Below, in pieces: positions 1-64,000 of a DNA stretch of 64,000 nucleotides (the first letter of the stretch is position 1; the number at the start of each line of letters is the position of its first letter). The stretch is taken from positions 10,410 through 74,409 of the forward strand of contig JAUWLW010000008.1 in assembly GCA_030613505.1 (NCBI GenBank), given 5' to 3'. The notes under the pieces are model-generated. The model searched no databases, was not told the DNA's origin, and worked only from the letters and a program-made list of their open reading frames with translations. The translations under genes were made by a program, and so were the position numbers. This DNA is from Candidatus Zixiibacteriota bacterium. Its GTDB lineage: Bacteria > RBG-13-66-14 > B26-G2 > WVWN01.

Positions 1-96
1 CTCTGGTATCCCGCACCCGTCTCGGTCGCCTCCGGCGAGAAGAAAAAAGGCATCAACGTAGCGGATATGCACATTATCCCCATACCCACCTGGTAA
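1..96 (+). CDS. C-terminal end of an unidentified protein (partial)
   Basis: The window opens inside a frame that ends at TAA (94-96). Only the last 31 residues are visible, ending in IPIPTW. There is a lysine cluster (GEKKKG) but no recognisable motif. It is followed after 22 bases by a strong terminator on the same strand, which supports this being the real 3' end of a gene. No function can be given. Confidence 0.5.
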   Translation, partial: LWYPAPVSVASGEKKKGINVADMHIIPIPTW

Positions 97-118
97 AAGC
101 GGATTAAAAGCGGTCCCC

Positions 119-145
119 GGGGCATAGCTCGCTATGCCCCTTTTT
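119..145 (+). terminator. Rho-independent terminator after the partial first gene
   Basis: The inverted repeat GGGGCATAGC/GCTATGCCCC (119-128 and 131-140) is perfect over 10 bp and is followed directly by TTTTT. It ends the upstream gene and lies only 13 bases before the uvrA start. Confidence 0.85.
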
Positions 146-158
146 CACACCAACCCCC

Positions 159-3020
159 ATGGCGGCGAAAAAATACATCCTCATCAAAGGTGCCGCGGCT
201 CATAACCTCAAGAACGTCGACGTCAAGATCCCGCGCGACCAGCTCGTCGTCATAACCGGCGTTTCGGGTTCCGGTAAGTCTACGCTCGCCTTCGACACGT
301 TATACGCCGAGGGGCAGCGGCGATACGTAGAATCGCTATCCGCGTACGCCCGGCAATTCCTCGGCCAGATGGATAAGCCGGAAGTCGAATACATCGAAGG
401 CCTTTCGCCCGCCATAGCCATCGAACAAAAGTCCGCCAGCAAGAACCCGCGTTCAACCGTCGCTACCGTTACCGAAATCCACGACTACCTCCGCCTCCTC
501 TACGCCCGCGCCGGCGACCCCCACTGTTATAAATGCGGCAAACCCATCGCGGCTCAAGCCCCGGAGCAAATGGTGGACGAACTGGTGAAGCTCGCGGCCG
601 GGACGAAACTCTACCTCATGGCACCGGTCGTGGTGGGCCGCAAAGGCCAACACAAAAACGAATTCGAACGGCTGCGGCGCGAGGGGTTCGCGCGCGTTAT
701 CGTCGACGGCGGCGAGTACGAATTGGAAGACGAAATTAAGTTGGAAAAGAATAAGAAGCATACCATATATGCCGTCGTCGACCGCCTGGTCATGAAGAAG
801 CAACTCGCCAGGCGGTTGGCTGATTCGCTCGAGACCGCGCTCGAGCTCGGCGAAGGCGTTGCGCTCGCCAGGATATTCCGCGAAAAGGGATTCGACGATC
901 GCGTCCTCAGCAAACACTTCGCTTGTTCCGATTGCAACATCTCGTACCCCGAGATAAGCCCGCGCCTGTTTTCGTTCAACAGCCCGTATGGTATGTGCCC
1001 GAGCTGCGGCGGCCTCGGCTTCACCCTCGAGGTAGACGAAGAACTGGTCGTGCCGGACGACGACCTTTCGCTTAACGAAGGCGCGGTCCTTCCCTACCGA
1101 CGGGACCCTGACTCGTACGTCTGGCAATACCTCGAAAACCTGGCCCGACGATTGCGCTTCGACCTGGACACCCCCTGGCGGAAATTACCGGAACCGGTCC
1201 GCGAAGTCTTGCTCTACGGCAGCGAGGGGCGCCAGTTCCGCATGCGGTACGAACGCGACGGCCGCGTTTACCAGTTCGTACACGAGATAGAGGGCGTCAT
1301 ACCCCGCTTGAAACGGCTATACCGCGACACGCAATCCGAAGAGGCCCGCGAATTCTATTACGGCCGGTTCTTTCGCAAGGACCCTTGTCCCGCTTGTGGC
1401 GGCGCCCGCTTGCGGCCGGAGGCCCTGGCCGTGACCGTAGGCGATAAAAACATCGCCGACGTATGCTACCTTTCCGTCACCGAAGCGCTCCGCTTCTTCA
1501 GAAACGTCGAGCTCGCCGGCAACAAAGCCGTCATCGCCAAAGAGATTCTAAAGGAACTCGTCGCCCGCCTCGGCTTCCTCGCCAACGTCGGCCTGGAATA
1601 CTTAACACTCGAGCGCGCGGCGCCCACGCTTTCCGGCGGCGAGGCACAGCGCATACGCCTGGCGACGCAAGTAGGTTCCGGCCTTGTCGGCGTAACCTAC
1701 ATCTTGGACGAACCTACCATCGGCCTTCACAAACGCGACAACGAACGCCTTCTGAAAACGCTGTATTCCCTCCGCGACCTAGGCAATACCGTCATCGTCG
1801 TCGAACACGACGAGCAGACGATACGCGCCGCCGACCACGTAATCGACCTCGGCCCGGGCGCCGGCATTCACGGCGGCCGGGTCGTGGCTTCCGGCCCGCC
1901 CGCCCGGCTCGAGAAATCGAGGAAATCTCTGACGGGCCGTTACCTGCGCGGCGACGCGTACGTCCCGACCCCCGCCGGCCGTCGCCCCGGCAACGGCGCG
2001 GCGCTTACGCTGCGGGGAGCCCGCCACAACAACCTCAAAGACATCGACGTGGCTTTCCCGCTCGGGACGTTTATATGCGTCACCGGCGTTTCGGGCTCCG
2101 GAAAATCCTCCCTCATATCCGAAACGCTTTACCCCGTCCTGAAAAGACGTCTCTACCGGTCGCCGGTGCGGCCCGGCGCCTTCGACGACGTCGACGGCCT
2201 GGACCACTTCGACAAAGTAATCGAGATCGACCAGCAGCCGATAGGCCGAACACCCCGGTCAAACCCGGCGACATATACCAAAGTCTTCGACCCCATAAGA
2301 CGACTCTTCGGCGAGCTCCCGGAATCGAGGGCGAGGGGTTACAAACCGGGGCGTTTCTCGTTCAACGTGCGCGGCGGCCGCTGCGACGCCTGCGACGGCG
2401 ACGGCATCATAAAGGTCGAGATGCACTTCCTGCCGGACGTTTATATACCCTGCGAGGTCTGCAAAGGGAAAAGGTATAACCGCGAGACGTTGGAAATCAA
2501 ATACAAAGGTAAGAACGTAGCCGACGTCCTGGCGATGACGGTGGAAGAGGCGCTCGCCTTCTTCGACGCGCATCCGAGGATTAAAAAGATTTTACAGACG
2601 CTGTACGACGTCGGCCTCGGCTACGTCGAGCTCGGCCAGCCGGCCCCTACCCTGTCCGGAGGAGAGGCCCAACGCGTAAAGCTCAGCCGCGAGCTCGCCA
2701 AGCGCGCCACCGGCCGAACGATTTACTTCTTGGACGAGCCTACCACGGGCTTACACTTCGACGACGTGAAGAAACTGCTGGCGGTCTTACAACGGCTGGT
2801 CGACGCCGGCAACACCGTAATCGTCATCGAACACAACCTGGACGTCATCAAGAATGCCGACCACATAATCGACTTGGGCCCGGCGGGCGGCGACGGCGGC
2901 GGCCACCTGGTCGCGGCTGGTACGCCGGAAGAGGTCGCCCGGAAAAGAAATTCTTTTACGGGGAAATATCTAAAGGGAGTTCTGGCTAAAAAAAGAACCG
3001 GCCGCAAGACCGGCTATTAA
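159..3020 (+). CDS. uvrA: Excinuclease ABC subunit A
   Basis: UvrA is the damage-recognising ATPase of nucleotide excision repair; as a dimer it loads UvrB on damaged DNA. At 953 residues it has the usual family length. Visible in order: Walker [10 protein letters not shown] (34-42), a first zinc-binding Cys pair (CYKC, about 125), a CSDC/CPSC cluster, ABC signature [12 protein letters not shown] (about 490) with Walker [11 protein letters not shown], a second Walker [10 protein letters not shown] (about 641), zinc finger CDAC/CEVC (about 742-768), and a second signature [12 protein letters not shown] with [10 protein letters not shown] (about 834-868). The ATG at 159 matches the conserved N-terminus, but no clear Shine-Dalgarno precedes it and a terminator T-run ends 13 bases upstream. 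It is the only plus-strand gene in the first 37 kb besides the partial one. uvrC lies at 40-42 kb. Confidence 0.98.
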
Positions 3021-3040
3021 ATTAATAATCTACCGCGCCG

Positions 3041-3757
3041 CTAGAAATCCGCCACGACCTTGGCCACGCCGTCCACCGCAAGCTCGTAAAGTTCCTTCCC
3101 CACTTCAGGCGAAGCTAAACTCGGGTCCGAGCCAATAGCCCCCTGAGGATAACGGTCCCTGATGTCAGATCGGCCCGGCTGCCATGTGATAAGGCCCGGC
3201 TCGGTCTGCTTCACGTCCGCCACGTCGCCTACGAGCTCAGGCCGCAAATACATTAGAATCGAAACCTCCGCGGGCGTTACGTGGCTCCCCTCCTTGGCGC
3301 CGAAGGCTTCGTCGATACGTTTTTCGACTCCGGCCGCGTCGTACCAATTATGTATTAAGATGCGGGCGCCGTCACGCTCGTACGCGGCTTCGGCCGCGGC
3401 GGCCTTGAGCGTGGGCACGTTGCCGCCGTGGCCGTTCACGACGACGATACGTCCGAAGCCCTGGCCTACCAGAAAGCCAAGCAAATCGGCCGCCATATGA
3501 AGATAACTCGACGGCTTAAGGCTCGCCGTCCCCGGAAAGGCGGCGTGGTGGAGCGACATACCATAACAGAGCGGCGGCGTTACGTAAACGCCGAGCCTTT
3601 CGGCCGCGGCTTCCGCAACGGCCGCGGCGATTATGTAGTCGATGCCCGTCGCTACCGCCGGGCCGTGTTGCTCGACGGACCCGGCCGGCAACAATAGACG
3701 ATCGTCCTTTTTGAGATAATTCTCGACGTCAGGCCAGAACGCATAATCTAAACGCAT
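3041..3757 (-). CDS. Creatininase-family amidohydrolase
   Basis: A 238-residue protein of the creatininase/creatinine amidohydrolase family, metal-dependent enzymes that hydrolyse cyclic or linear amides (the family includes MftE and FAPy deformylase). Visible motifs are GSVEQHGP near residue 27, with the usual Glu and His metal ligands, NGHGGN near 110 and EGSHVTPAE near 157. The substrate cannot be told from sequence. The ATG at 3757 is preceded by GGAG at a suitable distance. It converges on uvrA (20-base gap) and follows the alpha-2-macroglobulin gene on the same strand, but a terminator between them makes it a separate unit. Confidence 0.85.
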   Translation of the reverse strand: MRLDYAFWPDVENYLKKDDRLLLPAGSVEQHGPAVATGIDYIIAAAVAEAAAERLGVYVTPPLCYGMSLHHAAFPGTASLKPSSYLHMAADLLGFLVGQGFGRIVVVNGHGGNVPTLKAAAAEAAYERDGARILIHNWYDAAGVEKRIDEAFGAKEGSHVTPAEVSILMYLRPELVGDVADVKQTEPGLITWQPGRSDIRDRYPQGAIGSDPSLASPEVGKELYELAVDGVAKVVADF

Positions 3758-3852
3758 TTTTCCGTCTCCGCCGGCTCACGCGGTTAGTCGCTAGTTTTCG
3801 GCACGATATTAACCTTCGACGGGATATTAACATACAGGTACGACGTTCCCGA

Positions 3853-3880
3853 AATAAAAGCCGGCTCGCGCGCGCCGGCC
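3853..3880 (-). terminator. Terminator of the alpha-2-macroglobulin gene
   Basis: Read on the minus strand, a GCCGGC...GCCGGC inverted repeat (3874-3879 and 3860-3865, with a GC-rich loop) is followed by TTTTATTT. It lies just past the stop at 3907. The rest of the 3758-3906 gap shows no gene. Confidence 0.65.
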
Positions 3881-3906
3881 TAGCGGTATCGCCTTAACGA
3901 AACCGC

Positions 3907-6900
3907 CTACTCGAGCGCTTCCAATGCCACGTCGAACGACGCCTCCCGTGAGCTGCCCCAAACCTCCGGCGCGTACATCAACGACGCTCGCGCCGGCAGC
4001 GCCAGGTGTTTGCCGGGCTGCTCGGCGTGCATTACGTACGAGACGGTGTAATCGCCGGGCGAGAGCTCCGTGAAGAAGAACGCCATCTTCTCGTCGCGGC
4101 GTTCACGATGGAAATTACCCCAGTACCAGTCGTAGTAGTAGTCACTTTCCAGTACGTCTTCATCCACTTCGAAACCGGACGGGAAGTAATCCTCGAGGAT
4201 GACGTATTCCATCGGGTTCTCGACCGTAAAAGTGACGTCTACGCGGAACCTGTCGCCCGAACGTACGATATCCGGTATGCCCTCTACGGCTTCGGTGCCG
4301 CCTTTGGCCAAACGGTAATATTTCCGGCTCACGACGAAACCCTCGTCGACGGGCATGATCTCGTCTTCTTGTTTGAAATACGTCAACAACGTCGAATAAT
4401 ACACTTTCCCGACGCCGTCGACTTCCACGCGGACGTCGTTGGCACCCGGTTGGACCGCGCCGTCCTTATCCTTGAGGTAGAGGTGCAGTTTGGCCGAAGC
4501 CACGTTCCCGGGAGTGACGGCAAGCGAGACCACCTCGGCGCCGTTGACGATAACGCGCGCGACGTAGTCGCCCTCGAGCTCCCGCGTCGCCGCCAGGTAA
4601 TCGCTCAGCGCGAAGACGACGGCCGCCGTTTCCTGCGTGCTGCGCCAGTAGTTGCCACGCCGCTTGAGCGATAGCCAACGCGCTATACCCTCCAAGTTCT
4701 CGTCGTCGGTTCCCCGCGTCGCGACGATGGCCCGAAGCGCCGTAGCGGTCGTCTGTATGGGACTGTCTTGCCAACTATAATGCCATTCGCCGACGCCCGT
4801 GAAGTGAACGAAGCCACCCTCTTTTACGGCCAATTCGTCGAGGTCCTCGATTACGGTTTGCGCTTCCGCCGTCTCTTCCCTCTTCGCTAACGCGAGCGCC
4901 AGCAGCGAGAGCTCGTACGCGTCGTAATCGTCGCGTTTTCTAAACGCGTCGACGAGCTCGGCTTTGCCGTCGTCCCGGCCCGCCTCCGCCAATACGTACA
5001 ACATGTATAAGTACGTCGAGCGCTCGTCTTTCTTTACGCCGTTCAGTTGGTCCGCCAAAGAATCGAGGCCCCGACGCAGCACGTCGTCGCGTACGTCGAA
5101 GTCGGCCTCCCGCGCTTTGAGCAGACCGTAGCAAACGTACGTCGTCATGAACGGATGGGTCTCGTCGTCGGTCCACCAACCCCAGCCGCCGTCGCCGTGT
5201 TGGAAATTGTACAACCTCTCGACGCCGGCCTTGACCATCTTCGGCAACTCGGCGTCGAGCTCGTCGTTCTCAAGGCCGAGTTTCTGCAGCGTTTGAGCGA
5301 CGTACACCGTCGGTAAAAAGCGACTCATCGTCTGCTCGACGCAGCCGTACGGGTAACCGGCAAGGTATTCGAGAGCATCGAGCATCGTCCCGGCCAGCGA
5401 CGGCGCGACCGAAATCTCCAACACCGTCGCGCCGGCAACGGCGTCGTCCGGGACTACGACGGTTTCCGCGAACGTCGCGTTCTCAGCCCGCGCCGACGCC
5501 ACGTTGTATTCTAAGCCGTGCGGTAATATCGGGACTCTCAACTCCATCGCGTCGGACTCGACGCGCGTCAACGACGTCGCCGTGAACGTCGTCTCGCCGA
5601 CGCCCTCGACGAAGCAGCGCCAATCGACCCGCGCCTCGCCGCCCGCCGCTATCGTAACGAATTTAGACGTCGCACCCTTAATCTTGATTTCCGGGCCCGC
5701 GCGAAGCTCGGCTTTGACGCGCTGCGCCGACGGTAAATAATTATGTACGACGCCCGATATCACTACGTCGTCCCACTGCGTCAGCGTCCGCGGCATCTCG
5801 AGGCGAACGAGAAGGTTCTTACGCGCGATCACTTTCTTCGTCGCCGCGCCGACGAGGGTATCCGTCGTTACGGCGCGCGCCGTCGCACGCCAGGTGGTCA
5901 GACTGTCCGGCATCGCGAAGTCGACCGTCGCTTTGCCTTCCTCGTCGGTCACAAGCTGCGGCCCCCAGAAGGCCGTGTCCGGAAAGTACGCCCGGATCAC
6001 CGGCTCGACGTAGCCGTTGCCGTCCTTGAACTTCCCGGCTTTCTTCGCCATCGGCGCGGCCCGGTCCGACGCCTCTCCCAAAGTCATCTCGTCCATTAAC
6101 GCGCCGCCTAGACCTTCCCCCTCGGCGTACCCGTACCCGTACGACGAGAAGTAGAACGACATATTGCTAGAGACGTAATTGCCGCGGCGATCATAGAAGA
6201 ATTGCCTGATGTCAGGGGCCGCCTCGGGTTTGATAGCGTATACCGATTCGTCCGCGACGCCGAGCGATACCTCCGCGGCCACCGGCGCGCCGAGCCAATC
6301 CGTCGCCCGAACCGAGAACGTCGCCGTTTCTCGCGGTTTATACGTATCCTTATTGGGCGCTATTTCGATATTTAAAAAACGGTCCTCGGGCGGTACGACG
6401 ACGTCACGCTGCGCGCTCGTGAACGAGTCGTCCGCGACCATATACGCGTTAAGGTAAACGTTGGGTGCGAAGCGGCGCTCTATCGGGATCTCGACCAACG
6501 TCGTATCGCCCTCGGGCCGGACGACCCGGGCGTGGTACAACTCATCACCCTCTACCGTCAATAAGACGCCGCTGCCCGGCTTATCCGTCTGGACCATCGC
6601 GAGCGCGACGTCGCCCGGCGCGTACGACTCCTTATCCAGCGTCAGCGTAACGCCCGACCCCGAGTAATAGGAGTGATAATAACTTTCGTCGGCGACGTAA
6701 AACGCTACCGTATAGTCGACGTCGTTGCCGGCGTCGTCGTAAGCCGTGGCCTTTACCGTGTAGTAGCCGACTTCGTCCGGCACGAAGCGGTAGCGGCTCT
6801 CGCCGCTCGGCCCTACGCCGAGTTCGTCTTTCGCAATTGTCTCTTCCACCCATTTGCCGCGTTTAGTAACTTCGCTTTCCTCCCACCGCCGGGTGGTAAT

Positions 6901-8409
6901 CTCGAACAAGACGTCGGTGGGGTGCGGCCGGCCGAGCGGGTCGCGGCTTTGGAAAGTGATGAAGGCCGCGTCGCCCGGTTCGTAGAAATATTTATCTAGA
7001 TAAACGTTAAGAGCTAAACCCGCGCGCCATACCGGCGCAGTGGCCGAGCCCGTAACCTCGCGCCGGCTGGCGTCGGTCATCACCGCGTCGACGCGGTAAT
7101 CGTAATCGTACGAGAGCTCGGCCTCGACGGCCAAAGTTCCACGATAATGGCCGTCGTCGTCGAGTTGGCCCTCGCCGTCGGCGACGTACTCCCAGCCGTA
7201 ATAGTCGTAGTAGTCGTCGAAGTCGTAATACCAACTGTAGCGATAGGAGCGCCACCCGTAATAATATTTAGCCCGGCGATAGATAGTGTAATCCACGTCC
7301 GCCCGGGCGACGGGCTCGCCAAAGTAGTAACGCCCGGTAACGTCGAAGGTCAATATATCGCCGGCCAAGTAGTAATCCTTGTGCGTCGTCACCGTCACCT
7401 CGTACTCCGGCTTACGGTACTCCTCGACGTCGAAATACGACGTGAATTGCTGGTCGCGGAATCGGGTGTTTATATGGTACCGGCCCAGCGGCGGCTCTTC
7501 GCCCAGCGTGAACTCGGCGGCGAAAGAGCCGAACGTCGACGTCGTCAACTCGGCCTTGAAAGCCGTGTCCCCCGACGGCGCGTCGACCTCGACGGTTACC
7601 TTCTCGCCGGGAAGGTTGCGGTACTCCTCACCCACGTAACGACGGAGTATCCCCTTCATACGCACCGTCTGATTAGGCCGATACACAGGTCGGTCGGTAT
7701 AGGTATACCCCTTGTATCGCTCGGGGGAATAATAACCGAAGTACGATTCGCACGGCGTAACGCCCTTCCCCTTCCGGCCGAGAACCAGAAAACTCGATCC
7801 TTCTTCCGGTAAAATTATCCCGTCCTTGATCGCCAGGCCGTCGGCGTCGGTATAAAGCTCGTCCGCCACTTTGGGAACCGTCAATATTTCCACGCCCTCG
7901 ACGGGCTCGCCGGACATCCTCTCCGCGGCGTACACCATGAGGGTGTCGTTGTCGGTTTTAACCGCTAGAGCGATGCTATTTACAACTACGAGCACCGCCG
8001 CCACCTCTCCTCCGGCCGAAGCGGTTACGACGTACGCCCCCTCTTCTTTTACGGGCACGTCGACATCTCGGTAATCCCAATAATAACCGCGGTCTATATC
8101 CTCTCTCCAAGTCGCCAGAGACTCGGCACCGGCGAAGTCAACGCCCGAGAGAGAATGCAAATCTAAATCGGGACTCTCCGCCGCGGCCTCGAGGTCGAGG
8201 GAGTAAACGGCCATATCGACTTCGTCGACGCCGTGGCTCTGCAGCTCCACGGTAACTCGGTCGCCGGGGTAAAAAACGCTTTCAGACGAAAGCCACAGGT
8301 TCGTCTCGCTTTCGGTAACCCGGCAACTCAAACTCGCGACGAACGCGAACAGTAAAGCCGACGCGGCTGCGCCGTATCGTACGAACTTATTACGTGCTTC
8401 TCTCGCCAT
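3907..8409 (-). CDS. Bacterial alpha-2-macroglobulin family protein with thioester motif
   Basis: A 1500-residue secreted protein of the bacterial alpha-2-macroglobulin type, thought to trap proteases in the periplasm. The N-terminus has a hydrophobic signal ending in SLSC, a weak lipobox, so membrane anchoring is possible but not certain. Several macroglobulin beta-domains follow (for example the YTDRPVYRPNQTVRMKG stretch typical of the family). A central segment, PDSLTTWRATA, leads to the thioester site CVEQ at about residues 1023-1026 in GYPYGCVEQT, then the alpha-helical thioester-domain repeats (GDGGWGWW) and a C-terminal receptor-binding-like domain. The ATG at 8409 is chosen because GAGGTG sits 9 bases upstream; a GTG at 8421 is an alternative. 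The usual partner, penicillin-binding protein PbpC, is not adjacent. Confidence 0.9.
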   Translation of the reverse strand: MAREARNKFVRYGAAASALLFAFVASLSCRVTESETNLWLSSESVFYPGDRVTVELQSHGVDEVDMAVYSLDLEAAAESPDLDLHSLSGVDFAGAESLATWREDIDRGYYWDYRDVDVPVKEEGAYVVTASAGGEVAAVLVVVNSIALAVKTDNDTLMVYAAERMSGEPVEGVEILTVPKVADELYTDADGLAIKDGIILPEEGSSFLVLGRKGKGVTPCESYFGYYSPERYKGYTYTDRPVYRPNQTVRMKGILRRYVGEEYRNLPGEKVTVEVDAPSGDTAFKAELTTSTFGSFAAEFTLGEEPPLGRYHINTRFRDQQFTSYFDVEEYRKPEYEVTVTTHKDYYLAGDILTFDVTGRYYFGEPVARADVDYTIYRRAKYYYGWRSYRYSWYYDFDDYYDYYGWEYVADGEGQLDDDGHYRGTLAVEAELSYDYDYRVDAVMTDASRREVTGSATAPVWRAGLALNVYLDKYFYEPGDAAFITFQSRDPLGRPHPTDVLFEITTRRWEESEVTKRGKWVEETIAKDELGVGPSGESRYRFVPDEVGYYTVKATAYDDAGNDVDYTVAFYVADESYYHSYYSGSGVTLTLDKESYAPGDVALAMVQTDKPGSGVLLTVEGDELYHARVVRPEGDTTLVEIPIERRFAPNVYLNAYMVADDSFTSAQRDVVVPPEDRFLNIEIAPNKDTYKPRETATFSVRATDWLGAPVAAEVSLGVADESVYAIKPEAAPDIRQFFYDRRGNYVSSNMSFYFSSYGYGYAEGEGLGGALMDEMTLGEASDRAAPMAKKAGKFKDGNGYVEPVIRAYFPDTAFWGPQLVTDEEGKATVDFAMPDSLTTWRATARAVTTDTLVGAATKKVIARKNLLVRLEMPRTLTQWDDVVISGVVHNYLPSAQRVKAELRAGPEIKIKGATSKFVTIAAGGEARVDWRCFVEGVGETTFTATSLTRVESDAMELRVPILPHGLEYNVASARAENATFAETVVVPDDAVAGATVLEISVAPSLAGTMLDALEYLAGYPYGCVEQTMSRFLPTVYVAQTLQKLGLENDELDAELPKMVKAGVERLYNFQHGDGGWGWWTDDETHPFMTTYVCYGLLKAREADFDVRDDVLRRGLDSLADQLNGVKKDERSTYLYMLYVLAEAGRDDGKAELVDAFRKRDDYDAYELSLLALALAKREETAEAQTVIEDLDELAVKEGGFVHFTGVGEWHYSWQDSPIQTTATALRAIVATRGTDDENLEGIARWLSLKRRGNYWRSTQETAAVVFALSDYLAATRELEGDYVARVIVNGAEVVSLAVTPGNVASAKLHLYLKDKDGAVQPGANDVRVEVDGVGKVYYSTLLTYFKQEDEIMPVDEGFVVSRKYYRLAKGGTEAVEGIPDIVRSGDRFRVDVTFTVENPMEYVILEDYFPSGFEVDEDVLESDYYYDWYWGNFHRERRDEKMAFFFTELSPGDYTVSYVMHAEQPGKHLALPARASLMYAPEVWGSSREASFDVALEALE

Positions 8410-8503
8410 CACGACGGTCACCTCATTATTTCTCCCTCGCTCTGCGCGGAACGCGGGTTTTCCTATTGGACGGCGACAAGAGCCCGCCGGTTTAAACGTC
8501 TGC

Positions 8504-9478
8504 TTACGTCAACTCAACTTGGGACGAATCACCGACGCTCAGCGACGCCGGCTTGCCATGGGCCGTCGCGCGGTCACCGATAATGGAGCTTTGGAGGATA
8601 AGGTTCTCGACCGCCGCGTACTCGCTCACGATGCTGTCCCGGACGATGGAATCTTTCAATATGGCGCCTCCCGCTACCGACACGTTAGGCCCGATTATCG
8701 AGTTCTGGATAGCAGCACTCTCGTCTATCCATACCGGCGGTATAATAATGGACCCCGGTCTCTTCGGCACTTCCTCAACCCGCGCCAAAAGGGACCTGTT
8801 GGTCTCGAGCAAAGCGGCCGGCTCGCCGCAGTCGTACCACCCCTCGATAGGGAAAGTCTCTATCTCGTGGCCGGCGTCGACCATCAACTGTAGGGCGTCG
8901 GTAAGTTGGTACTCGCCCCGCGTCTTGATATCTTCCTCGACGATGCGATCTATACTCTTCACCAGTAATTCGGGGTCGCTTATGTAATAAACACCCGCGA
9001 TGGCCAACGTGGAAATCGGTGTCTGGGGCTTCTCCACGAGCTTTATCACGCGCTCGCCGTCGAGCACGACGACGCCGAAGCGTCGCGGGTCGTCCACGAC
9101 GCGCACGCCGAGGGCCGAAACACCCTTCTTCACGATTCGGGGCAAGTCAGCCTGGAAAATAGTATCTCCCAGTACGATGAGGAAGGGCCCGTCGTCCAAG
9201 TAATCCCGCGCTTCGCGTAGCGCGTGCGCGATGCCGAGTGTCTCCTTCTGAACGACGAAGCGGAGCGGCTTTTGTATTTTTTTCTCAAGGAAAGCCCTGA
9301 GCTTATCGCCGAGGTAGCCTATAATAAAGACGTACTCGTCGGGTTCAACCGAAGAGATCTCGTCCAAAATATATTCGATTATAGTCTTCCCGGCGACGTG
9401 CAGCATCGCCTTCGGAACGGTATGGGTATGGGGGCGCAGGCGGGTGCCTTGGCCCGCTACCGGTATAACCACTTTCAT
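8504..9478 (-). CDS. Sugar-1-phosphate nucleotidyltransferase
   Basis: A 324-residue nucleotidyltransferase that joins a sugar-1-phosphate to an NTP (glucose-1-phosphate uridylyl-/thymidylyltransferase-like). The N-terminal signature GQGTRLRPHT (9-18) and PKAMLHVAGK (22-31) bind the nucleotide, and the GDT motif near 108 holds the catalytic metal. A C-terminal stretch of hexapeptide-like repeats (SIIGPNVSVAGGAILKDSIV) predicts a left-handed beta-helix. The ATG is preceded by GGAGGT at 6 bases. It probably supplies nucleotide sugars for surface polysaccharide. Exact sugar and base cannot be assigned. It stands upstream of, and on the same strand as, the macroglobulin gene. Confidence 0.85.
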   Translation of the reverse strand: MKVVIPVAGQGTRLRPHTHTVPKAMLHVAGKTIIEYILDEISSVEPDEYVFIIGYLGDKLRAFLEKKIQKPLRFVVQKETLGIAHALREARDYLDDGPFLIVLGDTIFQADLPRIVKKGVSALGVRVVDDPRRFGVVVLDGERVIKLVEKPQTPISTLAIAGVYYISDPELLVKSIDRIVEEDIKTRGEYQLTDALQLMVDAGHEIETFPIEGWYDCGEPAALLETNRSLLARVEEVPKRPGSIIIPPVWIDESAAIQNSIIGPNVSVAGGAILKDSIVRDSIVSEYAAVENLILQSSIIGDRATAHGKPASLSVGDSSQVELT

Positions 9479-9514
9479 TTCTACCTCCCGTAATAACTTC
9501 GCTAACCCGGGGAG

Positions 9515-10099
9515 TTATATTTCCTCTAGGAACGTTTTTATCGCTTGGAACGCACGCGTTCGGTGGCTAATCTCGTTCTTCTCCTCGGACGTCATCTCGG
9601 CAAACGTACATTCGTAACCCGCCGGGATAAATAACGGATCGTAGCCGAACCCGCCGGTTCCGCGGGAGCCGTCCGCTATTCGCCCTTCGACCTCGCCGCG
9701 CGCAAGCCATTCCCGGCCGTCGGGGATTACCAAGGCGGCGACGCAAACGAACCGCGCTCCCCTTGCACGCGCCGGCACGCCGTCGAGTTCGCGCAGCAAT
9801 TTATCGTTATTGGCTACCGGGTCGCACGCCGGCCCCGCGTACCGGCTCGAGCGCACGCCCGGTGCGCCTCCCAAAGCGTCTACTTCCAATCCCGAGTCGT
9901 CGGCCAACGCCGGGACGCCCGCGGCCCGCGTTACGGCGCGCCCCTTCACAAGCGCGTTTTCCTCGTACGTATCACCATCCTCGGGCGGTAGCTCAATTCC
10001 AGCCAACGCCTCCAGCGCCGCGACGTCCGCGGCCGGGCCGACTATCGCCAATACCTCCGCGAGCTTACCGGCGTTACTGGTAGCGAGTACGACGCGCAT
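9515..10099 (-). CDS. rdgB: XTP/dITP pyrophosphatase (HAM1/RdgB)
   Basis: A house-cleaning enzyme that hydrolyses non-canonical purine NTPs (XTP, ITP, dITP) to monophosphate and pyrophosphate, keeping them out of DNA and RNA. The 194 residues show the family motifs in order: TSNAGKLAE at the N-terminus, ADDSGLEVDAL, GGFGYDPLF and the C-terminal SHR. The ATG at 10099 begins right at the conserved MRVVLATSN; a TTG four codons upstream (10111) is possible and would abut the stop of the DUF4091 gene. It is the last gene of a run with prfA, prmC and the lipoprotein gene, probably one operon. Confidence 0.93.
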   Translation of the reverse strand: MRVVLATSNAGKLAEVLAIVGPAADVAALEALAGIELPPEDGDTYEENALVKGRAVTRAAGVPALADDSGLEVDALGGAPGVRSSRYAGPACDPVANNDKLLRELDGVPARARGARFVCVAALVIPDGREWLARGEVEGRIADGSRGTGGFGYDPLFIPAGYECTFAEMTSEEKNEISHRTRAFQAIKTFLEEI

Positions 10100-10111
10100 A
10101 CCGCAACCCAA

Positions 10112-12583
10112 CTACTCGAAAACTATGAGTTTCACGTCATCGATTATGATCTTATAAGACTCAGCGTCTACTCTTCCGCCATACGCCACGAGGCCGTCGG
10201 CCTCGAAACCGACCCCCACGATACGGGTCAGGTCGGGGCGGTAGGCCCCTTTAACGACGCACGAGCCATCCCGCTTAATCTCGAACCTGGGTTCGCCGGA
10301 CCGAGGCAAGTTCTTAATCCGGAACGAGACGCGTGTCCACGCGCGCGGCCTGAGCGAAATACGGCGTCGGAACTGTCGATCGATGTCCAGCGTCTCATCG
10401 TCTAAAAGGAGCAGCCATATATCCACTATGAAATCGTTGGGATTGTAAGCGCCGAATTCAAGGCGGTGGTGTTTCGAAAAATCCTTGAGGCGGGGGTATA
10501 AGTTCACTATACGACCTATCCGGCCGACGGGGAATTCCGCCGCGAGCGCGACCTTACCCTCGTGTACGACGTCGAGTTCCTCCGATACCGCCAGCGCGTC
10601 GCTTTGGTCGCCACTCAACCAAAACGCGGCGTCGATCCCCGCCTCGAAATCGAACAAGGGCAACAAGCCCTTCAAACGTCGATAGAGCGTTACGCCGCCA
10701 CCCCGCGTTTCCCCGCTCCTGAAACCCGGGGCCGAAACCTCAAAAACGCCCCTTCCATCTTTAAACCGCAACGAGTACGAACCGTCCTCGCCGGTATACG
10801 TAGCGAACGCACCGCTCGCGACGCGGGCGTGGTATATAGGATTACCCTTCGCGTCGGCAACGCGCCCGGCCACATCCGCCCGCCGCCCCGCCGGCGGGCC
10901 GCCGCCCAATTCCGCAAGCAAAGCCTGACGCATTTCGAATATTTGGTTATTACCGAGGTCACGCGCCGAAACGTCGGCCAAGTCGTTCACAGCGTACGGT
11001 AGCAGCGATTGCAACCGCTCCCGGACGTAATCGCGGCCCCGTTTCTTCTCGACCATTTTGAAAAGCGCCCAGTCCTCTAAACCCTGGCGAAGCAGCTCGA
11101 GTCGAACCGACGATACCGGTTTTTCAACGCCGGCGGGGCCTCCCGGATAGAACCACGTCCCGAGGCCGTTGCCGAACGCCGCAGCCGTCCCGGCCATAGG
11201 GTCGTCCAACCACGGGTTCTTCGGCCGCACGGCGTCCGCGGGAGGCGCGAGCACCGCTAACCCCTCAGCGCCCCAGAGGTAGCCGTACCACGATATCAAC
11301 CTCGGACCTGCGCGTCGGCCGTCCAGAACGTCGCCGCCCGAGCCGTCGACGCGGATGAAGTACTGATGCCCCCGGCGTAAGTTTTGATAACGCTCGGGGC
11401 AAACGGCCACGTCGTGGAACGTAGGCAGCCAATAAGATACCGCTCCCGCGAGCAACGCCGCCGGCGCGCCGCGGTAGGGCGACGTCGCCGCGGCCAACGC
11501 GGGTTCGCCAGGCCACGCCGACGCGGCTTTTCTCAAGTCGAACCACCACGTCGCGGAAGGCGCCCCTTCCTTAAACGGAGAAGGCGAACCTCCGTCGAAC
11601 GCCGCCCATATGACCGGCGCCGTCGGCTTCTCGTCGCCGAACGCGCCGTATAGCGTCCGATACTCCTCGGCCATCTCGTCGACTTCCGGTTTCTCGTCCT
11701 CAGCCGTGGGCGACAAATAGAAGAAGGTCGGACCGGTCGCGCGGGCCGCTTCGGCCCAATCCCCGGCGGCCCTCTTCGCGCTTGTCGTCAAGCGGCGCTG
11801 CGAGTATCCCCCGTCGAGGGGGCTAACGTCCCGGCTCGAGAGTAAGTCCAAATACGGTTCCAACTTATCTTTCTTGACCGGCAGTTCCGGCCTACGCTCT
11901 TCCCACGCCGCGACGGCGCGGTAGTCCGGCTCGAGGAACGCGGGCGGACGCAACGACGGCTCGAGCGTTTCGGCGAGCACCTCGACTTCCAGCTTCAGCG
12001 TCTGCGGTTCGGCAGTCTTTGCCTTCACCGTTATGTAGCCGACGTATTTCCCCGCCTTCGTGTCGGCGGGGATTTCCACCAACACGAACAGCGGTTGCGC
12101 TTGCGCTTTGGCGAGGTCGAACGGTTCGCCGAGCGGCGGCAACGCGTCGGGAACGTCGCCCGCGCGGCCACGGTAGTCGCTGGCCTTCTCCACCGTCAGA
12201 TAGTATTCGAAATATATAGAAATGCGGTCGACGCCGATCTGCGCTCCGCCGGGCCCTACCAGCGGCCCAACTTCCAACTCGACGTCGTTTACGTTGCCGT
12301 AATCGGCGTTTACTACCAACTGGAAAGCTTCGGTTTCGCCGCGGAGCGCCGTTAAGCGAACGGCGGAACCGTCGTAGATGTAGTTATCCGCCTCGAAAAA
12401 GGCGTCCCGGGTGATCAATTCGTCCGGCCCCGTCGCCCAGATCTTGAATTTATCGACGAAGGTAACGCCGTGGTACTGCGTGTAAACTTCGACCCGCTCC
12501 AGCTTTCTTTCGCCGGGCCGGCAACCGACGACGCACGACGACGCCGCGGCGACGAAACCGAGGAGTTGGATGAAACGACGCAT
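10112..12583 (-). CDS. Lipoprotein with DUF4091 and carboxypeptidase-regulatory-like domains
   Basis: An 823-residue predicted outer-surface or periplasmic lipoprotein. The signal peptide ends in the lipobox VVGC (Cys at 21). The middle resembles DUF4091 (glycoside hydrolase 123-like proteins): the segment with GNGLGTWFYPGG followed by SVRLELLRQGLEDWALF near residues 470-510 is the typical pattern. After it comes a carboxypeptidase-regulatory-like beta-sandwich (VAGRVADAKGNPIYHARV, about 570-630), then a C-terminal jelly-roll-like segment of about 160 residues that may bind carbohydrate. Catalytic activity is not certain. It sits between prmC (3-base gap) and rdgB, an odd place for a surface protein. 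Confidence 0.7.
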   Translation of the reverse strand: MRRFIQLLGFVAAASSCVVGCRPGERKLERVEVYTQYHGVTFVDKFKIWATGPDELITRDAFFEADNYIYDGSAVRLTALRGETEAFQLVVNADYGNVNDVELEVGPLVGPGGAQIGVDRISIYFEYYLTVEKASDYRGRAGDVPDALPPLGEPFDLAKAQAQPLFVLVEIPADTKAGKYVGYITVKAKTAEPQTLKLEVEVLAETLEPSLRPPAFLEPDYRAVAAWEERRPELPVKKDKLEPYLDLLSSRDVSPLDGGYSQRRLTTSAKRAAGDWAEAARATGPTFFYLSPTAEDEKPEVDEMAEEYRTLYGAFGDEKPTAPVIWAAFDGGSPSPFKEGAPSATWWFDLRKAASAWPGEPALAAATSPYRGAPAALLAGAVSYWLPTFHDVAVCPERYQNLRRGHQYFIRVDGSGGDVLDGRRAGPRLISWYGYLWGAEGLAVLAPPADAVRPKNPWLDDPMAGTAAAFGNGLGTWFYPGGPAGVEKPVSSVRLELLRQGLEDWALFKMVEKKRGRDYVRERLQSLLPYAVNDLADVSARDLGNNQIFEMRQALLAELGGGPPAGRRADVAGRVADAKGNPIYHARVASGAFATYTGEDGSYSLRFKDGRGVFEVSAPGFRSGETRGGGVTLYRRLKGLLPLFDFEAGIDAAFWLSGDQSDALAVSEELDVVHEGKVALAAEFPVGRIGRIVNLYPRLKDFSKHHRLEFGAYNPNDFIVDIWLLLLDDETLDIDRQFRRRISLRPRAWTRVSFRIKNLPRSGEPRFEIKRDGSCVVKGAYRPDLTRIVGVGFEADGLVAYGGRVDAESYKIIIDDVKLIVFE

Positions 12584-12586
12584 TAC

Positions 12587-13477
12587 TTAAATACCGCTCG
12601 CCTTTCGCGCGCGCACGTACCTGTCGCGTCCGGCGAGGTCTCGGCTTACCTCCACGTCGCCGACGGTGCTTAATATGTCGGAAACAACTTCGCCGCAGCT
12701 TTCCGCTATCTCTACCGCTACGACGCCGCCTTCCCTTAATATCTTTGCGGCTAGCGCCGCGATAACCGGGTAGAATGCCAAGCCGTCGACGCCGCCGTCC
12801 AACGCCGCCCGCGGCTCCCATTCGCGGACTTCCACCGGCAGCGTCGGAATTACGGCCGTCTCCACGTACGGCGGGTTGGCGACGACCAGGTCGGCCGCCG
12901 GGAGCCGCGATGCAATCCCCTCGTCCCTTATGTCGCCGACGACCACGTCGACGCGTACGTCGTACGCCGACGCGTTATCCGTAAGTAGCGAAGCCGCGCT
13001 CTCGTCGGCCTCCACCGCGACGACGCGCGCGTCGGCGCGGCGCCGCGCCAGATAGATAGCGAGCGGCCCAACGCCGGCGAAAAGGTCCACGATTACAGGC
13101 GCGTCTGTATCGACGATGGACTCCTCGGCCCATAAGGCCAAACCCTCCGTCTCGGGCCGCGGGATAAACACACCCGGCGCGACGGCCAAGCTCAACCCCA
13201 CGAAGGGCGCCGTGCCGATTATTAATTGGAGCGGCTCCCCGCCGCCGCGGCGGCGGGTAAGATCCGCTAATCGCCCAAAGGCGGCCGCCGGCGCGACATC
13301 CCGAACGTGTTTGGCGAACTCGCAAACATCCCATCCGTACGCGTATGCCGTCAGCGCCGCGGCGTCGGCTCCGGGTGACGGCACCCCCGCCAGCGCCAAC
13401 TCGGCTTCGGCCCACTCCCGGAGATGGCCGGCGGTCTTGGGCGCCGTTTCGTACGATACGTAAGGCGTTGGTGTCAT
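12587..13477 (-). CDS. prmC: Release factor glutamine methyltransferase
   Basis: PrmC methylates the Gln of the GGQ motif in release factors using S-adenosylmethionine. The 296-residue protein has the helical N-terminal domain of the family, an SAM-binding segment (VDLFAGVGPLAIYLA) and the catalytic NPPY at residues 201-204. It follows prfA, which encodes its substrate, with 2 bases between stop and ATG, the common arrangement. This pairing makes the assignment firm. Confidence 0.95.
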   Translation of the reverse strand: MTPTPYVSYETAPKTAGHLREWAEAELALAGVPSPGADAAALTAYAYGWDVCEFAKHVRDVAPAAAFGRLADLTRRRGGGEPLQLIIGTAPFVGLSLAVAPGVFIPRPETEGLALWAEESIVDTDAPVIVDLFAGVGPLAIYLARRRADARVVAVEADESAASLLTDNASAYDVRVDVVVGDIRDEGIASRLPAADLVVANPPYVETAVIPTLPVEVREWEPRAALDGGVDGLAFYPVIAALAAKILREGGVVAVEIAESCGEVVSDILSTVGDVEVSRDLAGRDRYVRARKASGI

Positions 13478-13479
13478 AT

Positions 13480-14556
13480 TTACTCCGCCGCGGCGAGCAA
13501 TTTTTCGCTTTCGGCCGCAGCCAGCGTATCTATTATCTCGTCCAAATCGCCGTCCAGGACGTTGTGAAGGCGGTAAAGGGTTAACGCTACGCGGTGGTCA
13601 GTCACGCGGCTTTGGGGAAAGTTATAGGTCCGTATACGCTCGGACCGGTCGCCCGTCCCCACCATGGACCGGCGCCTATCGGCCCTCTCCGCGTCAGCTT
13701 CCTCCTGGGCTTTCGCGAGCAAACGAGCTTGTAAAATTTTCATCGCCTTGGCCCGGTTCTTGATTTGGGACCTCTCGTCCTGGCAGGTTGCTACCACACC
13801 GGTCGGTACGTGGGTGATTCGAACCGCCGAATCGGTAGTGTTTACGCCCTGGCCGCCCGGGCCGGTCGAACGGAAGACGTCGACGCGTATATCCTCGGGC
13901 GCCACCGCTACCTCTACTTCGTCCGCCTCCGGCAGGACCGCCACCGTAACCGCGGAGGTGTGGATGCGGCCCTGGCTCTCGGTCTCCGGTACACGCTGGA
14001 CGCGGTGCACGCCGGACTCGTACTTCAAGCGCGAGTACGCGCCGCGGCCTTCGACGCCGAATATTACCTCCTTGAAACCGCCTATCCCGGTCGGATGCGA
14101 GTTCATGACGTCGACGCGCCACCCGGCGCGTTCGGCATATCGCTGGTACATCTTGAGTAGGTCCGCCGCGAATAACGCCGATTCCTCGCCGCCGGTCCCG
14201 GCGCGAACCTCGACGATGACGTTTCGTTCGTCGTTGGGGTCCTTGGGCAGGAGGAGCAACCGGAAATTTTGTTCCGCTTCGTCGAGGGCAACCTTCAACC
14301 CCTCGAGCTCGCCCCGCGCGAGGTCCTTCATCGCCGGGTCGTCGTCGCCTTCCATTATGGCGCGGGTATCGGCGATCTCGCGCTCGAGTTCGCGAACACG
14401 TTTACCTGCGGCGACGAGCTCGTCGAGCTCGCGGCGGCGCCGGCCCAACTCCGCGAGGCGTCTGTGGTCCGAGGCTACCGCCGGGTCGGCGAGCTTATCG
14501 TTCACTCGCATAAGCTCGTCCTCGGCGATTTCCAACGATTTCATGAGGTCTGCCAT
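13480..14556 (-). CDS. prfA: Peptide chain release factor 1
   Basis: RF1 ends translation at UAA and UAG. The 358-residue product has [11 protein letters not shown], the tripeptide anticodon region in RVPETESQG (a PxT, which marks RF1 rather than RF2) and the GGQ motif at 234-236 that triggers peptide release. The ATG at 14556 has GGGGGA upstream; a TTG two codons earlier is a less likely start. It lies 2 bases after the DUF1385 gene stop. If the TGA codons at 31-33 kb are read as selenocysteine, RF2 (not in this window) rather than RF1 would be the competitor. Confidence 0.97.
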
Positions 14557-14558
14557 AA

Positions 14559-15548
14559 TCAATCCCCCGCTTCGCGCGGCCCTCCCACGGCGCCGCCCTC
14601 CTCCTCTTCGACCCGCCGAAACGACGATAGCGCCACTTCGATCATACCGTCGTCCGGCTCCCGCGTGGTCAGGAATTGCGTAAGCATCCCGGGCAGGAGG
14701 AAAACATTTACTATCTTATTATCGGGGAAACGACTTCCCAAACGTATCACCTCGTACGCCACGCCCGCTATCGGTATTATGAGCGCCAACCGGACCAACA
14801 ACTTCGTTATAAAGTTAATGTCGCCGGGAAGCAGCGTGAAGACGACGGAATGGAAAAGTATCAAAATCAGGAGCAATATGATTATAAAGGACGTCCCGCA
14901 ACGAGGGTGGAAACGGCTCGCCGCGGGAACGTTTTCCGCTCGGGGCTCGCGGCCGTGTTCGAACGTATTTATGACCTTGTGCTCGGCGCCGTGGTAGGCG
15001 AACATCCTCCTGACGTCCTTGAGCATCGATATCGCCAATAGATATCCCAAAAACACGATTATACGCAACAATCCGTCCACCAGGTTAAATATTACCGCCC
15101 CTTCCGTGGTGACGCCCAACGGCTCTTTGAGTAGGTACGCCGCACCGTACGGCACGCCGACGAAGAGCACCAACCCGAATGCCAGCGAAAACGCCACGAC
15201 GCCCGCCTTTTCCCAAAAGGAAGCTTTTCTTCTTTCTTGACCTTCCTTCGGGGGTTCGGCGATTTCCGCGGAAAACATAAGTGCTTTAATCCCAAGCGCG
15301 AGAGACTCGTACAACGCCGCGGCGCCGCGGATAACCGGTAGCTTCCACGGTAATTTGGAGGTAATTGACAGGTGCTCCCGGGCCTCCGTTACGATCTCCC
15401 CCGCCGGATTTCGCACCGCGACGGCGTACGCGTGAGGCGAGCGGAACATTACGCCCTCGATAACGGCCTGGCCTCCGATGAAGGGGCGCCGGCCCTTGGC
15501 CGAAATCTGTAGAATGCCCACGGCAACTCCGTTACTTAACCGTTGCAC
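14559..15548 (-). CDS. DUF1385 (YqhQ-like) membrane protein
   Basis: A 329-residue multi-pass membrane protein of the DUF1385 family, recognised from [14 protein letters not shown] near residue 25 and the [15 protein letters not shown] stretch. Hydrophobic segments lie at about residues 110-135, 150-170 and 215-255. Function is unknown; in many bacteria this gene is next to prfA/prmC, as here. The start is GTG at 15548; a downstream GTG would also keep the conserved region. The 264 bases upstream of it (15549-15812) contain no supportable gene. Confidence 0.85.
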
Positions 15549-15812
15549 TGATTAACCAGAAAGCTGACCCCAAACTAGTATTCCGCTAATATTATAAATG
15601 ACGAACCGCACCGGGTCAACATCGCCGCAGCCTAAACCGCCAATAATCCGTAAAAACCGCCGCCGGAGGCGACGTAAAGCAATTCTCCAAACCGCAGCGT
15701 CGCGACGGCCTGGCGCTTAACGCTATATTCTTAAAACTCGTTCAAAGCCCAAGCGTAAACCCGGTGAGCTCGTACTTAAAGACGCCGGCAACGAGAGCGG
15801 CCGTAGCGCCCG

Positions 15813-16577
15813 TTAAAGCGGCCCGCGCTTCGCCGCGATCACGGCCTCGGTTTTCCTCAACTCCCGTTCCGCCTCCGCGGCGTACGGCGAAAGGCGATGA
15901 TAGTCGAGGACGTACCGGTAGGTTTTTACGGCTTCGTCTAACTTCCCGGTTTCGCGATAACACTCGGCCAAGCCCATCGCTACCGGCACCGACGGGAATT
16001 CACCACGGTAGTTATCGAATATTTGCCGGTATTTCGAAATGGCCGCGTCGTAGTTACCCAACGCCTTATCGCAGTCCGCGACGCCTACGGCCGCCAGCAC
16101 TTCCTCCAAACCCGACGATTTCGCCTCAACCTTAGCGAACAGCTCCTGCGCTTCCTCGTACTCGCCACGGTCGAAGTAGAGGGATGCCAACTCGTACGTA
16201 GCAGCCCGACCGGTCCCGGTGTCGCCGAAACGATTTACCAAGTTCTCGAGTTCAGCCGACGTCTTAGCCGCGAGCTCATCTTCGTCCAACTTCCCTTCCT
16301 CGCCCGCCGCCTCCGCGGCTTTTTTAACCTCGTCGGCGATCCTCTCCTGAACGTGGGCGTACGCCCGGGCGGCCCGCACCTCTCGGTCCCGGCGGTACCA
16401 GGCATAACCGCCAACTGCCGTCCCGGCGATCGCAACGCTGCCGGCTACGGCCGCGATAACCTTCCATCTCTTGACTACCGGTTTTATAATTCTTCGAAAA
16501 CGGGTTTCGGCCACCGCCTCGGCCGGCCTCCTGGCCCGCTTCAGTATAGCCTTCTCTTTTCTCTTCTTTATCTTCAT
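15813..16577 (-). CDS. Membrane-anchored TPR protein
   Basis: A 254-residue protein with a very basic N-terminus (about 38 residues), one membrane helix (VIAAVAGSVAIAGTAVGGYAW, about 39-59) and an outer part rich in tetratricopeptide-type repeats (ATYELASLYFDRGEYEEAQELF, AMGLAECYRETGKLDEA). This is the layout of YfgM-like periplasmic TPR proteins that assist envelope protein assembly. It follows ccsA by 19 bases in the same direction, so it may help cytochrome c maturation or simply share the transcript. Confidence 0.75.
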   Translation of the reverse strand: MKIKKRKEKAILKRARRPAEAVAETRFRRIIKPVVKRWKVIAAVAGSVAIAGTAVGGYAWYRRDREVRAARAYAHVQERIADEVKKAAEAAGEEGKLDEDELAAKTSAELENLVNRFGDTGTGRAATYELASLYFDRGEYEEAQELFAKVEAKSSGLEEVLAAVGVADCDKALGNYDAAISKYRQIFDNYRGEFPSVPVAMGLAECYRETGKLDEAVKTYRYVLDYHRLSPYAAEAERELRKTEAVIAAKRGPL

Positions 16578-16596
16578 GCGTCTAACGTCCTATCGA

Positions 16597-18093
16597 TTAA
16601 GGGCCTAAAAAAGGCTGGCCGTTGAATATCGCGCCAGCGAAAAGCGCGCACACCGCCGCGGCGAACGTTAAAATCGCCAACGCGGCGGCGCCGTTCCCCC
16701 GCCAACCACGCCCGTGACGAGCGTGCAGATAAGCCGTCGCGAGGGCTAAGACGACCAGCGAGGCTACGTCGCCCCTTTCCCAGTTCCACCACGCCGCGCG
16801 GGCTTGTTGGGCCCAAATCGCACCCGCAACCAACACCCCCACCGCGAACAAGGGATACCCCAGCGTTATCGCGCGGCGCTCGATAACGCCCAAGTCGTCC
16901 CCGGAAGGGAACCGCGCCGAAGCGCGCGGGGACCTAAAAAGCCGAAAAACCGCGGCCGCAAATCCAACGGCGAATGCCCCCTCGCCTAAGCTCGCCAGCA
17001 CGGCGCGCGCCGAAAACCACCCCGACTGCAGCGCCGGCGCGAGCTGCGTTTCCACACCCGAAGGAAACAAAGACGCCGCAACGCCGAACATTACTGCCGC
17101 AGGCATAAGTACCAAGCCGAGGAACCCGCCCCGCGTCTTCAAATAGAAAATGAGGAATAATAGTACGACGCTCCACGAAAATAGCAGCAATAGTTCGTAT
17201 GGGCCGGCAACCGGCAAGTGGCCGGCGATTACAGATCGCGCCGCCAGCGCCGCCGTTACGAGAACGAACCCCGCCAACGCCGCCCCCGCGCCGCTATCGG
17301 CGACGGCGCGCCTACCGACCGCCGCCCATACGAAGAAAAGCAACGCCGACGCGGCGTACAGGCCGAAGCCGACCTTTAGAACGCCAAACTTATCCAGGTA
17401 CGTTTCGAGCGATAGCTTCGCCGGCGACGGGTAGCCCGGTTGCTTTTTAAGAGCGGCCGCCAACGGCCCGGCCGCCAGGCGCACAGCCGCGGCGTCGCGT
17501 TTCTCGTAGGCTTCGCTTAATCCGCGTACGCGACGCCAAATTAGGTTTTCTTTGTTGAGTGGCCGCCACCCCGCAACGTCCGAACCCGGGACAACGAGCA
17601 GGCCGTACCACGACAAGCGGTGCAAAGCCGCGGCCCGACGAACGACGTCCGTCACTGCTCGTTCGACGTCGCCGCCGCCGAAAGATCCCGGACTATGCAC
17701 GACGCCCGGCATGACGACGCCCTCGAACTCCCGCAACGACAACCACCTGTCTTCGGGCACGCCCGGCACTTCCCCTCCCTCGACGTAGATGAGTCGGCCG
17801 TCTCGACGGTATTCCGGGTCCAATATCGCAAGCCAGACGGCAGCGTCCGCGTTATCGCCTAAGTCGCCGTCGCGAACGTCTCCCCGCCCTTTAAGGAGAT
17901 TATAACGGCTACGCGCGAACGTCCGCCAAGGCATGGGCCTATCGACCTTAACCGCCACCCCCTTAAATATTTCGCTTAGACTTGCCCCTTCGACAAACTC
18001 CAGGCGGCCCGAAAAATCGCCCCCTCCTTCCGCCGCCGAAGCAACCGCAACCGAAAACGCGAAAACGAACGCCCATAGTACTCCCAATCGCAT
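16597..18093 (-). CDS. ccsA: Cytochrome c biogenesis protein CcsA (System II)
   Basis: CcsA/ResC works with ResB to carry heme across the membrane and attach it to apocytochrome c. Its 498 residues begin with a signal-like helix and a periplasmic domain of about 220 residues, then a run of membrane helices. Near the C-terminus WAQQARAAWWNWE is a variant of the Trp-rich heme-handling motif (WGxxWxWD), here with Glu in place of Asp. It begins 4 bases after the resB stop. The pair implies c-type cytochromes and some form of respiration. Confidence 0.85.
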   Translation of the reverse strand: MRLGVLWAFVFAFSVAVASAAEGGGDFSGRLEFVEGASLSEIFKGVAVKVDRPMPWRTFARSRYNLLKGRGDVRDGDLGDNADAAVWLAILDPEYRRDGRLIYVEGGEVPGVPEDRWLSLREFEGVVMPGVVHSPGSFGGGDVERAVTDVVRRAAALHRLSWYGLLVVPGSDVAGWRPLNKENLIWRRVRGLSEAYEKRDAAAVRLAAGPLAAALKKQPGYPSPAKLSLETYLDKFGVLKVGFGLYAASALLFFVWAAVGRRAVADSGAGAALAGFVLVTAALAARSVIAGHLPVAGPYELLLLFSWSVVLLFLIFYLKTRGGFLGLVLMPAAVMFGVAASLFPSGVETQLAPALQSGWFSARAVLASLGEGAFAVGFAAAVFRLFRSPRASARFPSGDDLGVIERRAITLGYPLFAVGVLVAGAIWAQQARAAWWNWERGDVASLVVLALATAYLHARHGRGWRGNGAAALAILTFAAAVCALFAGAIFNGQPFLGP

Positions 18094-18097
18094 CGCG

Positions 18098-19732
18098 CTA
18101 TCGATTTTCCTTTACCGCAGCTACCCACGCGTCGAAAGCCGGTTTAAGTACGCGGGCACCCTTGCTTGAGCGCACGGCTAAGTAAACGCGGCCGCCGCGG
18201 ACGAACGCCACCAGCTCGTCGTACCGCAACACCGCGGCCGCGACGACGCCGACCGAAAAGAATAAACAGGCCAAGTAGAAAAAGGCGAGGCCCGGTTCAC
18301 GGGTAACGGTTAACGCGGTAACGGACGCCTCCTTACTTCCCCGAAACCTGAATATGCTATCGCCGCCGTTCGTATGGACGCCAACCCTGGCGCCGAAAGG
18401 GAATTCTACTCGTTCTTCGCCGCCGTCACGCCGCTCGATTACGCCCTCCAGGTGACGTTCGCGAAGGTCGAGGCTCTCACCCTCCGCCATAACGACTTTC
18501 ATCGTTTCTTCCCCGTCGCCGAACGCAACGTACGAACCCGACGCTAAAAGGTATTCACGGCGCGCGGCGCGCCAAGGGCCGCCGTCGCCGCCGTAATCAA
18601 TTCGGACCGGTTCATCGGTGAAGTCGGGTGCGTCGGCTCGTATAAATGACCGGCCGGGGTCCAATTTAAACAAAACCCCCTTAGCCCTTTCGCCTTTAAC
18701 GTTCTCGATTTGGACGAATGCCGCCGGATTGTAGTCCGCGCCGTCATCGCCAATACCCGCCTCGGTGGCGTAAAAACGTTCGAAGTATTCTACGTAGTGG
18801 AACGTTAGGCCGGAGCGCCCCAAGGCGCGGCCTTCACCCGGGGCCATAGTCACGTCGCCGCTTTCTCCCCCTACCGTCCAAGAAAAAATAGCGCGGCCGT
18901 AGCCTTCAACCGAAGCACCTTTCTTTAACTGCACCTCCTCGAGAAATAAGCCTTTCGCACCCACTTCCATATCGGATTGGTATATCGCCAAGCCCCGATA
19001 ACGCAACGGCCTGTTAACGTTGAGTTCACCAGCGGCTACCTCGTCGCCGTAACGTAACAGACCTACTTTTGTCCGGTACGATAAAACTTTACCGGTATTC
19101 GCGTCCGCGATTTCGTCGACGGCGTCCGCACGTATCTCGAAACCTTTTCCATACGCCGAGGGCAACGCCAACCGTTGCCCTTCGAAAATGGAAATCTCGC
19201 CGCGGCGGCCGAAAACACCCAACACCGCGCTTAACAAAGCGAATAGTAAGCCGATATGGATTAAAACCTTACCGACTAACGCCACCGGCCGGCGCCGCCC
19301 GTAAAAAACGTCGCCACTCTCGCGCCAATTGAAAGGTAAAGCTCGAAGCTTTGCGATAACCGTTTTAAATACCGGCGCCGGCCCTATCTCTGCTTGATAA
19401 GACGCTGTTTCTTCAAACGGAAGCCGCGGCGGTCGTGGCCTAAACGCCGCGAATGCCGCCCGCAATCGCCGCGCCGTACACGTCAGCAAGCTTACGGTGA
19501 GGAATATTAAAATCGCTACGAAATACCACGACGTAAAAATGTCCGTTAAATCTAGTGATATCAGTAAATTATGGGCCCATTCTTTATAATGCGCTTTATA
19601 ATATTCCGCTGGCGCATTCTGAGGAACCAAGGTCCCGACGAACACGACGACGCCAAGCGCTAGGGTGAAAAATATCGCCAGGCGACGCGAAGATAGGAAA
19701 TCTATTATTTTATTCAAGGTCGGTTGCGGCAA
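18098..19732 (-). CDS. resB: ResB/Ccs1 cytochrome c biogenesis protein
   Basis: A 544-residue partner of CcsA in System II. The pattern is typical of the family: two N-terminal membrane helices separated by a loop (LVPQNAPAEYYKAHY and then the LTVSLLTCTARRL helix), a third helix at about 150-170, a large periplasmic domain, and a last helix near the C-terminus (FFYLACLFFSVGVVAAAVL). The start appears to be TTG at 19732, directly after the stop of the polyprenyl synthase gene, with only a weak Shine-Dalgarno. Confidence 0.87.
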   Translation of the reverse strand: MPQPTLNKIIDFLSSRRLAIFFTLALGVVVFVGTLVPQNAPAEYYKAHYKEWAHNLLISLDLTDIFTSWYFVAILIFLTVSLLTCTARRLRAAFAAFRPRPPRLPFEETASYQAEIGPAPVFKTVIAKLRALPFNWRESGDVFYGRRRPVALVGKVLIHIGLLFALLSAVLGVFGRRGEISIFEGQRLALPSAYGKGFEIRADAVDEIADANTGKVLSYRTKVGLLRYGDEVAAGELNVNRPLRYRGLAIYQSDMEVGAKGLFLEEVQLKKGASVEGYGRAIFSWTVGGESGDVTMAPGEGRALGRSGLTFHYVEYFERFYATEAGIGDDGADYNPAAFVQIENVKGERAKGVLFKLDPGRSFIRADAPDFTDEPVRIDYGGDGGPWRAARREYLLASGSYVAFGDGEETMKVVMAEGESLDLRERHLEGVIERRDGGEERVEFPFGARVGVHTNGGDSIFRFRGSKEASVTALTVTREPGLAFFYLACLFFSVGVVAAAVLRYDELVAFVRGGRVYLAVRSSKGARVLKPAFDAWVAAVKENR

Positions 19733-20746
19733 CTAATACTTTCTACACCACGTCCAATCGGCTATAGCGGCCAAAAAGTCCCGCGCTTCTCCCGGCGGAA
19801 CGCTCGTAAGCGCGTCCTTCCCTTTTTCAGCGTACGCTCGTGCTGTGGCACGCGATTTCTCGAACGCGCCGCCTTCTTTTAGTGCGCGCACGAGCTCGTG
19901 TTCGACCGATTCCCCTTCCCAAATCGCTTGCACCGCGGCGCCGATTTCGCGGCCACGCGGCGACGTTAACCCGTAAATTACCGGAAGCGTTATCTTCCCG
20001 GAACGGATGTCGGCGAATCCCTCTTTTCCCAATACCTCGCCCTCCCCCGCGAGGTCGAGGCAGTCGTCGGTTATTTGGAAGGAAATGCCGGTATTCAACC
20101 CGTAATCGGTAAAAGCTCCGTATTCACAACCATCGTACCCGGCCGCGATCGCACCCACCTGGCAAGACGCTTCTAATAACTTGGCGGACTTTAACGTAAT
20201 CATCTTTACGTAATCGTCTTCCGCCACGTCGAGCCGTTCCTGGCGCCACATCTCCAAGAATTCGCCGGCGACCATGCGATTCGTCGTCGCGACGGCGACG
20301 TTAAGGATCTCCCAATTCCTCACTTCTTTGGCTAGGTATTGGAATACGCGGGTCAATATATAATCGCCGCCCAATATCGAGAGGTGATTGCCGAAACGCC
20401 GGTGGGTAGCGGGGCGACCACGCCGCAGCGGCGCCTCGTCGATGACGTCGTCGTGTAACAGCGTCGCCAAGTGGATACCTTCCATACAAGCGGCCAGGCC
20501 CGCGACGCGTTTTTGGTCGATACCCGCCGTAGCCGCCGAAAGCAACGTCAATCGCGGCCGAAACCTTTTACCGCCGGAACCCGCGGCGTACCGAAGCACT
20601 TCGGTTATGAAAGGCAAATCCGCACCCAAAATCTCGGCTATCTTTTCTTCCGTAGCGGCGAGGCCGTCGGCCAAGAATAAGTCGGACTCACCCATCGTCC
20701 GGCGGACCTCTTCCGCAAAGAACCCGTCGTTCTCTAAATTCGCCAC
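19733..20746 (-). CDS. Trans-isoprenyl diphosphate synthase (long-chain polyprenyl type)
   Basis: A 337-residue prenyltransferase that extends farnesyl or geranylgeranyl diphosphate with isopentenyl units, most likely to make a quinone side chain. Both aspartate-rich metal-binding motifs are present: DDVID (in LHDDVIDEAPLRRG) and DDCLD (in QITDDCLDLAGE). Small residues before the first motif fit a long product, but chain length cannot be read reliably. The GTG start overlaps the atpC stop by one base, so it is translated from the ATP synthase transcript. A respiratory quinone gene fits that context. Confidence 0.88.
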   Translation of the reverse strand: MANLENDGFFAEEVRRTMGESDLFLADGLAATEEKIAEILGADLPFITEVLRYAAGSGGKRFRPRLTLLSAATAGIDQKRVAGLAACMEGIHLATLLHDDVIDEAPLRRGRPATHRRFGNHLSILGGDYILTRVFQYLAKEVRNWEILNVAVATTNRMVAGEFLEMWRQERLDVAEDDYVKMITLKSAKLLEASCQVGAIAAGYDGCEYGAFTDYGLNTGISFQITDDCLDLAGEGEVLGKEGFADIRSGKITLPVIYGLTSPRGREIGAAVQAIWEGESVEHELVRALKEGGAFEKSRATARAYAEKGKDALTSVPPGEARDFLAAIADWTWCRKY

Positions 20747-21009
20747 TATAATTTATCCTCACGCTTTGCCGTCGCGGATTCCGTTATTATGATGACAGAA
20801 GCCGGCGTTACTTCCATATAGCCGGGACCTACGTCGAATTTGTACCGCCGCCCTTCGGCGGCGACCGTTACGATTCCCGGTTTGAGCGACGTAACGAGCG
20901 GAATATGGCCCGGCAGTACGCCCAGGTAACCTTCCGTGCCGGGGGCAACTACCGAAGTCACCGAGCCGCGGAATTCCACCGCTATAGGCGTCACTAAGCT
21001 AAGGGTCAA
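20746..21009 (-). CDS. atpC: ATP synthase epsilon subunit, short form
   Basis: The 87 residues (PIAVEFRGSVTSVVAPGTEG, then LPGHIPLVTSLKPG) correspond to the N-terminal beta-sandwich of subunit epsilon of the F1 central stalk. The C-terminal pair of helices that inhibits ATP hydrolysis in longer homologs (about 130-140 residues) is absent; the frame closes at TAG with no sign of a frameshift. The start is TTG at 21009, overlapping the GNAT gene by 11 bases; a GTG five codons on is possible. It is the last ATPase gene of the cluster. Confidence 0.9.
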   Translation of the reverse strand: MTLSLVTPIAVEFRGSVTSVVAPGTEGYLGVLPGHIPLVTSLKPGIVTVAAEGRRYKFDVGPGYMEVTPASVIIITESATAKREDKL

Positions 21010-21868
21010 CTCCGTCGGTAGAACGATCTGATTCTCTCCTTTTTAACCCGTCTTCGACGTCGCTTGCGAAGGCCAGCCGGTTAACGGTGACGCGGCCTTC
21101 GACGCACACGCCGAACAACGCGCCGTAGCGCTTTGAGCCTTCCCGTCCTTCGACCTCTACGATTTTTACGTTACCCGTCTCAACTGGGCCGGGGATTCCG
21201 CGAACCGTTTCCGCCGCCCAAAGGCTCGCCGGACAGCTGGGGTGGCACAAAAACGTTACCCCGTCGTACTCAAAAGGCCGAGGTGGCACCAGGGCCGGCT
21301 TCCCCCGGGTGCCGTACGATACTGCCATCAAAACCCGGTCGCCCTCCTCGTCCACGGCGTCGAAGCCGAAAGAGCGGAAAAACGCTGCCGGCATATACGA
21401 CCAGTCGTCGGCGGGATCCGCTCCGCGCCACGCCACCGTCGCGACTCCGCTATCGTTGCCGCGGGCATGGCGAATAACACCATCCATCAGCGCCCGCCCG
21501 ACGCCCCGCCCAACGTACGGCCTCATCACCCACAGGCAATCGATGAAGAGATACCCCCTACCTTCCACCGGGTATAGCGTCTCCTCGATCGGCACGTACT
21601 CTAAAAGCCCCACCACTAAACCGTCCGCCAAAAGTGTCAGCTCGTCTCGGCTAACACGTTCGCCGCCGAAATCTATAAACCGCGGCGGCCGGGGCTCTAT
21701 CGCTAAAACTACCTTAAGGCCGCGAGGCGCCATCTCCTGGAGCCAATGGCGACGACGCCTTTTTATTTCGCGGGTTTTCGCGTCCTTGCCGCGCCCCGCG
21801 CAAAAGGCCGCAACGTCGTCAAACTCCGTCGTCATCGCTGGCCTTACCTTTACGATTTTCCCCGTCAA
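20999..21868 (-). CDS. GNAT-family N-acetyltransferase
   Basis: A 289-residue protein with the GNAT acetyl-CoA binding signature: a beta-strand with LFIDCLWVMRPYVGRGVGRALMDGVI near residues 108-132, where R/QxxGxG/A appears as YVGRGVGRAL. The C-terminal 110 residues (PRPFEYDGVTFLCHPSCPAS onward) follow a pattern seen in GNAT proteins with an added thioredoxin-like or partner domain; I cannot name it. It sits between atpD and atpC, overlapping atpC by 11 bases, an unusual place. Whether it modifies an ATP synthase subunit is pure speculation. Confidence 0.75.
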   Translation of the reverse strand: MTGKIVKVRPAMTTEFDDVAAFCAGRGKDAKTREIKRRRRHWLQEMAPRGLKVVLAIEPRPPRFIDFGGERVSRDELTLLADGLVVGLLEYVPIEETLYPVEGRGYLFIDCLWVMRPYVGRGVGRALMDGVIRHARGNDSGVATVAWRGADPADDWSYMPAAFFRSFGFDAVDEEGDRVLMAVSYGTRGKPALVPPRPFEYDGVTFLCHPSCPASLWAAETVRGIPGPVETGNVKIVEVEGREGSKRYGALFGVCVEGRVTVNRLAFASDVEDGLKRRESDRSTDGVDP

Positions 21869-21887
21869 AGCCGCCGCCCGTCAAATT

Positions 21888-24820
<2,933 letters not shown>

Positions 24821-24834
24821 ACCCCCGCCCCCTA

Positions 24835-25038
24835 TTACCCGCCGGCGCCGGTTTCGTTCGCCAATAAGACGCGGAGAACATCCCCCGGCACCAAACGGTC
24901 GTTTAAGTGGACGCGGGCGGCGACGTCGACGCTCCTCATCAACTCCGCCGACGAATCGCCGATAGCGAACATATCGTATCGCTCGGCTTCGGCGAACCCA
25001 AGGTCGCCATTGTAATACGCACGGAATTTCACGGTCAT
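24835..25038 (-). CDS. Small conserved-looking protein of 67 residues in the atp cluster
   Basis: A short frame with an ATG at 25038, AAGG about 10 bases upstream and a TAA stop 14 bases before the next gene. The product is acidic with no membrane segment; YNGDLGFAEAERYDMFAIGD and VPGDVLRVLLA suggest a small beta fold. It fits neatly between atpG (28-base gap) and the secreted-protein gene, with codon use like its neighbours, so I think it is real. The function is unknown. Confidence 0.55.
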   Translation of the reverse strand: MTVKFRAYYNGDLGFAEAERYDMFAIGDSSAELMRSVDVAARVHLNDRLVPGDVLRVLLANETGAGG

Positions 25039-25066
25039 GTTACGTATACCTTACGACACCGATTTA

Positions 25067-25975
25067 CTAACGGAGGCTCTCCGCGGCCGACGTAACCTCG
25101 ATAAGCTCCTTCGTAATCGCCGTTTGACGCGCCTTGTTGTAATCAAGGGTTAGCGTCTGGAGCATATCTCCACAGTTCCGGGTCGCGGCCTCCATCGCCA
25201 TCATACGAGCGCCGTGCTCCGAGCTCGTATGCTCCTGCAGGATACGCCAAACTTGAACGTTTACGTAAAGCGGCAAAAGCTCGTCGAGGATGGTCTCGCT
25301 ATCCGGTTCAAAGATATACTCCAAAAATTGGCACGCTTCGGGCACGACGTCTCCCGGGGACCCGACGGTTTCTTCCGGCAAGAGCATCTCCTCCAACCGG
25401 ATAGGCAATACCGCCCGTACGCTCACCACCTGCGTTCCCGCCGAATAGTAATGGTGGTATAAAAAGTCGACGCGGTCGACGTCGCGGGCGAGAAAAGCCG
25501 TCGTCACCATCCGGCCTATAGCCCGCGCGTCGTCGTACGTTATCCCGCGGAAAAACCCTATATAGCTTTCCAGGACCGTAAACTTTTTACCGCGAAAGAA
25601 ATCGTAACCTTTCTTGCCGACGCAAATCATGTCCGCATATTGGCCATAACGCGTCCGATGTTCCTCCTGATAAACCAGGGCGCGCCTGATGACGTTAGAA
25701 TTGAAGGGCCCGCATAATCCTCGGTTGGACGTCACTACCACCAGGATTGCGTTCTCGTCGCCGCGGTCCACCAAAAGCGGGTGGTAGGCCGGCTCGCCGC
25801 AAGTAGCCAGATGAGCGATAATCTCAGCCAGGTGGGCCGCGTACGGCCTCATCGCCATCAGCGCGGCTTGCGCGTTTCTGACCTTCACCGCGGAGACGGT
25901 CTTCATAGCCGCGGTTATCTCCCGTGTCTTCTCAACGGTACCGATGCGTTGTCGTACTGCCCGAAGCGTCGCCAT
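25067..25975 (-). CDS. atpG: ATP synthase gamma subunit
   Basis: The rotor shaft of F1, 302 residues. The N-terminal helix (LRAVRQRIGTVEKTREITAAMKTVSAVK), the SNRGLCGPFNSNVI motif and the C-terminal helix (EHTSSEHGARMMAMEAATRN ... YNKARQTAITKELIEV) are all conserved. Its ATG overlaps the TAA of the upstream lipoprotein gene (TAATG), so the two are translationally coupled even though the upstream gene is not an ATPase gene. Confidence 0.97.
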   Translation of the reverse strand: MATLRAVRQRIGTVEKTREITAAMKTVSAVKVRNAQAALMAMRPYAAHLAEIIAHLATCGEPAYHPLLVDRGDENAILVVVTSNRGLCGPFNSNVIRRALVYQEEHRTRYGQYADMICVGKKGYDFFRGKKFTVLESYIGFFRGITYDDARAIGRMVTTAFLARDVDRVDFLYHHYYSAGTQVVSVRAVLPIRLEEMLLPEETVGSPGDVVPEACQFLEYIFEPDSETILDELLPLYVNVQVWRILQEHTSSEHGARMMAMEAATRNCGDMLQTLTLDYNKARQTAITKELIEVTSAAESLR

Positions 25976-26502
25976 TATTTAACCGTTATCCACCTCGCTG
26001 CGGTCCCGTCGGGCGGTTTTTGCCACTCGAGCCGGCTAACGTCCGGGTCGCCGCCCCGGCCTACAGGTGCGACGGCCGCGGCGTACGCGAAGCGGTAATC
26101 GCCGGCCGCCACTCCGGCTTTTATTTTAAGCTTTACGTCGGAAACGCCGCCCGAGAGCACTGACGACTCGTAATCGTCACGAGTGCGAAAAAAGTTCCAC
26201 TCGTTACCGGGCCGCCCGCCCAACGGGCCGGCGTTGACCCCGTCCAAACGCCGAAGCTTTCCTTTGGCCGCGCCGCGGAAGGTCCCTTCCTTGACGTCGA
26301 CGCCTTCCGGCAGCGATACCCCTAAGATACCGAATACGGGACCGTCCGCTCGAGCCGAAACGTCGGCGCGGACCAGCAACTTTACCTCGAACGTCGAACC
26401 TGCGCTAACCTCCAACGGCTGGACGACGTCGACGATTTTTATGCAAGACGCCGACAGAAAAGTGACCGCTACGGTCGAGAACGTCATTACGAACCGCGCC
26501 AT
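25975..26502 (-). CDS. Small secreted or lipoprotein with cohesin-like sandwich, inside the atp cluster
   Basis: A 175-residue protein with a short signal segment ending in LSASC (a poor lipobox; lipidation uncertain). The rest is beta-rich: PLEVSAGSTFEVKLLVRADV near the start and DVKLKIKAGVAAGDYRFAYA near the end look like the edges of a cohesin or Ig-type sandwich. No named family is recognised. It follows atpA by 3 bases and its stop overlaps the atpG start, so it must be co-expressed with the ATP synthase. Confidence 0.6.
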   Translation of the reverse strand: MARFVMTFSTVAVTFLSASCIKIVDVVQPLEVSAGSTFEVKLLVRADVSARADGPVFGILGVSLPEGVDVKEGTFRGAAKGKLRRLDGVNAGPLGGRPGNEWNFFRTRDDYESSVLSGGVSDVKLKIKAGVAAGDYRFAYAAAVAPVGRGGDPDVSRLEWQKPPDGTAARWITVK

Positions 26503-26505
26503 AAC

Positions 26506-28065
26506 TTAAGCTCCCCCCGGTTCTGAAGCCCCCTCGCTTTCGACGGAAACGCCTTTCTGTCTTAGATAACCGGACACGAACGTCACGATATCTTCGTTTA
26601 GCTTTTCGTGTACGTCGTCCGGCAAATCGCCGGTCTCCCTAATACGGCGGCCGTACTCCGGACGAACGGTCCTCATATACTCGAGGAATCTTTCGGCGCA
26701 TTCGCCTACCATATTTAGGGGTACGTTATCCAGCGCGCCGGAAACCGCGGCGTTGATAACCAGGACTTGCTCGTCGACGGGCACGGGCGAATATTGATCT
26801 TGTTTTAGAATTTCGACCAACCTCTCGCCGCGGCGAATTTGGTCTTGGGTCACTCTGTCCAGCTCGGTCCCGAATTGGACGAACTTTTCGAGCTCGCGGT
26901 ACTGGGCGAGGTCGAGGCGCAACATACCGGCGACTTTCTTCATCGCCTTATTCTGCGCCTTGCCGCCTACGCGCGATACCGAAAGGCCCGCGTTTATCGC
27001 CGGCCTGATACCGGCGTAGAAAAGGTCGTCCTCGAGGTATATTTGGCCGTCGGTAATGGAGATAACGTTCGTCGGTATGTACGTAGAGAGGTCGCCGGCC
27101 TGCGTCTCTATTATGGGTAACGCCGTTAGAGACCCGCCGCCCATCTCGTCGGATAATTTAGCGGCGCGCTCAAGCAACCGCGAGTGCAGATAGAAGACAT
27201 CGCCCGGGTAGGCTTCGCGCCCGGGCGGCCTTCTTAAAAGCAGCGAAAGCTGGCGGTAAGCCCAGGCGTGCTTAGAGAGGTCGTCGTACACGACGAGCGC
27301 GTGGCCGCCGTTATCGCGGAAGTACTCGCCCATCGCGCACCCGGCGTAGGGCGCGATATATTGCAGCGATGCAGTATCCGAAGCGCCGGCGTGGACCACC
27401 GTGGTGTAAGACATCGCGTCGTATTCTTCGAACGTCTTTATGACTTTAGCGACGGTGGAATTCTTCTGCCCAATGGCGACGTAGACGCAGACGACGTCGG
27501 TATCCCGTTGATTTATGATGGCGTCGACGCAAATCGCCGTCTTTCCGATGCTGCGGTCGCCCAGGATAAGTTCGCGTTGACCCCGGCCGATGGGCGTTAT
27601 AGCATCTATGGCTTTTAACCCCGTCTGTAGCGGTTGGTCGACCGGCCGGCGCTGAACGACGTTCGGCGCCTTCCCCTCAAGGGGCAGGGTCTTGTCTCGG
27701 GAAACGGTACCCCGGCCGTCGAGAGGATCCCCGACCGGCGATACGACCCGGCCCAACAACGCTTCGCCCACCGGGACCTCGAGAATACGGCGCGTCGTGC
27801 GCGCGACGTCGCCCTCCTTTATAACGCGGTCGTCCCCCAGGACCACAACGCCTACGGTGGTCTCTTCCAGGTTCATGGCGATACCGTAAACGCCACCACT
27901 GAAGAGAACCATTTCGTTGTACATCGCGTCTGAGAGGCCGTAGACGTGGGCGATGCCGTCGCCGACACTCGTTACGATCCCCGTCGTCGCAACGTCGAGC
28001 TCTTTCCGATAACGGGCGATTTCCGTCTTAAGTATTTCGCTTATCTCGTCGGGGCTTATCCTCAT
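26506..28065 (-). CDS. atpA: ATP synthase alpha subunit
   Basis: A 519-residue F1 subunit forming the non-catalytic nucleotide sites and the interface with beta. The ATG at 28065 ([12 protein letters not shown]) is chosen because GAGGAG lies 8 bases upstream. Walker A reads [10 protein letters not shown], and the region with [24 protein letters not shown] is typical. The start lies 38 bases inside atpH, so the two frames overlap. Confidence 0.98.
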
Positions 28066-28618
28066 AAACGGGCTCCTCGAAGCCGGCCGTTGCACCGGCC
28101 ATAGTCTCCCGGATATCCTCTAAACGAGACGCCAACGTCCCGTCGATAACGTGGTCGCCGATGGTTAACCTTAACCCGCCGACTACGGCCTCGTCGACGA
28201 CTGTTTCGATCTCAACGCGCTTCCCGGTGAGCCGCGCGAGCGCCGTCTTGAGCCGCTCCCGCAAACCCTCCGTTAGCGGCAGCGCGGTAGTTACCTCCAC
28301 AGCTATGACCCCGGCGTCGCGACGGTAGGCCCGCAAGAAATCTTCGTAAATGGCCGGCAGCAGGATTAGGCGACCTTTCTCTATAAGGAACTTTACGAAA
28401 TCTCCGGTAAGTTCGTCGGCCACCAGCTCTTCTACCAATTTCACCTTGGCCTCTTCCGGGACCGCGGGATGCGCCAGCAACTCCTTAAGCTCGGCGCGCT
28501 CGACGAATAACTCCACGAAGGCAGCCAGGTACTCCAAGACTTCGGCCACTCTGCCTTGGGCAAAGCTGAGCTTATAAAACGCCCGGGCGTAGCGCCGTGC
28601 AATTATCGAATCTCGCAT
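28028..28618 (-). CDS. atpH: ATP synthase delta subunit
   Basis: A 196-residue peripheral-stalk subunit linking F1 alpha to subunit b. Recognised by the N-terminal helical bundle ([20 protein letters not shown]), [22 protein letters not shown] and the C-terminal [20 protein letters not shown]. The last residues, rich in charged amino acids ([10 protein letters not shown]), are an extension beyond the usual end and overlap the atpA start by 38 bases. Confidence 0.95.
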
Positions 28619-28625
28619 CTCGCAC

Positions 28626-29138
28626 CTAGGATTCCAGAGGCCGGTCGAAAGCCGTACGACCTTCCATCTCGGCTAAAAACTTCTCAGCGAGCTTACGCTC
28701 GCGCTTGGTAGTCCTGGTCTCCTCGAGGACTCGCCCCGCGATAGCAACGGCCATATCGGCCATCTCGCCCCGAATCCTCTCCACCGCCTGCGCCTCCTCG
28801 ATGGCGATAAGCTCCTCGGCCTTATGTAGCAGGGCGTCGGCCTGGCGGCGCGTCTGCGTTAAGAGTTCCTCGCGGTGGCGGGCGGCTTCCTCGTTCACGC
28901 GCTTTAGGATGGCGGAGGCCTCCTCGCCAACCTCGGCCATTATTTTCTCGTATTTAGCCTGGAGTTCGTCGGCTTCGGCCCGGGCCGCCGCCGCGCGCGC
29001 CATGTCGCCTTCGATCCGCTCTCGCCTTTCCTTCAATATCGGCTCGAGGAGAGTCTTATATATTACCGTCACGCAAACGGTGAAGACGAGGAAGATACCG
29101 AGCTGATAGAAAAATATTACGACGTTAAATTCGAACAT
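28626..29138 (-). CDS. atpF: ATP synthase b subunit
   Basis: A 170-residue peripheral-stalk subunit: one N-terminal membrane helix (FFYQLGIFLVFTVCVTVIYKTL, about 9-30), then a long charged coiled-coil helix (AAAARAEADELQAKYEKI and so on) reaching up to F1. There is one b gene only, so the stalk is probably a b2 homodimer. It lies 7 bases after atpE. Confidence 0.95.
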   Translation of the reverse strand: MFEFNVVIFFYQLGIFLVFTVCVTVIYKTLLEPILKERRERIEGDMARAAAARAEADELQAKYEKIMAEVGEEASAILKRVNEEAARHREELLTQTRRQADALLHKAEELIAIEEAQAVERIRGEMADMAVAIAGRVLEETRTTKRERKLAEKFLAEMEGRTAFDRPLES

Positions 29139-29145
29139 AAGAGAA

Positions 29146-29523
29146 CTAGCCCAACAACCCTTGTAGCGGGTTGGCGAAAATTAGGAGGATCGCGACGAAA
29201 AGGGTATAGATCCCCAGCGTCTCTATAAACACAACCGTGAGCAACATGGGGACGAAGAGTTTGCCCGAAGCTTCGGGTTGGCGAGCGATCCCTTGTAGCG
29301 CCGCGTTCGCGGTCACGGCTTGCGCCACCGCAGCCCCGGCCGCGGCAAAAGCCATACCCAGAACCGCGGCTACCAGCGTCCACGAAAAACCCTTCGCCGC
29401 CGTTTCTCGTAACGACATGGAAGGCTTTTCGGCGACCTCGCCCGTTTTTTCCGCGCCGAAAGCGGCGGCGGCGCCGAAAGCGAAGGTTATGATCGCGAGC
29501 CACGTCAACGTTTTAATGGTCAT
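29146..29523 (-). CDS. atpE: ATP synthase c subunit with N-terminal extension and Na+-type ligands
   Basis: The c-ring subunit, 125 residues rather than the usual 75-90, because of an N-terminal stretch of about 40 residues that looks like a cleavable signal (TLTWLAIITFAFGAAAAFGA). Two membrane helices follow, joined by the polar loop ARQPEASG. The ion-binding carboxylate is Glu101. Gln68 in helix 1, Thr102 and Tyr106 align without gaps with Gln32, Ser66 and Tyr70 of the sodium-binding c subunit of Ilyobacter tartaricus. This favours sodium coupling; it is an inference from residues only. AAGGAGG precedes the ATG. Confidence 0.95.
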   Translation of the reverse strand: MTIKTLTWLAIITFAFGAAAAFGAEKTGEVAEKPSMSLRETAAKGFSWTLVAAVLGMAFAAAGAAVAQAVTANAALQGIARQPEASGKLFVPMLLTVVFIETLGIYTLFVAILLIFANPLQGLLG

Positions 29524-29594
29524 TACGCTCGAGCCTCCTTACGCATTACGTAACGTAAACCGAACCCTTCCAAGGCGGGTAACCGCGGTCGGGA

Positions 29595-30371
29595 TCAATG
29601 GTTCTCCTCGCCCCACCCCACGGCGGCGCCAAAGTATAGGATCGGCAAAAAAGCGAATATAAACGCCTGAAGGAAGCTTGTGAAAGCTACCAGCGCGTAA
29701 AAAACTGGCATCAACGTTACCGCCATAATGTATTCTATAAACGGCTCCATATTCAAAGCCGGGAATAGGACGTTAACGTTGGTCACGATATTATTTACCA
29801 CCGTCACGAACTGCTCTTCCCCGAAAATATTACCGTAAAGACGAATCGTGAGCGACATGGGGCGAGCGAATTCGCCGACGCTTTCCAACAATACGAAAAC
29901 GGGGCCTCCCACGATGAACGCGATCTTCGTCATACCCGCGAACGGGCCGGTCTTATGAAGGAGATACTTCCTTAACCCGAGTTCTCTAATGCCCACGTAA
30001 AAAGTCATCACGAACACGCATACCGCCATCGCCGCGTTCACGGCGATGTTAGTCGTCGGCGCGACGAACCCGGGGACCATCCCGAAGAGGTTAGCCACCA
30101 AAATAAACAAGAAAAGCGAAAGGCAAAACGGGAGATATTTCACGACCTTCGCCCCGCCGATATCGCGCAGGAAATACCGGCCCGTCTCGACGACGAGCTC
30201 GAGGACCATTTGGGGAATACCGGGCCTAAGTTTCGCTTTGCGGCAAATCGAATAGAAGCCAACTAAGACCACGACGGCAACCAATATCGCGTGCGTCACG
30301 ACGACGTTTTCGTGGTGGTGAAGGCCCGGGAGAGGCAAGCCCCATTCTAAACCTACTCTAAATTCTTCCAT
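29595..30371 (-). CDS. atpB: ATP synthase a subunit
   Basis: A 258-residue membrane subunit containing the ion half-channels, with 5-6 hydrophobic helices. The essential Arg lies in MSLTIRLYGNIFGEE, and the FILVANLFGMVPGF segment is typical. It starts 3 bases after the atpI stop. The gap to atpE (29524-29594) is short and empty. Confidence 0.96.
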   Translation of the reverse strand: MEEFRVGLEWGLPLPGLHHHENVVVTHAILVAVVVLVGFYSICRKAKLRPGIPQMVLELVVETGRYFLRDIGGAKVVKYLPFCLSLFLFILVANLFGMVPGFVAPTTNIAVNAAMAVCVFVMTFYVGIRELGLRKYLLHKTGPFAGMTKIAFIVGGPVFVLLESVGEFARPMSLTIRLYGNIFGEEQFVTVVNNIVTNVNVLFPALNMEPFIEYIMAVTLMPVFYALVAFTSFLQAFIFAFLPILYFGAAVGWGEENH

Positions 30372-30374
30372 ACC

Positions 30375-30779
30375 CTAAGTAATCCCGGCCGCGCATCGTT
30401 CCCGGAGGCAATACAACACGACCAACGCCGGGCTGAACGTCGCGACGGCCACGGCGCCGAGGGCTACGGCCTGGGCCGACAAAGGGGTAATCTGTAATAA
30501 CGCGGCGATTAAAGCGAGCGGCAACAACGCTTTCGCCGTAAGAGCCAAGATACCCTTCAGTAACAAACGCTTTTTGCCCTGCGCCGCCGCGCGCGCTAGG
30601 ATCACGGCGAACGTCGCGATCAAAATAAAATCGGCCGCGACAGCGCCTCCCCCCGCGAAAGCACCCACGGCCCAAGTACCGCCGCCATATATACCGGCAC
30701 CCGCAACGACCGCGGCCACGGCGGCGAGCAATCCCACAACGAAACCGAAGGGGTAACGTACCAGGCCTTTATCCGTCAT
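30375..30779 (-). CDS. atpI: ATP synthase protein I-like membrane protein
   Basis: A 134-residue protein with four hydrophobic helices (GFVVGLLAAVAAVVAGAGIY; ADFILIATFAVILA; and two more) in the position of AtpI, which helps assemble the c ring. The sequence similarity itself is weak; the call rests on topology and location. The ATG at 30779 overlaps the atpZ stop as ATGA. The frame is open further upstream but that part is the antisense-like continuation over atpZ and is not counted. Confidence 0.75.
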   Translation of the reverse strand: MTDKGLVRYPFGFVVGLLAAVAAVVAGAGIYGGGTWAVGAFAGGGAVAADFILIATFAVILARAAAQGKKRLLLKGILALTAKALLPLALIAALLQITPLSAQAVALGAVAVATFSPALVVLYCLRERCAAGIT

Positions 30780-31012
30780 CGGAGCAAACGCGGGATCTCG
30801 CGGATCACGAGATAAACGGCCGCCGCGATTCCTAAAAAACCTAACACAAGTATAAATGCGGGCGTCGTCCCGAGCCATCGGTCGAGAAAATAACCGCCGA
30901 AAAACCCGCCCAAAACGACCGCCATAAACAACCACCCTAAATTTATGGCGATCGCTGCGTTCCGTACGAAACGCTTTCTCCTGCCAGGCCCTTCCCGGTC
31001 GTTTTGCGACAC
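30776..31012 (-). CDS. atpZ: AtpZ/AtpI-type F0F1 accessory subunit
   Basis: A 78-residue protein with a basic N-terminus and two membrane helices (INLGWLFMAVVLGGFFGGYFLDRWL and FILVLGFLGIAAAVYLVIREI), the exact pattern of the small AtpZ/Gene 1 protein (F0F1 ATPase subunit, putative). Homologs have been linked to c-ring assembly and divalent-cation transport. GTG start at 31012. It is the first gene of the ATP synthase operon, 48 bases past the predicted promoter. Confidence 0.85.
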   Translation of the reverse strand: MSQNDREGPGRRKRFVRNAAIAINLGWLFMAVVLGGFFGGYFLDRWLGTTPAFILVLGFLGIAAAVYLVIREIPRLLR

Positions 31013-31059
31013 GCCGTATCCCGTCCTGAAACCCGCGCAGATGGCCTAAACTTTCGGAA

Positions 31060-31088
31060 AATATAACATTTCGGCCGTTTAAACACAA
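31060..31088 (-). promoter_or_regulatory. Promoter of the ATP synthase operon
   Basis: Minus strand: TTGTGT (31083-31088), a 17-base spacer, TATATT (31060-31065), with TGT before the -10. It sits 48 bases upstream of the atpZ start. The preceding bases GATGTTATA/AAATGTTATA are shared with promoters at 32.0 and 32.9 kb. Confidence 0.65.
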
Positions 31089-31110
31089 GCGAAATTGATT
31101 AAGAAACGCC

Positions 31111-31138
31111 GTAAAAAAAGAGGGCTTGCGCCCTCTTT
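31111..31138 (-). terminator. Terminator of selenoprotein-like gene copy 1
   Basis: Minus strand: AAAGAGGGC, loop GCAA, GCCCTCTTT followed by TTTT. The stem and loop are the same as those after copies 2 and 3. Confidence 0.9.
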
Positions 31139-31162
31139 ATCGCCCGCGGGTGATAGCGTTTG

Positions 31163-31906
31163 CTAGTTGAACAACGCCTTGACGCTACCGAATGACGTCG
31201 GCACTATACTCGTAGAATACGGACGGGCGCCAATGTCCTTACCGCCTTCGCCGGCACCTCTACAGGGTGAACTCTCGGCGAGGTCGAAATCGTTGTTCTC
31301 GAAGTTTTCAAATAACGGGTCCTTGTGGATCTCGCCCGTGCCCGGTTTGGGAACAAAACTGTTCCACACGTGTCCTCAACCTACGCACAGGTACATGTAG
31401 TTCCCGCCGGGATTACTATCTACGTCGTTATACAGGATTGTAAGCGTAGGAGTGTTCTCGTGGCGCGCGACGCCGTATTTGACGTTACCCCAGATTATGT
31501 TGTTCTTGATGACGGCCGTCGAGCTCAACCAGACTACGACGCCCATGTTCCCTTTGCAAATCGTATTGCCTTCGATTAAGGCTTTAGCCCCTTCGTATAC
31601 GGCTACCGCTCCGCTATACTCGTTGCAGTTGATAAGGCAGCAACCGGTGATATGAAGGTCCGTTCCGTATCCGGCGGCGTAAACCGAACCATCCTTCAGA
31701 TCGCACAACGCGCCGTTGCCGCGTATGCAAGACTTCTTACCCTTTAGTACGTCGCAACGACCCGTATATACCTCGTTAGGGTCAAGCACTAGAAGTTTGT
31801 CGTATCCTTCCCCAGGTCCCGCTTCGTCGTACGCTTGTTGGAGGGTCTTGGCAAACGTAACAGATACCGCAAGCGTTAGTGCCAACAATACGACGGAGTA
31901 ACGCAT
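31163..31906 (-). CDS. Candidate selenoprotein, exported beta-helix-like, copy 1 (in-frame TGA at 31376-31378)
   Basis: An ATG at 31906 with GGAGGT 9 bases upstream begins a signal peptide (cleavage near VTFA). A Cys-rich body follows with parallel beta-helix character (GKKSCIRGNGALCDL, ITGCCLINCNEYSGAV, ALIEGNTICKGNMGVVVW, AVIKNNIIWGN). The frame reaches TGA as codon 177 in CVG-TGA-GHVW, then continues in frame for 70 residues (NSFVPKPGTGEIHKDPLFEN, DFDLAESSPCRGAGEGGKDI) to TAG at 31163-31165. The part after TGA is homologous to the same part in copies 2 and 3 and carries the family's normal C-terminal rung (DPLFxN...SPCxGAG). I interpret TGA as selenocysteine, giving 247 residues. This copy lacks one residue after TGA compared with the others. 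If TGA is a stop, the product is 176 residues. Confidence 0.75.
31348..31368 (-). promoter_or_regulatory. SECIS-like hairpin after TGA, copy 1
   Basis: Minus strand: GGAAC (31365-31361), loop AGTTTT, GTTCC (31354-31350). The stem can be extended by two pairs (TG with CA) past a single bulged U. The loop begins 15 bases after TGA and has G in its second position. It is the weakest of the three hairpins. Confidence 0.55.
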
Positions 31907-32000
31907 TTTTATCGACCTCCTTTTTACTACTTTTACCCTCTTTACGAACCGCGCCGGTTACAACGATTTTAATCACGGCCCGTACGAAATACTCTAATTA

Positions 32001-32029
32001 TTTATAACATCGGCCCAGTCTCAAGACAA
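32001..32029 (-). promoter_or_regulatory. Promoter of copy 1
   Basis: Minus strand: TTGTCT (32024-32029), 17-base spacer, TATAAA (32001-32006), with TGT just before the -10 (extended -10 type). The start codon is about 95 bases downstream. Confidence 0.65.
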
Positions 32030-32052
32030 GCTAAATCGACACGTAATAACAG

Positions 32053-32078
32053 TAAAAAAGAGGGCTTGCGCCCTCTTT
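32053..32078 (-). terminator. Terminator of selenoprotein-like gene copy 2
   Basis: Minus strand: AAAGAGGGC, loop GCAA, GCCCTCTTT, then TTT. Same stem and loop as the terminators of copies 1 and 3. Confidence 0.9.
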
Positions 32079-32101
32079 TTAAGCGCGAGTGCGTCAACTT
32101 G

Positions 32102-32830
32102 TTATTTGAAAGACGCTTTTACGCAGCCCAGCGAAGCCGGCGCTACACCCGTACCGTACGGCCGGCCACCCATGTCTTTACCGTTCTCGCCAGCGCCTTT
32201 ACAGGGCGAATTCTCCGCGAGGTCGAAATCGTTGTTGTTGTAATCCTCGAAGAGAGGATCTTTATGTATTTCGCCTGTACCCGGTTGTGGAAGGAAACTT
32301 TTCCACGTACCGCCACCTCAACCGGGGCACCAATACATATAGTTCCCTTTGGCGTTATTGTCCAAGTCGTTGTAGAGAATCGTCGGTGACGAGGTCTCGT
32401 CCCGGGTGATGCCGTAGTCGTTACCCCATATAATATTATTTTTGATCGTCGCCTGGCCTTGCCAAACCCTAACGCCCATCTCGCTCTTGCATATCGTATT
32501 ACCATCCACCAAGGCTTTGGCGCCGTTGTCGGCCCCAATCGCTACACCGCCGTTTATCAAACAACAGCCCGTAATCACGAGTTCGGTACCGGCTTGCGAC
32601 GCGCACACCTGGCCATTCTTCGGGTCGATCAACGCGCCGTTGCCGCGGATGCAAGATTTCTTGCCCTTTAATACATCGCAACGACCCGTATATACCTCGT
32701 TAGGGTCAAGCACTAGGAGTTTGTCGTACCCTTCGCCCGGAGGCGCCGCGTCGTACGCCTCTTGGAGAGACTTCGCCCACGCCGCGGGCGTAACGAGCGC
32801 CAGAGCTACGATAAATGCTATATAGCGCAA
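32102..32830 (-). CDS. Candidate selenoprotein, exported beta-helix-like, copy 2 (in-frame TGA at 32318-32320)
   Basis: The start is TTG at 32830 with GGAGGT 8 bases upstream, at the same place as in the other copies. A signal peptide (ALVTPAAWA) is followed by the family body (GYDKLLVLDPNEVYTGRCDV, KKSCIRGNGALIDPKNG, VITGCCLINGGVAIG, VDGNTICKSEMGVRVW, TIKNNIIWGND). TGA is codon 171 in YWCPG-TGA-GGGTW. The frame continues in homologous sequence (KSFLPQPGTGEIHKDPLFED, SPCKGAGENGKDMGGRPYGT) to TAA at 32102-32104, giving 242 residues if TGA is selenocysteine. The Cys three residues before makes a CxxU pair like those of redox selenoproteins. Copy 2 is somewhat shorter than the others in the middle of the helix. 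Confidence 0.77.
32282..32312 (-). promoter_or_regulatory. SECIS-like hairpin after TGA, copy 2
   Basis: Minus strand: GTGGAA (32306-32301) pairs with TTCCAC (32292-32287); the A-C next to the loop does not pair, leaving AGTTTC as core loop. A lower stem CGGT/ACCG (32312-32309 with 32285-32282) extends it. The loop begins 17-18 bases after TGA. Stem positions 1 and 5 differ from copy 3 on both sides so that pairing is kept. Confidence 0.65.
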
Positions 32831-32910
32831 CGTCTATCACCTCCTTTGCCGTCGTCTTCTTCAGACTCAACAACGTTCAACGCGTTTACCTAATCGCGCG
32901 TGTTTATTAA

Positions 32911-32938
32911 ACTATAACATCTCCCCTTTTAAAAACAA
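32911..32938 (-). promoter_or_regulatory. Promoter of copy 2
   Basis: Minus strand: TTGTTT (32933-32938), 16-base spacer, TATAGT (32911-32916), again with GATGT before the -10. Confidence 0.6.
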
Positions 32939-32962
32939 GGTAATTAACCCTACTTACCCCAA

Positions 32963-32990
32963 GAAAAAAAGAGGGCTTGCGCCCTCTTTT
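32963..32990 (-). terminator. Terminator of selenoprotein-like gene copy 3
   Basis: Minus strand: AAAAGAGGGC, loop GCAA, GCCCTCTTTT, then TTT. Same stem and loop as for copies 1 and 2. Confidence 0.9.
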
Positions 32991-33013
32991 TCGTTCCGGA
33001 ACTATTGGCGTTC

Positions 33014-33772
33014 CTAGTTGAATAAAGCCTTTACCTTGCCGAAGGATGTCGGCGTTATAGCCGTGCGGAACGGCTTCCCGCCCATATCCTTGCCGCCTTC
33101 GCCGGCGCCCCTGCACGGGGAACTCTCGGTCAAGTCGAAGTCGTTATTCTCGAAGTTTTTGAATAACGGGTCCTTGTGGATCTCGCCCGTGCCTGGCGTT
33201 GGTACGAAGCTGTACCAAGTGCCGCCACCTCAACCCGGGCAGAAATACATGTAGTTGCCGCCGTAGTGGGAGTCGACGTCGTTGTAGAGGATGTTCAGCG
33301 TACCGGTATACTGGTGTTTGGCGATGCCGTACATCGACCCGCCGCTCTTGTTATTCTTGAAGATGATGTTGTTCTTCACAGTAGCGGAGGAATACGCCCA
33401 GATGTAGAGGCCGAGCCCGTTTTTACAGATCGTATTTCCGTCGATGTTCGCGGTAGCGCTATCGGCAACGTAGATCGCGCCGAAGGTACCGCCATTTATC
33501 AAACAGCAACCCGTAATGTCCAGTTGGGTACCGGGCTGAGCAACGAATACCTGGCTGTCGCCGAGGTCGCAAAGCGCGCCGTTACCGCGAATGCAGGACT
33601 TCTTGCCGATCAAAACACCGCACCCGCCGGTATACGTCGTATTAGGATCGAGCACAAGGAGCTTGTCGTAACCTTCGCCGGCACCGGCCTCGTTGTAGGC
33701 CGACTGCAACGTTTTCGCCACGGCCGCGGGGGCTATAAGCGCCAGTGCCAATAAAACGACTAAATAACGCAA
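33014..33772 (-). CDS. Candidate selenoprotein, exported beta-helix-like, copy 3 (in-frame TGA at 33230-33232)
   Basis: TTG start at 33772, 8 bases after GGAGGT. Signal peptide (LALIAPAAVA), then the Cys-rich helix body (TGGCGVLIGKKSCIRGNGAL, LDITGCCLINGGTFG, IDGNTICKNGLGLYIW, TVKNNIIFKNNKSGG, NILYNDVDSHYGGNYMY). TGA is codon 181 in FCPG-TGA-GGGTW. The frame goes on (YSFVPTPGTGEIHKDPLF, SPCRGAGEGGKDMGGKPF) to TAG at 33014-33016; 252 residues if read through. The ILYNDV...GxI..DPLF...SPC.GAG pattern is that of a common bacterial beta-helix repeat family, where sequence runs through this point without a stop. No function is known. The first and best-promoted unit of the three. Confidence 0.78.
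33195..33226 (-). promoter_or_regulatory. SECIS-like hairpin after TGA, copy 3
   Basis: Minus strand: TTGGTAC (33218-33212), loop AGCTTC, GTACCAA (33205-33199), a perfect 7-bp stem; below it GGCG (33226-33223) pairs with CGCC (33198-33195) with a 4-base bulge on the 5' side. The loop begins 18 bases after TGA. The E. coli fdhF SECIS has 17 bases and a 6-base loop, AGGUCU. Confidence 0.7.
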
Positions 33773-33858
33773 TGCACTTCACCTCCTTCGCTGGAAATTT
33801 CCCTTTGGCGCAAGTGCTAAAATAACGCGCCCGTTTCGCCCAGTTCACTCCTGCTAAT

Positions 33859-33887
33859 ATTATATATTAAAACCTTTTTGAATGCAA
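33859..33887 (-). promoter_or_regulatory. Promoter of copy 3
   Basis: Minus strand: TTGCAT (33882-33887), 17-base spacer, TATAAT (33859-33864), about 87 bases upstream of the start. The strongest match of the three unit promoters. Confidence 0.75.
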
Positions 33888-33989
33888 GTAAAATAATCAT
33901 ATACTTGTTAATTGAACATATATTACTAAGTTAGTAATGTTATGCCTCCATAATCTACCCTAGCGCTCTACCCCCAGCGGGATTCCGGT

Positions 33990-34685
33990 TTAATCTTCCC
34001 CGCGTCCGCGTCGCCTTCGCGCCAGCCACCGCGCCACCAAATCCTTCGCCGGGTCCGTAAAGGCGTTGCCGAAAGCGATCGCCGCGGCAAACATAACGGC
34101 GCCGAAAACGATAATGAAAACCGCGATAAGGAACGTCGTCGTTAAGTAGAGCTTCTCCAACGCCATAACGGCGCCGATAAACAGGACGCCGTAGCGAACG
34201 GCCTTGCCTATAACCGCAGCGTTTAATCCCTCTACTTTGCTCGCCCATACGCGAGCAAGCCCCCCCAAGAACGACCCGGCAATATGGGCTACGAAAAGTA
34301 TCGCCGCGGCCAAGAGGATGCGCGGCAGATAGAGTATCGAGAAATCGAATACGCGGGTGAGTAAGGTGAACCCCAATATCTCGGCGCAAAAATCCAAGAA
34401 CAATAGTACGACCACCCACCAAATAACGCGCCGGACGATCTCCCCGGCCGAATATTTGATATCCCCTTTGGCTAGCGCACCAAAGCCCAACCTCGCGGCG
34501 CCCTTTTCTATGGGCAACGCGAGGAAGACGCGGCGCGCGAGCCGCGACAATAAGTAAGCTAAAAGCAGGCCGGCGGCAAAAACCGCCGCTGCTACCAGCA
34601 ACACCGGTAGATATCCGGCTATGGTTTTCACCGTGCTGAGAAACGGTTCCACTACGGTTTGTGCGAAAAATTCACTCATATCCAT
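33990..34685 (-). CDS. Mechanosensitive-channel-like membrane protein (conserved TM-helix type)
   Basis: A 231-residue protein with about five membrane helices. The repeated pattern of a helix followed by GxLAR/VWA-type glycines (SFLGGLARVWASKVEGLNAA) and the C-terminal AIAFGNAFTDPAKDLVARWL match the TM_helix repeat proteins related to MscS, which lack the large cytoplasmic vestibule. It probably opens or signals in response to membrane tension; this is by family only. It follows the permease gene by 8 bases on the same strand. Confidence 0.7.
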   Translation of the reverse strand: MDMSEFFAQTVVEPFLSTVKTIAGYLPVLLVAAAVFAAGLLLAYLLSRLARRVFLALPIEKGAARLGFGALAKGDIKYSAGEIVRRVIWWVVVLLFLDFCAEILGFTLLTRVFDFSILYLPRILLAAAILFVAHIAGSFLGGLARVWASKVEGLNAAVIGKAVRYGVLFIGAVMALEKLYLTTTFLIAVFIIVFGAVMFAAAIAFGNAFTDPAKDLVARWLARRRRGRGED

Positions 34686-34693
34686 ATCGAAAT

Positions 34694-36934
34694 CTAAGGC
34701 GCCGCCGTCCCCGACAGAAGCCGCTCGAGGCGGCCTCGCCGTACGGGCGTGAATTTCTTTATAATAACGACCGTATTATCCACGCGCTCGGATATCTCCT
34801 CCGGGACCGATTTAAACAACAATTGCTCCCACGCGCCGCCCTTGCGTGCGCCCAGCACGATGAGGTCTTTCGGTAGTATCTCCGCCATCAACGCTTCAGT
34901 TACTTCTTCGGCGTAGAGCACGTCCCTTTCGAAACCGCGTCGACACTCCACGTCGCAAACTACCTCGTCCAAAAGGTTCCTTGCCGTATACCGCGGCACG
35001 CCGAATTCATCGGCCGCGCCGGATACCGTAACGACGCGCAACTTGGCGTCGAAGCGGTCGGCGAACGCCGGCGCCAGTTCCGCGGCGAGGCGGGAGTTGG
35101 AGCTGCCGGAAACCGCGACCAGTATGCGGCCTACGTCCGTCAAATCGTCGGCGCCGGGCCTCACTACCGCGACATCACACGGGGCGTCGTCGAGCACGGC
35201 GTCAATAACCGTGGCCAACAACCTGTCGCCCAAGGTCCGTCGGCTGACGCGTCCCATAACTATGAAGTTGCAATTCTCTTCGCGGGCCGTCTCCAAAATG
35301 CCGTGCGAAAGGCGGTGCGATATCTTAATCATTCGCTTGACGTCGTCGACGCCCTCGCGCTCGCAGATCTTCTCGGCCAACATGAGCTGGGAACGAAAAT
35401 CGCCGGCCCGCGCGACGCCACGTTCGAGGGGTACGTAATACGGAACCTCCACTACGGACAACAATAATATCTCGCCGTCGAACTTCTTCGCGATGGCCGC
35501 GGCAACCGTCACCAACGACTTCATCGTATCCGGGTTGCCGACGGGGACCAGGATTTTATATTCCTTACGCGCTTGCTTGGCCATCAAGTACCGAATGACC
35601 CGCTCGCGCTCGAGCGTCCGTTTGGCGCCTTTCGAATAAGCTAAATATACCAATCCTCCCGCGGCCAGATAACAGGTCCCCAAAAGGTAGGTGTTCCACT
35701 CCATGAAGAGCAACATAAGAAGGTTGGAGGCGATGCCTAAGGCCGGTATCAAGTAGCCGAAGGGCAAGCGGAACGGACGTTTAAGTTCCGGGCGGCGCCG
35801 CCGGAGCATTATTACCGAAAAATTGACCACGACAAGGGCGAAGAGTAAGCAAAAGTTCGTGAGGTGCGCTACGGACCGCACCTCGCCTATTACCGCGATT
35901 ATGATCGCCAATCCCGCCGTTGCCGCGATCGCCCAATGCGGCGTACGGAAGCGCGCGTTTACCCGGGCCAAAAACCACGGCATGAAGCCGTCGCGTGCGA
36001 TCGCGTACGTGACGCGCGAGGTCGTGAGAACCGCGGCGTTTAGCGCCGAAACCGTCGACAGAACACCCGCGATTAATACGAAGAATAGGCCGTATCCCCC
36101 TAATACTTTCGCGGCTATTATCGCGAGGGGCGCAGGCGCCTCCCCTAAAACTTCGAAATCTATTATCCCAACAGATACCATAATCACAAAGACGTAAATT
36201 ATCGTAGGGATCGCCAGCGCTAACAAGATCGCCCGCGGAACGTTCTTCTCCGGGTTTTTGACCTCCTCCGCCGCGTCCGAGATTTGCTCGAAACCGAAGA
36301 AAGAAATGTAGATGAGCGAGGTGGCGGCGAGGACGCCGAGCGTACCGAACGGCGCGAAATTGTCGAAACGCTCCCACTCCACGAAACGGAAACACAATAT
36401 GACGAATACGACCAGTATCGCGACTTTGCCGAGCGTCAAGAAGGTTTGCGTATGACCCGCTTCTTTCGTCCCCTTAATATTTAGCAGCGCTAGAAGGATT
36501 ATAAGGGTCGCGGCCGCGACGGCTCGGTTTAACGTATATGGCAACGCCAACTCGACGAGGGGGGTGAAATGCTCTGCGAACCCGATAGAGTACAGGGCCG
36601 CGGAGACAACCAGGCCAAAGACCATCGACCAACCGGTGATGAAGGCCGTAAAGCCGCCGATGGCCTCGTGGACGAAGGTATAGCCGCCGCCGGCGATGGG
36701 GATGGCCGCGGCCAGCTCGCAGTACGACAGCGCCGTGAATAGCGTCATGAAGCCGACGATGACGTACGAAACCGTCGCCGCCGGGCCCGCTGTGCCGGCG
36801 GCCAGGCCGGATAGGATGAAGATGCCGGCGCCTATCATCGCGCCCACGCCCAGCATCGTCGCGGCGACGAGGCCCAGCGACCGCGTCAGCTTGACCTCGT
36901 GCTCCTCGCCCGGCAATGGAATTCGCTCAGCCAT
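34694..36934 (-). CDS. APC-family amino acid permease fused to two UspA domains
   Basis: 746 residues. The first about 430 form a 12-helix amino acid/polyamine/organocation transporter: GLVAATMLGVGAMIGAGIFIL is the family's substrate-binding helix 1, and PEKNVPRAILLAL follows helix 6. The last about 290 hold two tandem universal-stress-protein domains, the first beginning YKILVPVGNPDTMKSLVTVA and the second RILVAVSGSSNSRLAAELA. The ATP-binding glycine motif is only partly kept in each (VMGRVSRRTLGDRLL; VLGARKGGAWEQLLF). Such fusions are thought to regulate transport by nucleotide. ATG at 36934. Confidence 0.92.
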   Translation of the reverse strand: MAERIPLPGEEHEVKLTRSLGLVAATMLGVGAMIGAGIFILSGLAAGTAGPAATVSYVIVGFMTLFTALSYCELAAAIPIAGGGYTFVHEAIGGFTAFITGWSMVFGLVVSAALYSIGFAEHFTPLVELALPYTLNRAVAAATLIILLALLNIKGTKEAGHTQTFLTLGKVAILVVFVILCFRFVEWERFDNFAPFGTLGVLAATSLIYISFFGFEQISDAAEEVKNPEKNVPRAILLALAIPTIIYVFVIMVSVGIIDFEVLGEAPAPLAIIAAKVLGGYGLFFVLIAGVLSTVSALNAAVLTTSRVTYAIARDGFMPWFLARVNARFRTPHWAIAATAGLAIIIAVIGEVRSVAHLTNFCLLFALVVVNFSVIMLRRRRPELKRPFRLPFGYLIPALGIASNLLMLLFMEWNTYLLGTCYLAAGGLVYLAYSKGAKRTLERERVIRYLMAKQARKEYKILVPVGNPDTMKSLVTVAAAIAKKFDGEILLLSVVEVPYYVPLERGVARAGDFRSQLMLAEKICEREGVDDVKRMIKISHRLSHGILETAREENCNFIVMGRVSRRTLGDRLLATVIDAVLDDAPCDVAVVRPGADDLTDVGRILVAVSGSSNSRLAAELAPAFADRFDAKLRVVTVSGAADEFGVPRYTARNLLDEVVCDVECRRGFERDVLYAEEVTEALMAEILPKDLIVLGARKGGAWEQLLFKSVPEEISERVDNTVVIIKKFTPVRRGRLERLLSGTAAP

Positions 36935-36963
36935 AGTGCGTCAGGGATTAACTACTTTCGCGA

Positions 36964-36991
36964 ATTATACTAAACGGCGCTAAAAAAACAA
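36964..36991 (-). promoter_or_regulatory. Promoter of the permease gene
   Basis: Minus strand: TTGTTT (36986-36991), 16-base spacer, TATAAT (36964-36969), 30 bases before the ATG at 36934. Confidence 0.7.
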
Positions 36992-37095
36992 GGTAAATCG
37001 GGTTCGACTTCAAACGTGGCTATTTTACTATTAATATTAAATGATACGAAATGATTACAGATTGTGAAAAAACGCGCAATTGCGAAATATTTTTC

Positions 37096-37124
37096 TTGAC
37101 TCTCTCTCTCTCTCTTACTATTAT
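37096..37124 (+). promoter_or_regulatory. Promoter with a (TC)7 tract in its spacer
   Basis: Plus strand: TTGACT (37096-37101), 17-base spacer, TATTAT (37119-37124). The spacer holds seven TC units (37101-37114). Loss or gain of a unit would change the spacer by 2 bases. It drives the small gene at 37145, and perhaps the two secreted-protein genes after it. Upstream, 36992-37095 is AT-rich and holds no gene. Confidence 0.65.
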
Positions 37125-37144
37125 ACGGGTTGAAGGTGGTCGAA

Positions 37145-37481
37145 ATGACGGAACTTTTATACAAACCGAAGTATTACGTACACGTATGGCGGATAGAGGT
37201 CGAAAACCCGGTGGACCCGGAGAATTATATCCTTTGCCCTTTCAATTCGATAGTTTTCGTACGAGCACAAACGGACCCCCCAACGGACCCGCCAGAACGG
37301 TAACCGTGTAGAGCTCGACGTTATTTGCGACGGCGGCCGAACGGACCTGTGTTACGCTCAGTACATAAGCGAAGTGTTCGTAGACCCGTGGCCGTGGAAA
37401 TTGATATCGGAAATCAGCATGTGGGGCGCGCCGGAAGTAACTACCGAAATAGATATGATAATCCGTTACCGCTTAGCGTAA
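37145..37481 (+). pseudogene. Small unrecognised gene with an apparent frameshift at a C6 run
   Basis: An ATG at 37145 after GAAGGTGG opens a frame (MTELLYKPKYYVHVWRIEVE ...) that stops after 52 codons. A neighbouring frame continues with protein-like sequence (NRVELDVICDGGRTDLCYAQ, FVDPWPWKLISEISMWG, EIDMIIRYRLA) to TAA at 37479-37481. Removing one C from the run of six at 37276-37281 joins the two into one protein of 111 residues. It may be a disrupted gene, a sequencing error in the homopolymer, or a frameshift used on purpose. The product looks acidic and beta-rich; no family recognised. Confidence 0.5.
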
Positions 37482-37511
37482 GGGCGAAAAGTATATACTT
37501 AACTTGTACTT

Positions 37512-38339
37512 ATGAGCCGTTTATCTTTAATTGCGGCTACGGTAATGATAGTATGCCTGCCCGAAGCTCGAGCGGGTGTAGGTTCGGTAATCTCTTCTTT
37601 TGTCGCGGCCTCGGAGAGCGAGCGCCGCAACGCCTGGGCCGCCTACCGCGACCGGCGCGACCTAGAGCACGTTTACGCATTCTGCGACCAACCGAACGAG
37701 GTCCGAAAATTCACTACTCGCGGTTCGCTTGTCTCCTCCTATAGTATAGAAACGCCGTGGCCCTTACGGGGCACCGACACTACGCACCTGGGCCCGGGCT
37801 ATATGGGCCTTTGCGGCGGCGAAAAAGACTTCAAAATCCTCAACCTCGCTACGGGAAAGATTGTATATTCCTACGCTACGTCAATAACGTACAATGACTT
37901 CTTCTACGACGGTACCCATTACTATTTTAAGCCCTTCTCCGCGGGTGGCTTTTTCTACCGATATACTACTAGCGGTGAATATAAAGGATGGATTCACTAC
38001 GACGGGTACCCGCCGGGGGGATGGTTCGGCGGCTGCGGTTATACGAACCGCTTCGCCGGCGCGGTAGGTTCGTACGTAATTATCGATTTATGGTCCCCCG
38101 ACATAACGGTGGCGTTAACGCATCCTGGAGGGTCGCTGGTCAATGCGTGGCATTCCCCGGGCGCAGGTTTCGGTTCAACGTGCGGCCCGGCTGCATTCGG
38201 TAACTACGGCATCACGTTTTGGGGAATATTCGACTTACGTAGTAGCCGGGATAGTTGGTTATACCAAGTCGATATTTCCGGCGCGGTCCCGGCGGTAACG
38301 CCATCGTCCGTGGGAAAAATAAAGGCAATATACCGCTAA
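37512..38339 (+). CDS. Secreted protein, propeller-like, with shared C-terminal tag (paralog 1)
   Basis: 275 residues with a signal peptide (cleavage near PEARA). The body has repeating short strands rich in aromatic and Gly residues (YNDFFYDGTHYYFKPF, GYTNRFAGAVGSYVIIDLW) as in beta-propellers, but no named repeat. The C-terminus VTPSSVGKIKAIYR matches the tag of the next gene and, more loosely, those of the three selenoprotein candidates. No Shine-Dalgarno is visible; a TATACT at 37494-37499 lies so near the ATG that a very short leader is possible. Function unknown. Confidence 0.7.
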   Translation: MSRLSLIAATVMIVCLPEARAGVGSVISSFVAASESERRNAWAAYRDRRDLEHVYAFCDQPNEVRKFTTRGSLVSSYSIETPWPLRGTDTTHLGPGYMGLCGGEKDFKILNLATGKIVYSYATSITYNDFFYDGTHYYFKPFSAGGFFYRYTTSGEYKGWIHYDGYPPGGWFGGCGYTNRFAGAVGSYVIIDLWSPDITVALTHPGGSLVNAWHSPGAGFGSTCGPAAFGNYGITFWGIFDLRSSRDSWLYQVDISGAVPAVTPSSVGKIKAIYR

Positions 38340-38345
38340 ACGTTA

Positions 38346-39104
38346 ATGGGTAAGGTACTTTTAATTTATTTTATATTAGCTATTACGCCGGCCGCCGCCC
38401 TCGCTGTTTTAGGCGAAGTAGTAAATTCTTTCCCCGCGCCCGACGAAAAGCCGCGGGCTCTCGCCCGAAGCCCGGAATCCCTTTTCGTTTATTGCTACAC
38501 CTGGGGCGATAATATCTGGCGTCTAAACCCAACCAACGGGTCGGTCGTCAGCTCGTTTCCGTCGCCGTTCGGCGTCTTTACTACCGGCCTAAGCTATTCG
38601 TGGGGCGGGAACCTATGGATCGGTAACTGGTATAATAACTACGTATATAGATGTGCCGCGTCTAACGGGAGTATATATGGTTCGTGGTATGCAGGCCACA
38701 AACCCCGAGGTTTGGCTGTTGAATGCGCAGGCGACGGGGGCTTTAACCCGCGAGCCATATTTTCGTCGGACACCAGCCCACGGTACGTTTGGCGTCACGA
38801 CCTAACGAGCGGGAGAATCTACTCGAGCTTTAAACCTGGCGCACACATCTTAGACATTGCGTGGGATTGGCGGAACAAAGTCGTTTGGGGCGGGTACTCG
38901 TCGACTATTTACGGGTACCGTACCGCCGGGGCTACCGTTTTCTCTTTCCCCTCCCCCGGCACCTCGCCATACGGCTTTGCTTATTACGCGGAACATTTGT
39001 ACGTAGCGACTTACGAGAAGAATTTTATATGGCAAATACATTGCCCCCGCTTTGAACCCGTAACCCCGTCGTCAATAGGTAAAATTCGGACTTTGTATAA
39101 ATAG
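38346..39104 (+). CDS. Secreted protein, propeller-like, with shared C-terminal tag (paralog 2)
   Basis: 252 residues, 6 bases after paralog 1. Signal peptide (LLIYFILAITPAAALA), then repeats of about 45 residues of the form W.LNPTNGSVVSSFPSPFG, YRCAASNGSIYGSW and WRHDLTSGRIYSSF, a propeller-type pattern in which each blade ends in a serine-phenylalanine strand. The C-terminus is VTPSSIGKIRTLYK. It appears to be a distant paralog of the gene before it. No enzyme motif is visible. Confidence 0.72.
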   Translation: MGKVLLIYFILAITPAAALAVLGEVVNSFPAPDEKPRALARSPESLFVYCYTWGDNIWRLNPTNGSVVSSFPSPFGVFTTGLSYSWGGNLWIGNWYNNYVYRCAASNGSIYGSWYAGHKPRGLAVECAGDGGFNPRAIFSSDTSPRYVWRHDLTSGRIYSSFKPGAHILDIAWDWRNKVVWGGYSSTIYGYRTAGATVFSFPSPGTSPYGFAYYAEHLYVATYEKNFIWQIHCPRFEPVTPSSIGKIRTLYK

Positions 39105-39147
39105 GCCTGATTAAAAATTCCCTAGCGGAGCTCCTAAACCCAAGCTA

Positions 39148-40368
39148 TCATCGAGTACTTTTATCCGTTCGCTCAACGTGGATATAGAACTCGGGCCTCG
39201 TGGGGGTACCGAAGATGCGAAGCTCGGCGACGCCTACGCCGGCGTAACTGACGCGGACCTCCCCCACGAACATATTCACGAGGTTTTGCAGCGTCATATT
39301 TTCAGAACGGAACGTTAGCTCGAGCGACAACTTCGACGCGCTCCCGCCGAAGTGCCACCGCGCCTCCGCGGCCCGGCACGAACCCTCGTCGACCGTGAAG
39401 TCCGCGTTGTGGAGCGTGAATTGGAAGTTAACGTCCTCCAGCCGGACCTGTACGTTGTCCGGCGCGAGGATTAGGTTGCCGTGGCTCAGCCGGCCCGTTG
39501 CGCGGTGGTCGAGCTTGCCACGCCCCCACGTCAACGTCCCCTCGAACGTCAAAATACCCTCGGCCTCAAGCAGGTACCCGGGCTTCCCCACCCACGGCAG
39601 GACGTTAACCACCTCCACAGCCTCCACGCGGTACTTCGCCGAGCCTTCCTTGGTTACGAAAGAATGGCCCGCGGAGAACTCGAAAGAGCGCTGCCGCGTC
39701 GTTTTCCCTTTGAGCGACGTTTCTATTTCTTCGTCTGAAATACGCCCGCCGACGTCGACGTCGCGTAGTATTATGGTATCGCCGGCGTCGCCGCGAAAGA
39801 CAACGCGCCCCCGCGTTGCCGCGAACTCGAAATCGAACGGTGCCCGCTTCCCCTTTCGCGGCTTCGCTTCCCCGGCCTCACCCACTGCCGTGTTAACCGC
39901 CGGCGCGGGGGCGGCCGGTGCAGCAGGCGACGGTAATACGGCCCCCGGTAATACCGCGGCCCCGCTGCCCTCACCCGCCGCCGTTCCCCAAGGCTTCCGC
40001 AATACCGGCCGGCTTAACTTTAACGGATAGAGGTATATAGTATATTCTTCCGTAGTAACTTCCTTAACTAAGCGAGCGTCGAACCGCAACAGAAGAACCG
40101 CCGACGGCCGGAGTTTTACGCGGACGCGCGACGCCTCGCCGCTTATAAATGAACGCGGCCTTTTAACGAAAACCAGGTCGCGAACCTCGACGCCCAACGG
40201 GAATACGTACCTCACCGCGCCTATGGTTACAAAGTCCCCGAAACGTTCCGTTATGGCTTCGCCGACGCGCCGGGGCAGCCATACGTTCAATAGCCGGTAG
40301 CCGACGAGCGCCGCGACCGCGACGAAGAATAGAACGACGAAGCCGATGGATGCCCTTTTGGCGCTCAC
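39148..40368 (-). CDS. AsmA-like envelope protein
   Basis: 406 residues with an N-terminal membrane anchor (SIGFVVLFFVAVAALVGYRLL), a first beta-rich segment (AVRYVFPLGVEVRDLVF), a Pro/Ala-rich linker at about 120-160 and a long beta-rich part with FEGTLTWGRGKLDHRATG and AELRIFGTPTRPEFYI at the end, the pattern of the AsmA/TamB/DUF748 group thought to move lipids across the periplasm. Sequence similarity is diffuse, so the call is by architecture. Its GTG start overlaps the uvrC stop by 4 bases (GTGA). Confidence 0.6.
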   Translation of the reverse strand: MSAKRASIGFVVLFFVAVAALVGYRLLNVWLPRRVGEAITERFGDFVTIGAVRYVFPLGVEVRDLVFVKRPRSFISGEASRVRVKLRPSAVLLLRFDARLVKEVTTEEYTIYLYPLKLSRPVLRKPWGTAAGEGSGAAVLPGAVLPSPAAPAAPAPAVNTAVGEAGEAKPRKGKRAPFDFEFAATRGRVVFRGDAGDTIILRDVDVGGRISDEEIETSLKGKTTRQRSFEFSAGHSFVTKEGSAKYRVEAVEVVNVLPWVGKPGYLLEAEGILTFEGTLTWGRGKLDHRATGRLSHGNLILAPDNVQVRLEDVNFQFTLHNADFTVDEGSCRAAEARWHFGGSASKLSLELTFRSENMTLQNLVNMFVGEVRVSYAGVGVAELRIFGTPTRPEFYIHVERTDKSTR

Positions 40369-42173
40369 GGTTCCCCTTTCCGTGCCCCGTGCAGATAATC
40401 GAAGAGAGCTTGCGCCGCGCGCGTCGTCATCTTGGGCGCCCGCACCAGCTCGTCTACGGATGCCGACATAATTTTCTCTACTGAGCCGAAATGCCTGAGC
40501 AACGCCTTCTTCCGCGTCGGACCTATCCCCTCGACCTCGTCGAGTATCGACTTGGAAGCCGCGCGGGCGCGTACTTTTCTATGGTACTCCACGGCAAAGC
40601 GGTGCGCTTCGTCGCGCACTCGCGCCAGGAACAAAGTCGCCGCTTCGCTTATGGCCGCGGCCTGCCGGCTCCCGCGAACGAAAAGGCGGTCGGGGTCCTT
40701 GGCGAAGGCCGCTACCTTTTGTCCCTCGAAACCCGCCTCCGCGACGGCTCGAGCCGCCGCGGTTAATTGATTAAGGCCACCGTCAACCAGGAAAAAGTCC
40801 GGCGGTTGGTCATCCCCTCTCTTTACCCGAGCGAACCGCCTTTTAGTAACTTCAGCGATGGCGGCCAGATCGTCCTGGCCCGGGACGGTCCGGATGCGAT
40901 AGCGTCGGTACGAGCTTTTATCGGGTACGCCGGCGTCGAAAACCACCAAACTCCCCACGACCGACTTAGGCCCGGTATTCGATATGTCCACCATCTCGAA
41001 CCGGCCCGGCGGCTCAGCCGATGCCGTCGCGGCGCCCAATTCCTCGAAAACCGCCGCCAATTCTCCCCGGCGAGCCTTGGACAATTCGGAAGCCTCGATA
41101 AAATACTCCAAGTTCTTAGCGGCGACGCCAACCAGATGGGCGTACTCGCCCCACCGCGGCACGACTATTCCAACGACGCCGCCCCTCTTTTCCGCCAGCG
41201 ACGCCGCTAAAACGCTCCGCCCCGAGAAACTCCGCGCCACGGCTATTTTCGGCGGTACCTCGGCTCCCGCGCCGTAGTGGCTAAGTAAAAATTGCTCCAG
41301 CGGATTGCCGGCGGGCGCGTCGACCTTTACCGCCACCCGATCCACCAAACGGCCCTCGCGGACCCGCAGCACGACGCCGTACAGCTTCCCCGCCCTTACC
41401 TCACAGGATACCGCGTCCACGTTCGTGTTCTTCCGGGCAACGGCGTACTGTTCCGCGACGGCGCGGTTCAACCCCCGTATTACGTCCCGCCACTTCGCCG
41501 CTTCCTCGAACGAGAGGGCCGCCGCCGCGGCCGCCATCCTCTTCTCGAGCTCGCGTATGACGCCGGCTCGCCGACCGGTGACGAATTTTACCGCTTTCTC
41601 GAGCAAGGCCGCATAATCCTCCACCGAGACGGCCCCCGCACACGGGCCGATACAGATGCCGATCTCATAATCGAGGCACGGACGGCGGGGCGCCTTGCGG
41701 TCGAGGTCGTACTTACACGTCCGCAGGCTGAAGGCGCGGTTGGTCAACGCCACGGTCCGCCTGACGGCCTTCGCGTCCGTAAAAGGGCCGACGTAGCGAC
41801 CCGTGCGCTCGTCGCGGGCTTCCCGCGTCAAAAATACGCGCGGGAACCTCTCCTTCGTAATTTTTATATAAGGAAAGCCGTGGATGCTGACGTTATACTT
41901 GGGGCGGTATTTATTAATGAGGTTCATCTCGAGCAAGAGGGCTTCCGTTTCGTTGGCGGTCAACACTAGTTCGACGTCGGTAGCGCGTTTCAGCATAGCC
42001 ACGGTTTTGGGGTTCCCTAACCTCTTCCCGCTAAAATATTGATTCAACCTCTTGCGCAACGACTTAGCCTTCCCCACGTATAACGGCTTGCCGCGGCCTT
42101 TGAATATATAACAGCCCGCCTCGTCCGGGACTTCATCCATCCTTTCTCTTAAATGTTTTAACGCGTACTCCAT
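40365..42173 (-). CDS. uvrC: Excinuclease ABC subunit C
   Basis: The dual-incision nuclease of excision repair, 602 residues. N-terminal GIY-YIG domain (GCYIFKGRGKPLYVGKAKSL, about 20-39), Cys cluster (CKYDLDRKAPRRPCLDYEIG), UvrB-binding UVR segment (LEKRMAAAAAALSFEEAAKW, about 210), RNase H-like endonuclease domain (MVDISNTGPKSVVGSLVVF) and C-terminal helix-hairpin-helix (LDEVEGIGPTRKKALLRHFG). The domain order is complete. uvrA is at the start of the window; uvrB is not seen. Confidence 0.97.
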   Translation of the reverse strand: MEYALKHLRERMDEVPDEAGCYIFKGRGKPLYVGKAKSLRKRLNQYFSGKRLGNPKTVAMLKRATDVELVLTANETEALLLEMNLINKYRPKYNVSIHGFPYIKITKERFPRVFLTREARDERTGRYVGPFTDAKAVRRTVALTNRAFSLRTCKYDLDRKAPRRPCLDYEIGICIGPCAGAVSVEDYAALLEKAVKFVTGRRAGVIRELEKRMAAAAAALSFEEAAKWRDVIRGLNRAVAEQYAVARKNTNVDAVSCEVRAGKLYGVVLRVREGRLVDRVAVKVDAPAGNPLEQFLLSHYGAGAEVPPKIAVARSFSGRSVLAASLAEKRGGVVGIVVPRWGEYAHLVGVAAKNLEYFIEASELSKARRGELAAVFEELGAATASAEPPGRFEMVDISNTGPKSVVGSLVVFDAGVPDKSSYRRYRIRTVPGQDDLAAIAEVTKRRFARVKRGDDQPPDFFLVDGGLNQLTAAARAVAEAGFEGQKVAAFAKDPDRLFVRGSRQAAAISEAATLFLARVRDEAHRFAVEYHRKVRARAASKSILDEVEGIGPTRKKALLRHFGSVEKIMSASVDELVRAPKMTTRAAQALFDYLHGARKGEP

Positions 42174-42210
42174 ACCGTATACAACCGCCGTTCACCAGCT
42201 CGACGCTTCC

Positions 42211-43296
42211 CTACCGCGTCAAGCGGCTAAAGATGCCGCGCCGCACGACTTCCTCCGGCGTAAAACGCCGCACGTAGAAGCACCATATCCCCGCAGCGAT
42301 TCCCACCGCGTACCTCAAATGGAACGTCGGGAAAATCGCCAGCGCCTTGAAAAAATCCCGCGAACTCGTCTTGGCCGCCACCGCCACCGACGCTGCGACG
42401 TCCGCTACAAAATACGCCGCCGCCAACGCCCCGCCCGCGAGCCATAAGTACGGCGTAACGAAGCCCCCCGCCGCGGTTAAGGCCAAAGCCGCGAAGAACG
42501 CCGGCGGGACGAGAGGCTTCCAATCTATAAAGCGGCCGTGCTTTCTCGCCACCGCCACCTTCCAAAACGCGTACTGGTTATACTGACGCAACAGCTGCCG
42601 GACCGAACCGCGAACGTAATACTTCGCCCTCATCTTCTGCTTTTGGTAGATTACACCCCCCGCTTGGCGCAGGCGATAGTGGAAGTCGTCGTCCTGGTTG
42701 CGCACCAACGATTCGTCGAAATCGCCCACTCGGTCGAATACGTCCCGCCGCCACACCGGATACAAAACGGCGTCGACCGGCCCCTCGGCGCGGCCCACGC
42801 GAATCGGCGTATTCCCGGTCGCGAATATATTGCTATTAACCGCGGCGACGAGGCGACCCTCCTCGCCCGCGGCGACGCGGTCCACAGGCCCGCCCACGGC
42901 CCATATCTCGGGGTTTCGCTCAAGGGTCTCGACGCCCGTCCTGACGTAGTCCGGCGGGATCTCGGCGTGGGCGTCTACGCGTACGACGTATTCGCCGCGC
43001 GCCGCGGCCACGCCCACCCCCATCGCGCTCCCCGCGAATAAATCGGGATTATCTACCAGCCTAACGCGGGCGTCGCGGGTTGCGATTTCCTTTACTATAT
43101 CGCGCGTGCCGTCGGCGCTCATCCCGTCGACGACGAGGACCTCAAGGCTGTCCGCCGGCCAATCGTTCGCGAGGATGGACCCGACGGCCTTCGCTATGAA
43201 AGCCTCTTCGTTCCGGCAAGGGACTATCGCCGATACCAACGCCGTTCCCCCGCTCGACCGCGGTTCCCGGTCTTTACCGTCGCCTACCTTCTCCAT
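42211..43296 (-). CDS. Family 2 glycosyltransferase (ExoA-like)
   Basis: An inverting glycosyltransferase of 361 residues. GT-A fold motifs: VSAIVPCRNEEAFIAKAV, VLVVDGMSADGTRDIV, the metal-binding DAHAE (a DxD variant) and RNQDDDFHYRLRQ (ED/DD base region followed by QxxRW-like YNQYAFWK). Three or four C-terminal membrane helices. ExoA-type succinoglycan enzymes look like this. The ATG at 43296 is preferred because the alternative ATG at 43326 lies right behind the T-run of a terminator. Probably makes surface polysaccharide; the sugar is unknown. Confidence 0.88.
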   Translation of the reverse strand: MEKVGDGKDREPRSSGGTALVSAIVPCRNEEAFIAKAVGSILANDWPADSLEVLVVDGMSADGTRDIVKEIATRDARVRLVDNPDLFAGSAMGVGVAAARGEYVVRVDAHAEIPPDYVRTGVETLERNPEIWAVGGPVDRVAAGEEGRLVAAVNSNIFATGNTPIRVGRAEGPVDAVLYPVWRRDVFDRVGDFDESLVRNQDDDFHYRLRQAGGVIYQKQKMRAKYYVRGSVRQLLRQYNQYAFWKVAVARKHGRFIDWKPLVPPAFFAALALTAAGGFVTPYLWLAGGALAAAYFVADVAASVAVAAKTSSRDFFKALAIFPTFHLRYAVGIAAGIWCFYVRRFTPEEVVRRGIFSRLTR

Positions 43297-43337
43297 GTCG
43301 TTAAATAATATCAGAACTGGCCGCATCCAAAAAGGGC

Positions 43338-43361
43338 AAAAAAGCCCGGCTTACGCCGGGC
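43338..43361 (-). terminator. Terminator of the transketolase operon
   Basis: Minus strand: GCCCGGC, loop GTAA, GCCGGGC (43361-43344), then TTTTTT. It lies 30 bases past the stop of the transketolase C-terminal gene. Confidence 0.9.
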
Positions 43362-43390
43362 CTTATTACGGTAATGCCGCGTCTCGGGAA

Positions 43391-44377
43391 TTACTTCTTC
43401 ATCTCGATAACTTCTTTGACCTTGGATACGATATTATCCGAGTTCATGCCGTACCTGTCGAGCAACTCTCGCGGGCTGCCCGATTCGCCGAACACGTCCT
43501 CGATACCGACGATGCGCATCGGCACCGGGTGATGTTGGCTAATAACTTCCGCGACGGCGCCGCCCAGGCCGCCGTAAACCTGCGCTTCCTCGGCGGTAAC
43601 TATTGCCCCGCATTCCTTCGCGGCCGTAAGCAACGTATCGACGTCGAGAGGTTTCACGGTGTGGCAGTTTATGACGCGCGCGTCGACGCCCTCCTTCTCG
43701 AGCTTGTCGGCCGCCACCAAAGCCTCGTAGACCAGCGGCCCGCAACCAATTATGGCGACGTCGCCGCCGTCGCGGTAGACCTCCGCCCGGCCCACGGTAA
43801 AAGGCGTCTCCTCCGTCGTTATGACCGGTACGCCTTCCCGGCCGAAACGCAAATATACGGGCCCCTCGTGCGAAGCGGCCCATATCGTCGCCTTCTTGGC
43901 CTCTATGGCGTCCGTCGGCACGACCAACGTCATGCCGGGCAGGACTCGCATTAACGGTATCTCCTCCAGAGATTGGTGCGTCGGCCCGTCGGGCCCCACC
44001 GAGATACCGCCGTGCGCGCCGCCGATCTTAACGTTCAATTCGCCGTAGCATATCGACGTGCGGATCTGGTCCCACGCCCGGCCGGCGACGAAGACGCCGT
44101 ACGTAGTCACGAACGGCACCAGGCCCGTCCGCGACATGCCGCCCGCCTCCGCCAGCATGTCCTGCTCAGCGATGCCGAAATCGACGAATTTCTCGGGGAA
44201 TTTATCGCGTACCCATATGGTCCGGGTCGATTTAGCCAAATCGGCGTCGCACACGACGACGCGGTCGTCGTGCTCGCACAGCCACAACAGGCCGTGGCCG
44301 TAGCCGTCGCGGCTCGGCACCATATCGACGCCCTTGCGGTAATCAACTAAATGTACATCTTCGCGTATGCCGCCCAT
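43391..44377 (-). CDS. Transketolase, C-terminal subunit
   Basis: The pyrimidine-binding and C-terminal parts of a split transketolase, 328 residues. PEKFVDFGIAEQDMLAEAGG carries the Glu that activates thiamine diphosphate; GPDGPTHQSLEEIPLMR and IIGCGPLVYEALVAADKLEK follow. It works with the N-terminal subunit encoded 33 bases upstream to form one active site, moving two-carbon units in the pentose phosphate pathway. SD GAGGAG before the ATG. Confidence 0.95.
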   Translation of the reverse strand: MGGIREDVHLVDYRKGVDMVPSRDGYGHGLLWLCEHDDRVVVCDADLAKSTRTIWVRDKFPEKFVDFGIAEQDMLAEAGGMSRTGLVPFVTTYGVFVAGRAWDQIRTSICYGELNVKIGGAHGGISVGPDGPTHQSLEEIPLMRVLPGMTLVVPTDAIEAKKATIWAASHEGPVYLRFGREGVPVITTEETPFTVGRAEVYRDGGDVAIIGCGPLVYEALVAADKLEKEGVDARVINCHTVKPLDVDTLLTAAKECGAIVTAEEAQVYGGLGGAVAEVISQHHPVPMRIVGIEDVFGESGSPRELLDRYGMNSDNIVSKVKEVIEMKK

Positions 44378-44410
44378 CGTCGTCTCCTCGACTAATATAG
44401 TAAATGATCG

Positions 44411-45277
44411 CTAGCCAACCCAATCGAAATCGTGCTTCTTATATTCTTCCCACGGCGCCGTAAAGCCGAGGTCGGCGAGCGCCTGCTGCACCTGCTCGCC
44501 CTTCTTCGGCGTCGCGCCGTGCCAGTCGGCCAGATTCTCCATGAACGAAACGCCCTTGCCTTTAATGGTATTGGCGATGATCATAGTGGGACGTTTCTTC
44601 TCCAGAAGGAACCGCTGGTAAGCGTACGTCATCTGCCCGAGGTCGTGGCCGTCGATCTCGAATACTTGCCAGTTGAACGCCCGCCACTTATCCGGAAGCG
44701 AATCGAGGCCCATAACCTCCTCCGTATTGCCGTCGATCATCAAGTAATTGCGGTCGCAGATGGCGCAGAGATTGTCGAGGCGGTAGTGGGCCGCCGTCAT
44801 ACCGGCCTCCCATATCGCGCCCTCGTTCTGTTCGCCGTCCCCCGTCAAGACGAAGACGCTGTTGGGCATACCTTGCCGCTTGAGGCCCATGGCGGCGCCG
44901 GCGGCGAGCGAAAGGCCCTGACCCAGCGACCCGGTCGAAAACTCGACGCCGGGGGTTTTCAGACGGTGCGGGTGTCCCTGCAGTATGGAATCCAACTTGC
45001 GCAGCGTCCACAGCGCCTTCCGTGGGAAGTACCCACCGGCGGCTAAAACCGCGTACAAAACCGGGCACGCGTGCCCCTTCGACAGGACGAACCAGTCGCG
45101 CTCTTCCCAATCCGGTTTCTCCGGGTCGTGTTTCAGGATGTTCCAATAGAGCGAGACCAGGACCTCGACCGCCGAGAGCGAACCGCCGGAATGGCCGGAG
45201 CCCGCCTCGGCAAGCATGACCATTATGTCGCGGCGGATCTTACGACTTGTCTCTTCAAGCTCTTTAATTTCGACCAT
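44411..45277 (-). CDS. Transketolase, N-terminal subunit
   Basis: The thiamine-diphosphate-binding half of the split transketolase, 288 residues. GSGHSGGSLSAVEVLVSLYW, LSKGHACPVLYAVLA, GSLGQGLSLAAGAAMG and the GDG...N motif in LTGDGEQNEGAIWEAGMTAA with ICDRN are all present. The start at 45277 (MVEIKELEE) has AGGAG 6-10 bases upstream; the frame is open for 10 more codons but those look non-coding. Split enzymes of this kind are common in anaerobes and archaea. Confidence 0.95.
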   Translation of the reverse strand: MVEIKELEETSRKIRRDIMVMLAEAGSGHSGGSLSAVEVLVSLYWNILKHDPEKPDWEERDWFVLSKGHACPVLYAVLAAGGYFPRKALWTLRKLDSILQGHPHRLKTPGVEFSTGSLGQGLSLAAGAAMGLKRQGMPNSVFVLTGDGEQNEGAIWEAGMTAAHYRLDNLCAICDRNYLMIDGNTEEVMGLDSLPDKWRAFNWQVFEIDGHDLGQMTYAYQRFLLEKKRPTMIIANTIKGKGVSFMENLADWHGATPKKGEQVQQALADLGFTAPWEEYKKHDFDWVG

Positions 45278-45332
45278 AGCCTCTCCTAAATTAAATTGGG
45301 CCAGCAAAGAACGGTTAACGAAACGGGTTCAT

Positions 45333-45361
45333 ATTATATGCGAAAACCCAAACCGCCGCAA
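45333..45361 (-). promoter_or_regulatory. Promoter of the transketolase operon
   Basis: Minus strand: TTGCGG (45356-45361), 17-base spacer, TATAAT (45333-45338), 56 bases before the start. The rest of 45308-45565 holds only this promoter and the terminator at 45494-45528. Confidence 0.75.
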
Positions 45362-45493
45362 GTGAAATTATACACAAATAACCGGTTTTCGCCCGAATAC
45401 CTTAATAGACGACGGGGTCGGTTGCGGCTTTTATAACAAACCTAAGCGGCCCGACGTTCAACCGCATCTTATTAATGAAAACCGTATAACCCG

Positions 45494-45528
45494 AAAAACC
45501 CCCGCCCGGATGCGGCGTCGGGCGGGGG
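45494..45528 (-). terminator. Terminator after the first EB_dh-like lipoprotein gene
   Basis: Minus strand: CCCCCGCCCG pairs with CGGGCGGGGG (45528-45519 and 45508-45499, 10-base loop), followed by TTTTT. Nearly the same hairpin, at 47335-47366, follows the paralog. Confidence 0.85.
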
Positions 45529-45565
45529 TGTTGACGTCAAACGTTCGGTACGGCTCGGGCCCAAC

Positions 45566-47029
45566 TTATCTGCCCGGGTGCGGGTCGAAGAGGCCCAGCA
45601 GGACGTCCTCCTCCGGGTCGATCTTCGTTACGGTCCCTATCTCCCGCATCATCTCGAGCGTGTAGTACCAGTCCTTACCATAGTAGTTTTTCTTGAGCCT
45701 TTCGCCGTTTTCGCCTTCCCACGGTTCGTAATATTCCTGACCCGGAAATTGCCACCGGCAGCGGCAGATTACGTCCGCCACGGAACCGTACGCAGGCTTG
45801 TGAAGGTAACCGGGTATCCGCTCGCCGCCTTCCTTGGGCCAAGGGCTTTCCGGGTCGAACGGGACGGCCGTCGGCTTCCACAGGTACGTAGGCCCGGGCG
45901 GGTTATATACGGGGTCGCCGCTCCAATAGGCCGGGTAGCCGGTAACGCCGCCGTTGGCCTCGGACCCCAATACGCCGGCGTCGAACGTCAGGACTTCGTC
46001 CAGGGATTTCGGGTTGTTATTTGAGCCTACGGGCGGCTTTTTTATCCCTTTGGAGTCGACGTGGCAATCGAAGAGCCAGGCCGAACCCTCCCATCCGCGG
46101 CCGTTGTAGTTGCTCCGCGTCGCGCTGAAATACCAGAAGTCGCAAAAGGCACCCGGGTAATACTTGTCGTAGTACGGGGAGTTTGGGTCGTCGGTATAAA
46201 CCTTCGGCGTGCGGTAGACGACGTCGCCGCCGGCCTTCAAGAGCTCTATCCCCCGGCCCTGGAAGCCGGGGACCGTCTCCACCAGCGCCCAGTCGTAACC
46301 TTCCACATTCGCCGGCGCATGCTCGGCCTTATCTCGGATGCCCTTGTTTTTCGTGTTCCGCAGGAACCACGTCGACCACGCCAACGCGAGCCAGTCCTCG
46401 TGCGACGCCCATGCGCGACCATCTTTAAAACCTTCGCCGGGGGGGATTTCCTTGCCGCCTATCTGATACCAGTAATAATGATGTGTGCCGCCGGGCTCGG
46501 GCGCCGTGCCGTGCTTCTCTCTCGCTTGTACGGGTTGTATGGTGTGGCTCGGGTCTTCCCAACGGAAGAAGAACCAGATCCGCGGCGGGTAGGCGTAAGT
46601 GTAGAGCGCCTTGACCCAAACTTCCTTTACGCCGCTACCCGAGCCGATCATGGGTTTAGTCTTGATGACGGTCCACGGCGTCGTCTCCCATAACCAGTAA
46701 TCGCCGCCCTTGGGGACGCCCTGTTTCGCTTGCTCGGCGACGCCGTCGACGAGCGGGTACTCGTCGTAGACGTACGTTACCGGGACGGCGTTAGGACCGG
46801 AGCCGTCGCCGTTCCAATCCAACGTGCATACCGCGGCGCCGTCGTGGTCCCAACCGTTCGGGTCGTTGCCGTTGCCGTCGCAAACCAACAGCGAGAAGGT
46901 CTGGTCCTTATACTCGACCTTGGGCGGCGTAGGGCCGTTCTCTTCTCCGCATCCGAAAACGAGAAACGCGCCGGCCCCTGCCGCCAAGGCGAAGGCGAGC
47001 GCGAATGCGAAATCTTTATCGAAAGCCAT
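45566..47029 (-). CDS. Ethylbenzene-dehydrogenase-like heme-domain lipoprotein, paralog 1
   Basis: 487 residues. Signal with lipobox VFGC (about residue 27), then a single domain resembling EB_dh, the heme-b-binding gamma-subunit fold of ethylbenzene/DMSO-reductase-type enzymes: VTYVYDEYPLVDGVAEQ, then VWVKALYTYAYPPRIWFFFRW with DPSHT, and near the end RIPGYLHKPAYGSVADVICR followed by DWYYTLEMMREIGT, all in family order. ATG at 47029 chosen for GGGGGTG upstream; a GTG three codons earlier is possible. About 65-70% similar by eye to the paralog at 47407. Probably an outer-surface electron-transfer or heme protein; heme ligands cannot be assigned with certainty. Confidence 0.72.
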   Translation of the reverse strand: MAFDKDFAFALAFALAAGAGAFLVFGCGEENGPTPPKVEYKDQTFSLLVCDGNGNDPNGWDHDGAAVCTLDWNGDGSGPNAVPVTYVYDEYPLVDGVAEQAKQGVPKGGDYWLWETTPWTVIKTKPMIGSGSGVKEVWVKALYTYAYPPRIWFFFRWEDPSHTIQPVQAREKHGTAPEPGGTHHYYWYQIGGKEIPPGEGFKDGRAWASHEDWLALAWSTWFLRNTKNKGIRDKAEHAPANVEGYDWALVETVPGFQGRGIELLKAGGDVVYRTPKVYTDDPNSPYYDKYYPGAFCDFWYFSATRSNYNGRGWEGSAWLFDCHVDSKGIKKPPVGSNNNPKSLDEVLTFDAGVLGSEANGGVTGYPAYWSGDPVYNPPGPTYLWKPTAVPFDPESPWPKEGGERIPGYLHKPAYGSVADVICRCRWQFPGQEYYEPWEGENGERLKKNYYGKDWYYTLEMMREIGTVTKIDPEEDVLLGLFDPHPGR

Positions 47030-47115
47030 CTCCGTCACCCCCTACGGAAAGCTCCCACTTGCCAGAGGAAAGAGTTAAGGAGAAAACCGCTTCCCCCTAC
47101 TCTTTCCCAGCTGCG

Positions 47116-47298
47116 TCAGGCGTTAACCAACCCCACGATCCAGAGCGTGTAGAAGACCGCGATAAGCACGCCCCAGAAGAGAGCCTTCTTGCCTAAGAAC
47201 TTATTCTCTTTGCTTATGGCGCGAAAGATGAAGCCGATGGTGGAGCCGACCCAGCCCAGAAAGCCTATCTCGACCACCGCGGCCCACATGTTGGACAT
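47116..47298 (-). CDS. Small two-helix membrane protein between the EB_dh paralogs
   Basis: 60 residues: ATG at 47298 with GGGAG 9 bases upstream. Two hydrophobic helices (EIGFLGWVGSTIGFIFRAI; ALFWGVLIAVFYTLWIVGLV) joined by a basic loop KENKFLGKK. No family recognised. It lies between the two lipoprotein genes and may be a partner of one of them. Confidence 0.65.
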   Translation of the reverse strand: MSNMWAAVVEIGFLGWVGSTIGFIFRAISKENKFLGKKALFWGVLIAVFYTLWIVGLVNA

Positions 47299-47334
47299 AA
47301 CGAGACTCCCGTTGCTTGTTTACCTTCCGGTAAA

Positions 47335-47366
47335 GCCCCCGCCCGGGTGCGGCGTCGGGCGGGGGC
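47335..47366 (-). terminator. Terminator-like hairpin after the second EB_dh-like gene
   Basis: Minus strand: an 11-bp GC stem (GCCCCCGCCCG with CGGGCGGGGGC) followed by only TTTACC. The stem matches the terminator at 45494-45528 but the U-tract is weak, so it may be leaky and let transcription continue into the small gene and paralog 1. Confidence 0.55.
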
Positions 47367-47406
47367 GTTGACGTCAAACGTTACGTACGGTTCGCTCGAG
47401 CGGCGC

Positions 47407-48879
47407 CTACCTGCCCGGGTGCGGGTCGAAGAGCCCCAGCAGGACGTCCTCCTCCGGGTCGATCTTCGTTATGGTCCCTATCTCCCGCATTATCTCGAGC
47501 GTGTAGTACCAGTCCTTGCCGTAGTAGTTAGGCTTTTCCTTATACCTTTTGCCTTCTTCGCCTTCCCACGGGTCGTACCACTCGCGGTTGGGCTGCTGCC
47601 ACTGGGCGCGGCCTACGATACCCGCCGCGCCGCCGAGGGCCGGCCGATGCAAGTAACCCGGAATTCGCGCGCCGCCTTCCTTGGGCCAGGGGGCGGGGAG
47701 CGAGAAAATCGGCGCCAGCTCTTCCGAACTCCACATGTAATACGCGCCCGGCGGGTTATACACCGGGTCGCTGGGCGCCATGTACGTCGGCATGCCGGTG
47801 CCGATATCGCCGCCGTTAATGGCGATGCCGACGATGCCGCTGTCGAACGTAAGCCACTCTTTCATGGAATCCGGATTCGTGTTCGACCCCACCGGCGGGT
47901 AATTGAAACCCGTATTATCTATGTGGCAGTCGAACAGGTAAGCGGCCTCCGTATCTATCCAACTGCCGGCCAGGGTATAGTTGGTCCGGGAAGCGCTGAA
48001 GAACCACATGTCGCAGAACGCGCCGGGATAGCCTTTTTGATTATAAGGCGCCTTTTTGGTATCAACGACAGGTGTCCGGTAAACGATGTCGCCGCCACCC
48101 TTGCAAACGTCGATACCTCTGGTTTGGAACCCGGGGACCGTCTCAACCAATTCCCAATCGTAATCTACAGCCGGATCGGGGATTTTATTCGGGTTCGAAG
48201 TACTCCGGAGGAACCACGTCGACCATACCAGCGATAGCCAGTCCTCGTGCGATGCCCATGCGCGACCATCTTTAAAGCCGTCGCCGGGGATTTCCCTGCC
48301 GCCTATCTGGTACCAATAATAATGATGGGTGCCGCCGGGCTCGGGCGCCGTGCCGTGCTTCTCTTTCGCTTGTACCGGTTGTATGGTATGGCTCGGGTCT
48401 TCCCACCGGAAGAAGAACCATATCCGCGGCGGGTTGACGTACGTGTAGAGCGCCTTGACCCAAACTTCCTTTACGCCGCTACCCGAGCCGATTATGGGTT
48501 TGGTCTTGATGACGGTCCACGGCGTCGTCTCCCACAACCAGTAGTCGCCGCCCTTGGGAACGCCCTTTTTCATTTGCTCGGCGACGCCGTCGACGAGCGG
48601 GTACTCGTCGTAGACGTACGTCACCGGGACGGCGTTAGGACCGGAGCCGTCGCCGTTCCAGTCCAACGTGCAAACCGGGGCGCCGTCGTGGTCCCAACCG
48701 TTCGGGTCGTTGCCGTTGCCGTCGCAGACCAACAGAGAGAAGGTCTGGTCGTTGTATTCGACCTTGGGCCTGGTTATATCAGGCTCGTCTTCTTCGCACC
48801 CGGCGAGTAAGAACGCGCCAACGCCCACGGCTACGCCGAAGGCCGCTAATAAAACATATCCACTCTTCAGCCTCATCAT
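47407..48879 (-). CDS. Ethylbenzene-dehydrogenase-like heme-domain lipoprotein, paralog 2
   Basis: 490 residues with a strong lipobox LLAGC (about residue 28). The mature part follows paralog 1 closely, with identical blocks such as FSLLVCDGNGNDPNGWDHDG and HTIQPVQAKEKHGTAPEPGG, and the EB_dh end pattern RIPGYLHRPALGGAAGIVGR. The middle (about 250-400) is where the two differ most. Start at tandem ATGs (48879, 48876) behind AGGAGGG. It is first in the direction of transcription, behind its own promoter. Confidence 0.72.
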   Translation of the reverse strand: MMRLKSGYVLLAAFGVAVGVGAFLLAGCEEDEPDITRPKVEYNDQTFSLLVCDGNGNDPNGWDHDGAPVCTLDWNGDGSGPNAVPVTYVYDEYPLVDGVAEQMKKGVPKGGDYWLWETTPWTVIKTKPIIGSGSGVKEVWVKALYTYVNPPRIWFFFRWEDPSHTIQPVQAKEKHGTAPEPGGTHHYYWYQIGGREIPGDGFKDGRAWASHEDWLSLVWSTWFLRSTSNPNKIPDPAVDYDWELVETVPGFQTRGIDVCKGGGDIVYRTPVVDTKKAPYNQKGYPGAFCDMWFFSASRTNYTLAGSWIDTEAAYLFDCHIDNTGFNYPPVGSNTNPDSMKEWLTFDSGIVGIAINGGDIGTGMPTYMAPSDPVYNPPGAYYMWSSEELAPIFSLPAPWPKEGGARIPGYLHRPALGGAAGIVGRAQWQQPNREWYDPWEGEEGKRYKEKPNYYGKDWYYTLEIMREIGTITKIDPEEDVLLGLFDPHPGR

Positions 48880-48982
48880 TTATCACCCTCCTGGGTAGAA
48901 ATGAAGGCTTTGGACTTTGCCGTTTTCCCTTTGCGGGCAACGAAACGGCCGACGGCCCAGCCCGCTTACGCTATTTTCCGAA

Positions 48983-49011
48983 ACTCTACCACACGCCCCC
49001 TACGGTGTCAA
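48983..49011 (-). promoter_or_regulatory. Promoter of the EB_dh lipoprotein cluster
   Basis: Minus strand: TTGACA (49006-49011), 17-base spacer, TAGAGT (48983-48988), about 104 bases before the first ATG. Confidence 0.7.
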
Positions 49012-49042
49012 GTCATTTTTTGCAGCCTTTCATTGCTGCTTT

Positions 49043-50047
49043 TCATTCAAATTTGAAACACAATAATCGTTTTTCTCCGTCCGTCGCCAATATCAAATCC
49101 GCCGCAGCCGCGGGTGCGGTAGCCGCGTAACTTTCCAACTTAAAAATTTCCTCCGACCCCTCCGCCGTCGCGGCGTACACCCGGCCGTCCTCGCAAGCCA
49201 CGACGACGCGCCCGCGGTGAACCGCAGCGCCCACGACGTTGCCCCCCGGCTCAAACGCCCACAGAATTTCGCCCGTTAGCGCGTCACAGGTGAAGACCGT
49301 GCGGCGGCCGGGCACGAAAATTTCGTCGCCGCTCGCAACCGGCGCACCGGTTAGAGGCTCGCCGAGCTCGGTACGCCAATACTCGTCGCCGGTCAGCAAA
49401 TCGTAAGAAGCCATTTCGCCCGAGGCCCCGGCCACGTACGCTCGGCCGCTTGCCGCGACAACGTAAACCCCGCCCACTACGGCCCTCGTACGCCATAGCG
49501 GTTCCGCATCCCGGGGCAGACACGCGGCCACGTAACCGCCGCCGGTCCAAGCTAAAAACGTACCGTCGCCGGCGTACGCGGCGCCGACGACGTTCTCGTC
49601 AAATCGAACCTTACCCTCTTCCGCACCGGATAATCGGTCGTAAAAAACGACCGCCTCGCCGTGACCGACGGCAACGGCGCGTTCGCCGACCGCGGCCTTT
49701 ACCACCCCCGGGCCGGCGCGTCCCCTCCAGACGTTTTTTCCATCCGCGGCCCTTAGGGCGTATATCCGACCCTCGGGGTGCGGGACATATAAATATACGT
49801 AGTCGCCCGCCGAAACCGGCGCTTCGGGCAACGGCGCCTTAAACCGGCGGGACCACAATTCCGAGCCGTCCTCCAAACGCAAAGCGTAGAGTTTCTTGTC
49901 CCCGGCCGCGTAGTATACGCGGCCTTCCGCCACCAGCGGCGGCGCGTCCGCGGGCGCCCCGACCTTAAAAGACCAGATAAGTACCGCCGTCGCAGTCAAT
50001 AATTCCACGCCGCGATTATAACGCAAAGCCGCCACCGCTACAATCAT
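49043..50047 (-). CDS. PQQ-type beta-propeller repeat protein
   Basis: About 334 residues made of seven or eight repeats of the PQQ/BamB type, each with a G.VY.A..DG.LYALD-like core: RVYYAAGDKKLYALRLEDGS, YVYLYVPHPEGRIYALRAAD, RVVVACEDGRVYAATAEG. It probably forms a propeller scaffold. The start is not certain: ATG at 50047 or GTG at 50008 are both possible, and neither gives a clear signal peptide. It is divergent from the cyclic-nucleotide-binding gene, with about 120 bases between. Confidence 0.75.
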   Translation of the reverse strand: MIVAVAALRYNRGVELLTATAVLIWSFKVGAPADAPPLVAEGRVYYAAGDKKLYALRLEDGSELWSRRFKAPLPEAPVSAGDYVYLYVPHPEGRIYALRAADGKNVWRGRAGPGVVKAAVGERAVAVGHGEAVVFYDRLSGAEEGKVRFDENVVGAAYAGDGTFLAWTGGGYVAACLPRDAEPLWRTRAVVGGVYVVAASGRAYVAGASGEMASYDLLTGDEYWRTELGEPLTGAPVASGDEIFVPGRRTVFTCDALTGEILWAFEPGGNVVGAAVHRGRVVVACEDGRVYAATAEGSEEIFKLESYAATAPAAAADLILATDGEKRLLCFKFE

Positions 50048-50166
50048 CTTTATCCGCGGCGCGACCGATTCGCCGCCCCCCCACGGCCGTGATTTTTTAG
50101 TTGCGGACCGTATGCGGTTATGATACAAAGGGCGGTAATAAATTAACTACTCCAGACAGGGCGCGT

Positions 50167-50673
50167 ATGCCGGACGATCATAAAATGAAAAACATCGAGA
50201 TATTCAAGTACCTCTCGCCCGAGGAGTCGGAACGGGTATTAAACGACGTTACGGAAGTCCGGTTGGGAACCGGAGAAACCGTCTTCGAGGCGGGGAGCGC
50301 CGGCAACGAAATGTACATAATTAAAAGCGGCCGGATTAAGGTTTACCGGGTCTTCGACGACAACGAAATAGCTTTCGCCGAATTCGGCACCGGCGATTGC
50401 TTCGGCGAAATGTCGCTCATTGACGAGTATCCGCGTTCTGCGTCCGCGACCGCCTTGGAGGATTGCATTCTGCTGGCGCTCCCCCGGGCGACGTTCAAAC
50501 AAATCGTCGAAAGGGACCCGCCGGTCGGCGTCAAGCTATTGCTGGCCGTGGCCGAGGTATTCTCCAAGAGAATGCGCAAAACGGATAAACTCTTGGAAAC
50601 GTACCACCTCGTGAACAAAGCGCTGATAACCAACGAAGAATTCCGACAGCTCTACACGGCGATTCACTCGTAA
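50167..50673 (+). CDS. Stand-alone cyclic-nucleotide-binding domain protein
   Basis: 168 residues. One CNB domain: IFKYLSPEESERVLNDVTEV at the start, FEAGSAGNEMYIIKSGRIKV, and the phosphate-binding cassette FGEMSLIDEYPRSASATALE, where the Arg-Ser pair should hold cyclic nucleotide. A C-terminal helical tail of about 50 residues replaces the helix-turn-helix of Crp/Fnr regulators, so it probably does not bind DNA itself. The ATG at 50167 fits the domain; the frame is open further upstream. It precedes an HU gene by 22 bases. Confidence 0.82.
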   Translation: MPDDHKMKNIEIFKYLSPEESERVLNDVTEVRLGTGETVFEAGSAGNEMYIIKSGRIKVYRVFDDNEIAFAEFGTGDCFGEMSLIDEYPRSASATALEDCILLALPRATFKQIVERDPPVGVKLLLAVAEVFSKRMRKTDKLLETYHLVNKALITNEEFRQLYTAIHS

Positions 50674-50695
50674 CCCCCCAAACCGGGGGAATATA

Positions 50696-50989
50696 ATGAC
50701 CAAAAAAGAAATCGCCGCCAAAGTAGCGCTCCGCACGGGCATAACGCACAAGCGCGCCGTCGCGGTTATAGACCAGCTATTGGCCGAGATAAAGTCCTCG
50801 CTCGCTGCGGGCGAAAAAACGGAGATACGTGGCTTCGGCGTTTTCAAGGTCCGGCGCACCAAAAGAAAGGTGGCCCGCGACCTCAGTACTAATACCGAAA
50901 TAGTAATCGCGCCCACGCGCCGCGTAAAATTTATACCCGGCAAGCAGATGAAAGAGAAGCTGAATCGGAAGTTAGCCGCGGCCGAATAA
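50696..50989 (+). CDS. HU/IHF-family DNA-binding protein
   Basis: A 97-residue nucleoid protein. MTKKEIAAKVALRTGITHKR is the N-terminal helical part; EIRGFGVFKVRRTKRKVARD holds the strand and the start of the DNA-binding arm, and PTRRVKFIPGKQMKEKLN the C-terminal helix. The arm is typical of HU rather than IHF. SD GGGGGA 6 bases before the ATG. Confidence 0.95.
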   Translation: MTKKEIAAKVALRTGITHKRAVAVIDQLLAEIKSSLAAGEKTEIRGFGVFKVRRTKRKVARDLSTNTEIVIAPTRRVKFIPGKQMKEKLNRKLAAAE

Positions 50990-51005
50990 AAAATCTCACG
51001 GAATT

Positions 51006-51038
51006 AAAAAACCGCGCCCCAGGCGCGGCTTTTTTTTT
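51006..51038. terminator. Bidirectional terminator between the HU gene and pckA
   Basis: CCGCGCC, loop CCA, GGCGCGG (51012-51028), with T9 on the right (51030-51038) and A6 on the left (51006-51011). It can end the HU transcript on the plus strand and the pckA transcript on the minus strand. Confidence 0.9.
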
Positions 51039-51055
51039 CGAAAAATCAAAGTTAG

Positions 51056-52639
51056 CTAAACGTGAGGTCCCGCGGCCTTCACGTCGTCGCTCGCCATATC
51101 CTCGAATTGCTTGAAATTTTCGGCGAAGCGTTTCGCAAGCTCGAGAGCTTTGGCGTCGTACGCTTTCTTGTCCTTCCACGTATTCTTGGGCCACAATACT
51201 TCGGTGGGAACGCCGGGGCACTCCTTGGGAACTAGAACTCGGAAGACGGGGTCAGGTTCGAACTGCTGCTTTTCGAGCGTTCCCTCGAGAGCCGCGGAAA
51301 GTAATCCCCGCGTAACGCCGATGGCCATACGGTCGCCGACGCCGTACGGGCCGCCGCTCCACCCGGTATTTACAAGCCAGCAATTCGTCTTATGCTTCGC
51401 CAGGCGTTCGCCCATCAGCGTCGCGTACACCGTCGGGTGCCGGGGTAAGAAGGGGGCGCCGAACCCGGCACTGAACGTGGCCTGCGGCTCGTCGATGCCG
51501 GATTCCGTGCCGGCGAGCTTCGCCGTATAGCCGGAGAGGTAATGGTACATCGCCATTTCGGGGGTAAGCTTCGATATGGGGGGTAGTACGCCGAAGGCGT
51601 CGGCGGCGAGGAAGAAGACGTTCCGCGGGTGGCCCGCAACGCCCTCCGTTATACAGTTGGGGATATATTCCACCGGGTACGTCGCCCGGGTATTCTCGGT
51701 GATGCTGCCGTCGTCGTAGTCGATAGCCCGCGTTCCCGGGTCGACGATAACGTTTTCCAGAAGCGAGCCGAATTTGATGGCGTTATATATTTGCGGCTCG
51801 TCCGTCGCCGAGAGGCGGATCACCTTGGCGTAGCACCCGCCCTCGAAGTTGAAGCAGCCGTCGGCGCTCCAACCCGTCTCGTCGTCGCCTACGAGTCGCC
51901 GCTTGGGGTCGGCGGAGAGAGTCGTCTTCCCCGTCCCGGAAAGGCCGAAGAACAACGCCGCGTCGCCGTCGGCGCCGACGTTGCACGAACAATGCATCGG
52001 GCAAACGTCCTCCGCCGGCATGAAGTAATTCATAATAGTGAAGATGCTCTTTTTGATTTCGCCGCCGTAGTGAGACCCCGTAACGAGGATAATATTCCGG
52101 CGGAGGTCGACCGCCACCACTACGTACGAACGCACACTATCTGATTCGGGGAGGGCGTGAAAGCCGGAAGCCATCACCACCGTAAAATCCGCCTTATGCT
52201 TCGCGAGTTGTTCGGGGGTAGGCCTGCGGAATAACGTCTGGGAGAACAACGCGTGCCAAGCTTTTTCCGCTACGACCCGAACGCCTTTGGCATGCTTCGG
52301 GTCGGCGCCTACGAAACCGTCGAAAAGGAACAGCTCCTTGCGAGAGAGGTATTCCGTAACCTTCGCGTAAAGGTTATCGAACACCGCGGGCTCCATCTCT
52401 ACGTTTACCTTCCCCCACCAAATATCTTTCTCGGTAGATGGCTCGCGTACGACGTATTTATCCTTTGGCGAGCGGCCGGTCCGGTCGGGCATCGTCCTAA
52501 CAACCAACGCGCCGTTGTCCGCAAGCTCTCCTTCATATCTGCGGAGAGCCAATTCCACTAGTATGGGAGTAGATAAATTGCGGTATACGTTCCTTTGGGG
52601 TTTTATACCAAGACCGCCCAAGCCATAATCGTCGGCCAT
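51056..52639 (-). CDS. pckA: Phosphoenolpyruvate carboxykinase (ATP)
   Basis: ATP-dependent PEPCK converts oxaloacetate and ATP to PEP, CO2 and ADP, the first step of gluconeogenesis, or the reverse as CO2 fixation. 527 residues. Visible: RSPKDKYVVREPS, the metal-binding HYGGEIKKSIFTIMNYFMP, Walker A GLSGTGKTTLS, and GDDETGWS; these define the ATP type rather than the GTP type. The second of two adjacent ATGs (52639) has better spacing to GAGGAG; 52642 is possible. Confidence 0.97.
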   Translation of the reverse strand: MADDYGLGGLGIKPQRNVYRNLSTPILVELALRRYEGELADNGALVVRTMPDRTGRSPKDKYVVREPSTEKDIWWGKVNVEMEPAVFDNLYAKVTEYLSRKELFLFDGFVGADPKHAKGVRVVAEKAWHALFSQTLFRRPTPEQLAKHKADFTVVMASGFHALPESDSVRSYVVVAVDLRRNIILVTGSHYGGEIKKSIFTIMNYFMPAEDVCPMHCSCNVGADGDAALFFGLSGTGKTTLSADPKRRLVGDDETGWSADGCFNFEGGCYAKVIRLSATDEPQIYNAIKFGSLLENVIVDPGTRAIDYDDGSITENTRATYPVEYIPNCITEGVAGHPRNVFFLAADAFGVLPPISKLTPEMAMYHYLSGYTAKLAGTESGIDEPQATFSAGFGAPFLPRHPTVYATLMGERLAKHKTNCWLVNTGWSGGPYGVGDRMAIGVTRGLLSAALEGTLEKQQFEPDPVFRVLVPKECPGVPTEVLWPKNTWKDKKAYDAKALELAKRFAENFKQFEDMASDDVKAAGPHV

Positions 52640-52729
52640 CATCGACTCCTCTCAGTTATCAAAAATTGGCCTAAACTGTGAAAATAATAACGCGCCATCT
52701 TACAATAATCAGGTCGGCTTCGCAAGTAA

Positions 52730-54688
52730 TCATTCTACCGACGATAGCTCGTACACGTCATTCAGCGGGTCTCTGTACACCGGTTTATTATACTTTTCGA
52801 TGAACTCGTAGAAGACATTCTTAGTACGCTTAGTGTACGAAGGCCAAGCTTTCTTTTCGAACATATGGAATATATGTACATGCGTAATACCCCACCGCCG
52901 CGTGAGATCGTAAAGGCCCGCGGCGTCGGCGCCGGTTTCGGCCGCCAATAAAAACGCCGAGGCCTCGAAGAAAGAATCGTAGACCGCTTCTCGCTCGAGA
53001 TACAGCGTGTGGTTGGTAAATACCATCAGTATCTTGGCATCCGGCCGCGTTTTCTCGTTTATGAATTTCTGCGCGAGGTAAAAACCGCATTTCCCCTCGA
53101 GGAACTGCTCCCTACTTTCGCCGGCGAGGTAGTCGAACCCCTCGAGCGTGTGGAAGACGCCGCCGACGTTGTACGCCAGGGCGGTAAATATGATAAGGAC
53201 GACGACGCCCGCACGCCACGCCCCTCGAGCGACCGACCCCAAAGCCCCTTCGACGGCCGCCAACGAGCCGGAGGCGGCGACGGCCAGAGCGGCTAGGCCG
53301 CCGTCCAAAAAGCGAAGTTGCTGCGGCCCCACCGACCAACAAGCGACGAACGCCCACGCGAACGCCACCAACCGGCCCGCGCGCCGGAACGCCAGCGCTG
53401 CGACCGCGGCCAGCGGCAAAAGGTACGGCAGATATATCCCGGCGAAATAATTGTAATCGAAATCCGCCCTAACCGAAATCCGGTACGGCAACAGCAGATA
53501 GTCGTACCACTTTCTACCGGCCCCTATGTCGTGCTGCCACGAGACGAGGTGTTCCGCTTGCAGCCGCGAGAAATCGCGTCCGCCTAGAACGTCGTAAAAA
53601 AGCGGGAAAAGAGGGCTCCCCCGTTCGACGTACGCCTTGACGAGCCACGGCGCGACGAACGCGAACGCGACCGCCAGTATGACCGCGACGTCGCGCCAAC
53701 GCAGCCGCCGGCGGACGACGTCATATACGAAAACCGGCGCGAAAGCCCCCAAGACGTAGATCGACGTGTACTTGACGGCGAGCGCCGCGCCTAAAAATAT
53801 CCCGACCGCCAAAGCGCGCCGGGGCCGCCCGGCGTCGCCGGCTGGGCCCGGCCTGAAATACGCGTACAACGCGGCGACGACGTACAGCATTAGAAAATGG
53901 TCCACGTGCGCCCCGGGCATAACGACGAAGAACACGGGCGTAAAGAATACCAGGAACGCCGCCGCGGCGGCGTAAAACTGGGGCAACCAGAACCTCGCGA
54001 GCCGGTATACGAACGCGACGACGACGAGCGACACCGCAAAATACGACGCGTTGGCACACGTCAGGCCGTCCCACAACATCCCCCACAGGTAAAACATCGT
54101 CGCCCCCAGCGGCATCGACGAATAGGTGTTATACGGTAGATAGACCAACCCGTGCGCCGCGGCGTACTCGTGCGGCACGGCCAGGTGGTAGGTTAGCGCG
54201 TCCCAGTACAAGGGCGGCTGCGCCGCGGCCAGAGCAAGTGGAAACGCCAACAAGCCGCCGAAGAAGATCCACGCCGCCGGCCCCGGCTCGAGCTCCGCAA
54301 GCCAACGGCGGGCGCGCGCCGACGCGCCCCGCAGGCGCCGCACCCACGGATAAAACCCGAGCACCAGAACCGCGATTACAATAATTTTAACTATAAAGCC
54401 GTACGCCAAATGAACCGCGGCGAGGCCGAAGGCGGCCAGGCTGAAAACGACTACGCCGGCCGCTATCGCCAGTTCGGGCGCGGCCTCCGTCGGATAACGC
54501 AACAGTTTCAATACCGCTTTTCCGGCGAAGTACGCGGCGAGCCACAGCGCGCCGAAGAGGACCAGGTGCCACAACTTCGGCAACAGCGCACCGACCATAT
54601 TGCGGTAAATATGGGGCACGACGGCGTTGAGCACCAGGAACGAGCCGGCCGCCGTGACAACTACCGCGGGCCAAAAGTACTTCCTCAC
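52730..54688 (-). CDS. GT39-like membrane glycosyltransferase, tandem copy 1
   Basis: 652 residues with 11-13 hydrophobic helices and a C-terminal soluble part. The conserved first loop YWDALTYHLAVPHEYAAAHG carries the acidic residue expected of GT39/ArnT-type lipid-phosphate-sugar transferases, followed by LVYLPYNTYSSMPLGATMFY. The C-terminal periplasmic part has NHTLYLEREAVYDSFFEAS. Such enzymes move a sugar from a polyprenyl carrier to protein or lipid outside the cytoplasm. GTG start overlaps the stop of copy 2 by 4 bases (GTGA). Confidence 0.82.
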   Translation of the reverse strand: MRKYFWPAVVVTAAGSFLVLNAVVPHIYRNMVGALLPKLWHLVLFGALWLAAYFAGKAVLKLLRYPTEAAPELAIAAGVVVFSLAAFGLAAVHLAYGFIVKIIVIAVLVLGFYPWVRRLRGASARARRWLAELEPGPAAWIFFGGLLAFPLALAAAQPPLYWDALTYHLAVPHEYAAAHGLVYLPYNTYSSMPLGATMFYLWGMLWDGLTCANASYFAVSLVVVAFVYRLARFWLPQFYAAAAAFLVFFTPVFFVVMPGAHVDHFLMLYVVAALYAYFRPGPAGDAGRPRRALAVGIFLGAALAVKYTSIYVLGAFAPVFVYDVVRRRLRWRDVAVILAVAFAFVAPWLVKAYVERGSPLFPLFYDVLGGRDFSRLQAEHLVSWQHDIGAGRKWYDYLLLPYRISVRADFDYNYFAGIYLPYLLPLAAVAALAFRRAGRLVAFAWAFVACWSVGPQQLRFLDGGLAALAVAASGSLAAVEGALGSVARGAWRAGVVVLIIFTALAYNVGGVFHTLEGFDYLAGESREQFLEGKCGFYLAQKFINEKTRPDAKILMVFTNHTLYLEREAVYDSFFEASAFLLAAETGADAAGLYDLTRRWGITHVHIFHMFEKKAWPSYTKRTKNVFYEFIEKYNKPVYRDPLNDVYELSSVE

Positions 54689-56658
54689 CGTTCGCCTCCG
54701 ACCAGTTCGTACACGCCGTTAAGGCGGTCCCGGTATATCACGACGCCGTACCGCCGCACGAAGTCGTAGAAAACGTCGCGCGCCCGCGGCGTGTAATAAG
54801 GCCAAACCTTGGGCTCATACGAGTGATAAATATGCACGTAGCCGCACCCCCACTCCCGCGCCAGCGCGTATAGTTCGGCGCCGTCTTTCGCTTTCTCCGC
54901 GGCGAGGAGTAACGCCGACGCTTCGAGGAACGAATCGTACGCGGCGGCGCGCTCCAGGTACAACGTGTGGTTGGTAAATACCATCAGGACCTTAGCGTCC
55001 GGCGGGAGCTCTTTATTAATGAATTCTTGAGCCGCGAAGAAGCCGACGCGGGTGCGTAAAAACTCGTCGCGGTCCGACCTAAATAAATACGAATACGTTG
55101 ACGTCGCGCTCAATATCGCGCCGGCGAAATAAGGGATGCTTACCAAAAACAAGGCGATTACCACGAACGACCGCCAAAGCCGCCGGGACCAGCCGCCCCA
55201 TCGTCCCTCCGCGGCGGCCAAGACCGCCGCCGCGGCAGCCGCCAAGGCCGGGAGCGCGGCGCCGAGGAAACGAAGCTGCTGCGGCCCGAAAAACCACGCC
55301 AACAGGTACAACCAACCGTACGCCACCAGACGGCCGCCGCGCCTGAAGAATACGGCCGCCAGAGCCGCCAGCGACAGTAGAAATGGTAAATAGATGCCGG
55401 AGAATTCTTTGTAACTAACGTCCGCCTCGACCGATACGCGGTACGGCAAGAGGATTAAGTCTAAAATCCCCCGCCCTCTCCCCATACCCAGCTGCCACGC
55501 CATCAGGCTATCCGCTTGCTCCGCCGAAAAGCCCCGGCCGTCGAAGAAGCCGTAGAATAGCGGAAAAACCGGGTTGCCTCGCTCTACGTACGCTTTTACC
55601 AGCCACGGCAAGACCATAACGAACGCAACGATTATCGCCTTTACGAGCCAAGAAGGCCGGACCCGCTTCCTCATCGCGTCGTATATCCAAATGGGCACGA
55701 AAGCGGCGACGACAGCGTACGCCGAGTACTTTACCGCCAGCGCCGCGCCCACAAATATCCCCAGCGCCAACCAAACCCGTTTCGTCTCTACTTCCGCACG
55801 CTTTCCCCACTTGAAATACACGTAAAGCGCAGCTACGACGAATAAAATTTGGAAGTGGTCGTTGTGCGCGCCGCCTATGACCACCATTACCGGCGACGTT
55901 AGCATCACGAAGGAGGCCGCCAACGTCGCGTAAAACTGGCTCAGCCAAATACGGGCCAACCGGTACGTCAACGATAACGCCAAAACCGTGGCTACGAGGT
56001 GCGAAGCCTTGGCCGTAATCAGGCCGTCCCACAAATAGGGCCACAAATAGAACAAGGACCCGCCCATCGGCATTGACGAGTAAACGTTATATGGCATATA
56101 AATAAAGCCGTGCGCGTCGGCGTACGCCTTCGGCACGGCCAGGTGGTACGTCAGCGCATCCCAATAATACGGCGGCACGGCGGCGTTAAGTGCGATCGGC
56201 AACGCCAGCGCCGCGGTCCCTACGGCCAATATCGCCGACGACGTCTCCAACTCGGCCAGCCAGCGCTTTACCCTATCGGGAACGCGCGCGAGGTCGTTCC
56301 TTAAAAGCACTACACCCGCGGCCGCGCCGATAACCACCAGCGCTTTGGCCAACCACCCGTACGCCAAGCCGGAGGCGCATACTGCGAACGCCAACACTAC
56401 CGCCGCCGCGACGCCCAACGCCGCGACGAGGTCCGGCGGCCGGGGCCCACGCCCGAATAATAACTTGGCGACGCCGCGCCCCAGCGCGTAGACGGCAAAC
56501 CAAAAAACGAGGAAAAGCGCGAGATGCCATAACTTGCCGGCGAGTTCCCCCAAGGGGTTGAAACCCTCTCGCGGCGTCGCCGCGCTCAACGCCACGAATA
56601 GCGCGCTCACGCCCACTACGGCCGCGACTTGCAGCGCTTTTTTTGCGTTCGCACCCAT
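54685..56658 (-). CDS. GT39-like membrane glycosyltransferase, tandem copy 2
   Basis: 657 residues, same plan as its neighbours: YWDALTYHLAVPKAYADAHG in the first loop, then FIYMPYNVYSSMPMGGSLFY, a string of Ala-rich helices and the NHTLYLERAAAYDSFLEASA tail. Copies 1 and 2 share the KVLMVFTNHTLYLER block. ATG at 56658. Donor and acceptor are unknown. Confidence 0.82.
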   Translation of the reverse strand: MGANAKKALQVAAVVGVSALFVALSAATPREGFNPLGELAGKLWHLALFLVFWFAVYALGRGVAKLLFGRGPRPPDLVAALGVAAAVVLAFAVCASGLAYGWLAKALVVIGAAAGVVLLRNDLARVPDRVKRWLAELETSSAILAVGTAALALPIALNAAVPPYYWDALTYHLAVPKAYADAHGFIYMPYNVYSSMPMGGSLFYLWPYLWDGLITAKASHLVATVLALSLTYRLARIWLSQFYATLAASFVMLTSPVMVVIGGAHNDHFQILFVVAALYVYFKWGKRAEVETKRVWLALGIFVGAALAVKYSAYAVVAAFVPIWIYDAMRKRVRPSWLVKAIIVAFVMVLPWLVKAYVERGNPVFPLFYGFFDGRGFSAEQADSLMAWQLGMGRGRGILDLILLPYRVSVEADVSYKEFSGIYLPFLLSLAALAAVFFRRGGRLVAYGWLYLLAWFFGPQQLRFLGAALPALAAAAAAVLAAAEGRWGGWSRRLWRSFVVIALFLVSIPYFAGAILSATSTYSYLFRSDRDEFLRTRVGFFAAQEFINKELPPDAKVLMVFTNHTLYLERAAAYDSFLEASALLLAAEKAKDGAELYALAREWGCGYVHIYHSYEPKVWPYYTPRARDVFYDFVRRYGVVIYRDRLNGVYELVGGER

Positions 56659-56685
56659 AAGCGAAAAACCCGGATAACCGCTACG

Positions 56686-58647
56686 TTATATTAACTCGTA
56701 TACCTTATTATAAGGGTCTTCGTATAAAACGGCGCCGAAGCGAGACACGAACGCGCGCACGCGCTCCATAGCCTCGGCCGAATAGAAGGACTCGAGCCGT
56801 GGTTCGCCGTGCCGGTAAACGTGGACGTGCGTCACGCCCCAACCACGGACGAGGTCGTAAAGCTCGGCCTCATCCCGGGCCTTCTCCGCCTCCAGCATTA
56901 GCGCGGACGCGCTTAAAAACGAATCGTACGCCGCCGGCCGCTCGAGGTATAGCGTTTCGTTATAATACAAGAGCAAAACTTTCGCGTTAGGCGGCAACCG
57001 CTCGTTCATATATTCTTGCGCCGGATAGAATCCGGCCCACCGGCGCAGGAATTCTTTTTGCGGCATCCCGCCCAAATATGTGTGACGCGGCAACGTAGCG
57101 AGATCGGCCGGCGCGACCATAGCCGCGGCCACCGTGACCGCCGCCACCGCTACCAAAGGCCGCCATACTCGCCTGAACCACGTAACGCACATCCGGTCCG
57201 CGGCGTCGAGAGTCCCCGCCGCGGCGACCGCGAAAGCCGGAAGCGCGCCGTCGAGAAAGCGCAATTGTTGCGGCCCGAAGGCCCAGGCCGCGAGGTAAAC
57301 CCACCCGAACGCGACGACCCGCCCCCCCCGACGAAAGAGTACCGCTCCCAGCGCGGCGAGCGGAAGCAAGAACGGCAAGTACTTCCCGGCGAAATATTCG
57401 TACGTCACCCCCGCTTGAACCGAAATCCGGTAAGGTAAAAATACGTAGTCCGCGATGCCGCGGCCCCGCCCCATACCCATTTGCCATGACGCGACCCGCC
57501 GGGCCTGCTCGGCCGTAAAATCGCGGCCGCCGAAAACGTCATAACAGATAGGGAAAACCGGGTTGCCGCGTTCGACGTAAGTTTTGGCTAACCACGGCAG
57601 CAAAACCGCGGCCGCGACGGCGAGCAAGATAACCACGTCGCGTAGTCGCACCCGTTTCCGCGCTAAGTCGTAGACGAAAATTACGGCGAACGCCGCCAAC
57701 GCAGCCGCGGCCGAATATTTAACCGCGAGCGCCGCCCCCAAAAATACGCCGACTGATACGTAAAACCGCGTCCTTTCCCGTTGTCCGACCTCCGCCGCGT
57801 TAAAATACGAATACAGCGCGGCTACGACGAATAATACCAGGAAGTGGTCGTTATGGGCCCCACCCATCGAAATGAAAACCACGGGAGTCAGGACCACGAA
57901 AGCCCCCGCCAGCGCGGCGTAGAATTGGCTAAGCCATCGCCGGGCCAAGCGATACGTCAACGAAACCGCGAGCAACGTCGCGACGAGGTGGGAGGCGTTG
58001 GCGGCGATAAGGCCGTCCCACAAATAAGGCCAGAGATAGAACAACGACCCGCCCAACGGCATAGAGGCGTAAGCGTTGTACGGTAAGTACGTGAAGCCGT
58101 GCGCGGCCGCGTACGCCTTGGGAACGGCGAGGTGGTATACTAGCGCGTCAATGTACGTGGGAGGGTGGGCCGCGGTCAAAGCAACCGGTGCCGCGAGGGC
58201 CGCCACGGCCGCGACCAGCACGAACGTCGATACCCCCAACTCCCCGAGCCACTTTCTAATCCTTTGCGGGACGCGGCCGAATTCGGCCCGTAAAATCGCG
58301 ATCCCGGCAAACGCCGCGGTTATTACGAACGTCCTCGCGACCCACACGTACGCCAAATGTACCGCGCACAAAAAAAACGCCAAGACTACAAAAGCTACGA
58401 TGCCGAAAGCTACGGCGATTTCGGGGGGCATAGCCGAACGACCGAGCACGAGCTTTTGTACGCCGCGGCCTACGGCGTACACCGCCACCCAGAAAAAGAG
58501 GAACAGGCCGAGGTGCCACAACTTGCCCAGAACGACGCCTAGAATAGTCGCTTCTTGGGGAGACGATCTCGCGTACAATATAACGAACGCCGCGCCCAGG
58601 GCGGCGACGGCCGCGACGGCGAGAACCATTTTGACGGCTTGCCGCAT
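56686..58647 (-). CDS. GT39-like membrane glycosyltransferase, tandem copy 3
   Basis: 653 residues. The first loop reads TYIDALVYHLAVPKAYAAAHG (Ile for Trp before the acidic residue), then FTYLPYNAYASMPLGGSLFY; the tail KVLLLYYNETLYLERPAAYD is changed from NHT to NET. It is the first gene of the three in the direction of transcription and the most different in these motifs. The ATG at 58647 is used; a TTG two codons upstream is possible. No clear Shine-Dalgarno; an AT-rich stretch lies just upstream. Confidence 0.82.
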   Translation of the reverse strand: MRQAVKMVLAVAAVAALGAAFVILYARSSPQEATILGVVLGKLWHLGLFLFFWVAVYAVGRGVQKLVLGRSAMPPEIAVAFGIVAFVVLAFFLCAVHLAYVWVARTFVITAAFAGIAILRAEFGRVPQRIRKWLGELGVSTFVLVAAVAALAAPVALTAAHPPTYIDALVYHLAVPKAYAAAHGFTYLPYNAYASMPLGGSLFYLWPYLWDGLIAANASHLVATLLAVSLTYRLARRWLSQFYAALAGAFVVLTPVVFISMGGAHNDHFLVLFVVAALYSYFNAAEVGQRERTRFYVSVGVFLGAALAVKYSAAAALAAFAVIFVYDLARKRVRLRDVVILLAVAAAVLLPWLAKTYVERGNPVFPICYDVFGGRDFTAEQARRVASWQMGMGRGRGIADYVFLPYRISVQAGVTYEYFAGKYLPFLLPLAALGAVLFRRGGRVVAFGWVYLAAWAFGPQQLRFLDGALPAFAVAAAGTLDAADRMCVTWFRRVWRPLVAVAAVTVAAAMVAPADLATLPRHTYLGGMPQKEFLRRWAGFYPAQEYMNERLPPNAKVLLLYYNETLYLERPAAYDSFLSASALMLEAEKARDEAELYDLVRGWGVTHVHVYRHGEPRLESFYSAEAMERVRAFVSRFGAVLYEDPYNKVYELI

Positions 58648-58685
58648 CGCCAAACATATTAAAATAGAATTCGTGGAGCCGCTAC

Positions 58686-58709
58686 AAAAAAGCCGGCCCG
58701 CAGGCCGGC
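58686..58709 (-). terminator. Terminator of the cobalamin uptake operon
   Basis: Minus strand: GCCGGCC, loop TGCG, GGCCGGC (58709-58692), then TTTTTT. It lies 20 bases past the receptor stop. Confidence 0.92.
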
Positions 58710-58729
58710 TTAGACTCGGCGCGCACTCC

Positions 58730-60595
58730 TCACAAGCTAACGACTACGCCTCCGTAGAGGGCACGGCCCGGCATCGGGTAATCGTAAATCGTTTGGTACG
58801 TCTCATCCGTCAAATTCTTGCCGGCGACGTAAAACTCGGCGTAGTAAGCCTTAAACGCCAGGCGCGCGTTCAGAAGCGCGTACGAGTCGAGCCATGCCTT
58901 AAACGGCTCGAATGTAATCGGGTCGTAGTACGTATACTGTTGGCGGCCCACGATTTCCGTCGAAACCGACGGCGTCAACGCGAACGCGCCGTCGCCAAAA
59001 CCGTGCCGATACCGTAACTCGGCGAACTCGGTATACACCGGCCGATAGTCCAGCTGCTCAGCCGTTTCCCGATCCCGCGTCTGTAGGTACGTGCCGGTCG
59101 CGTCGAAGACTAACCCGCTAACAAACGGTAACGGCGTAACGGTAAGGCCGAATTCGGCGCCGCGGATAAACGCGCGGGCGACGTTGTCCGGCGGCCACCC
59201 GCTTATCAAATCTTCATAATTCGAATAAAAATAGGTCGCCTCGATTTTCAGGTGCGAACCCCATCGCAACGTCGGCCCGGCCTCGTAGGACCAGCAGTAC
59301 TCCGACTTGAGGTTCGGGTTGCCGCCGCCGAAACCCGTATCCGGCCAGAAGAGCTCGTCGAAGGTAGGGGCGCGAAAACCGCGTCCCCCGGACGCGCGCG
59401 CGCTCACGTAGTCGTTGAAGCGATACCTAACACCCAAGCGCGGCGAAACGGCGTCGCCGTAGATCCCAGAGGAATCGTAACGGACCCCGAAAACGGTTGT
59501 CAACTTATCGAAGCGAAGGTCTTCCTGGCCGAAGGCCGCCCACGTCGTCCCGGCCCGTTCGCCTATCGCCGTGCTATCGGTCGCCTCTCTCCCGAATTCG
59601 CCGCCGAGGGCCCCTCGATTCCAAGACGTTATTTGGCGGAAGACGACGCCACGGCCGCCGACGGCGTTGTTGCGGTGCGTATCGTCTACGGGTGGTATCG
59701 GAGCCGGGTCGACGTAGTGTCGTTTCTGGTTTTTACCGTAAACACGCCCTTCCGCAGACCACCCTTCGCCTAACGCCCCGTCGAAACCCACGTTCGCGCC
59801 GGCGAAATCGTCTTCCTGGCGGGCGCTCGGCGTCGGGTAAGACAACGAGCCCGGAACGCCCAACTCGGAGGTCTGATATTGGCCGCGGGCCGACAAGGTC
59901 GCCTCCTCGGTTAGCGCGTAAGATAGTTTGAAGTGCGCGCCTTCACCCTCGTAATCGTCGTTTCCGCGGAAGCCGTCGGAACGACGGTAATTACCGCCGC
60001 CGGTCACGCCTATCCTACCGAAAGGCACCCCCGCCTCGACCGCGGTCCCGACGCCGTTGTAAGTGCCGTACTCGCCGCGGAATGTAACCCCGGGCTCCTC
60101 CGGAATCCCCCGGGTGATAACGTTCACTACCCCCGCCGTCGCGTTGGCGCCGTAAAGGGCCGACGACGGCCCGGCCATCACTTCCACCCTCTCGACGTCT
60201 TCCAACGTTACGGCGTTGAAGTCCACGTCGCCGCCCTGGTGGTTATTCACGGGTTGGCCGTCCACCATAACGAGGGTCTGTTTCGCGAACCCTCCCCTCA
60301 TCGACAACGTCTTATTGGCCCCCGGGCCGCCGTACTCGCGTACGTAGACGCCTTCGGCACGCACAAGCCCTTCCGCCAAATTCTCGGCCGCAAGAAGTTG
60401 AAGCTCTTCCGCCGTCACCGTGGTCACGCCGAAAGGAACCTCTGATTCGCGCGCCGGTTCGCCTATGGCCGTTATCACTATCGGGTCGCCGGGGAAAATA
60501 TCCTCCTCGTCGATTTCGACGCCGCCGACGCCGCCCGCTAGTATTCCCCACGACGCCGTCAACCCGATGACACTCATAATACGCAACGTACCCAT
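58730..60595 (-). CDS. TonB-dependent receptor, BtuB-like
   Basis: Outer-membrane receptor of 621 residues. Signal peptide, a TonB-box-like DPIVITAIGEP near residue 37, plug domain (TVTAEELQLLAAENLAEGLV, SMRGGFAKQTLVMVDGQPVN, VERVEVMAGPSSALYGANAT) and a barrel of about 22 strands ending in a terminal aromatic-type strand (RALYGGVVVSL). Its place at the end of an operon with a cobalamin riboswitch points to vitamin B12 as ligand. AAGGAGGTC precedes the ATG. TonB/ExbBD are not in the window. Confidence 0.88.
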   Translation of the reverse strand: MGTLRIMSVIGLTASWGILAGGVGGVEIDEEDIFPGDPIVITAIGEPARESEVPFGVTTVTAEELQLLAAENLAEGLVRAEGVYVREYGGPGANKTLSMRGGFAKQTLVMVDGQPVNNHQGGDVDFNAVTLEDVERVEVMAGPSSALYGANATAGVVNVITRGIPEEPGVTFRGEYGTYNGVGTAVEAGVPFGRIGVTGGGNYRRSDGFRGNDDYEGEGAHFKLSYALTEEATLSARGQYQTSELGVPGSLSYPTPSARQEDDFAGANVGFDGALGEGWSAEGRVYGKNQKRHYVDPAPIPPVDDTHRNNAVGGRGVVFRQITSWNRGALGGEFGREATDSTAIGERAGTTWAAFGQEDLRFDKLTTVFGVRYDSSGIYGDAVSPRLGVRYRFNDYVSARASGGRGFRAPTFDELFWPDTGFGGGNPNLKSEYCWSYEAGPTLRWGSHLKIEATYFYSNYEDLISGWPPDNVARAFIRGAEFGLTVTPLPFVSGLVFDATGTYLQTRDRETAEQLDYRPVYTEFAELRYRHGFGDGAFALTPSVSTEIVGRQQYTYYDPITFEPFKAWLDSYALLNARLAFKAYYAEFYVAGKNLTDETYQTIYDYPMPGRALYGGVVVSL

Positions 60596-60609
60596 CGCCT
60601 GACCTCCTT

Positions 60610-61392
60610 CTAATGTTGTAATTCCGGGAAAATGAACTTCCTGCCTTCTACAGTTCGCGTTTTAATAACACAGCCGTAAACCCTCGACAACGTATCTTCC
60701 ACGAATACGCTCTCCGCAACGCCGTCGGCTTCGACCTTGCCCTCCGCCAGCAAGACGACGCGCGGGAAATACGCCGCGGCCATGTTGAGGTCGTGGAAAA
60801 CGGCGACTACCGTCAAGCCTTCGCGGCCGTTAAGACCCTTAAGTAACGAAAATATTTGGACCTGGTACGACACGTCGAGGTGGGCGGTGGGTTCGTCCAA
60901 AAAGATTAAAGCCGGTTCCTGGGCAAGGGCTCGCGCAAGCACCGCCCTTTGAAACTCGCCGCCGGAAAGTTGACTCACCGGCCGAGCCGCCAAGTCCGCG
61001 ACGCCGGTGAGCTCGAGGGCCTCGGCCACCACGTCGCGGTCGTGGCCTGTCGGGCGCTTGATAGGCCCCAGCCTCGCGTAACGGGCAAGCATGGCCAGCT
61101 CGGCCACCGTATAAGGCAAGTTCACTTCGCTATATTGCGGCAAGAATGCCGCCCGCCTCGCTACGTCTCGCCGGCCGTACCGGCTGATATCCCGCCCCGC
61201 CAACCTGACGTCACCCCGATCAGGCTTTAAGTAACCCGACAACAACCGTAGCAGCGTACTCTTGCCGGCGCCGTTTGGGCCGACGATGGCGACCATCTCG
61301 CCCGCGGCCGCGGCGAAGCTAACGCCCTTCACCGCCGGGCCCGTAGGCCAGGAGAAGTATACGTCCAACGCTTCGACCAGAGGCGCAGCCAA
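60610..61392 (-). CDS. btuD: Cobalamin ABC transporter ATPase
   Basis: 260 residues. Walker A GPNGAGKSTLLRLL, Q-loop FLPQYSEV, signature LSGGEFQRAVLARAL, Walker B ALIFLDEPTAHLD and H-loop VFHDLN, the set typical of FecE/BtuD-type importers. TTG start at 61392, 1 base after the TGA of btuC, with GGGG upstream. The BtuD name follows from the riboswitch; siderophore importers look alike. Confidence 0.9.
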   Translation of the reverse strand: MAAPLVEALDVYFSWPTGPAVKGVSFAAAAGEMVAIVGPNGAGKSTLLRLLSGYLKPDRGDVRLAGRDISRYGRRDVARRAAFLPQYSEVNLPYTVAELAMLARYARLGPIKRPTGHDRDVVAEALELTGVADLAARPVSQLSGGEFQRAVLARALAQEPALIFLDEPTAHLDVSYQVQIFSLLKGLNGREGLTVVAVFHDLNMAAAYFPRVVLLAEGKVEADGVAESVFVEDTLSRVYGCVIKTRTVEGRKFIFPELQH

Positions 61393-61393
61393 A

Positions 61394-62410
61394 TCAATAC
61401 CCCTTCTTCCGTAATATCGCCAGAAAGTACGGCGCCCCGACTAGAGCCGTGAAAACCCCTACAGGGACGATGGGTATGTCGAAATAATCCGCCGTTACCC
61501 GCACGAGCGCATCGCCGACGGCTACCAAGGCCGCCCCGCCTATCGCGGCCGCGGCCAAAAGCGGCAGGTGGCGTGGCCCGATCACGCGGCGTAGCGCGTG
61601 CGGTACTACGATGCCGACGAAGCCGATGGGTCCGGCCAAAGCGACCACCGACGCCGTGGCGAGAGCCGCGCAACCCAAGACCAGTATCTTAAACTTTTCT
61701 ACGGAAAGCCCTAAATGGAACGCGCTCTCCTCGCCGAGCGCCATGAGGTCCAACGGCCGCGCAAGCAATAGCAGTACGCCGCCGCATAAGACGACGACGG
61801 CCGCGGTGAAACCGACTTTTACGGGTGTAATGTCGGGGCTGGCCAGGTCGCCCATCAGCCACAGGAAAACCGCGTGTTGGTCTCGAGCCGGCACGACTGC
61901 CATGACCAACAAAATCAACGACGTAAAAAACGCGCCCACCATCACCCCCGCGAGAAGGAGCGCGTGCACCGAGAGTATGCCGGCGGCCCGGGCCACGACG
62001 AATCCCGCCATTACGGCCGTAAGGGCGCCGGCGAAGGCGAGGACGTTAACCGCCGAAAACGCCGCCACGCCCCCGCCGAGGCCCAGCACCGTGGCCAACG
62101 CGGCGCCGAAGCCCCCACCGGCCGCAATCCCTAAAATATACGGGTCCGCCAGCGGGTTGCGAAGCGTCGCCTGAAGCGAAGTCCCGGCCATCGCCAACGC
62201 GACCCCGACGCACAGGGCCGCGCCCAACCTCGTCAAGCGGACCACGATAACCGCGTACCCGTCCGCCGGGAGGACTCCCCCCGCGAATAGTTTCACCACG
62301 GCACGCGCCGACGCGGCGGGCCCGAGCCCCGGACCCATCACCGCCGATGCGGCGCACACCGCAAACAAGCCGCAGCCGAGGGCGACGAACGTCGCGACCT
62401 TACGGTTCAC
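61394..62410 (-). CDS. btuC: Cobalamin ABC transporter permease (FecCD/BtuC family)
   Basis: 338 residues with about 10 membrane helices. RLTRLGAALCVGVALAMAGT, QATLRNPLADPYILGIAAGG and GPIGFVGIVVPHALRRVIGP are the family blocks, the last being the coupling region to the ATPase. The GTG at 62410 is chosen for GGGAGGG 6 bases upstream; it overlaps btuF by 11 bases. The frame is open further upstream over btuF, which is not counted. Confidence 0.92.
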   Translation of the reverse strand: MNRKVATFVALGCGLFAVCAASAVMGPGLGPAASARAVVKLFAGGVLPADGYAVIVVRLTRLGAALCVGVALAMAGTSLQATLRNPLADPYILGIAAGGGFGAALATVLGLGGGVAAFSAVNVLAFAGALTAVMAGFVVARAAGILSVHALLLAGVMVGAFFTSLILLVMAVVPARDQHAVFLWLMGDLASPDITPVKVGFTAAVVVLCGGVLLLLARPLDLMALGEESAFHLGLSVEKFKILVLGCAALATASVVALAGPIGFVGIVVPHALRRVIGPRHLPLLAAAAIGGAALVAVGDALVRVTADYFDIPIVPVGVFTALVGAPYFLAILRKKGY

Positions 62411-63338
62411 TAATACCCTCCCCTTCAGCATGCGGGAGGTAAAAAAGGTCGTGAAGCAACGCCACACCCTGTGCCAACCGGGGACCGGCACGCAAAATCA
62501 AATCCGGGTTGAGTTCGTGGATTCTATTATCTCTAACGGCGGCTATCCAGCGCCAACCGGTCCGACGCCGGACGTCCCCGGCCTTCGCCGCGTCGTGGCA
62601 CAGGACTATCACCTCCGGGTCGCGAGCGATAACCTCTTCTGTTTCGATGCGCGAGTAAGGTCGCGGCAGCCCCGCGCCGACGTTAACACCGCCGGCAAGC
62701 AAGATAGCGTCGTGTACGAACGAACCCTCGGCGACCGTCATCAGCGGCTCCGGACATATCTCGAGGTAGACCCGCGGCCTATCTCGTACGGGTATTTTCT
62801 CTGCCGCCGAAGCCACGGCTAGTAACTTAGCGTCGAACGCGGCGACGAGTTCGGCCGCTTTCCGCCCCTCCCCCACTATGGCGCCGACGGCTTCGACGTT
62901 ACGCTTCACGCTCGTTATATCGGGAGCAAGGAAAGCGATCGTCGGTACGCCCAGGCGCTCGAGCTGGGCGATGGCCCGCTTTTGCTCGTGGCCCGTCGCG
63001 ATCACCAGGTCCGGCTCGAGCGCCGCGACTCGCTCCAAGGAAACGTTCGAGAAATCACCCACCAACGGTAACTCGCGGGCCGGCGGCGGCCAATCGCAGC
63101 CCCGCACGACGCCGACGACGCGACCACCGGCGCCGAGAGCGAAAAGGACCTCGGTTATTTCGGGCGACGTACAGATTATGCGCCGCGGCACGGCGGGAAT
63201 GTTGACGCTGCGGCCGAGGTCGTCTCGAAACGACCTCGTCTCCTCTGTTACCCGTCGCGGCGCCGGCCTGCCGCAGGCCGTCAAGGCCGCGACGACACCT
63301 ACCGCAACCAGAAACGTTCGGTATCCCTTTTCGACCAT
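62400..63338 (-). CDS. btuF: Cobalamin-binding lipoprotein (BtuF-like)
   Basis: 312 residues. Signal with lipobox LTAC (about residue 22), then a type III periplasmic binding fold: VNIPAVPRRIICTSPEITEV, LALGAGGRVVGVVRGCDWPP-type start, ALEPDLVIATG, and YSRIETEEVIARDPEVIVL in the second lobe. The ATG lies directly behind the T-run of the attenuator hairpin, so no normal Shine-Dalgarno is visible. First gene of the operon btuF-btuC-btuD-receptor. Confidence 0.88.
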   Translation of the reverse strand: MVEKGYRTFLVAVGVVAALTACGRPAPRRVTEETRSFRDDLGRSVNIPAVPRRIICTSPEITEVLFALGAGGRVVGVVRGCDWPPPARELPLVGDFSNVSLERVAALEPDLVIATGHEQKRAIAQLERLGVPTIAFLAPDITSVKRNVEAVGAIVGEGRKAAELVAAFDAKLLAVASAAEKIPVRDRPRVYLEICPEPLMTVAEGSFVHDAILLAGGVNVGAGLPRPYSRIETEEVIARDPEVIVLCHDAAKAGDVRRRTGWRWIAAVRDNRIHELNPDLILRAGPRLAQGVALLHDLFYLPHAEGEGISEP

Positions 63339-63363
63339 AAAAAAAGCCGGCCCGACGGCCGGC
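63339..63363 (-). terminator. Attenuator terminator abutting the btuF start codon
   Basis: Minus strand: GCCGGCC, loop GTCG, GGCCGGC (63363-63346) followed by TTTTTTT that runs straight into ATG (63338-63336). It stands between the riboswitch and the first gene and is the likely switch output. Confidence 0.85.
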
Positions 63364-63424
63364 GCGATTACTTAATGTACCCTGTCGCCCTACCCGTCGT
63401 AGGGGTCTACCCGGCTTGCGCCGG

Positions 63425-63620
63425 GGACAAGCAGCCTGAGGTTAAGTTTCCTGGCTCGCGGGTTATCCTACCGGCCGGCGCCTTCCCGGTTTCCCAGTGG
63501 CAAAAGTGCCGGCTTTCGTTACCGCTTACAGTGGCGGGGCCGCGGCGGCTTTTCACCGCCTTCCGTACACCCCAGGCCAATATTCAATTTTAGACGCCTT
63601 GCCACTTTGGCTTGGCGCAC
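63425..63620 (-). ncRNA. Cobalamin riboswitch
   Basis: Minus strand, 5' to 3': GGAAGGCGGTGAAAAGCCGC, then GGCCCCGCCACTGTAAGCGG (the conserved core of the cobalamin aptamer), GCCACTGGGAAACCGGGAAG, and the B12 box GAGCCAGGAAACTTAACC near 63440-63455. Order and spacing fit the class-I cobalamin riboswitch. Exact ends are approximate. Binding of adenosylcobalamin should turn the uptake operon off, here most simply by termination at 63339-63363. The short open frames that can be read across this region are not genes. Confidence 0.95.
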
Positions 63621-63635
63621 CCTACTCTTAACCGC

Positions 63636-63664
63636 AGTATATTTCAATAGGTACCCGTTGTCAA
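63636..63664 (-). promoter_or_regulatory. Promoter of the cobalamin operon
   Basis: Minus strand: TTGACA (63659-63664), 17-base spacer, TATACT (63636-63641). Transcription would begin near 63629, giving a leader of about 290 bases that holds the riboswitch and attenuator. Confidence 0.88.
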
Positions 63665-63719
63665 GGGTTTTTTACGTTAGCCTCCAGGGCCAGGCCGGGC
63701 CCCACCGATTTACAATATT

Positions 63720-63747
63720 AAAAGGCCCCGTCTTCGCGACGGGGCCT
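63720..63747 (-). terminator. Terminator of the last, partial gene
   Basis: Minus strand: AGGCCCCGTC, loop of 5, GACGGGGCCT (63747-63723), then TTTTAATATT. It lies 22 bases past the stop at 63769. Confidence 0.8.
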
Positions 63748-63768
63748 ACCTGTCGTCGCAGGTTTCTA

Positions 63769-64000
63769 TTAAGGGACTATCACCATCTTCTTGGTGGCTA
63801 CATCGGCCCCGGCGGTCAGGCGGTACAGGTACACGCCCGCCGGTAGCGGTTTGCCGCCGTCGTCCGTCAGGCCGTACCGCTCCTCGTATACGCCGGCGTC
63901 CCGCACGTCTTTCGCCACCGTCGCCACCCGGCGGCCGCTCAGGTCGTACACCACCAGCTCTACCTCAGCTCGAGCCGGCAGCGCGAATTTGATAACCGTA
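63769..64000 (-). CDS. Secreted protein, C-terminal FlgD/type IX-like domain (partial)
   Basis: Only the last 77 residues lie in the window; the gene continues past 64000. Visible: TVIKFALPARAEVELVVYDL, SGRRVATVAKDVRDAGVYEE, then PLPAGVYLYRLTAGADVATK and KMVIVP, the classic FlgD-like / type IX secretion C-terminal sorting domain of FCB-group bacteria. The rest of the protein and its function are unknown. Confidence 0.85.
   Translation of the reverse strand, partial: TVIKFALPARAEVELVVYDLSGRRVATVAKDVRDAGVYEERYGLTDDGGKPLPAGVYLYRLTAGADVATKKMVIVP

Follow-up and report, generated by a model that had tools for sequence, protein, structure and literature searches.

Prokaryotic selenoproteins have been catalogued in 119 families and subfamilies, and most of the characterised ones have a thioredoxin-like fold (2026 catalogue, PMC13188914). 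Among the catalogued CxxU selenoproteins are GrdA, the SelW-like and AhpD-like proteins and the TonB receptor of the FCYXU type (PMC13188914, Table 1). The genes described here likewise have a Cys three residues before the predicted Sec, a bSECIS-like hairpin and the Sec machinery. With the right-handed parallel beta-helix proteins (PF13229, PF05048, TIGR03804) they have the predicted fold and the sequence signature of the middle part in common. To one beta-helix protein, the periplasmic copper-handling NosD of nitrous oxide reductase maturation, their sequence similarity is distant.

The window, which is the whole stretch of 64,000 nucleotides analysed from a Candidatus Zixiibacteriota bacterium (contig JAUWLW010000008.1), contains three paralogous tandem frames on the minus strand (Table 1). 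A single in-frame TGA is found in each copy at the same aligned place, within C-V-G-U-G or C-P-G-U-G, and is followed by 70, 71 and 71 residues in copies 1, 2 and 3, which are conserved in all three. Copy 1 starts with ATG, copies 2 and 3 with TTG. All three are preceded by a Shine-Dalgarno-like GGAGG and followed by a terminator-like hairpin, the three hairpins being almost identical to one another, so that each copy looks like a separate transcription unit.

Table 1. Positions of the predicted selenoprotein genes, Sec codons and hairpins in the window.
Feature	Position	Strand	Remarks
Beta-helix selenoprotein gene, copy 1	31163..31906	-	247 aa, Sec177, stop TAG; read-through translation, Pfam Beta_helix and NosD, alignment
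Sec UGA codon, copy 1 (very likely)	31376..31378	-	
bSECIS-like hairpin, copy 1 (GGAACAGUUUUGUUCC)	31350..31365	-	apical loop 16 nt after UGA
Intrinsic-terminator-like hairpin 3' of copy 1 (AAAGAGGGCGCAAGCCCTCTTTTTTT)	31113..31142	-	
Beta-helix selenoprotein gene, copy 2	32102..32830	-	242 aa, Sec171, stop TAA; read-through translation, Pfam, alignment
Sec UGA codon, copy 2 (very likely)	32318..32320	-	
bSECIS-like hairpin, copy 2 (GUGGAAAAGUUUCCUUCCAC)	32287..32306	-	first loop G at loop position 3
Terminator-like hairpin 3' of copy 2	32053..32082	-	same as that of copy 1
Beta-helix selenoprotein gene, copy 3	33014..33772	-	252 aa, Sec181, stop TAG; read-through translation, Pfam, alignment
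Sec UGA codon, copy 3 (very likely)	33230..33232	-	
bSECIS-like hairpin, copy 3 (UUGGUACAGCUUCGUACCAA)	33199..33218	-	apical loop 18 nt after UGA
Stop codon, copy 3	33014..33016	-	
Terminator-like hairpin 3' of copy 3	32964..32993	-	same as that of copy 1

Upon pairwise comparison, the copies were 61–70% identical before the TGA and 69–80% identical after it. In related genes, dN/dS downstream of the TGA was mostly 0.1–0.35, and the tail is therefore under purifying selection as protein. An altered genetic code was ruled out, with TGA closing nine of the 37 long ORFs of the window and apparently some family members as well. Decay or sequencing error was also ruled out, as the TGA is common to all members (see below) and selection acts downstream of it. 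On these points the original prediction, made from sequence alone, was confirmed: the shared TGA and the read-through frames were as described, the part after the TGA is as conserved as the part before it and is selected as protein, an artefact is very unlikely and the code is unchanged. Elsewhere in the window, a cobalamin riboswitch was identified at 63423–63589 on the minus strand (Rfam RF00174, 87.6 bits).

A fourth paralog is present in the same genome, on contig 62. Relatives from the same genus and order all carry one TGA, and scanning named genomes added members in TA06, Zixibacteria and Neomarinimicrobiota. Among 245 Marinimicrobia genomes 30 full-length matches were found, and among 132 Zixibacteria genomes 17, all with a single TGA; in both searches a wide score gap separated the members from generic beta-helix proteins without TGA. 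In total, 60 full-length members were collected from four groups at phylum level, Coatesbacteria, TA06, Zixibacteria and Marinimicrobia. In their common alignment the Sec column (U181) is TGA in 60/60, exactly one per member, and the partner column (C178) is Cys in 59. Cys was not observed at the Sec column of any full-length member, and no Cys form of the family was found in 61 genomes (the own genome and relatives), 245 Marinimicrobia, 132 Zixibacteria and one TA06. No full-length homologs were found that end at the TGA codon or lack the downstream part. Two membership criteria of bacterial selenoproteins, conserved coding sequence after an in-frame UGA and homologs that have UGA or Cys at its column, were both fulfilled, the latter by UGA only. 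No relatives were found on viral contigs.

In the tree, Marinimicrobia and Zixibacteria form one clade each and Coatesbacteria appear in two places, which fits mostly vertical descent with old duplications. Judged from this tree, the window paralogs apparently split before the species of the genus diverged. Three Zixibacteria paralogs kept Sec with an altered partner motif: C-G-U in L095, C-U in L099 and D-P-E-U in L109, the last with Asp replacing the partner Cys. A CxxU pair is therefore not strictly required. In three other members (L044, L045 and L048) TGA is apparently both the internal Sec codon and the terminal stop of one gene, a natural within-gene contrast for SECIS dependence. By eye, the conserved gene neighbours look like histidine-degradation genes and pyrF in Marinimicrobia, and like ATP synthase and a transporter in Coatesbacteria. 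This conservation looks like plain synteny, and nothing indicating a substrate was seen in the gene neighbourhood.

The genome containing the window (2.86 Mb, 93% complete) was found to encode complete Sec machinery, meeting that membership test with all components over curated cut-offs: SelA, SelB, SelD and a tRNA-Sec with UCA anticodon (66.7 bits, above the gathering score). Its SelD has an in-frame TGA of its own in CTTAAGUAAK, followed by a strong hairpin, and serves as an internal positive control for Sec decoding. In one tested set of carriers SelB scored above cut-off in every genome except G062, a partial genome of 1.1 Mb. Among Marinimicrobia, SelB was present in 26/30 carriers versus 141/215 non-carriers (Fisher one-sided p 0.013). 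This enrichment is only supportive, because SelB is common in Marinimicrobia and the genomes are drafts; the four carriers without a SelB match are likely due to draft incompleteness. In the relative G004 a single gene, by eye an aminotransferase-like ORF, separates a selenoprotein pair from selB upstream of it. Near selB in this genome, three tandem ORFs (L086:107-2274, minus strand) have a stretch like 'PRGIEVLVKKAAVDPEFRALLLAERSAAAAEIGLEL' in common and look like a repeated leader-like family.

Hairpins downstream of the UGA were assessed with the published bSECIS rule (PMC13188914). Copies 1 and 3 satisfy all criteria; copy 2 has no hairpin under the strict rule, the position of its first loop G being slightly outside. 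Weak hairpins occur in a few Coatesbacteria sequences (L018). A conserved Trp codon located 9 or 12 nt downstream of the UGA marks the beginning of the stem in Marinimicrobia, TA06 and Coatesbacteria, and the apical loop has G/GU. With the hairpin anchored on this codon and the amino acids held fixed, 2000 synonymous recodings were generated as a null. In Marinimicrobia 88 of 90 pairs were observed versus 66.9 (sd 2.6) upon recoding, and in Coatesbacteria 62 of 72 versus 52.0 (sd 2.0), values reached by 0/2000 recodings in both cases. The single TA06 sequence was not significant alone against this null. The pairing excess was highest one to three codons after the UGA. For 16 distinct aligned sequences the covariation score was 0.589 versus 0.228 shuffled (0/500) and dropped, as did the pairing, when the helix was slid; 15 helix cells had changed on both sides versus a shuffled mean of 4.3, and G and T at positions 9–10, in the loop, were invariant. 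Since these nulls ignore relatedness, the figures are not exact probabilities.

The RNAalifold consensus of 12 Coatesbacteria sequences around the UGA had a weak covariation term, because the register of the hairpin shifts between copies, a problem resolved by the Trp-codon anchoring and the recoding test. The shortness of the hairpin explains why MFE z averaged only −0.87 in a 45-nt window; an Rfam scan of the window gave no SECIS match at gathering scores. The Zixibacteria sequences have a GGU-loop hairpin further downstream, about 27–37 nt after the UGA, which was given less weight because it partly covers codons whose protein sequence is conserved. In Marinimicrobia and Coatesbacteria, compensatory changes go beyond coding constraint, as a bacterial SECIS should show.

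The TGA in the three window genes is thus very likely decoded as selenocysteine, a reading with strong computational support and no peptide or selenium measurement. The same reading in the original prediction is supported by machinery, homologs, hairpin and wide distribution. Neither outcome named there as refuting it was met, SelB and tRNA-Sec being present together with SelA and SelD, and homologs that stop at the codon being absent; of the two options it suggested looking for at this column, Cys and TGA, only TGA was found. Its statement that CxxU is the commonest redox motif of selenoproteins was not exact, as the 2026 catalogue has UxxC more often than CxxU.

The fold was predicted to be a right-handed parallel beta-helix, with strong computational support. 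NosD (PF05048) scored over the gathering score in all three copies and Beta_helix (PF13229) in two. An AlphaFold2 model with Sec entered as Cys had a pLDDT of 89 and a pTM of 0.84, and the segment after the UGA was modelled with high confidence to about residue 230. Structural neighbours were PL6 alginate lyase (best Z 15.7, rmsd 4.0 over 195 residues) and pectate lyases; Foldseek gave no match with E under 0.001. With the Pfam score and the beta-helix neighbours of the model, the membership test for this fold was met. Among solved proteins NosD is the closest in sequence (E 1e-5). Generic relatives lack the C-x-G-U loop, which is inserted ahead of the last rungs and ranks among the most conserved parts of the 60-member alignment.

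Export was inferred. The N-terminus is hydrophobic with an A-x-A, as seen by eye in the alignment without a signal-peptide predictor. C-terminal parts differ by phylum on one common core: Zixibacteria member L047 has a T9SS type A sorting tail (TIGR04183), which by eye the tails of other Zixibacteria copies resemble, several Marinimicrobia members have dockerin-like repeats, again by eye, and Coatesbacteria members end in a short PTSxGxVKALF tail. Such phylum-specific tails would favour an exported or surface position. Ends resembling PTSxGxVKALF (VTPSSVGKIKAIYR, VTPSSIGKIRTLYK and VSPVSLGALKAAFR) also occur in neighbouring predicted proteins at window positions 37512–38339 (+) and 38346–39104 (+) and at L086:11145-11744; possibly this is a lineage-specific sorting or anchoring tail.

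The family appears to consist of obligate-Sec beta-helix proteins with a CxxU centre, export being inferred. Decoding of the UGA as Sec, the beta-helix fold, the obligate Sec column and the machinery are the parts best supported by computation. In the proposed mechanism, each gene would encode a protein of about 25 kDa that carries a signal peptide at its N-terminus, is exported and folds into a small right-handed parallel beta-helix. A SECIS hairpin starting 9–12 nt after the UGA would direct tRNA-Sec and SelB to insert selenocysteine at this codon, and this decoding would give the full-length protein in which the last part of the fold can form. Sec would end a Cys-x-Gly-Sec loop inserted before the last helix rungs and, with the Cys, would form a reversible selenenyl-sulfide. 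The product may be an exported thiol/selenol redox protein acting on peroxide, disulfide or oxidised sulfur/selenium species. Of the readings considered, an exported beta-helix with a redox-active Cys-Sec pair is the likely one; in it, export, redox chemistry and substrate are inferred and the function is untested.

Ranked next, and unlikely, is that Sec is decoded but the Cys-Sec pair is a site for soft metals or metalloids (Cu, Hg, As, Cd), the exported NosD-like beta-helix serving to scavenge or deliver metal. In its favour are the NosD Pfam scores of all three copies, NosD as best solved sequence relative, a Sec whose conservation exceeds that of the exact partner motif, given the CxU, CU and DPEU variants, and the relation of other catalogued CxxU selenoproteins to metals. 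Against it, the NosD model TIGR04247 scored far under its cut-off (18 versus 300 bits), no metal-export genes were evident by eye adjoining the genes, and CxxU is usual as a redox motif. Still less probable is a carbohydrate-active enzyme, a polysaccharide lyase or epimerase on a beta-helix with a structural or accessory Sec. The likeness to PL6 alginate lyase and pectate lyases speaks for it, but such likeness is generic among beta-helices and no indication of function, the Foldseek search gave no significant match and conservation is among the highest at the C-x-G-U loop. That translation truly ends at the UGA, or passes it only by chance or through a near-cognate tRNA inserting Trp or Cys, with a relic or minor product downstream, is compatible with the lack of protein evidence and with UGA as normal stop of other window genes and apparent terminal stop of L044, L045 and L048, but is all but excluded by the obligate TGA with no other codon at the column, the purifying selection downstream, the complete Sec machinery and the compensatory changes in the hairpin.

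A sister family, with members L051, L052 (identical to L115) and L116, shares with the main family the GYDK block at the N-terminus and some of the C-terminal region. Its hosts are bacterium Glo_17 and Phycisphaerales, and it was found in 2/400 genomes in the order of G071. The motifs are LUEYGU (L051), LCDYGU (L052/L115) and LUDYGU (L116), so that the first, partner position is occupied by Sec in two members and by Cys in the third, the usual Sec/Cys equivalence. With two in-frame TGA each, two of the members may be double-Sec proteins. A bolder form of the redox reading, which could as easily fail as hold, is that exported beta-helix redox proteins with an obligate need for Sec form an ancient class across Coatesbacteria, TA06, Zixibacteria and Marinimicrobia, alongside this sister class, two members of which carry two in-frame UGA.

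The analysis adds an apparently undescribed selenoprotein family without a Cys form among its 60 full-length members, which methods searching for Sec/Cys pairs would miss. Automatic annotation would be expected to end all of its members at the UGA. The family occurs in roughly one of every eight Marinimicrobia genomes sampled (30/245), so that uncultured bacteria may use selenium in their exported proteins more than is currently estimated. These small proteins allow a direct test of the role of Sec in an exported beta-helix. If the bolder form of the redox reading is true, Sec chemistry on this scaffold would amount to a novel type of selenoenzyme, and it could partly account for the retention of Sec machinery in these lineages.

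Upon comparison with known systems, the membership test for any of the 119 catalogued families was not met, and no beta-helix or NosD family is named among them (families of Haft and Tolstoy 2025 taken via the 2026 review). The catalogued CxxU selenoproteins are different proteins, none of them named as beta-helix or NosD (PMC13188914, Table 1). In an NCBIfam scan no selenoprotein model matched the Sec region, the window copies matching only a beta-helix repeat and, below cut-off, NosD; the original prediction recognised no described family with this architecture, which agrees with these two resources. A search of titles and abstracts returned nothing relevant on selenoproteins with parallel beta-helix, NosD, Coatesbacteria or Marinimicrobia. 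The Omp28-related selenoprotein (NF045500) matched one Marinimicrobia member weakly (E 0.029; 13.7 versus a cut-off of 200), in the C-terminal tail only and not in the Sec region. Membership of NosD was not met (TIGR04247, 16–18 bits versus 300), and the NosD similarity ends before the Sec loop. Generic beta-helix members found, unlike the window family, have neither the inserted C-x-G-U loop nor the in-frame TGA. The three window genes likely represent a new family of selenoproteins, apparently undescribed so far, whose fold has no entry among catalogued selenoproteins.
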